Virus record (IMG/VR): IMGVR_UViG_3300043099_000594
Location: 1 to 29,342 of that record
Length of the DNA stretch: 29,342 nucleotides
Strand: one strand, 5' to 3'
Source of the DNA: a virus
Shown here: positions 1-29,342 of the stretch, in pieces
Position numbering within the stretch: position 1 is the first letter of the stretch
Layout: every line of letters starts with the position of its first letter
Program-made: the position numbers and the translations under genes
Notes under the pieces: generated by a model
The model's input: only the letters and a program-made list of their open reading frames with translations
Told to the model about the DNA's origin: nothing
The model's database searches: none

Positions 1-1095
1 TGTTAAGTAATTTCCTAAAGTTCCTCTAGTAAATCCTGTAGTAACATAATCATCAGTCCCATCAAAACTCAAAGAACCAGCATTAGCACTATTATAAGTC
101 GGTCCATTTACTGAAGTTCCAAAGTTGCCTCTACCAGATAAATCAGAAAGTCCTAAAACAGCAGAGTTATTTGTGGCAACTAATGGAGTAAAAGTAGTAG
201 AACCAACAGTTGTAAAGGTATGAATTGTATAACCACCAACTGATGTTACCGTTCCACCTATTGCCTTTTGCGGTCCTTGATATCTTACTATTACTATTCC
301 TGAACCACCTGCACCACCGTCAGCAGATGAACCCGGAAACCCGTTATAAGCAGCGCCACCACCTCCACTACCAGTATTAGAAACTCCTGCCACACCTGCT
401 AATGATGATGTGGTGCCACCATTTCCACCTATCCCACTCCCACCTAAAGCAGACCCACCCAATCTATTTGCTCCAGCACCACCACCAGCAGCATAAAATT
501 GGACACTACCACTAATATTGAATAATAATCCAAGTCCTCCAGCACCAGGTTGATTTGAAGATGTTCCTCCATCAACACCACTACTTCCGGCACCTCCACC
601 TCCTCCAGCAGTTTCGGTATAGTTATTTCCTATAGGATATCCACCTCCTCCAGCATTACCTTGACCAGCAGTTCCACTAGCAAAATTTAATGCCCCCCAA
701 CTTCCCCCGCCAGATCCGCCAGATACTCCAGAAGTTCTTACAGAATAAGATGCACCAACTCCACCACCAATAGCAGTTAATGATCCAAATACAGAATTTC
801 CCCCATTAGTTCCCACTGCTCCACTAGCACCAGTAGCACCGTTTCCTGGTCTTCCATCACCAATACCACCGGCACCTACAGTTACAGTAATTGCAGAACC
901 AGGAGTTACGGCAAAGTTTCTATTGTATATTAAACCGCCAGCACCACCACCACCACCATTAAAGGATCCTCCTCCGCCACCACCAGCAACCACAAGAACT
1001 TCAACCTCTGTGAGATTATAGTTCTTTGGATTTGCTGCATCCAAATACAGCACCATTCCATCAGTGACTATTCGTGGTGAGTGACCAAGTGCCAT
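1..1095 (-). CDS. Glycine-rich / LamG-like receptor-binding protein, partial
   Basis: The frame is open from ATG at 1095 to the left edge (365 codons), so the C-terminus lies outside the window. It begins with MALGHSPRIVTDGMVLYLDAA, where VLYLDAANPKNY resembles the first strand of a concanavalin A/LamG-like domain in phage adhesins. Residues about 35-275 are extremely glycine-rich, with GGGGGG and GGGGGAGG blocks broken by short hydrophobic segments, as in polyglycine-rich phage adhesins. After SGIVIVRYQG comes a second LamG-like stretch with DLSGRGN and LSFDGTDDYV. It starts 2 nt after the 61-residue gene ends, so the two are probably co-translated. The role in host-surface binding is inferred from composition, from the LamG-like motifs and from its place at the end of a fibre cluster. 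It has no enzyme motif. Confidence 0.75.
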   Translation of the reverse strand, partial: MALGHSPRIVTDGMVLYLDAANPKNYNLTEVEVLVVAGGGGGGSFNGGGGGAGGLIYNRNFAVTPGSAITVTVGAGGIGDGRPGNGATGASGAVGTNGGNSVFGSLTAIGGGVGASYSVRTSGVSGGSGGGSWGALNFASGTAGQGNAGGGGYPIGNNYTETAGGGGGAGSSGVDGGTSSNQPGAGGLGLLFNISGSVQFYAAGGGAGANRLGGSALGGSGIGGNGGTTSSLAGVAGVSNTGSGGGGAAYNGFPGSSADGGAGGSGIVIVRYQGPQKAIGGTVTSVGGYTIHTFTTVGSTTFTPLVATNNSAVLGLSDLSGRGNFGTSVNGPTYNSANAGSLSFDGTDDYVTTGFTRGTLGNYLT

Positions 1096-1097
1096 AA

Positions 1098-1283
1098 TTA
1101 AAAATCACTTTCCTTTTTTACATTTGTTTTGGATTTTTTTAGTTTATCAAGTTCAATATTCAATTCACTTATAGTAGATGACAAAGAATTAATTTTAGCT
1201 TCATAAACTACAACTTGATTAGAAAGTTCAGAAACTTTTTTTTGATATGCAGATAACAAAGCTTGATAATCAATATCATTCAT
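1098..1283 (-). CDS. Small coiled-coil protein (61 aa)
   Basis: This 61-residue ORF is rich in Leu, Ser, Lys and Glu and has heptad-like spacing through most of its length (YEAKINSLSSTISELNIELD), so it is predicted to be one long coiled coil. Its ATG overlaps the TGA of the 731-residue fibre gene (TGATG), and it ends 2 nt before the next start, so it is translationally coupled on both sides. It could be a fibre trimerisation or assembly helper, or a small connector. The sequence does not identify a family. The tight packing and in-line strand argue that it is a real gene. Confidence 0.65.
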   Translation of the reverse strand: MNDIDYQALLSAYQKKVSELSNQVVVYEAKINSLSSTISELNIELDKLKKSKTNVKKESDF

Positions 1284-3478
1284 CAGAAAGTTCCAGCATC
1301 GACTGTAATGTTATTTAAGAATCTTTCTGCACCAGTGCAAGAAATGACTTGTGAAGTTCCTGCACAATCAGTGACCCAAAGTGCTCCAATTTCAACTGCA
1401 GCATAAGCATTTGCAGTCAGTACTCCAGTAGATTCAGTTACATCTGATGCAATACCAACTCTTTGTGCACTATCATCCCAATACAGTGATGCTTTCTTAG
1501 CAGAACCACTATACCAATTAAGTAAAATACCAATATCAAGGTTTAAATCTGAAGATGGGGGAACAAGAACACCATTATCATTAACAAGACCTAAATCAAC
1601 TAAAGTATCCTCAACTTTCAATGTTGATGTGTTGACTTCAGTAGCTGTTCCAAGAACATATAAGTCTCCACTGATAGTAACACTATTAGCAAATCCTACT
1701 GCACCTGTCCCATTAGTAATTGTAATTGAGGTAGTTCCATCCTTTGCTTTAACATCAGTAACTTCAATAGTTGGGACATCAAGTAAAGTTGTAATATTAA
1801 CTGTATCTGGAAGTCCAACAGTGACTGTTTGTCCAGAAACTGAAGTATTAACTTCATTAGCAGTTCCACTGATAGTCAGTGTTTGTGAAGTATTAACTGT
1901 ACTTGGGCCACCAGTATCAGCATTAAGACCAAGAGTTACATCAACAGCATCTACATATGCCTTGACTGCTGCTTGAGTTGGTAAGTAACTATTGCTATTT
2001 TCTACAAGTGCAGTGCTTGCAGAAATACCAGTAATTCCAATACCAGAAGTTCCACTTAACTTAAATGTTCCTACAGTTGCAATCCCAGTTATGTTTGCAT
2101 TATTAGTAACACTTAAAGAATTAGAAACTTTTACATCTCCAGTAGAAGGATTGACTGATAATCCTGCACCAACTCTTAAAGTTTCACCAGTTTGACCTGA
2201 GAGAGTATCAACAAAAGTTACATAGTAATCAGCATTAGATGAAGTTCCTGTTGTATCTACTGTAGTTGCTCTGGTTGCAGTTGATGCAGTACCAGTAATA
2301 TTAGATGCTGAAATATTTGTAAAGTATCCATTAGTTGCTGAAATGGAATCATCAGACATTGTAATGCCTGAACCAACAGCAAGACGAACACCATTTGCCA
2401 TTGTTGTGGTGCCAATGGCAAGTCCATAGTTAAAGGCAAAAGCATCAGTAGAGAATCCAAGAGTTCCACTCTTGAACCACATCATTTGCTTATAAGTATC
2501 TGGAAGAGTATTAATTCCAGTTGCAACAAATGAAACTAATGGACTTCCTATTGTCGATGCAATGGCAACACCAGCATGATTTGCTGTGTCATCATTAGAA
2601 ATGTCTTGTCCAGTAACACTTGTTGTATACCCTAAAACAATATCTTTGTTTTGAATGAAAACATCTTGACCACGCAATACAATGGTGGTTCCCCCAATAG
2701 TGACATTTCCAGCAACATCAAGATTTCCACCAATATTAACATTTTTTTGAACTCCTAATCCACCATCAAGAACTACTGCACCATCATCATAGGTTGTTGA
2801 TTGTGTTTGATTGGTAAATGATGTAATTCCTGCAAATACTGCATCATTTCCAGCATCAAGAACACCATCAAGGTCTAATTTTCCTCCAACATTTAATCCA
2901 GTAGTAACATGTAAATTATAAATTGTCGAAAATCCAGAGACATTAATGCCATTGTTACCAACAACTAATCCATTGAATGTTGATAATCCAGTGACATTAA
3001 GATTTCCACCAATATTAACGCTCTTTTCTACCCCAATACCACCTTCTACAATAATTGCTCCAGTGTCTTTATCAGTGGAGTCAGTGGTATCTGAAAATGT
3101 TGTGATGCCACTAAAAATAGCATTATTAGAACCACTTCCCCAAGAAAGATTTCCACTTCCATCATTAGTTAAAACTGTACCATTAATTCCCTGAGTAGCA
3201 GGAAAATAATAAGTAACTGCAGCTCCAACAGATGCTGGAGATGCAAGAGTAATAAAATCTGAACCTCCAGTTGCTTCTACAAGGTTAATTCCACTACCTT
3301 TAGAAGCAGTTTCTTTGGTCCAATATCTATGGGAACCTACAAACTTATTATTGTTTGTTGTGCTGTTAATACCTACATAAAAATCAAATGTATCTGTAGT
3401 AAAGGCTGGTTCACCTGCTCTTAAACCTGGCAGATTTGATAAAGCACCCCTTTTTACCTGTAAAACTGGTGCTGGCAT
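1283..3478 (-). CDS. Tail-fibre-like virion structural protein (731 aa)
   Basis: The protein has repeated beta modules. One unit of about 40 residues, with the core DTGAIIVEGGIGVEKSVNIGG followed by NLNVTG, occurs near residues 140-170. A second copy (DDGAVVLDGGLGVQKNVNIGG) lies near 230-260. Later segments are Thr/Ser/Gly-rich, as in trimeric phage fibres. The start MPAPVLQVKRGALSNLPGL followed by LRAGEPAFTTD resembles the N-terminal segment of many cyanophage fibre proteins. The C-terminus is NNITVDAGTF. A late-promoter-like AATAAATA lies 22-29 nt upstream of the ATG. It heads a small unit with the 61-residue and LamG genes. Which fibre it forms cannot be told from sequence. Confidence 0.75.
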   Translation of the reverse strand: MPAPVLQVKRGALSNLPGLRAGEPAFTTDTFDFYVGINSTTNNNKFVGSHRYWTKETASKGSGINLVEATGGSDFITLASPASVGAAVTYYFPATQGINGTVLTNDGSGNLSWGSGSNNAIFSGITTFSDTTDSTDKDTGAIIVEGGIGVEKSVNIGGNLNVTGLSTFNGLVVGNNGINVSGFSTIYNLHVTTGLNVGGKLDLDGVLDAGNDAVFAGITSFTNQTQSTTYDDGAVVLDGGLGVQKNVNIGGNLDVAGNVTIGGTTIVLRGQDVFIQNKDIVLGYTTSVTGQDISNDDTANHAGVAIASTIGSPLVSFVATGINTLPDTYKQMMWFKSGTLGFSTDAFAFNYGLAIGTTTMANGVRLAVGSGITMSDDSISATNGYFTNISASNITGTASTATRATTVDTTGTSSNADYYVTFVDTLSGQTGETLRVGAGLSVNPSTGDVKVSNSLSVTNNANITGIATVGTFKLSGTSGIGITGISASTALVENSNSYLPTQAAVKAYVDAVDVTLGLNADTGGPSTVNTSQTLTISGTANEVNTSVSGQTVTVGLPDTVNITTLLDVPTIEVTDVKAKDGTTSITITNGTGAVGFANSVTISGDLYVLGTATEVNTSTLKVEDTLVDLGLVNDNGVLVPPSSDLNLDIGILLNWYSGSAKKASLYWDDSAQRVGIASDVTESTGVLTANAYAAVEIGALWVTDCAGTSQVISCTGAERFLNNITVDAGTF

Positions 3479-3499
3479 GATTCTCAGTTCTCTTTTTTC

Positions 3500-3507
3500 T
3501 ATTTATT
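3500..3507 (-). promoter_or_regulatory. T4-type late promoter (AATAAATA)
   Basis: On the minus strand AATAAATA matches seven of eight bases of the T4 late consensus TATAAATA. It lies 2 nt past the TAA of the 104-residue gene and 22 nt before the ATG of the 731-residue fibre gene, in a short non-coding gap. Confidence 0.6.
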
Positions 3508-3509
3508 AT

Positions 3510-3824
3510 TTAAAAGTTGCCAGCATCCAAATCAATTCTATCATCCAAGTCAACATCCAATTCATCTACAAAATCATTAGGCAATCCTGGTTGAATAGGT
3601 TCATCTACAGCAGCAGAAGACAAAACTTTGTCTGGGTTAACTAATTCATATTTTTGTGTGGAAGAATTGTACATAATAACATATTGGTCATTTTTATTAC
3701 TTCCATCAAAATTTATTAAATCTTCTAATCTTGTTGCTGCCACGTTAGTATCTACATCTATGGTTTGGGATAAATCAAAACTAACATCAAAAGATGATGA
3801 TATAACCTCCACTTCTATATCCAT
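3510..3824 (-). CDS. Small acidic virion-associated protein (104 aa)
   Basis: This is an acidic protein with an Asp-rich N-terminus, the segment FDGSNKNDQYVIMYNSSTQ and then KYELVNPDKVL. That segment resembles short linker domains found in cyanophage structural proteins. The C-terminus is DLDAGNF, similar to the VDAGTF end of the next gene. The ATG overlaps the TAA of the 109-residue gene (TAATG), so the two are coupled. It is placed between fibre genes, and I infer a connector or fibre-base protein. No named family is recognised. Confidence 0.65.
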   Translation of the reverse strand: MDIEVEVISSSFDVSFDLSQTIDVDTNVAATRLEDLINFDGSNKNDQYVIMYNSSTQKYELVNPDKVLSSAAVDEPIQPGLPNDFVDELDVDLDDRIDLDAGNF

Positions 3825-4153
3825 TATGTTGCAGTTCCTTTGACTATTACAGTTCCTTCAATAACTTTTATAGTTGTTCCAGAAGAAGTTGCCAAGACAT
3901 CATAAACATACCTTCCACTTGGAATAGTTGCAGTGATTGTACTCGCCATTCCAATTCTAACAATTCCACTTGTCAATGGTGCTATTGGAGTCACTGTAAA
4001 ATTATAAGATGATGATGCTGTATAGTGTTTACGTAATTTGGATGTAAATGTATACGAAGACAAATCAAGAAGAGCACCATCCTTTTTCAACTTAAAATTA
4101 GTTGAAAAGTCAGTGTTTTTTTCTATGACTATGTTAACTGATGGTACTGCCAT
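3824..4153 (-). CDS. Small beta-sandwich structural protein (109 aa)
   Basis: The pattern is all-beta. It contains VNIVIEKNTDFSTNFKLKKDG, then LDLSSYTFTSKLRKHY, then a Ser/Thr-rich stretch with GIVRIGM and IPSGRYVYDVLA. This arrangement (Asp-x-Ser-rich first strands, late GxYxYDV strand) resembles the small Ig-like N-terminal domain of phage baseplate upper proteins (BppU type). I infer a domain that docks fibres to the baseplate. It has its own late-promoter-like sequence immediately upstream and is coupled to the 104-residue gene. Confidence 0.65.
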   Translation of the reverse strand: MAVPSVNIVIEKNTDFSTNFKLKKDGALLDLSSYTFTSKLRKHYTASSSYNFTVTPIAPLTSGIVRIGMASTITATIPSGRYVYDVLATSSGTTIKVIEGTVIVKGTAT

Positions 4154-4167
4154 TTCAGTTTTTTAAT

Positions 4168-4175
4168 TATTTATG
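4168..4175 (-). promoter_or_regulatory. T4-type late promoter (CATAAATA)
   Basis: CATAAATA on the minus strand includes the TAA stop codon of the collagen-like gene (4171-4173). It sits 14 nt before the ATG at 4153. Only the first base departs from TATAAATA. Confidence 0.55.
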
Positions 4176-7100
4176 GTTGAGATAAATCTTCTATTTTTTT
4201 GTTCAATTCATTAATCTCTTGCTTCAATTCTTTTATTGCTTCTACAAGAATAGCAACAAAGTTTTGATAAGCAACAGTCTTAAATATTTCATTATTAGAA
4301 TCTAATTGGTTTGTCACCAATTCTGGAATTATCTTTTCAACTTCTTGTGCAATAAATCCAATAGATTTGCCACCATGCTCTTTATATGTAAATTCAACAC
4401 CCCTCAGTTTTAATACTTTATCTAATGCATCTGTTATAACAGAAATATCAGTTTTTAATTTTTCATCAGAAGATGCACTGACTGTACCACCAACTACAAG
4501 GTCTCCAGTAGAGGCATTAAATGAAAATGCAGTTGCTGTAGTTCTTACTCTTGCGGTTTGATTAAACCCAGCAGCAGCTACAAATACTGGATAATATGTA
4601 TCATTTGTTGTTGTATTTGTAGCATTTATTTCAGTTGATGGGCCTGTAGCACCTTGAGCACCTTGAGGTCCAATTCCTTGAGGACCTTGAGAACCTTGAG
4701 CACCTGTAGAACCTGTAGCACCTTGTGCACCTGCAGCACCCTGAGCACCTGTAGTGCCTGCAGCACCTTGTGCACCTTGAGGTCCTCTTGAACCTTGAGA
4801 ACCTTGAGCACCATCAACCCCAATACCAGAAGAACCTTGAGCACCTTGAGGTCCTCTTAAACCCAGTGCCCCTTGAGAACCTGTAGCTCCCTGTGCACCT
4901 TGAGGTCCTGGTGTTCCTTGAGGTCCAGTTCCTTGAGGACCTTGAGCACCTTGTGCACCTTGAGGTCCTCTAAGTCCTTGTGCTCCTTGAGCACCTGTAG
5001 AACCTGTAGTACCTTGTGCACCTTGTGCTCCTTGTGCACCTTGAGGTCCAAAACCTTGAAGTCCTTGAACACCTTGTGCACCTTGAGGTCCTCTAGCTCC
5101 TTGAGCACCTTGAGCACCTGCAGTACCTTGAGCACCTTGTGGTCCTTGTGGTCCTTGTGGTCCTCTTACGCCTTGTGGTCCAACAGGTCCTCTAATTTGA
5201 CCAACATTACCCCAACTTGTAGTGGCGATACCAACTGTTGCAACCCACAAATTACCTAAATTAATATCAAGAACACCATCTCCAGATTGTGCAGGATACC
5301 AAGAATTTACATCCTCATTCAGTTGATATGTTTCAATACCAACAGTTAACGCCTTACTTCCTACAATAGTTATAGAAGTTCCAGTAGCACCTTGTGCACC
5401 TTGAGGTCCTTGTGCACCTTGAGGCCCTTGAGGTCCCTGGAATCCTTGAGAACCCTGTGCTCCTGTAGAACCTTGAGGTCCTCTTATACCTTGTGGTCCT
5501 AAAGAACCAGAATTTCCTTGAACACCTTGAGAACCTTGAGGTCCTATTGAACCTTGAGCACCTTGAGGACCAACTCTTCCCTGTGGACCTTGAGCACCTT
5601 GAGGTCCTGCTGTTCCTACAGCACCACTAGAACCTTGAGCACCTTGAGGTCCAACTCTTCCCTGTGGACCTTGAGCACCTTGTGGACCTTGAGGTCCAGT
5701 TCCTTGTGGACCTTGGAATCCTTGTGGACCTTGGAATCCTTGAAGACCTTGGAATCCTTGAGCACCTTGTGGCCCTTGAAGTCCTGTATTTCCTTGGAAT
5801 CCTTGAGCACCTTGTGGTCCAGTTCCTTGTGGACCTTGTACTCCTTGTGGACCTTGGAATCCTTGAGCACCTTGTGGTCCAGTTCCTTGTGGACCTTGTA
5901 CTCCTTGTGGACCTTGGAATCCTTGTGGACCTTGAGGACCTCTAACTCCCTGAAATCCTTGAGCACCTTGTGGTCCTTGTAAACCTTGGAATCCTTGTGA
6001 ACCTTGAGGTCCAATTATTCCCTGAAATCCTTGAGCACCTGTAATTCCAGGAGATCCTTGAGGTCCTGTAAGACCTTGAGATCCTTGTGGGCCTTGTACT
6101 CCCACTGAACCTTGAGTACCCTGAGCACCTGTAGCTCCCTGTGCTCCTGTAGAACCTGTAGTGCCTTGAGCACCTGCAGAACCTGCAGAACCTTGAGCAC
6201 CTGCAACACCTTGTGCTCCTTGAGCACCTGTAGAACCTTGAGCCCCTGATATACCTTGAGCACCTGCAGTTCCTTGAGCACCTGCAGTTCCTTGAGCACC
6301 TGCAGTTCCTTGTGCACCTGCAGTTCCTTGAGCACCTTGAGCACCTGTAGATCCTGTAGCACCTTGTGCTCCTGCAGAACCTTGAGCACCTGTAGATCCT
6401 GTAGATCCCTGTGCTCCTGCAGCACCTTGAGCACCTGCAGCACCTTGAGCACCTGCAGTACCTTGAGCACCTACAGCACCTTGAGGTCCAAACCCCTGAA
6501 GACCTTGAACACCTTGTGCACCTGCAGCACCTTGAGCTCCTGAAGAACCTTGAGAACCTACAGCACCCTGAGCACCTGTATTTCCTTGTGCTCCTTGTGG
6601 TCCAATGGAACCTTGTGGTCCAATAGGTCCTCTAATTTGTCCAACATTAGTCCAACTTGTGGTAGCAAGTCCAACAGCAGCAACCCAAAGATTTCCTAAG
6701 TTGTTGTCAAGAACACCATTGCCATTTTGAGCAGGATACCAAGAATTTAATTGTTCATTTAATTGATATGTTTCAATTCCAACAGTTAATGATTTGCTTC
6801 CTACAATAGTTACAGAAGTTCCAGATTGTCCTTGTGCACCTTGTGGACCTACAAAACCTTGAGGACCTTGAAATCCTTGAGGACCTTGTGCACCTTGTGG
6901 TCCAACTCCTTGAGGTCCTTGAGGTCCAATTCCTCCTTGTGGCCCTTGAGCACCTTGAGGTCCTGATATTCCTACACCACCACTAGCACCTTGAGCACCT
7001 TGAGGTCCTATGAAACCTTGTGCACCTGCAGTTCCTTGTGCACCTGCAGTTCCTTGTGCTCCTTGAGGACCCTGAAATCCTTGAGATCCTTGTACTCCTT

Positions 7101-8049
7101 GTGCACCTTGAGGTCCTATAGAACCTTGAGCACCTGCAGTTCCTTGAGCCCCTGCAGCACCTTGTGCTCCTTGAGGACCCTGAAATCCTTGAGATCCTTG
7201 TGCTCCTTGTGCACCTTGAGGTCCAATAGAACCCTGAGGTCCTATATCACCTTGTGCTCCTTGAGGTCCAATTGAACCTTGAGGTCCTATAGAACCCTGA
7301 GGACCTATATCACCTTGTGCTCCTTGAGGTCCTTGAGGTCCTTGAAATCCTTGTGGACCAATAGGTCCTTGAGGACCTTGAAGACCTTGAAATCCTTGAG
7401 GTCCAAGAGGTCCTGAAGCATATGCCCAAGTAAACCCTAATCCTGGTCCAAGAGATGTTAATACTTCTGCATATGTACCAGTTATACCATCTCTATTAAC
7501 AATGTCTGCACTAATTCTTACATTAGCATTAATATCTACTGGATAAGCTGGCTGAGTATTAGCAATCCCCAGATTTCCACTACTTGGAACAAAAACTAAA
7601 GATGATGGTGCAATTTCAAAAGAAGTTAAAGCAGCACCAGCTCTTTCGCTAGTAAATCCTAAATATCTTACTCTAGAATCAGTGGGTTCTAATATAGGAG
7701 GGTTGGAAATTGTAATAGTGGCAATGCCAATAGCTGCATCAGCAGTTGCTACTACACCAAGACCAACAAAATTCAGTTGAGAAATAGAACCTGCAACACC
7801 TACAATGGTTCCTTCATCTCTAACTGTAATACCTTGAGAAAATACTGCAGGTGGAACAGGAATCCAATATCTTTGGGGATATCCAGGAACACTTACAGGA
7901 AAATATTGCGTTCCAATAGGTACATTACCATCGCCAGGAGGTTGTCCTAAGTTAGGCTCAGCATCAGCAATCCTTAAAAAATCGTATCTACTTGCTGGTA
8001 GTTTTGCTGCTGGAGTTGTTGGTACTCTTCTACTTAAATACTTAGCCAT
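4171..8049 (-). CDS. Collagen-like tail fibre with C-terminal S74 intramolecular chaperone (1292 aa)
   Basis: Residues 1-210 form a non-repetitive head, probably the virion-attachment part. From about 213 to 1135 the chain is collagen-like Gly-X-Y, dominated by GPQGAQG, GFQG and GAQG units. It is broken by two copies of a domain of about 65 residues (about 406-474 and 889-953, each with VGIETYQLNE, NSWYPAQ, NLWVA and TTSW motifs). A linker of about 55 residues leads to an S74 endosialidase-type chaperone at 1193-1292, which starts SSDEKLKTDI and contains IGFIAQEVEKIIPELV and VEAIKELKQEI. Family knowledge says that S74 domains drive trimerisation and then self-cleave just before a conserved Ser in the S-D motif. 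A 5' late promoter and a leader like that of the 945-residue gene precede it. It is probably a long trimeric side fibre. Confidence 0.85.
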   Translation of the reverse strand: MAKYLSRRVPTTPAAKLPASRYDFLRIADAEPNLGQPPGDGNVPIGTQYFPVSVPGYPQRYWIPVPPAVFSQGITVRDEGTIVGVAGSISQLNFVGLGVVATADAAIGIATITISNPPILEPTDSRVRYLGFTSERAGAALTSFEIAPSSLVFVPSSGNLGIANTQPAYPVDINANVRISADIVNRDGITGTYAEVLTSLGPGLGFTWAYASGPLGPQGFQGLQGPQGPIGPQGFQGPQGPQGAQGDIGPQGSIGPQGSIGPQGAQGDIGPQGSIGPQGAQGAQGSQGFQGPQGAQGAAGAQGTAGAQGSIGPQGAQGVQGSQGFQGPQGAQGTAGAQGTAGAQGFIGPQGAQGASGGVGISGPQGAQGPQGGIGPQGPQGVGPQGAQGPQGFQGPQGFVGPQGAQGQSGTSVTIVGSKSLTVGIETYQLNEQLNSWYPAQNGNGVLDNNLGNLWVAAVGLATTSWTNVGQIRGPIGPQGSIGPQGAQGNTGAQGAVGSQGSSGAQGAAGAQGVQGLQGFGPQGAVGAQGTAGAQGAAGAQGAAGAQGSTGSTGAQGSAGAQGATGSTGAQGAQGTAGAQGTAGAQGTAGAQGTAGAQGISGAQGSTGAQGAQGVAGAQGSAGSAGAQGTTGSTGAQGATGAQGTQGSVGVQGPQGSQGLTGPQGSPGITGAQGFQGIIGPQGSQGFQGLQGPQGAQGFQGVRGPQGPQGFQGPQGVQGPQGTGPQGAQGFQGPQGVQGPQGTGPQGAQGFQGNTGLQGPQGAQGFQGLQGFQGPQGFQGPQGTGPQGPQGAQGPQGRVGPQGAQGSSGAVGTAGPQGAQGPQGRVGPQGAQGSIGPQGSQGVQGNSGSLGPQGIRGPQGSTGAQGSQGFQGPQGPQGAQGPQGAQGATGTSITIVGSKALTVGIETYQLNEDVNSWYPAQSGDGVLDINLGNLWVATVGIATTSWGNVGQIRGPVGPQGVRGPQGPQGPQGAQGTAGAQGAQGARGPQGAQGVQGLQGFGPQGAQGAQGAQGTTGSTGAQGAQGLRGPQGAQGAQGPQGTGPQGTPGPQGAQGATGSQGALGLRGPQGAQGSSGIGVDGAQGSQGSRGPQGAQGAAGTTGAQGAAGAQGATGSTGAQGSQGPQGIGPQGAQGATGPSTEINATNTTTNDTYYPVFVAAAGFNQTARVRTTATAFSFNASTGDLVVGGTVSASSDEKLKTDISVITDALDKVLKLRGVEFTYKEHGGKSIGFIAQEVEKIIPELVTNQLDSNNEIFKTVAYQNFVAILVEAIKELKQEINELNKKIEDLSQP
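4640..7413 (-). repeat. Collagen-like 9-bp-based tandem repeat tract
   Basis: About 2.8 kb of degenerate tandem units encode Gly-Pro-Gln-Gly-Ala-Gln and variants. They read in the minus frame as GGT-GCT-CAA-like codons. The tract is broken by two non-repetitive islands of about 200 bp (about 6626-6832 and 5189-5383), which are copies of each other. Long spurious open frames on the other strands arise from the repeat periodicity. Confidence 0.85.
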
Positions 8050-8080
8050 ACTTGGGTTCCACTATCCCCCTATATAAGGT

Positions 8081-8088
8081 TATTTATC
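8081..8088 (-). promoter_or_regulatory. T4-type late promoter (GATAAATA)
   Basis: GATAAATA on the minus strand overlaps the TGA stop of the 126-residue gene (8087-8089). It lies 31 nt upstream of the collagen-like ATG. It is followed by the CTTATA / GGGGGATAG / GGAACCC leader that is also found before the 945-residue gene. Confidence 0.65.
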
Positions 8089-8467
8089 ACTGATTAAGAG
8101 TCTCCAAAATACTAACTGTATACTTTAAAGTATTTGGAGTTGTTGACGAAACACCAACCATTCTAATGCTATCTGTTTTTAAAGCAGTTTTCTCTAAAAC
8201 TAATCTACCATCCAACAAAATCAAGGCATCATTATCTGGAACTAATCCTCCCACAATGAGTTCTGTAGTTCCTGTAGTGATGCCAGATTGACCTCTTGTT
8301 TCTCTCTGATGAACAAAAGTAACCGTTCCAACCCCAACACCAGTGTTTGCTACTTGTGCATACAAAACAATGCTGGTGTAACCAGTTTTAGTTCTATAGA
8401 TTTCTGTATCAGTAGTGCTTACTACTCCCACTACTGTTTTATATTGATTTAAAGGTTGTAAAGCCAT
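8087..8467 (-). CDS. Small virion structural protein (126 aa)
   Basis: This is a compact all-beta protein beginning MALQPLNQYKTVVG. Its alternating strands include YTSIVLYAQVAN and GTVTFVHQRETRG, and it contains the pair VGGLVPDNDALILLDGRLVLE. It lacks the low-complexity repeats of its neighbours. It starts 6 nt after the 945-residue gene ends and has no promoter of its own, so it is co-transcribed with that gene. It is likely a small capping or linking subunit of the fibre complex. I do not recognise a named family. Confidence 0.65.
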   Translation of the reverse strand: MALQPLNQYKTVVGVVSTTDTEIYRTKTGYTSIVLYAQVANTGVGVGTVTFVHQRETRGQSGITTGTTELIVGGLVPDNDALILLDGRLVLEKTALKTDSIRMVGVSSTTPNTLKYTVSILETLNQ

Positions 8468-8473
8468 AATTGG

Positions 8474-11311
8474 TTATTGTTGAAGGGCAATAATTAATGG
8501 GGTAACTTCTGCTTGTAAGCTCTTACTAAATGCCTGACCACTGATAGTTCCAGTATTTTGATTGATTGTAATACCTTTGCTAATTCTAAAGTCTCCACTT
8601 TGGTCTGTGCTAGTAAATGGAACTTTTCCTCCATTTGTAGCGATCACCTGATTATCATCTATAGGAACAGCACCTTTAGATGGAACAGCTTGAGTTATAG
8701 TAGTTCCTGTTCCTATATATTCAAATGTAATAGAACTGGCAATAATTTTACTGGATTGGAAGAAATGAACAGTAGAACCAGCACTTACAGGATATGTAAT
8801 AAACTCATCAAATGTTACTGTTGTTGTACCACCAATAGAAACAGGTGTTGAGACAACTGGATTGAAGTAATATTTTTCCATTACTGCACTTGCTTGTGCA
8901 TTAGTTCCAGAACCAGGAGGAGGAGAAATAGTTACTGTTGGTGGTGTTACTGTATATCCAGTTCCAGAAACGAGGATGGAAACATTGTTAATTGTGCCAT
9001 CATCATTAATATCTGATTCAAAAACTGCAGCTTCTGCAGGAATAAAGAAATCACTATCTGGAGGTAAATCAATTGTAACCTCTACTGGAACATTAGGGTC
9101 ATATCCTATACCAGGAAAATCAATATTAATTCTACTGATAAAGTAATATTGAGTATCAATAATTGCAACTTGACCATCATAAGGTCTTTGACCTTTTGGA
9201 AGTTCTAATGCTGGAGCAGCAGAAGTTCCAATCCCAACAATACTTGTAATAATACCCGCTTTACTGGTGATGAAAGGTTTAACCAAAGGTGAGTATGTCT
9301 TTGTTAAATCAATAGTTTGAGCAACTGAACCAACACCACTTTGATAACTATTTGGTAAAATTAAGTTGTTGGCAACATATGTGGAAATACCAGCAATATA
9401 ATTGACTATGGCAACTTCACCATCTTTTACATATCCAGTACTAAATCCTGTTGGTGGGGGAACAGTTTCATTGAGATATGTAAGTGTTCCACCTACTGAA
9501 TCTCTATATGCTAATCCTGCATTGATTGAATTTGCATTTCCAAGAGTTAGAATATCAGAACAAATAGATTCTATAATAATCTGACCATCTCTAATGCACT
9601 TAGACCTACCAACAGTTGAACCACCATAATCAAAGTTTGGACCATTTGCACCATAAGGACCAGAAGTGCTAGTAAGAAATCCTACTGCTTCTGTTGCAAT
9701 AAATTCTTTGTTTTCTCTCAATAATTCAACAGTATCAATAAACTCTTGAGATGCACCTACTCCAACATTGATGACTAAACTATCAACATTTTCTGCAGTT
9801 GGAGTTTCTAAAACTGTTCCAATATATTGAAGTGGCGTAACACCATCAGAAACTAATCCAAAATTACCAAATGAGGAGTTTGAGTTATTAAGGTCACAAA
9901 CACCACCACTGTCACAATATACTGCAATGTCACAGCAAATAGTAAAGAGTGAAACTAACTGAGCATATCCAAAATTAGTAATGGAAACTCCAATACCACC
10001 TTGATTATATTGAGTAAAAGCATCAAGAACCATTGATTTGAAACCACCAGCTCTATTACCATCAATTCTCATTCCAACGCTATTTGGAACAAAGTTTGTA
10101 CAGTTCTGTACATATGGAGACTGCCAATCTTCTTCTGTTCCATTAGCATATCCATTACCCTGTGTTGGGAATGAAACTATTGCATTTGGATTTGCTGGAC
10201 CAACAAATGATTGACCAGAAATATAACAACCTCTTCTAACATGATACAAATCAGTTTGTCCTGATGTTGTAACCAATACTCTTCTCAAATCTTCTCCAAC
10301 AATAGCAACTCTCTCTGGGACCTGAATAGGACCATCTTCAGTATAAAGTCCAGCAAATACTTTGATTGTGTCTCCAGGATGTGCAACTGAACATGCTTTT
10401 TTGATGGTCAAGAATGCATCACCAGGACTTCTACCAAAGTTATCATCATCACCAAACTTGTTTACAAAATACTGATTTCCAATTCTTGCGCCAGGAGGAT
10501 TCCAAACTGCCTTACCATTTCCATCAGATGCTAAAACGGAATAAGCAAATCCTACATTATTGTTAGCATCTAATACTTCTCCTCTGATTCTGATATCACC
10601 AGCAACATCTAATGTGCTTGTTGCAATTTCAGTACCAATACCAACTAAAGGTTTGATAGTTTTGACACCACCACTTGAAGTGGTTGTAGTGCTGATTGCA
10701 AAGTTTGCTGCCTTTACAATTGTCCCACCAATACCTACATCAAGTAATGCTGTTGTGGTGATTCCAGTGACATTCAGATTGCCAATGGTTGATATTCCTA
10801 CTGTTTCTTCTTGAATATTAGCAGTAGATACTGTAGATAATCCTACACGTTCTTGCGAAATAGAAGCAATACCAATAGTGGCAATGCCAGCATAAACTTG
10901 ACTAATTGTGGCAAGTCCAGTAACTCTTGCATTACCAAAAACATCTAACTTATAAAAAGGTGTAAGAGTTCCTACACCAACAGAACCAATTCCTGTAACT
11001 ACAACTGATTGTGATGCAGCAACTCCAACCTGAACAACTTGAGTTGGGTTTGTTGTACCAATACCGATATTATTCTGAATATATGCAGAACCTATTACAT
11101 CAAGTTGCTGATAATTTAAATTTGTTCCAATAGCAACTGCAGTTTGCGCATAAACAGAATCACTTGCATTTATATCTCCTACTACATCAAGAGGATAGTT
11201 TGCTGTTGTTTTACCAATAGCAACTCTTTTAGAAGCACCATCAGCATATAATGCTTCAGACCCTACTCCTATTCCTTTCTTAACTACAAAATATCTATCT
11301 TGTGAAGCCAT
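8474..11311 (-). CDS. Beta-helical tail-fibre-like structural protein (945 aa)
   Basis: Residues 1-225 are tail-fibre repeats of the type AIGT..PLDVVGD and IGIGTTNPTQVV. Residues about 270-480 look like a right-handed beta-helix (pectin-lyase-like), with GRSPGDAFLTIKKACSVA, PGDTIKVFAGLYTEDG and VAIVGEDLRRVLV followed by many Asn/Gly-rich turns. Two beta modules with GxGY cores (PGIGYDPNVP; SGTGYTVTPPTVTI) follow. A C-terminal domain has SSITFEYIGTG and GDFRISKGITINQNTGTISG. The beta-helix and C-terminal modules match parts of the 1701-residue neighbour, which implies duplication. A TATAAATA promoter and a distinctive leader precede it. The role is inferred to be structural or adhesive. No catalytic residues of polysaccharide lyases were identified. 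Confidence 0.75.
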   Translation of the reverse strand: MASQDRYFVVKKGIGVGSEALYADGASKRVAIGKTTANYPLDVVGDINASDSVYAQTAVAIGTNLNYQQLDVIGSAYIQNNIGIGTTNPTQVVQVGVAASQSVVVTGIGSVGVGTLTPFYKLDVFGNARVTGLATISQVYAGIATIGIASISQERVGLSTVSTANIQEETVGISTIGNLNVTGITTTALLDVGIGGTIVKAANFAISTTTTSSGGVKTIKPLVGIGTEIATSTLDVAGDIRIRGEVLDANNNVGFAYSVLASDGNGKAVWNPPGARIGNQYFVNKFGDDDNFGRSPGDAFLTIKKACSVAHPGDTIKVFAGLYTEDGPIQVPERVAIVGEDLRRVLVTTSGQTDLYHVRRGCYISGQSFVGPANPNAIVSFPTQGNGYANGTEEDWQSPYVQNCTNFVPNSVGMRIDGNRAGGFKSMVLDAFTQYNQGGIGVSITNFGYAQLVSLFTICCDIAVYCDSGGVCDLNNSNSSFGNFGLVSDGVTPLQYIGTVLETPTAENVDSLVINVGVGASQEFIDTVELLRENKEFIATEAVGFLTSTSGPYGANGPNFDYGGSTVGRSKCIRDGQIIIESICSDILTLGNANSINAGLAYRDSVGGTLTYLNETVPPPTGFSTGYVKDGEVAIVNYIAGISTYVANNLILPNSYQSGVGSVAQTIDLTKTYSPLVKPFITSKAGIITSIVGIGTSAAPALELPKGQRPYDGQVAIIDTQYYFISRINIDFPGIGYDPNVPVEVTIDLPPDSDFFIPAEAAVFESDINDDGTINNVSILVSGTGYTVTPPTVTISPPPGSGTNAQASAVMEKYYFNPVVSTPVSIGGTTTVTFDEFITYPVSAGSTVHFFQSSKIIASSITFEYIGTGTTITQAVPSKGAVPIDDNQVIATNGGKVPFTSTDQSGDFRISKGITINQNTGTISGQAFSKSLQAEVTPLIIALQQ

Positions 11312-11339
11312 CGGGTTCCCTATCCCCCTTTTATAAGAT

Positions 11340-11347
11340 TATTTATA
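11340..11347 (-). promoter_or_regulatory. T4-type late promoter (TATAAATA)
   Basis: This is an exact match to the T4 late consensus on the minus strand. It abuts the TAA stop of the 1701-residue gene (11348-11350) and lies 28 nt upstream of the ATG at 11311. Confidence 0.75.
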
Positions 11348-14300
11348 TTAATACCCTATTGCAATCCAATTATAAGTGGTTGTTGTATTTTCAAACCAAC
11401 TAACTAATGTAAAATTATTTAAGGTAAAATTAGTAACTCCCCAATGATCCCTTCTATCGCCATTAGCAGTATTACCAGTAGTTGGTGTTGCTACAATAGA
11501 AAATACTGCAGTAGTAAATGGTGTAGCAAATGTTTGAACTTCTGATGCTTGCCCCAATGATGATGATACTCCCCATTGAATAATCAATCCTCCAGGCATT
11601 ATTTGATACCCAGAAGTTCCAACAAAGTCTTGGTTAATTCCAGTGAAATTGGTAGTATAAACACCATTAGTTACAGTGCCTGCATTACCAGTAACATTAC
11701 CAGTTACATTTCCTGTAAGATTTCCTGTAACATTACCAGTCACATTTCCTGTAACATTACCAGTTACATTTCCTGTAACATTGCCAGTTACATCACCAGT
11801 TACAGCACCAGTTACATTTACACTACCACAAACATTTAAGTTTTTAGCAACACCAACACCACCTTCAACAACCAAAGCACCAGTATCACAAGAATTTGAT
11901 TCTGTGGCGTTAGTGATTGATGTAATGCCAGTAATAGTTAAATCTCTTATCTCTTGGAATGCAGTAGATGAATCAATTTCTTCATTAACAATAAGTTTAT
12001 TGACAGTCAATACATCAAAATCAGAAACTACTGTTTCCTCTACGGTTCCTGCCCCTACTATTTCATTACCAGATGCTGCATTAAACTTTTTCTTACCAAT
12101 AAAGAACTCACCATTACTATTCATACCAGTGTAAACTACCAAACCACCTCTGTTCGAAAGTGATTGTGAATTAAGAACTTCTTCATCACTCAAGACTTTA
12201 GTCTGATTGCTTGGCATTGCAGTTGAATAGTTTCCTGGACCAAATCCAGTATATTCAAAGGTGTGGCTAGATGCTCTTAAAATAGAAGGTCTTCTAATTT
12301 CTACTGCAGGGATGAAAATAGTTTGGAAAGATGTATTATCAGGATGTGCTACTGCCTGTGTTCCAAACAGAGCTCTTTTTACTGTAATTGAGCTACCAGT
12401 AATTCTGGTAATTAACATTATTTCACTTAAAACTTCAATAAAGTCACCTTTCTTCAATCCTTGAACATTATCTACAGTGAATGATGAAGCAGAGGTAGAA
12501 ACATCTTGTCCCAATCTACTCTTATATCCAGCATATGTTGTAAATTGTCTTACATTTAAGTTTTCATTAAGTGCATTAGTATCCCTCAATGTTGGAATCA
12601 ATCCAATCAAATAAGACCTATCTGCTCCAGTGATGTTTCCTTGTACTGTAAAAGTATTAACCCCAACTACAGTTGTTACTGTGCAGATGCCAACATTAAT
12701 GTTATTGAAAACAATTTTATTTCCAGGAGCAAATGGATGTGGAGTTAAGGTAGATGTGGTAATGGTACTGATTCCAGTTGTGGCACTATAAGAAACTGAA
12801 TCAATTGGGAACCCTTGACCAGAAAGAACAATAACTGCATTTGTAGTTGCTTCTGTTGCACCTAAAGTATTTGCAAATGTGATTGTATTAGCAGTAACTG
12901 ATGAAATAATAAATGGCCCATTATTTCCTGTATTTGTTGCTCCAAAAATCTGAATCAAATCAGAATCATTTGCATCAAAATTCAATCCAACATTGGAAGG
13001 AATTGTGACAGTTGTGGCATTAGTTGAACCTGGAATACCCTTTACTGATAAAGTATCTCCAATAGTATATCCAGAACCTGAGTTTGCAATTTCCAGAGAA
13101 CTTGAAATTACGCTACCACCAGAGTTAACTTCTAAATTAATTGTAGCATTAGAACCTGTTCCTCCACAAAGAGGAAGGTCATAATATTTTCCTTGCAAAT
13201 ATCCAGAACCTAAAATAGTTCCAGTGACTCTTCTGATTCCTCCCAATCCATGATTTTGTTCAGTTGTAATGGTTACATTACTTCCAGACTTAACAAATCC
13301 TGTAATTTTTTGACCAAAATTAAAATCTTTTAAGAATTCAATTGCAGTTTCTTTAGTAGAACTGTAGTATGGGTCACTAATATCTACAGTTCCTATAGTT
13401 TTTCTTGATGCAACAGTGGTTGTTGATTCAGGGTCAACTATGAGATTATCAAAATCTGTTTTTGGATAAACATTATTTAAACTTTGACCAAACTTATAAT
13501 CTGAGGTATTGAAAGGAGAAACTGTAGGGGTATTTTTAAATGTATCTAATGTAATGTGATAAACACCATCAGTAGAACCTTGAGTATATTTTTGTATTTC
13601 CTTTATTTCATAAGAAGTATGATGATTACTAATTTGATTGCAAGTAAAATATGGAAGATTTCCTCTATCTGTCTCATAAACTGTATAGGGAGGAATTCTT
13701 GTTACTTGATTACAATCACGATCATTTAACCAAGTGGCAACTGTTGATACTCCAACAGTGATTGTTCCTGGATTTCTTGAAATTGAATATGTAAATGATA
13801 TATCATTTGGAACACTTGCTACTTCAAAACTTCCATTGAATCCAGTCCCAGTTCCAATTCCAATTGGAGCAGGTTCATTAGAACTCTTGAGGTTGTAAAT
13901 ACTGATTTTATTACCAGTTCTAAGTCCATGTGGATTTTTGGTAGTTACTGTTACAGTTCCACCTGTATAAGAAGCATCAACAATAACATTTTTATTTCTG
14001 ATTGATGTTAATTCTCCTCCAGATGATGCTTGTAATCCAGAATCAGTTGAAGTTGGATAAGATGAATTGAGTGGATACCCAGATTTTTCAAATACAAATC
14101 CTGAAGATGGGACTGCAGCATTTGAAGATTCTTTTGGAACTACATATCTAACTCTATATGTTTTATCCTCATCAAGTCTTGTATCAATAATTCTCTTCAG
14201 GTATAAAGTTGGAGAAATATCTTGTGTTATAATATTAGAAACAAAAGTTGGAGAACTTGCACTTGTAGTAATGCCAATGTACCAATTTTTATTTGTATTA

Positions 14301-16453
14301 TCCCATTGAACAGGGCTTCCAACACTTCCAGAAGACAAATCTGAAACTTTACTTAATACAGACAAATTACCTGAAGTCAATCCAACTGTATTTTTGATAT
14401 CTACTGCTGTTACGCCACTACTTGTAACATCAGAGGTACAATTTTCTAAGTTTTCATAAATTCTAACAATGTTACCTGAAACTATTCTTGCAAAATATGT
14501 CTGGTCATACTCAATACCATCAGGCAAGAGAGCATTTTTAGAAACAACTTTTACAGGTGCTCCTGTGCTTATTCCAGATACACTTGATAATGTTAAGGTA
14601 TTGTTTCCAGTATCAATAGTGGTTACATTAGGTTTTACTTGATAGTTTGGAGTAATATCTGCAAAATACTCTGTCCCAAAGTAATTGTAATAGATTTTAT
14701 CATTTTCCCTACCACCAATAGAGTATCCTCTAACTTTTGCATTTGGAGGAGTTAGGACATCATCAAACCCTCTCAAATAAATTTTAGTATTTGAATTTGG
14801 AAGGTTACTATCAACACCATAAGTATTGATGTTTCTTTCTTCCATTGAAACATCTTTTGGTGGGATAATGTGCGTGACAAATCCATAATCATCTTTTGGA
14901 AATGCCTCTGCCTTGAATCCCTCTGAAATTAATGCTCTTTGTCCAAAGTTGCTATTTGAGTTTGTGATGCTCTGGTCTCCACCAGTATCTGCAACAAACT
15001 GATTTGCATAACCAATAGCGAAGATAGAAACGCACTGAATGAAAGAATCATTAGATGCCTTGATATGGAAACTTGCCCAATCTGGTTTGTAAACTGAATC
15101 TATTTGTTGATGTAAGAATTCACTTACCCCAAAACTTGTCTGATCTAAATATCCACCAGTAACATCATCATACTTTACAAATGCCCTATCATCTTTTTGC
15201 AGTGAAATTCCAGTGAACTGGGCAGTCACCATTGACCTAAATCCAGTTGCCTTAGAACCATCAGCATGAAGTCCACTCATACCATAAACTGACTTCAAAC
15301 TACAGTTGAAGATGTATGGTGATGATGAAGTGGTTGTGTCGGAAATAACTTTAACTGCTGCACCATCAGAACTTGGATTTAAAGTTGCAGTTGGAATTGC
15401 TTGAGTTAAGTAAGTAAATGTTTTTGAATCTATGACTTGAGCAACAATAAAGTTGCCATTGTATTCAGTTGTTGTTGGACTTCCCTCTGCTATTCCAACG
15501 CCAGAAATCAAAATAGGAGACAATGGAGTCAATCCGTGCTCTGTTTCAGTAACTACAGTAATAACATTGGTTCCAGTTACGCCATCACCAGATTTTACTG
15601 AACCTGCTACTGGATTAATATTAATAGAACCTACACCAAGTTCACCAACAATTCTATATTCATCAATATTAGGTTGGAAGTTAGCATATCCATCAATGAC
15701 ATTTCGTCCTGATTGCTGACCAAATCCCAGTGAAAGTTTATAATAATACATTTCAAGGTCAGTACGACCAAGATTTGTACTGTTCTTAACTACATCATTG
15801 ACACCATCAGCATACTCAAATGCAGTTAATTTGTGGTGGGAAAATGCAGGAGTTACTGTGTTTGTTGCATAAGTATTATAAACTTTACCCAGTGGATCGC
15901 CATCAAAAATACTAAATCCAAAGAAATAACAAGAACCAGTCAATCTAAAGATTGATGTTTTTTCTATACCACTATTTCCTGGATCTGGAACAAATAATGG
16001 TCTAATTTTTGTTTTTCTTAAATCAGTTGCTACTAAAGAAGTTCCTTTTGGTAAAATTACACCACCATTTACGCTATTGTAAATATAAAGTTCATTAGTT
16101 GGGTCAGTAGCATCAAAATTACTTAAGATATTAAATTCAGAAATAGTTACAGTTGAATTATTAACATCTTTTAAAATATTGCTTGCATCAACATAATATC
16201 CAGGTCTATTATCAATGTAATGAGTACCTGGAGAAATGATGATTGTGGTTTGGTCAAACAAATCATTATTTGACCCAGCAACATAAGAAAATCTTGCTGC
16301 CTCTAAGAGTGCCCTTTGAATAGTTTTAAATGGGCGTAATCTTGAGTTACCTCTATTTTCAATAGAATCAGTTGAATCTAATTCATTGGGGTCAACATAT
16401 AATGTATTACCATTAAGATTTTTAAGAAAGTTCTCTAATCTCGCTAAGGGCAT
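11348..16453 (-). CDS. Giant tail-fibre / adhesin (1701 aa)
   Basis: The N-terminal about 560 residues begin MPLARLENFLKNLNGNTLYVD, continue with RPFKTIQRALLEAA and TIIISPGTHYIDNRPG, and include SITNSNSNFGQRALISEG. This is a pectin-lyase-like beta-helix typical of a large cyanophage virion protein. A long Thr/Ser/Gly-rich beta shaft follows, with modules such as GSGYTIGDTL. Next come a SSHTFEYTGFG domain near 1400 and an IVEGG-type fibre module (DTGALVVEGGVGVAKNLNV). Eleven tandem four-residue VTGN-like repeats lie at 1547-1590. The last about 95 residues begin GYQIMPGGLIIQWG and resemble the receptor-binding C-terminal domain of gp53-like tail-fibre proteins. This is the largest gene in the window and the best candidate for the distal host-recognition fibre. 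It is transcribed from the late promoter at 16488-16495. Confidence 0.8.
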   Translation of the reverse strand: MPLARLENFLKNLNGNTLYVDPNELDSTDSIENRGNSRLRPFKTIQRALLEAARFSYVAGSNNDLFDQTTIIISPGTHYIDNRPGYYVDASNILKDVNNSTVTISEFNILSNFDATDPTNELYIYNSVNGGVILPKGTSLVATDLRKTKIRPLFVPDPGNSGIEKTSIFRLTGSCYFFGFSIFDGDPLGKVYNTYATNTVTPAFSHHKLTAFEYADGVNDVVKNSTNLGRTDLEMYYYKLSLGFGQQSGRNVIDGYANFQPNIDEYRIVGELGVGSININPVAGSVKSGDGVTGTNVITVVTETEHGLTPLSPILISGVGIAEGSPTTTEYNGNFIVAQVIDSKTFTYLTQAIPTATLNPSSDGAAVKVISDTTTSSSPYIFNCSLKSVYGMSGLHADGSKATGFRSMVTAQFTGISLQKDDRAFVKYDDVTGGYLDQTSFGVSEFLHQQIDSVYKPDWASFHIKASNDSFIQCVSIFAIGYANQFVADTGGDQSITNSNSNFGQRALISEGFKAEAFPKDDYGFVTHIIPPKDVSMEERNINTYGVDSNLPNSNTKIYLRGFDDVLTPPNAKVRGYSIGGRENDKIYYNYFGTEYFADITPNYQVKPNVTTIDTGNNTLTLSSVSGISTGAPVKVVSKNALLPDGIEYDQTYFARIVSGNIVRIYENLENCTSDVTSSGVTAVDIKNTVGLTSGNLSVLSKVSDLSSGSVGSPVQWDNTNKNWYIGITTSASSPTFVSNIITQDISPTLYLKRIIDTRLDEDKTYRVRYVVPKESSNAAVPSSGFVFEKSGYPLNSSYPTSTDSGLQASSGGELTSIRNKNVIVDASYTGGTVTVTTKNPHGLRTGNKISIYNLKSSNEPAPIGIGTGTGFNGSFEVASVPNDISFTYSISRNPGTITVGVSTVATWLNDRDCNQVTRIPPYTVYETDRGNLPYFTCNQISNHHTSYEIKEIQKYTQGSTDGVYHITLDTFKNTPTVSPFNTSDYKFGQSLNNVYPKTDFDNLIVDPESTTTVASRKTIGTVDISDPYYSSTKETAIEFLKDFNFGQKITGFVKSGSNVTITTEQNHGLGGIRRVTGTILGSGYLQGKYYDLPLCGGTGSNATINLEVNSGGSVISSSLEIANSGSGYTIGDTLSVKGIPGSTNATTVTIPSNVGLNFDANDSDLIQIFGATNTGNNGPFIISSVTANTITFANTLGATEATTNAVIVLSGQGFPIDSVSYSATTGISTITTSTLTPHPFAPGNKIVFNNINVGICTVTTVVGVNTFTVQGNITGADRSYLIGLIPTLRDTNALNENLNVRQFTTYAGYKSRLGQDVSTSASSFTVDNVQGLKKGDFIEVLSEIMLITRITGSSITVKRALFGTQAVAHPDNTSFQTIFIPAVEIRRPSILRASSHTFEYTGFGPGNYSTAMPSNQTKVLSDEEVLNSQSLSNRGGLVVYTGMNSNGEFFIGKKKFNAASGNEIVGAGTVEETVVSDFDVLTVNKLIVNEEIDSSTAFQEIRDLTITGITSITNATESNSCDTGALVVEGGVGVAKNLNVCGSVNVTGAVTGDVTGNVTGNVTGNVTGNVTGNVTGNLTGNVTGNVTGNAGTVTNGVYTTNFTGINQDFVGTSGYQIMPGGLIIQWGVSSSLGQASEVQTFATPFTTAVFSIVATPTTGNTANGDRRDHWGVTNFTLNNFTLVSWFENTTTTYNWIAIGY
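11684..11815 (-). repeat. 12-bp tandem repeats encoding (VTGN)n
   Basis: Eleven in-frame 12-bp units encode Val-Thr-Gly-(Asn/Ala/Asp), with one Leu-Thr-Gly-Asn variant. Alternate units share near-identical codons. This is a likely length-variable spacer just before the C-terminal binding domain of the giant fibre. Confidence 0.85.
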
Positions 16454-16487
16454 TGCAGATTATCCTGTTGTTATACTTCTCTTGTCT

Positions 16488-16495
16488 TATTTATC
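16488..16495 (-). promoter_or_regulatory. T4-type late promoter for the giant fibre gene
   Basis: GATAAATA on the minus strand is 34 nt upstream of the ATG at 16453. It directly abuts the oppositely oriented AATAAATA at 16496-16503, forming a back-to-back pair in the only divergent gap in the centre of the window. Confidence 0.65.
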
Positions 16496-16503
16496 AATAA
16501 ATA
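16496..16503 (+). promoter_or_regulatory. T4-type late promoter for the 440-residue gene
   Basis: AATAAATA on the plus strand is 24 nt upstream of the ATG at 16528. It is the plus-strand half of the divergent promoter pair and would start RNA about 15 nt before the gene. Confidence 0.6.
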
Positions 16504-16527
16504 GGATTACTCATAATTGATTGAATA

Positions 16528-17850
16528 ATGGCAATTAGCACACAAACTGAGGCACTTATTGAATTATATAACCAAAAAAATTCTTTAGATTCACAACAAT
16601 TATCTCAGGTTGCTTTAGTTCAAGGTGGATATAATATAAAAACTGGAATTGGTACTACAGAACAAATCAAAATTTGGGGCGTTAATGAAGTTATAGCAAA
16701 CTATGACACCCCTATTGAAAAATTAGATGATAAAATTGTAGAAATCAATAATCAAATTAATACATTACAATTACAGTTGTTGTCTCTTGGACAAGAAGCA
16801 AACCTTATTGGTTGTGGCGTAGACCCTTTGTCGTTTCTTTTTTATAGTTTTGCTACAGTATTATTCCTTTTATTTTCTGGAAGAAGTGATTTGTTTAGTG
16901 GGATTCTCCCAGAAGACATAGTTGTAGTTTATAAAGATACCTTAAGATACAGAGGATACACATATCTTTCCCCCAATCCATTTGAAACTATCAATGGAAC
17001 ATTAGTCAGTGTTGCATCTTCGGATTCCCAATCTGCTACTGCATTAGTATCAAATGGAAGAGTTACATCAATTTCTGTAGTCAATGCTGGAAAAGGTTAT
17101 GTTTCTGCACCATCAGTAACTATTGCCTCACCACTAATACAATCTGCTGTTGGTGTTGCAACCACTGGTGCTCCTGGAATAGTAACTGCAATAAATGTAT
17201 CTAATGCAGGATATGGTTACACTCAAGCACCTTCAGTTTCTATTCAACCTCCAACCGTAATAGGACCTGGAATAGGAACCACAGCAACTGCAACTGCATA
17301 TGTATCTGTTGGCGTAGTAACTGGATTTGAAGTAACTAATCCTGGATATGGTTATACATTTACTCCAACTGTTACACTATCCTCTGTTGGATTTGGAACT
17401 ACTGCAACTGCAACATCTACAATTGATAGTAATGGAAGACTTCAATCCATTACTGTTGTAAATCCAGGTTCAAATTACATAACTACACCAATTGTATATG
17501 TAGGTACTCCAGGAGATACTGCTGGTCTTGGAACAGAAACTTATGTAGATTCAGTGTCTATTGGCATCTACATAGACCCAATTGGAACTTGTATTGGATT
17601 ATCTTGCGATTCAGGAACTTGTACTGGTTATGCTACATCTATTTCAAACCTAAATTCACAAATTACAACTTTAAGAACACAAAGAAATAATTTAATCACA
17701 AAAGTAAATATATTAAAAGCAGGAAAATCTGGATATGAATTACAGAATTATGCTTACAATGAATCAACTGCACAACTGAATCAATCTATTGCAGTCAATA
17801 ATGCTTTATTAAGTTTCTTCCAAGACCCTGCAAATGATGAATGGTTGTAA
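16528..17850 (+). CDS. Virion structural protein with GxGY beta repeats and a hydrophobic segment (440 aa)
   Basis: The N-terminal about 95 residues contain coiled-coil-like stretches (KLDDKIVEINNQINTLQLQL). They are followed by a strongly hydrophobic segment near 99-116 (PLSFLFYSFATVLFLLF). From about 178 to 325 there are four copies of a beta unit with the pattern V-x-V-x-N-(A/P)-G-x-G-Y-x-x-x-P-x-V-x-I: NAGKGYVSAP, NAGYGYTQAP, NPGYGYTFTP, NPGSNYITTP. A second coiled-coil-like helix (ISNLNSQITTLRTQRNNL) lies near 370-390. The same beta repeats end the gp5-like hub. This is the only plus-strand gene between gp4 and the left edge, and it has its own late promoter and terminator. It is probably a tail or baseplate accessory protein; the exact role is unknown. 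Confidence 0.7.
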   Translation: MAISTQTEALIELYNQKNSLDSQQLSQVALVQGGYNIKTGIGTTEQIKIWGVNEVIANYDTPIEKLDDKIVEINNQINTLQLQLLSLGQEANLIGCGVDPLSFLFYSFATVLFLLFSGRSDLFSGILPEDIVVVYKDTLRYRGYTYLSPNPFETINGTLVSVASSDSQSATALVSNGRVTSISVVNAGKGYVSAPSVTIASPLIQSAVGVATTGAPGIVTAINVSNAGYGYTQAPSVSIQPPTVIGPGIGTTATATAYVSVGVVTGFEVTNPGYGYTFTPTVTLSSVGFGTTATATSTIDSNGRLQSITVVNPGSNYITTPIVYVGTPGDTAGLGTETYVDSVSIGIYIDPIGTCIGLSCDSGTCTGYATSISNLNSQITTLRTQRNNLITKVNILKAGKSGYELQNYAYNESTAQLNQSIAVNNALLSFFQDPANDEWL

Positions 17851-17884
17851 AAACCCTACAGGCAATTTTTGCCTGGAGTTTTTT
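17849..17884. terminator. Bidirectional intrinsic terminator
   Basis: A 7-bp stem CAGGCAA/TTGCCTG (17859-17875, loop TTT) can be extended by two pairs across one mismatch. It is followed on the plus strand by TTTTTT (17879-17884) and preceded by AAAAA (17849-17853), which gives a U-run for the minus strand. It lies between the convergent 440-residue gene and tRNA-Leu, so it can stop both. Confidence 0.8.
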
Positions 17885-17920
17885 CGAGGGGATTTTTGAA
17901 ATAAAAAGTCAATTTTGAAA

Positions 17921-18004
17921 TAGGAGCAGGGAGGGTCGAACTCCCACGGTCTTAAGACCAACAGATTTTAAGTCTGGTGCGGCTACCAATTACGCCATGC
18001 TCCC
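17921..18004 (-). tRNA. tRNA-Leu (UAA)
   Basis: This is an 84-nt class II tRNA. The acceptor stem GGGAGCA pairs with TGCTCCT (one G-U pair), followed by discriminator A. The anticodon stem CCAGA/TCTG(T) holds the loop CTTAAAA with anticodon UAA (17968-17970). A long variable arm (GGTCTTAAGACC) follows, then the T-arm GGGAG-TTCGACC-CTCCC. The CCA end is not encoded. It reads UUA, a Leu codon favoured in AT-rich phage genes. It is preceded by a sigma70-like promoter rather than a late promoter, so it may be expressed earlier than the structural genes around it. Confidence 0.92.
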
Positions 18005-18009
18005 AAAGT

Positions 18010-18029
18010 GGAGAGAAAGAATCCTCTCC
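18010..18029 (-). other. Leader hairpin upstream of tRNA-Leu
   Basis: GGAGAG/CTCTCC can form a 6-bp stem with an 8-nt loop in the 5' leader, 5 nt before the mature tRNA. It may guide 5' processing or insulate folding of the precursor. This was seen by eye and its energy was not computed. Confidence 0.5.
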
Positions 18030-18051
18030 AGCACTTCCTTCACACCTTGAT

Positions 18052-18080
18052 ATTATACCACACTGCCACCACCAAGTCAA
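18052..18080 (-). promoter_or_regulatory. Consensus sigma70 promoter for tRNA-Leu
   Basis: On the minus strand there is TTGACT (18080-18075), a 17-nt spacer, and TATAAT (18057-18052), with TG one base upstream of the -10 (extended -10). The predicted start, about 18045, is roughly 40 nt before the tRNA. The -35 overlaps the TGA of the 56-residue ORF. The hexamers match the bacterial consensus almost perfectly and are unlike the TATAAATA late promoters elsewhere in the window. Confidence 0.8.
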
Positions 18081-18247
18081 CCCTCATAAACCAACTCACC
18101 ACGAAGTTCTGCCAGTTTTGCTTGGGCAAATGCTTCAACGCAAGTCCAATAGGTTTCACCACTTACAAGATTGCCATCAGTGAAATGGGCAGCAGTATCT
18201 TCTTGAAGTCCTTTCAGTTCATCCAGTTGGTCACGGTTGATTTGCAT
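18077..18247 (-). CDS. Small hypothetical protein (56 aa)
   Basis: This short ORF starts at the ATG at 18247 (MQINRDQLDEL) and ends at the TGA at 18077. The middle part contains HFTDGNLVSGETYWTCVEAF followed by AQAKLAELRGEL, a mostly helical, acidic sequence. The pattern (S-G-E-x-x-W-T-x-V-E-A-x-A-x-A-K-x-A-E) looks like small conserved proteins seen in other cyanophages, though this is from memory only. The stretch is visibly more GC-rich than the flanking structural genes. It lies 36 nt after the S74 gene, and its stop overlaps the tRNA promoter. The function is unknown. Confidence 0.55.
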   Translation of the reverse strand: MQINRDQLDELKGLQEDTAAHFTDGNLVSGETYWTCVEAFAQAKLAELRGELVYEG

Positions 18248-18283
18248 TTGATTACAGGGGTTGCTTACCTATCCATCATAGCA

Positions 18284-18943
18284 TCAAGAGCAGCACTCTG
18301 CAAGTTTGGTGGACAGTTCCTGAACTGTCTGCTTGAGGGAATTGATCTGTTCTTGTTGTTCTTTAATCGCCTCTACAAGAACAGCAGTTAAGTTTTGATA
18401 ATGAACTAATTTAGTTTTTTCTGAATTTTCATCTACAAGTTCTGGAATTACTTGTTCTACTTGTTGTGCAATTAATCCATATTCGTGCTTTTCATAATCA
18501 GTCCTATCATATTCCATACCTTGCAACTTCAAAACTTTATCTAAAGAATTTTGAAGAGGTTTTATATTTACTTTAAATTTAATGTCTGATACTGTTTGTA
18601 TAGGTACTCCATTTAACTTCCAACTTCCAAGAAGATTGCCATTTGGAGAACTATGCTTTGCAGTAGGAGTTGCATTGTCTTGTTTTGGTTCTGCATTTGC
18701 TTGCCCACCAACACCAGTTTTAAATCCAAGCAAATTACTAAGACCAGTAATAGATTGTAGTCCTATACCATTATACAAACCAATTTGATTTGTCAGTGCT
18801 ACAAAATTATTAATACCATTAACTTGTTGTGAAAATGGCACAGTTGGATCTAAAGATGGCCAAATATCTACAGCAGCAATAGCAGGAGCAAGAGCTGTCC
18901 CAACCTGAATTGATTCAGTTTCTATGGTATTAATGTTTGCCAT
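18284..18943 (-). CDS. Short protein with C-terminal S74 intramolecular chaperone (219 aa)
   Basis: The first 118 residues are Ala/Gly/Asn-rich with repeated Leu-Gly segments (GLQSITGLSNLLGF) and no recognised domain. From Ser119 (SDIKFKVNI) to the end it is a complete S74 endosialidase-type chaperone: LDKVLKLQGMEYDR, YGLIAQQVEQVIPELV, VHYQNLTAVLVEAIKEQQ and a C-terminal helix. It is closely similar to the S74 domain of the collagen-like fibre (LDKVLKLRGVEF, EVEKIIPELV). Autocleavage before Ser119 would release a small trimer-forming protein. It follows the spike gene by 2 nt, so I infer a role at the tail tip or a short fibre rather than in a long fibre. Confidence 0.8.
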   Translation of the reverse strand: MANINTIETESIQVGTALAPAIAAVDIWPSLDPTVPFSQQVNGINNFVALTNQIGLYNGIGLQSITGLSNLLGFKTGVGGQANAEPKQDNATPTAKHSSPNGNLLGSWKLNGVPIQTVSDIKFKVNIKPLQNSLDKVLKLQGMEYDRTDYEKHEYGLIAQQVEQVIPELVDENSEKTKLVHYQNLTAVLVEAIKEQQEQINSLKQTVQELSTKLAECCS

Positions 18944-18945
18944 GT

Positions 18946-19512
18946 TTAATATCCAAATACATTAGTAGCTAAAGTTTGAACAACTTGCAAAAGATTTTTA
19001 GGGCATAATGATAACTTTGGTTCCACAATGGAAACTCCTGCACTTGAATTTATATAGATTGGTCCAGGAGAACGAAGTAACATTTTAACTTTTGCACCAA
19101 TTGCAACAGTTCCACCATCAATTTTTATATTATCTGCTTGCAATTGTAAATTTTTAGTTGCTCTAATGACAAAAGTTTCATCATGTGCAGTTGATTCAAA
19201 CCTTATTTCTCTTGCAGCAAGTGTTATAGCTCCTGTAGGACCAGCAGATATGTGAATATTGCTATCAGCATTAATAAACAATCCATCATCAGATCTACTG
19301 ACAATAGAATCTTCCTTATTTGAACCAGAAGTCCCACTTTTTTGACTTTGTATTTGAAATCCACCATCACTAAAAAGTTTTAGTGCTGCATTAGATGCAG
19401 AATGAAGTTCTATTTGCCTTGTTCTTTGAGTCCCTTTGTCCTCACCTATAAAAATACTTCCATAATCAGCATTATTAATTACATATCCTGAAGGATGTTG
19501 ATAATCAGCCAT
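18946..19512 (-). CDS. Beta-helical tail spike / gp5 C-terminal-like protein
   Basis: I chose MADYQHPSGYV (ATG at 19512) over an upstream ATG at 19524, because it overlaps the end of the gp5-like gene by only 8 nt and begins with a natural N-terminus. The sequence has the alternating hydrophobic/polar pattern of an intertwined beta-helix: NIHISAGPTGAITLAAREI, FVIRATKNLQLQADNIKIDG, GPIYINSSAGVSIVE. In T4 this kind of spike is the C-terminal part of gp5 (gp5C). Here it is a separate gene right after the OB-fold protein, so I infer a split gp5 that forms the membrane-puncturing needle. No PAAR tip was recognised in it. Confidence 0.65.
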   Translation of the reverse strand: MADYQHPSGYVINNADYGSIFIGEDKGTQRTRQIELHSASNAALKLFSDGGFQIQSQKSGTSGSNKEDSIVSRSDDGLFINADSNIHISAGPTGAITLAAREIRFESTAHDETFVIRATKNLQLQADNIKIDGGTVAIGAKVKMLLRSPGPIYINSSAGVSIVEPKLSLCPKNLLQVVQTLATNVFGY

Positions 19513-21541
19513 GATTTTCTGCACAAAGGATTACTCTTTGAACCTTTTCTCTATTAGTTTCTGAAGTCACAGGTTCAATTGGTTTGAATGATAATATTGG
19601 TTTCAAGATTGCCCCTTCACCACTCTCAGTATTTATTGAAAGTTCTGGAAGAACCCTAATTGCAGTACCTGGATTTACAATATTAACATCTATAATTCTT
19701 CCTCTATCATCTACTACTGGATAAATCTCAACATCACTACTACAAGTAATGTTTGTGATTACATCTGTTGGTTTATATCCAATTCCATTTCTAATAATAG
19801 CAACCCCAACAATAGATCCAACAACTTCAGACCCAGATGATGTGACTGGATTTACATCACAAGGATCTTTATCTGTCTTTATTGGTCCTAAGTATCCTGA
19901 ACCAGGATTAGTAACTATTACTTGAGTTATTGTTCCACCAGATCCAACTGTTGCAGTTGCTTGAGCACCTAATCCATTATTACAAGCATCTTGAATGGAA
20001 ACATATGGTGCTTGGGAATATCCAGAACCTGGATTGATGATGTTAACGCCAATAAGTTGATTGAATGAATCAATAATTGCTTCTCCAGCAGCTTCAGAAC
20101 CACCTCCACCAAAGAAGATTATTTCTGGTGGACCACAATCAAGTGCTGCTATGTTACAATCTAATGGAATTGAACCAGACAATTCTGGAGGAATTGTTGC
20201 TGCATCACCACCAAGTCCATTTATTAAATTAGTGGCAGACTGAGATGCATTAGCAATAGCATTAGATGGGTAATTTAAAGCATTTTGAAAATCTGATACA
20301 GATTCTGGTGGAATCCATCCTACGGAAAGAGAATAATCATATACCACCTTACACTCAACACTATCACAAGTAAGAAAATTAACTGTTGCATCAAGATAAG
20401 ATAATGCTTGAGAAATGTATCCATTAATAGACCCAATAACACCACCAACTTCTGTGGTAAATTCTTGTATTGCAGGACCTATTGTATCATTAATTGTCGA
20501 TGTTACTGAAGATAATGTGCTGCCAACCAATGCTTCTACTGCACAAAGAGGAACACTAATTGCAGAGTCTGCAAGTTGCAATAAAAATTCAGTAAAAAAT
20601 TCTGCAAGTTGTTTAATTGTTTTCAAAAATGCACACTGAATAGCATCAACTACTTTATCAGTGGCGAGTTGTTTGAAAAGTTTAATATCCTTTGGTAATA
20701 ATCTACCTATAATTTGTTCCAGTTGAGCATAAATTTGACCTAAGACTAAATTTTTTGCTCTTAAAATAAATCTACTAAACAAATCAGTCAATACAATTGT
20801 CACTTGTCCAACAAGTGCTGGTATATTACTTATTGCATTTAAAGCTGGATTGATAAAACCATTTGTAATTTGTTGTGCTGTTAATAAAAATTGTTTAAGT
20901 GCTTTTACTATTTTTCCAAACGTACTATCTGATCTATCACAGGTTTGAACATTAGAAACAACTACTGTTCCTGCTTTACCTCCAATATCAGTTTTATCTG
21001 ATCCTGTTGTATTTACTGACCCATCTTCTGTTACTACTTGATTACTTGGATCTGGAACATTAGTGGCTTTAGTATTTGGATTTGTTGCACTTCCAGTCTT
21101 TGAATTTACATTATTTTCATTAAAAGCAGAAGTTTTTCTTTGAAATGTATTAAATTTATCTGTTCCTTGTTCAAAAGTATTTGTATGGTCTACATCATAT
21201 CCAGAAAATAAACCTCCTATGATAACTGGTTGTTGAGCATTATCACCATCCAGAAAAAAACCTATAACTGTTTCTCCTCCATTGGGAATTGTCCCACCAG
21301 TATTTCCACCATTTCCACATCCCATATTCAATGGAACAAGAACATGTGCCCAAGGAAGTTCATCATCATGTATGACACTTTGAAGATCTGGGTGATAACC
21401 CATAATTCTAACTTTGGCTTTATATCCTCCACCAATGTTAGAGTCTTGAATTTTTCCATAGTCTGTAACTTTACCAATGAACCATCTAAAGGATTCTTTA
21501 CCTAAAAAGTTGGGACTAATTAGGGATTGCTCAAGCATCAT
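19505..21541 (-). CDS. gp5: gp5-like baseplate hub OB-fold protein without lysozyme (678 aa)
   Basis: Residues about 18-115 form an OB-fold like that of T4 gp5 and VgrG: RWFIGKVTDYGKIQDSN, KAKVRIMGYHPDLQ, ELPWAHVLVPL, IPNGGETVIGFFLDGDN and QQPVIIGGL. No T4-lysozyme domain follows. Instead there is a Thr/Asn-rich linker (120-200), then a mainly helical region (205-400) and several Cys residues. A C-terminal block (495-640) has GxGY beta repeats (NPGSGYSQAPYVSI, NPGSGYLGP, RNGIGYKPTD). The start is MM, either 21541 or 21538, overlapping the stop of the CP12-like gene (ATGATG). Gene order and the OB-fold make a hub role likely. The absence of the enzyme domain and the added C-terminal repeats differ from T4. 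Confidence 0.75.
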   Translation of the reverse strand: MMLEQSLISPNFLGKESFRWFIGKVTDYGKIQDSNIGGGYKAKVRIMGYHPDLQSVIHDDELPWAHVLVPLNMGCGNGGNTGGTIPNGGETVIGFFLDGDNAQQPVIIGGLFSGYDVDHTNTFEQGTDKFNTFQRKTSAFNENNVNSKTGSATNPNTKATNVPDPSNQVVTEDGSVNTTGSDKTDIGGKAGTVVVSNVQTCDRSDSTFGKIVKALKQFLLTAQQITNGFINPALNAISNIPALVGQVTIVLTDLFSRFILRAKNLVLGQIYAQLEQIIGRLLPKDIKLFKQLATDKVVDAIQCAFLKTIKQLAEFFTEFLLQLADSAISVPLCAVEALVGSTLSSVTSTINDTIGPAIQEFTTEVGGVIGSINGYISQALSYLDATVNFLTCDSVECKVVYDYSLSVGWIPPESVSDFQNALNYPSNAIANASQSATNLINGLGGDAATIPPELSGSIPLDCNIAALDCGPPEIIFFGGGGSEAAGEAIIDSFNQLIGVNIINPGSGYSQAPYVSIQDACNNGLGAQATATVGSGGTITQVIVTNPGSGYLGPIKTDKDPCDVNPVTSSGSEVVGSIVGVAIIRNGIGYKPTDVITNITCSSDVEIYPVVDDRGRIIDVNIVNPGTAIRVLPELSINTESGEGAILKPILSFKPIEPVTSETNREKVQRVILCAENHG

Positions 21542-21765
21542 AAGTCGTATACCTTACATTCTAAAGCATCTGGATTTTCATCACAAAATAATTCCAAAGA
21601 AGTTGGGTCATGATCATCTTCTGGATGATTAACATGATACTTCTTCAAAGACTCTAACTCTTCTTCTACGTGTCTACGTCTTTGAGATGAAAGCATAGGA
21701 TTACTTAGTTCATCTATGTCTTTTTGGATATGATCGTTGATGTTAGACATTTTGTTTGACTCCAT
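21538..21765 (-). CDS. cp12: CP12-like small protein
   Basis: This 75-residue acidic protein ends with DPTSLELFCDENPDALECKVY followed by DL. Two Cys (C61, C70) are separated by eight residues including Pro, with E-C-x-V-Y-D after them, which is the C-terminal signature of CP12. CP12 is a redox-switched, disordered protein that binds GAPDH and phosphoribulokinase and shuts the Calvin cycle; cyanophages are known to carry it. An N-terminal VEEELESL helix (33-40) recalls the CP12 core VEEL motif. The N-terminal Cys pair of plant CP12 is absent. It overlaps both the gp27-like and gp5-like genes. The ATG at 21765 has an AGGGA site 5 nt upstream; ATG 21750 (MSNIN) is an alternative. Confidence 0.7.
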   Translation of the reverse strand: MESNKMSNINDHIQKDIDELSNPMLSSQRRRHVEEELESLKKYHVNHPEDDHDPTSLELFCDENPDALECKVYDL

Positions 21766-23104
21766 AAGAATCCCTAATTAACTTAAGTCCAGTGTATCCT
21801 TTATTTTGCGAAAATACATGGGATAATTCTTTAATCAAATAGAATCCAGATTTATTATCATCTCTAACTTTATCAGTTCCAACTTTAATTTCTGGAAATT
21901 CTAACTTAATTAAATCACCAACAGTCAATTTTAAATTTAAGGGGATTGTTATATTTAACTTTTGAGAAAATGCAAGATTGTATCTTGCCAATGAAGCTGC
22001 CTGATATAAAGTAGTTTTATCTTCATTAGGATTATTTATTGCAGCAGTATTAGAATCTTCAAGTATTGCTGGGTCTGCATTAAAATTATCTAAAGTTCTT
22101 ACCATAACTCTTGATGGATTTTTATCGAGGTCTAAAGGAACTTGAGGTTTTTTATTTGACCCTGATGTATGCTCCATCAAATCATAACTACTGTTTAAAG
22201 AGTAATCATATTCATAAAATTTTCTTGAATTAATATCAAAGAAGTAACTTTTACTTGCATACATTCCTATCCTCAAGTTTTCCATAATATTTACGTTCTT
22301 TTCAAAAGTTGGAGTGTTCTGAATTAAAAAATTAGAATCATAACTTGCAGGATTTCCAACTGGATTGTATCTGTATGTCACATATGGTTTTGTATTTGTT
22401 GTCCCCAACACATATCCACTGATTAAAGAATCTAAACTTTTAAAATTAAATCCATTTTTATTTTGATAAAAAAGAAATCCTGCAGTCCCTTCAGTTGGAC
22501 TGGACTTATTTTTTCCTGGTATAGATTTAGGACACAACCAAGTTACAACAGTAAAAGGTCTTTTTGTATTTCCATAAAAGACATAATCATTTTGAGTTTG
22601 TTCTATGTTATTTTGATCATAATTATTAGTTTTTAATACATCTTTTAAAATTTGATTTACACTATTGCCAATATTACCTTTATACTTTCTAACCACTCTT
22701 GAAGTTTCATTCTGAAAAACTTCAGCAGGACATAACTCTACAATAAATGCTTCTCTTGTATACTCTGTAGTTGAAGCATAGATTTTGTAAATGTAATAGT
22801 TAGTCTTATTACTATCTTCCTTTAAAGAAATAGATTCCCCTGTAGCAGTTTGATCTATAATTAATCTAACTCTCTCTCCACCTTTAAGTCCATTTTGTCC
22901 TGATGTTCTTCCATCAATCAACGAAGATAACTTACCATCAGTGTCTACAAGTAATACTGTAAGAAAAATAGATGGCGAAAACAAGTCTTCATAATATTGA
23001 ACAGCACTCACATAAGGAGTCATATTATAAAACTTAGTATCATCCTGTGACTCAATCAAAAACTCTCTAAGTTTCCAATTAAAATATGAACTTGTATCTT
23101 CCAT
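21743..23104 (-). CDS. gp27-like baseplate hub protein (453 aa)
   Basis: The size and pattern fit hub proteins of contractile tails (T4 gp27, Mu gp44). There are early paired beta-strands (MTPYVSAVQYYEDLFSPSIF, then LTVLLVDTDGKL), a middle domain with SRVVRKYKGNIGNSVNQIL, and a C-terminal segment LKLTVGDLIKLEFPEIK followed by SGFYLIKELSHVF and YTGLKLIRDSYG. This late hydrophilic-ring motif is typical of hub domains. It lies between the tape-measure-like enzymes and the gp5-like OB-fold protein, as expected for the hub that holds the spike. It overlaps the CP12-like gene. The numbering as gp27 is by position and fold pattern and is not certain. Confidence 0.65.
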   Translation of the reverse strand: MEDTSSYFNWKLREFLIESQDDTKFYNMTPYVSAVQYYEDLFSPSIFLTVLLVDTDGKLSSLIDGRTSGQNGLKGGERVRLIIDQTATGESISLKEDSNKTNYYIYKIYASTTEYTREAFIVELCPAEVFQNETSRVVRKYKGNIGNSVNQILKDVLKTNNYDQNNIEQTQNDYVFYGNTKRPFTVVTWLCPKSIPGKNKSSPTEGTAGFLFYQNKNGFNFKSLDSLISGYVLGTTNTKPYVTYRYNPVGNPASYDSNFLIQNTPTFEKNVNIMENLRIGMYASKSYFFDINSRKFYEYDYSLNSSYDLMEHTSGSNKKPQVPLDLDKNPSRVMVRTLDNFNADPAILEDSNTAAINNPNEDKTTLYQAASLARYNLAFSQKLNITIPLNLKLTVGDLIKLEFPEIKVGTDKVRDDNKSGFYLIKELSHVFSQNKGYTGLKLIRDSYGVKQNV

Positions 23105-23105
23105 G

Positions 23106-25091
23106 CTATACAGTATTAAGAAGGACTCTCTTATAGAAACTATTTAACAACTGTTGCTCTGATGGACCTGTCATCATCATAGGAACATCTTCAGATGGCA
23201 TAGGTTGTTGTTGTGGTTGTGACACAGGATAAAATGCCGTGACTTGTTGTTGACTTCCTTGTTGATATGGAAGAAAACTTCCAACAGGTCTTGGTGTTCG
23301 TGGTGGAGGTGTAATTGAAGGAGGTCTACGTGGAGCAGGAGGTTGTTGTCTTTCTAATAGTGAAGCAGCATCAGATTGTCCAATTGCTCTCAATTGTGCT
23401 GCAGTGCTTGGTCTGGAACCAGGAGGTTGTGGTTGTGTTGATTGTTGCTTAACTCTTACATCGCCACCAAATCTAAAAATTCTTGGTGCTATTGCAGTTG
23501 GATCAATTCTTCCTGAACCATTTTCATATTCAAAATGCAAATGCGCTCCTGTAGAGTTTCCAGATCCTGGAGCACCAGGAGCACCACCAACTTTTCCTAT
23601 TACTTGTCCAGGAGAAACTTGAGTTCCTGCTGCAACATTTATTTGACTTAGGTGTGCATACCTACTTATAGACCCATCTTGATGTCTAATCTCAACTACT
23701 GCTCCCCATCCACTGGGGTCATAATTCATATCTGCAACAGTTACAGTTCCTGGTTGTATGATACTGATTGGAGTGCCAACTGATCTATTATAATCGTTCC
23801 CCTTGTGTAGTCTTCCTCCTCTTGGGCCATAAGCAGAATCTGGTCTTCCTGGAACTTCTCCTCCAGTTGCTTCTAAATCTTGAAGGGATTCACCAGTAGT
23901 TAATCCTCTATTTCCAGTTTCAATAACTCCAGACTGTTCCCCACCCATTCCCATACCACCTTTAAATCCTTTAACAAATTCTTCAAATTTATTAACTGCC
24001 TTTTCATAACCATTCAAAGTTTTTCTAAAGGTAAGTGCTCCACCTTCTTCCTTCTTACCCTCAACTGCTTGTTTTTGTTTTTCTGTTTGTTGTTTTAACC
24101 TATTTTGCTGAGATTTATTTGCCAGTGCTTCTTTTTCACTTGAGCCACTTAAATCACGAACAAGATTAGTTACATCTAATGCAAATGATGCAATAGAAAG
24201 TAATCCAGCAACTGGCAATCCAATTCCAGTAGCAGCAGATGCAGCAGCAAGTGCATCTAAAGTTGCTGATGTTCCTGCTATTTTAGCTCCTGTGTAATCA
24301 CCTTCACTTGTTCTCAATCCTGCATCAATAGCCCCAACTGCAGCACCAACGCCTGGAATAATTGCTTTACCAAATCTACCAAATGCTTTTCCAACTTTTG
24401 AGGTGTCTGCCCCATACTTTGCCATTTGCTCTGGACCACCACGAGAAAATGCCCCTGTAGGAGAAATAGTTCCTCTACGAATTAATCTTGCCCTATCACC
24501 AATATTTGCACTACCTTGAATGAATCTTGCTTGTGATGCATTTAATCTACTTATAGACCCTGGTTTTAATGGTTTGGGAGGAGTAACTCCTACTTCAGGA
24601 CCAACACCTCCTCCTCTTCCCCCTCTACCCATCAAAGCACCAGCACCAAATCCCAACAGTGAAGGTCCAAGAGTTAATCCTGCTGCAACTAAACCAGAAG
24701 CTAATGCCCCACCCCAATCACCTTTAGAACCTTTTTGAACTGCTTTAAATGCTGCAAGTGCTCCTATTGCTTTGAGAGGATCATCAGCAGATCCTGGCGT
24801 AAAAAAGTTTCCAACATACTTTTTAATGTCTGGTAACTTAACTTTTACTCTTTGTTTTTTACGAAATGATCTATCATTTTGTTTCTGAATAGTTTCTAAT
24901 CGTTTTTTATATCTGTTTAATACTGAAAGTTGGGTTTTCTTTTGGTAACTTCCCTTTTCAAAAACCTTTCTAAGTTTAGTAGAAGACTTTCTAGCTTCAG
25001 TAGAAACCTCAACAAGATTATTAAACTTCGTAATCTTTGCTACTATTCTTGGTTTTACAACTGGTCTGTTAAGAAGTAATGTTGGGTCCAT
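23106..25091 (-). CDS. Tape-measure-like tail protein with M23 peptidase domain (661 aa)
   Basis: The N-terminal about 90 residues are basic and helical. Then comes KKYVGNFFTPG (90-100) and a Gly/Ala-rich hydrophobic region (105-310) of the kind seen in tape-measure proteins. Residues about 420-535 are an M23 zinc endopeptidase with all motifs intact: H429 and D433 in LHKGND, H480 in YAHLS, and H517-x-H519 in GAHLHFE. M23 enzymes cut peptide bridges in peptidoglycan. The last about 110 residues are Pro/Gln-rich and end SFYKRVLLNTV. It follows the 572-residue gene by 3 nt and shares its N- and C-terminal modules. I infer a tail-lumen or hub component that opens the wall during infection. Confidence 0.8.
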   Translation of the reverse strand: MDPTLLLNRPVVKPRIVAKITKFNNLVEVSTEARKSSTKLRKVFEKGSYQKKTQLSVLNRYKKRLETIQKQNDRSFRKKQRVKVKLPDIKKYVGNFFTPGSADDPLKAIGALAAFKAVQKGSKGDWGGALASGLVAAGLTLGPSLLGFGAGALMGRGGRGGGVGPEVGVTPPKPLKPGSISRLNASQARFIQGSANIGDRARLIRRGTISPTGAFSRGGPEQMAKYGADTSKVGKAFGRFGKAIIPGVGAAVGAIDAGLRTSEGDYTGAKIAGTSATLDALAAASAATGIGLPVAGLLSIASFALDVTNLVRDLSGSSEKEALANKSQQNRLKQQTEKQKQAVEGKKEEGGALTFRKTLNGYEKAVNKFEEFVKGFKGGMGMGGEQSGVIETGNRGLTTGESLQDLEATGGEVPGRPDSAYGPRGGRLHKGNDYNRSVGTPISIIQPGTVTVADMNYDPSGWGAVVEIRHQDGSISRYAHLSQINVAAGTQVSPGQVIGKVGGAPGAPGSGNSTGAHLHFEYENGSGRIDPTAIAPRIFRFGGDVRVKQQSTQPQPPGSRPSTAAQLRAIGQSDAASLLERQQPPAPRRPPSITPPPRTPRPVGSFLPYQQGSQQQVTAFYPVSQPQQQPMPSEDVPMMMTGPSEQQLLNSFYKRVLLNTV

Positions 25092-25094
25092 TTA

Positions 25095-26813
25095 TCAAAC
25101 AATCTGATAGATTAGTTTAGAATACAAAGCCAAGAAGTTTTCAGGATAAGTAGTATCTATTGATGGAACAGTATCATTTCCTCCAGAAACTGCAGATGCT
25201 TGGGAAGATTGTTGTTGAGTTGGTAAAGGAAGAACTGTAACTTGTGTTTGTGGTGCTCTTGGAGCAGCAGTTGCTGCAGATCTTGGTGCTGGTGCAACAG
25301 GACTTATTGGTGGTGTTACAGTTCCAGGAGATGATATTTGCCCTAAGAAAGTTTGAAATCTTCTATAAAAATCTGATGTATGAACATTTTCTTGAGATCC
25401 TCCAGGAAGAGATGGCCAAACTCCTTTTAATTTATTCACTACTTCATTGATTTTACCTGACCTAATTAAATTAACTATTTCCTGTTCTCCTCCAGAAAAA
25501 AGACCGGCAAGATATGCTCTATTAATTTTGTATTGATTTTCTTGATTATACAATGCTGTTGATGGATCTAACCCTGCTGCTATAGCTCTTTCTCTCAAGT
25601 AATAAGACATTTGCTGCATGTTGCCCATAGCCCCTGAGGTTTTACCTTGTGCTCTGAATGATTCAACTTTTGATATGGCTTCATCAATAGTCATTTGAGA
25701 CAAACCAGGCATAGGACCTATTTTATTAACTGATTCTAATCCACCTTCTGCTCCAGAAATTGCTGACATCAAAGCATTAATTTCTCCAGGGGCAGGTCCT
25801 GACATAATTTGACCAGGAGGGGGAGGAGCACCCCCACCTCCTCCACCTCCTCTCCCACCTGTTTTTTGAGGTTGCCTGTCTTGTTCTTTTTGTTTGCCTA
25901 ATAAAAAGTCAAGTGCTGCTTCAAATTTTTTGTTTAATTTTTCGAATCTCCTCAAATCATCTTGTGGAATTGGAACTAAATTTCCAGGTTCTACTGATGC
26001 TTTTTGTTGTTGTGTAAGTTCTTCTAATCTTTGTTGTGATTGATCTTCTTGTGGTCTATTGAAGATACTACTTGCTAATGCAATTCCTCCACCAACAAGT
26101 GCAGCTCTTCCACCAAATTTACCCAATCTTCCAAGTGCTCCCCCTGCTCCAGCTGCTGCAGGAGCTGCTGATGCTGCTGCTCTTGTTGCTGCCCCACCTC
26201 CAAATAACTTCCCAACCAAAGATGTTGCTACTGCACCAGCAATTCCAGCACCAATAGCAGGAAGATATGTTAATCCTATTCCAAGAAGTGGTCCAATAAT
26301 TTTAGATGGGTCTCCAGATAAAATCCCCTGCATCAAATTAAACATAGAGAGTGCTCTGATAGCACCTCCAGCACCACTAAAGAATGACCCTACATATTTT
26401 TTAACTGCACCAAGAACATCAGATTTCTTATCTCCTAACTCTTTCTTACCAAATAATCTACCTCTATTTGCAACTCTTTTTCTAAAATCTTCTATTTCTT
26501 TTTTATTTGTATCTTGAGTTTCTTTATAATCTTGAAGAATAATTGATGCAATTCTATCAAGATTATTGTTGACAATCTCAAGGTCTAAAGTCAATCTTCC
26601 TAAAGAAGAAATAACTCTTTTTGGCGCTCCAATTTCTGGATCTGTTTGTTCAGAAGACCCAGATACAATTTGTTGAGGGACTTGTCTTTTTGGAAACATC
26701 CCAGCAATTCTTGTGAGTTTTGGCGTAGCAGAGAATCCAAATTTACTTCTGGAACTTGCTCCTGAAATAAATCTAGATACTCTATCTTTAAATCCAAAAT
26801 CTCCTGGAGTCAT
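25095..26813 (-). CDS. Tape-measure-like tail protein with lambda-R-like transglycosylase domain (572 aa)
   Basis: A basic N-terminus leads to KKYVGSFFSG (138-147) and then a long Gly/Ala-rich hydrophobic stretch (148-250, e.g. GPLLGIGLTYLPAIGAGIAG) typical of tape measures. After a poly-Gly/Pro linker (319-334), residues about 343-492 resemble the lambda R endolysin fold: SGAEGG with probable catalytic Glu356, a central helical part, and VWPSLPGGSQ matching the lambda R motif IWASLPG. Such enzymes cleave the glycan strands of peptidoglycan. The end is FLALYSKLIYQIV. Its ATG follows directly on the stop of the gp51-like frame. Its length is close to that of T4 gp29 (590 aa), so it may be the tape measure itself. 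Confidence 0.7.
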   Translation of the reverse strand: MTPGDFGFKDRVSRFISGASSRSKFGFSATPKLTRIAGMFPKRQVPQQIVSGSSEQTDPEIGAPKRVISSLGRLTLDLEIVNNNLDRIASIILQDYKETQDTNKKEIEDFRKRVANRGRLFGKKELGDKKSDVLGAVKKYVGSFFSGAGGAIRALSMFNLMQGILSGDPSKIIGPLLGIGLTYLPAIGAGIAGAVATSLVGKLFGGGAATRAAASAAPAAAGAGGALGRLGKFGGRAALVGGGIALASSIFNRPQEDQSQQRLEELTQQQKASVEPGNLVPIPQDDLRRFEKLNKKFEAALDFLLGKQKEQDRQPQKTGGRGGGGGGGAPPPPGQIMSGPAPGEINALMSAISGAEGGLESVNKIGPMPGLSQMTIDEAISKVESFRAQGKTSGAMGNMQQMSYYLRERAIAAGLDPSTALYNQENQYKINRAYLAGLFSGGEQEIVNLIRSGKINEVVNKLKGVWPSLPGGSQENVHTSDFYRRFQTFLGQISSPGTVTPPISPVAPAPRSAATAAPRAPQTQVTVLPLPTQQQSSQASAVSGGNDTVPSIDTTYPENFLALYSKLIYQIV

Positions 26814-26996
26814 TTATTTTACTCTTGATGCTTTTTCTTCTTCTTCTTTGATATGATTTTCTAAAAGAGTTAAGTAGATTTCACGTTCCCACGGCATCAT
26901 ATTTTCAATCTCAGTCAAAGAGTATTTATGATACTGCATCAAGGCAAAATTAACTCTATAATAAGACTCCAAATCTTCATGACTAAGGACTATCCG
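26814..26996 (-). CDS. gp51: gp51-like frameshift extension of gp26
   Basis: In the -1 frame relative to gp26, 60 sense codons run from 26996 to a TAA at 26816-26814, directly before the ATG of the next gene. The peptide begins RIVLSHEDLESYYRVNFALM and goes on with QYHKYSLTEIENMMPWEREI and YLTLLENHIKEEEE. It is strongly protein-like and resembles the second half of tail-assembly chaperones, or gp51 by position. There is no ATG, GTG or TTG ahead of the conserved part; the first ATG is codon 20, and the frame is closed by TGA upstream in gp26. Expression therefore most plausibly comes from a -1 frameshift, giving a 302-residue gp26-gp51 fusion. Confidence 0.75.
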   Translation of the reverse strand, partial: RIVLSHEDLESYYRVNFALMQYHKYSLTEIENMMPWEREIYLTLLENHIKEEEEKASRVK

Positions 26997-27721
26997 AAAA
27001 AACTTGAGAGTCCCTCCAATACAATTTCATTCTCAACGCCAGTGTTTGGATTCTTAACTGTTAATGTGTGAGAAAGTTTAGGCATAGTATCAAAGAACTC
27101 TTCAATACCTTTGAATTGATTTGAATCAAATGTCTGTAACCATTCAATCAATTCTTTCTTAGTAACATCAGCAGCAGACCAAGATTCATCTTTGGTATAA
27201 ACCATATCCACACAAGATGCAACAATATCAAATGATTTGTCAATAGTTTCTTTACTTCCAGTTTGTCCAGAGAAATCAAAATTATTATCAATAAACTCTT
27301 GAAGTGATGGATACTTCATCTTAACTGTAATACTATCATCAACTTTAATTTCAGATGTATGATTTTCTGGAATTACAACTTCAATCTCATCAATATTAAC
27401 AGTAACATCTACACGTGTTTCATTATCATCTGGACAGGTGATGATTAATTCTACTGATTCTCCAACTGACTTTGCTCTAATATTTAAAAACAGATACTCA
27501 ATATCAAAACTTGGAAGAGAATCAATCTTAATGCCTCTGGTTAAAATACAATCTTTCAATGTATTCTTAACTGCATTAGTAATATCTTTTGAATTACCAC
27601 TTTCCATAGCCAAGATAAGAATCTTTTCTTCCTTGACTAAGAAAGGTCTGTACTTAATAGTCTTTTTGTTTGATGGTAATGTCAACTCATAGGTTGGAGT
27701 TGCAACTGTAGGTAAAGGCAT
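26990..27721 (-). CDS. gp26: gp26-like baseplate hub / tail assembly chaperone (243 aa)
   Basis: It begins MPLPTVATPTYELTLPSNKK, then TIKYRPFLVKEEKILILAME, the hallmark of the T4-type gp26 baseplate family. Later parts contain IEYLFLNIRAKSVGE and a zinc-free LIITCPDD beta region. The C-terminal half is helical (WSAADVTKKELIEWLQTF; IEEFFDTMPKLSHTLTVKN). The protein helps assemble the hub and is probably not a major virion component. It stops at TAG (26990-26992), two codons after a TTTTTTC slippery site. It has a late promoter upstream and lies just before the tape-measure-like genes. This is the same position as G/GT chaperones in other tailed phages. Confidence 0.85.
   Translation of the reverse strand: MPLPTVATPTYELTLPSNKKTIKYRPFLVKEEKILILAMESGNSKDITNAVKNTLKDCILTRGIKIDSLPSFDIEYLFLNIRAKSVGESVELIITCPDDNETRVDVTVNIDEIEVVIPENHTSEIKVDDSITVKMKYPSLQEFIDNNFDFSGQTGSKETIDKSFDIVASCVDMVYTKDESWSAADVTKKELIEWLQTFDSNQFKGIEEFFDTMPKLSHTLTVKNPNTGVENEIVLEGLSSFFG
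26996..27017 (-). promoter_or_regulatory. -1 programmed frameshift signal (GGAGGG + TTTTTTC)
   Basis: The heptamer T TTT TTC (27002-26996) is read by gp26 as AGT-TTT-TTC. This is the X-XXY-YYZ layout in which both tRNA-Phe can re-pair one base back. Nine nt upstream is GGAGGG (27017-27012), an internal Shine-Dalgarno-like stimulator in the same geometry as in E. coli dnaX. The gp26 stop follows two codons later. No clear downstream hairpin was seen. Confidence 0.75.
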
Positions 27722-27747
27722 ATTAAAATATAAAATTCAGGTTTAGT

Positions 27748-27755
27748 TATTTATC
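27748..27755 (-). promoter_or_regulatory. T4-type late promoter (GATAAATA)
   Basis: GATAAATA on the minus strand contains the TAA stop of the tube-initiator-like gene (27751-27753). It lies 26 nt upstream of the gp26 ATG. It would drive the gp26-gp51-tape measure-hub unit. Confidence 0.6.
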
Positions 27756-28527
27756 CCACATCTCTTGGGTTAGGATTTAATCCAGTGATAGGAATATTTT
27801 CATTAATCAATCTAACTTGTCTATTTAATTCCCCCAATGTTGCTCCAGAATCTCCTCCAGGTTGAGCACTTGAATTTCCACCATCACCATTTATTGGTTT
27901 TCCATCAGACTTTTCAAATCTGTAAATATCATAATTAAATGTTACTGTTGTTCTTAATATATTTGCGCCTTCATATGAAACTGGAACTGCAATTACATTA
28001 GTTGGATAAGCATTTCTTAAAATATAAGTGCAGTTACTATCAGGAACATCATATACTCCATTCTCAACTAATCTTTGGTCAGGGGTTCTAAAATTTCTTT
28101 CAAATTTAGTTATAATAACTTCTTTTTTATATCCACTTAATCCATTATTTTGAGGATAATTAAACTTTTGATATGACTCATAAGGAACCCCTGAATTTGG
28201 ACTAATATATCCCATCCAACTTTCAAAAAATCTTAAAATATTATAGTTATTATCAATATAAAAACTTATATCTACAGGAGGATAAACTCTTTTATTTGCA
28301 AATGTTTCTGTGATTCCTTGTCTGTCTCCAAATACTTGCGTGGTTTCATATGAAGTTCCTGGAAGAACTGCCTCATATGCCAAAAAATCTATATCCTTTT
28401 CAAAAGATTGGTTGATACCATCATAGTCAGCACTTACATGCACATTAAAATAATTAGATAAAGAAGGTTTAAATTTCTTTAATATATCATCAGTTTTATA
28501 ATACAACTTAGTGTAATCTACTGCCAT
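27751..28527 (-). CDS. Tube-fold baseplate protein, probable tail-tube initiator (gp54/gp48-like, 258 aa)
   Basis: The sequence fits the tail-tube (gp19-like) fold used by T4 gp54 and gp48. It contains FNVHVSADYDG, FLAYEAVLPGTSYETTQVFG, KRVYPPVDISFYIDNNYNIL and FFESWMGYISP. The late segment has RNAYPTNVIAVPVSYEGANI followed by TTVTFNYDIYRFE, the usual strand pair of tube subunits. The last about 40 residues are Gly/Asn/Ser-rich. It sits immediately upstream of gp26. Of the two T4 names, gp54 (initiator) fits the length better, but the assignment is uncertain. It diverges from gp4 across 31 nt. Confidence 0.65.
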   Translation of the reverse strand: MAVDYTKLYYKTDDILKKFKPSLSNYFNVHVSADYDGINQSFEKDIDFLAYEAVLPGTSYETTQVFGDRQGITETFANKRVYPPVDISFYIDNNYNILRFFESWMGYISPNSGVPYESYQKFNYPQNNGLSGYKKEVIITKFERNFRTPDQRLVENGVYDVPDSNCTYILRNAYPTNVIAVPVSYEGANILRTTVTFNYDIYRFEKSDGKPINGDGGNSSAQPGGDSGATLGELNRQVRLINENIPITGLNPNPRDVG

Positions 28528-28558
28528 CTAAATACTTTGAAGTGCCTATATTATATGT
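28528..28558. promoter_or_regulatory. Divergent gap between tube-initiator and gp4 genes
   Basis: This 31-nt AT-rich gap must hold at least the start of one transcript. CTAAATA (28528-28534, plus strand) is a weak late-promoter-like match 24 nt before the gp4 ATG. The minus strand has TATAAT in this gap. Neither is convincing alone, and no Shine-Dalgarno is seen for gp4. Confidence 0.3.
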
Positions 28559-28993
28559 ATGAGTTATAAAGGAATATACAAACCTTCTTATCCACAAAAA
28601 TACATAGGAGACCCAAACAATATTGTCTACAGGTCATTGTGGGAAAGAAAGTTTATGACCTACTGTGATTTGAATGAAAATATAATGAAGTGGGCATCAG
28701 AAGAAATTTGGATTCCTTATTTGTCACCAATAGATAGAAGAGTACATAGATATTTTCCTGACTTTTTTATAAAATACAAAGATAGTAAAGGTAATATCAA
28801 AGAAAGTTTGATTGAAATAAAACCAAAAAGACAAGTTGAAGGACCTAAAGCACAAAAGCGTGTGTCACAAAAGCAAATGTATGAAATAAAAGAGTTTGCT
28901 AAGAACCAAGCAAAATGGAAAGCAGCAAAAGAATTTTGTGAGGATAGAAGATGGGAGTTTCAAATATTGACTGAAGACCACTTGGGGGTATAA
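28559..28993 (+). CDS. gp4: Head completion protein gp4 (PD-(D/E)XK nuclease fold)
   Basis: This 144-residue protein matches the T4 gp4/gp50 head-completion family. Conserved parts are YRSLWERKFMTYCD, MKWASEEIWIPYLSPID, HRYFPDFFI and ESLIEIKPKRQ. The residues E29, D68, E86 and K88 form a complete PD-(D/E)XK-like set (E...D...ExK), shared with TnsA-type endonucleases. Family knowledge: gp4 joins heads after packaging and is needed for infectivity, possibly by trimming DNA ends. It runs opposite to the tail genes and overlaps the next plus-strand gene at TAATG. Confidence 0.85.
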   Translation: MSYKGIYKPSYPQKYIGDPNNIVYRSLWERKFMTYCDLNENIMKWASEEIWIPYLSPIDRRVHRYFPDFFIKYKDSKGNIKESLIEIKPKRQVEGPKAQKRVSQKQMYEIKEFAKNQAKWKAAKEFCEDRRWEFQILTEDHLGV

Positions 28994-29342
28994 TGGCTTA
29001 TAAAACTATCTTCGAAGAAATCCAAGAAGAGACTGGAGGAAGAAGTCAACCAAGAGAATGGTATAGAGAAAAAGTATTTGATAAAAGTCCTGAAAATATT
29101 ATAACAGAAGAAAGGGCAGATGAAGTTGGAGATGTTTTGGAGCGAGACCAAAATAGAAGCACATCATTTCCTTTGCTATTCAACTTAATGCTTTATAAGT
29201 ATAAAGCAAAGACAAGAAGAGACCTTCCCTTTTATGATAAGTATCCTTTAGCATTTGTTTTAGAAATGGATGCAAGGTCATTCTTTGCAGTGAACTTACA
29301 TTACTATTCTCCTGAACAAAGAATGGGTCTTGTGATGAGTTT
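28993..29342 (+). CDS. Conserved phage protein, partial (LHYY motif)
   Basis: The ATG overlaps the gp4 stop (TAATG) with GGGGG just upstream as ribosome-binding site. The 116 codons seen run off the right edge. The start is MAYKTIFEEIQEETGG with REWYREKVFDKS. Later comes DLPFYDKYPLAFVLEMDARS followed by FFAVNLHYYSPEQR. A YDKYPL...LHY pattern recurs in hypothetical proteins of T4-like cyanophages as I remember them. T4 places gene 53 after gene 4, but I see no similarity to gp53. The function is not assigned. Coupling to gp4 suggests a head or DNA-packaging role. Confidence 0.7.
   Translation, partial: MAYKTIFEEIQEETGGRSQPREWYREKVFDKSPENIITEERADEVGDVLERDQNRSTSFPLLFNLMLYKYKAKTRRDLPFYDKYPLAFVLEMDARSFFAVNLHYYSPEQRMGLVMS

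Follow-up and report, generated by a model that had tools for sequence, protein, structure and literature searches.

The gene 26/51 junction in the window

The stretch of DNA analyzed here (the window) comprises the 29,342 bases of virus record IMGVR_UViG_3300043099_000594, from a relative of the T4-like cyanobacterial phages. On its minus strand, a tail-tube-like gene (27751..28527; phrog_45, 9.1e-34; Phage_TTP_2, 7.2e-14) lies upstream of gene 26 (26990..27721), which encodes a protein of 243 aa. In profile searches, this product matched PF12322 over positions 1 to 218 of 219 (2.1e-75) and phrog_150 (1e-81), and it was assigned to the T4 gp26/PF12322 family. Gene 26 ends with AGT TTT TTC, in which a T TTT TTC slippery heptamer (27002-26996, minus strand) stands in phase, followed by a GGA codon (26995-26993) and the zero-frame stop TAG (26990..26992). 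A Shine-Dalgarno (SD)-like GGAGGG element within the gene (27017-27012, minus strand) precedes the heptamer by a 9-nt spacer, ACTCTCAAG (27011-27003), and is the probable stimulator of a frameshift. Both signals had been named in the original prediction and were found at the spacing it gave.

The -1 frame extension (26814..26996, minus strand) consists of 60 codons and a stop, and its post-slip translation is RIVLSHEDLESYYRVNFALMQYHKYSLTEIENMMPWEREIYLTLLENHIKEEEEKASRVK. As had been predicted, the stop (26816-26814) is immediately followed by the ATG of the next gene, at 26813. The peptide matched phrog_634, "baseplate hub assembly catalyst," over residues 1 to 59 of 61 (5.8e-29), which bore out its description as gp51-like; a second match covered the last 51 positions of phrog_150 (4.3e-9). 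The further claim that this frame has no usable start held for the region running from the preceding -1 frame stop to the slip, where no ATG, GTG, or TTG occurs; past the slip, a TTG is found 10 codons into the frame (26972; 52-aa open reading frame [ORF]) and an ATG 21 codons into it. Starting at either codon would cost the peptide conserved residues.

The next gene (25095..26813, minus strand) encodes a Gly/Ala-rich protein of 572 aa with hydrophobic segments and a weak match to phrog_90 (2e-5). A homologue in one of the surveyed contigs (L050) has a transglycosylase-like stretch, and the gene that follows the 572-aa gene encodes an M23 peptidase domain, which accounts for its matches to some tape-measure families. 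When the family of the 572-aa protein was compared with T4 gp29 by hhalign, no match was obtained (probability, 0.4%). The original prediction placed the junction "just before the tape measure"; the gene that stands there is a plausible tape-measure candidate, its Gly/Ala richness and hydrophobic segments being compatible with such a protein but short of proof. The genes at 23106-25091 and 25095-26813 were also seen to have a domain of about 90 residues in common (hhalign, 93.5%, E 2.3e-7; KKYVGSFF/KKYVGNFF), and a duplication may be the origin of these neighboring tape-measure-like genes.

Conservation of the heptamer and the -1 frame

Loci related to the window were collected in five IMG/VR scans with different gp26 queries (346 loci), to which 19 named phage regions were added, giving 365 loci and, with the window, 366 sequences. 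The loci were chosen by gp26 similarity (the best 80 from each of four scans, plus 26 from the remaining one), which favored relatives of the queries. A total of 358 sequences were scored and 8 were dropped: four of T4 type with gene 26 on the opposite strand (L081, L090, L095, and L096), three in which gene 26 ran off the contig end (L133, L364, and L365), and one that lacked a gp51 match (L343). Because the set held near-duplicates (S-PM2 was present twice), it was also reduced at approximately 90% nucleotide identity to 185 representatives. In every one of the 358 scored loci, a gp51 match followed gene 26 in the -1 frame, and the same frame tally revealed no natural in-frame fusion of 26 and 51.

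The heptamer T TTT TTN was in phase in 355 of the 358 loci (332 with TTTTTTC, 22 with TTTTTTT, and 1 with TTTTTTG) and in 183 of the 185 representatives, 174 of these 183 having exactly T TTT TTC. Conservation of the site across relatives, as the original prediction required, was thus observed. The named phages include 15 outside the T4 type, 13 of which have the heptamer. We considered the possibility that TTT TTC is maintained simply by a Ser-Phe-Phe protein end together with codon bias, gp51 being a decayed fragment. Indeed, the Phe-Phe pair was invariant in an alignment of 67 gp26 sequences. The codons themselves argue otherwise, since TTC is the minority Phe codon in the gene 26 pool (572, versus 1446 TTT) and T TTT TTC is used for only 1 of the 179 Phe-Phe pairs elsewhere in gene 26. 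Synonymous differences at the site, measured in loci that had been selected for the heptamer (183 of 185), were 0.00 at the first Phe codon and 0.08 at the second, compared to 0.22 to 0.77 across the 40 codons upstream; a Phe-Phe pair 31 to 32 codons upstream gave 0.48 and 0.29. As a rough guide that ignores relatedness, multiplying the codon usage probabilities of just the first TTT and the codon ending in T before it gave 10^-64. That the -1 frame matches gp51 in all 358 loci is likewise at odds with a decayed fragment. Together, these sequence comparisons argue strongly against a protein-end effect or a decayed fragment, an explanation to which we give hardly any weight.

The heptamer was missing from three loci, namely, Vibrio phages 1.255.O (L092) and K382 (L099) and a contig that is one base off (L158). 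In the two Vibrio phages, an ATG overlaps the gene 26 stop (TAATG), which counts against the frameshift reading; a switch from frameshifting to re-initiation is possible in these phages. An ATG-started gene 51 with no slippery site is what the original prediction had named as evidence against itself, and such genes do exist in these two relatives, but the heptamer was retained in 355 of the 358 loci. The four T4-type records examined, in which gene 26 is on the other strand and no frameshift occurs at this place, also count against the frameshift reading. In 19 of the 183 representatives (L084 and similar loci), the distance from the first T of the heptamer to the gene 26 stop is 31 nt, as in Pelagibacter phage Mosig, instead of 7 or 10 nt, and therefore the two frames remain open for longer past the slip. 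The first two post-slip residues of the -1 frame were R in 161 of the 183 and I, V, or L in all 183; these residues are not independent evidence, since in most loci they overlap the last codon and the stop of gene 26.

Signals near the slip and starts in the -1 frame

The duplex that the 16S tail could form with the eight codons before the heptamer was scored in the 183 loci. In 179 of these nonredundant loci, the best anti-SD duplex ended 7 to 9 nt before the heptamer, so that the spacing noted for GGAGGG in the window proved to be general. The mean duplex energy was -6.9, compared to -5.5 for synonymous shuffles and -2.2 elsewhere in gene 26 (1469 windows), and an SD tetramer was present before the heptamer in 71% of loci versus 48% of synonymous shuffles. 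The shuffles retained much of both signals, and therefore a protein motif (mostly Glu-Gly) explains most of the signal as well as its fixed place, which counts against the frameshift reading; codon choice appears to add to the signal beyond this motif. Related loci were counted as independent in the SD and codon tests, and the P values are accordingly optimistic.

A conserved RNA stimulator downstream of the heptamer was also considered and rejected. Single-sequence folds there were slightly better than shuffles (mean z, -1.59, versus -0.48 in a control stretch; 90 loci), but consensus folding in five groups gave nothing clearly above column shuffles. The lack of a conserved downstream structure in these folds counts against the frameshift reading.

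A separate gp51 could be made by re-initiation (translational coupling) past the gene 26 stop, in which case the run of T's would be incidental. Such a route is suggested by 133 of the 355 loci, in which an ATG is found among the first eight -1 frame codons, its distance to the first base of the gene 26 stop being 2, 5, or 8 bases. Annotators have taken these early ATGs as gp51 starts in P-SSM2, S-PM2, DLP6, RHph_I46, D484, and ME01; the TAATG of Vibrio phages 1.255.O and K382 is of the same kind. However, none of four types of SD tetramer was found 5 to 15 nt before any of the 133 early ATGs. Moreover, in 203 of the 355 loci, the window among them, none of the first eight codons is an ATG, GTG, or TTG (a further 19 have only GTG or TTG), and a start upstream of the slip was present in a single locus and absent from 354; in 42 of the 355, a -1 frame stop abuts the slip. 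The missing early gp51 start noted in the window is thus the state of more than half of the relatives as well, but not of the 133 loci with an early ATG. No start occurs in the first 17 codons of 109 loci, which comprise 45 representatives. Among these 45 (990 pairs), differences in the -1 frame were 0.36, 0.33, and 0.55 at codon positions 1, 2, and 3, and a His at codon 8 was nearly unchanged, a pattern that we read as a moderate coding signal. Only frameshifting, or a nonstandard start, would account for a coding signal in the absence of a start over 17 codons. Taken with the start counts, this signal leaves re-initiation, at best, as a supplementary route in some members of the group, and maintenance of the heptamer against codon usage likewise argues against it. 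As the sole source of gp51, we consider re-initiation unlikely. Where heptamer and early ATG occur together (133 of the 355 loci), both routes might be used, with a frameshift fusion and a coupled, free gp51 giving three products; such early-ATG loci may indeed release free gp51. This combination is less probable still, given the lack of a nearby SD tetramer, and it is not relevant to the window, where an early ATG is lacking.

Existing gene models were consistent with the prediction that gp51 would be missing or mis-started in ordinary annotation. Of the 15 named phages outside the T4 type, 6 (S-CAM1, DSL-LC03, Aeh1, ACG-2014e, ACG-2014d, and K382) have no gp51 annotation, and for Mosig and Milchi the annotated start is an ATG 32 to 35 bases beyond the first base of the gene 26 stop, so that the first part of the peptide is lost. 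In S-CAM1, ACG-2014d, ACG-2014e, and DSL-LC03, where the gp51 match bore only a "baseplate hub" name, that annotation turned out to be of gene 26 alone, gp51 being unannotated in these genomes.

A putative TAC-N/TAC-NC pair and its T4 counterparts

We conclude, with a probability of roughly 0.9, that a -1 programmed frameshift at the end of gene 26 yields two products, gp26 as the N-terminal form of a tail assembly chaperone (TAC-N) and gp26-51 as the extended form (TAC-NC), the -1 frame peptide being TAC-C. On this frameshift reading, the 16S tail of the ribosome would pair with GGAGGG while gene 26 is being read, and the ribosome would pause over T TTT TTC. In a minority of passes it would slip back by one base, TTT TTC being re-read as TTT TTT, and then bypass the TAG and add 60 residues. 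A single gene would in this way give TAC-N of 243 aa and TAC-NC of 302 aa. If the analogy with gpG/gpGT of lambda holds, a mixture of the two would coat and chaperone the tape measure protein and bring in tube subunits. A direct readout would be available in the C-terminal tryptic peptide of gp26, NPNTGVENEIVLEGLSSFFG, which ends in SSFFG in the short product, whereas the version in the frameshift product ends in SSFFR.

Tailed phages are known to use -1 frameshifting at the tail chaperone gene. In lambda, the short protein gpG and the long protein gpGT come from one gene by a -1 frameshift near its 3' end, beside the tail tube gene. The window has the G/GT-type arrangement, with a heptamer ending a short gene and a C domain in the -1 frame, and the place beside the tail tube gene is common to both. 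The likeness is one of gene arrangement; the lambda slippery site differs from T TTT TTC, and the tape measure downstream in the window is only a candidate. In Escherichia coli dnaX, an SD-like hexamer lies about 10 nt before a homopolymeric slippery heptamer. Gene 26 resembles dnaX in both elements but lacks a conserved downstream stem-loop.

The fold predicted for gp26 was also compared with known chaperones. An AlphaFold2 model built with 67 sequences had a mean pLDDT of 86.7 and a pTM of 0.79. A sequence search of the PDB with the gp26 profile gave no matches at E values up to 1, and Foldseek searches of the PDB with the model gave none at an E value of 0.001 or below, the HK97 tail assembly chaperone (2ob9) appearing at rank 29 (E 2.3). 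VIA-align superposed three structures on residues 1 to 95, 3fgx with a Z of 8.0, 2ob9 with a Z of 7.7 (root mean square deviation, 4.0 over 84 residues), and 3klu (YqbN) with a Z of 7.3, above 5ir0 at 5.0 and the next entry at 3.9; YqbN (3klu) and 3fgx are likewise tail chaperones. Identity to 2ob9 was 6%, and gp26 is about 150 residues longer. The model thus supports a resemblance of the gp26 N-terminal domain to the HK97 chaperone, at Z scores of 7 to 8 that can also be reached by chance arrangement or by unrelated models. In BFVD, 63 entries were matched at an E value of 0.001; among the best 50 of these 63, 19 had baseplate or baseplate-hub names, and the others had no name, the name "uncharacterized," or an unrelated name.

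The two halves of the putative fusion are also found joined in T4. T4 gp51 (249 aa) matched PF12322 at residues 1 to 201 (3.9e-52) and phrog_150 at residues 3 to 248, with the phrog_634 similarity at residues 147 to 246, behind an N domain of the gp26 family; the gp51 proteins of Aeromonas phage phiAS4 and Shewanella phage Thanatos-1 have the same make-up. In T4 gp26 (208 aa), only the N part was matched. In its domains, a gp26-51 fusion of the cyanophage type therefore corresponds to T4 gp51. Since T4 gp51 is a gp26-family protein carrying this C domain, the -1 frame peptide matches phrog_150, whose extra C terminus we infer to derive from T4-type gp51. This make-up and the middling Z scores against HK97 are in line with the original view of gp26 and gp51 as a G/GT-like pair. 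The T4 genes 26 and 51 are on opposite strands, and therefore no frameshift can fuse them; the T4 lineage makes both kinds of protein from these separate genes, whereas the window has one gene with a probable -1 frameshift. A gp51 of T4 type, i.e., a separate gene of about 249 aa with its own N domain, was not found in the window, where only the C domain is present, in the -1 frame.

Frameshifting is reportedly conserved in several T4-like groups, with T4 using genes 26 and 51. The odds seem to us even that the frameshift, with a near-fixed SD-like stimulator and no RNA structure, is ancestral to the cyanophages, Pelagibacter phages, and several other T4-like groups and that it was replaced in the T4 lineage by an N+C duplication into an opposite-strand gene 51. 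If so, a fixed ratio became two independently expressed genes, and the older genetic work on 26 and 51 of T4 as "hub catalyst" genes would concern a chaperone of the tape measure. The frameshift would also account for the absence or odd start of gene 51 in cyanophage genomes, and genes 26 and 51 would have to be joined at T TTT TTC in gene models.

A -1 frameshift chaperone pair in T4-like phages is already in print (Vladimirov, Gautam & Davidson 2022, Virology 566:9-15), and the T4-like gp26/gp51 chaperones reportedly treated there belong to the same protein families as those of the window. PMC12846349 credits Vladimirov et al. (2022) with polyT -1 frameshift signals in T4-like TAC-N and with the TAC-N/TAC-NC pair. 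It also describes, for the Vandenendeviridae and Andersonviridae, which are other phage families, a TAC locus with a -1 frameshift at a T-run ending TAC-N and a downstream ORF in the -1 frame; the motif there is GTTTTT, compared to T TTT TTC in the window. In the titles and abstract openings covered, a body of literature that mostly excludes subscription papers, frameshifting at gene 26/51 in cyanophages was not named.

Elsewhere in the window, reading of the translations revealed a similar C-terminal stretch (LDKVLKL..IPELV..) in the products of 4171-8049, a long collagen-like protein, and 18284-18943; this shared ending resembles an S74-type intramolecular chaperone.
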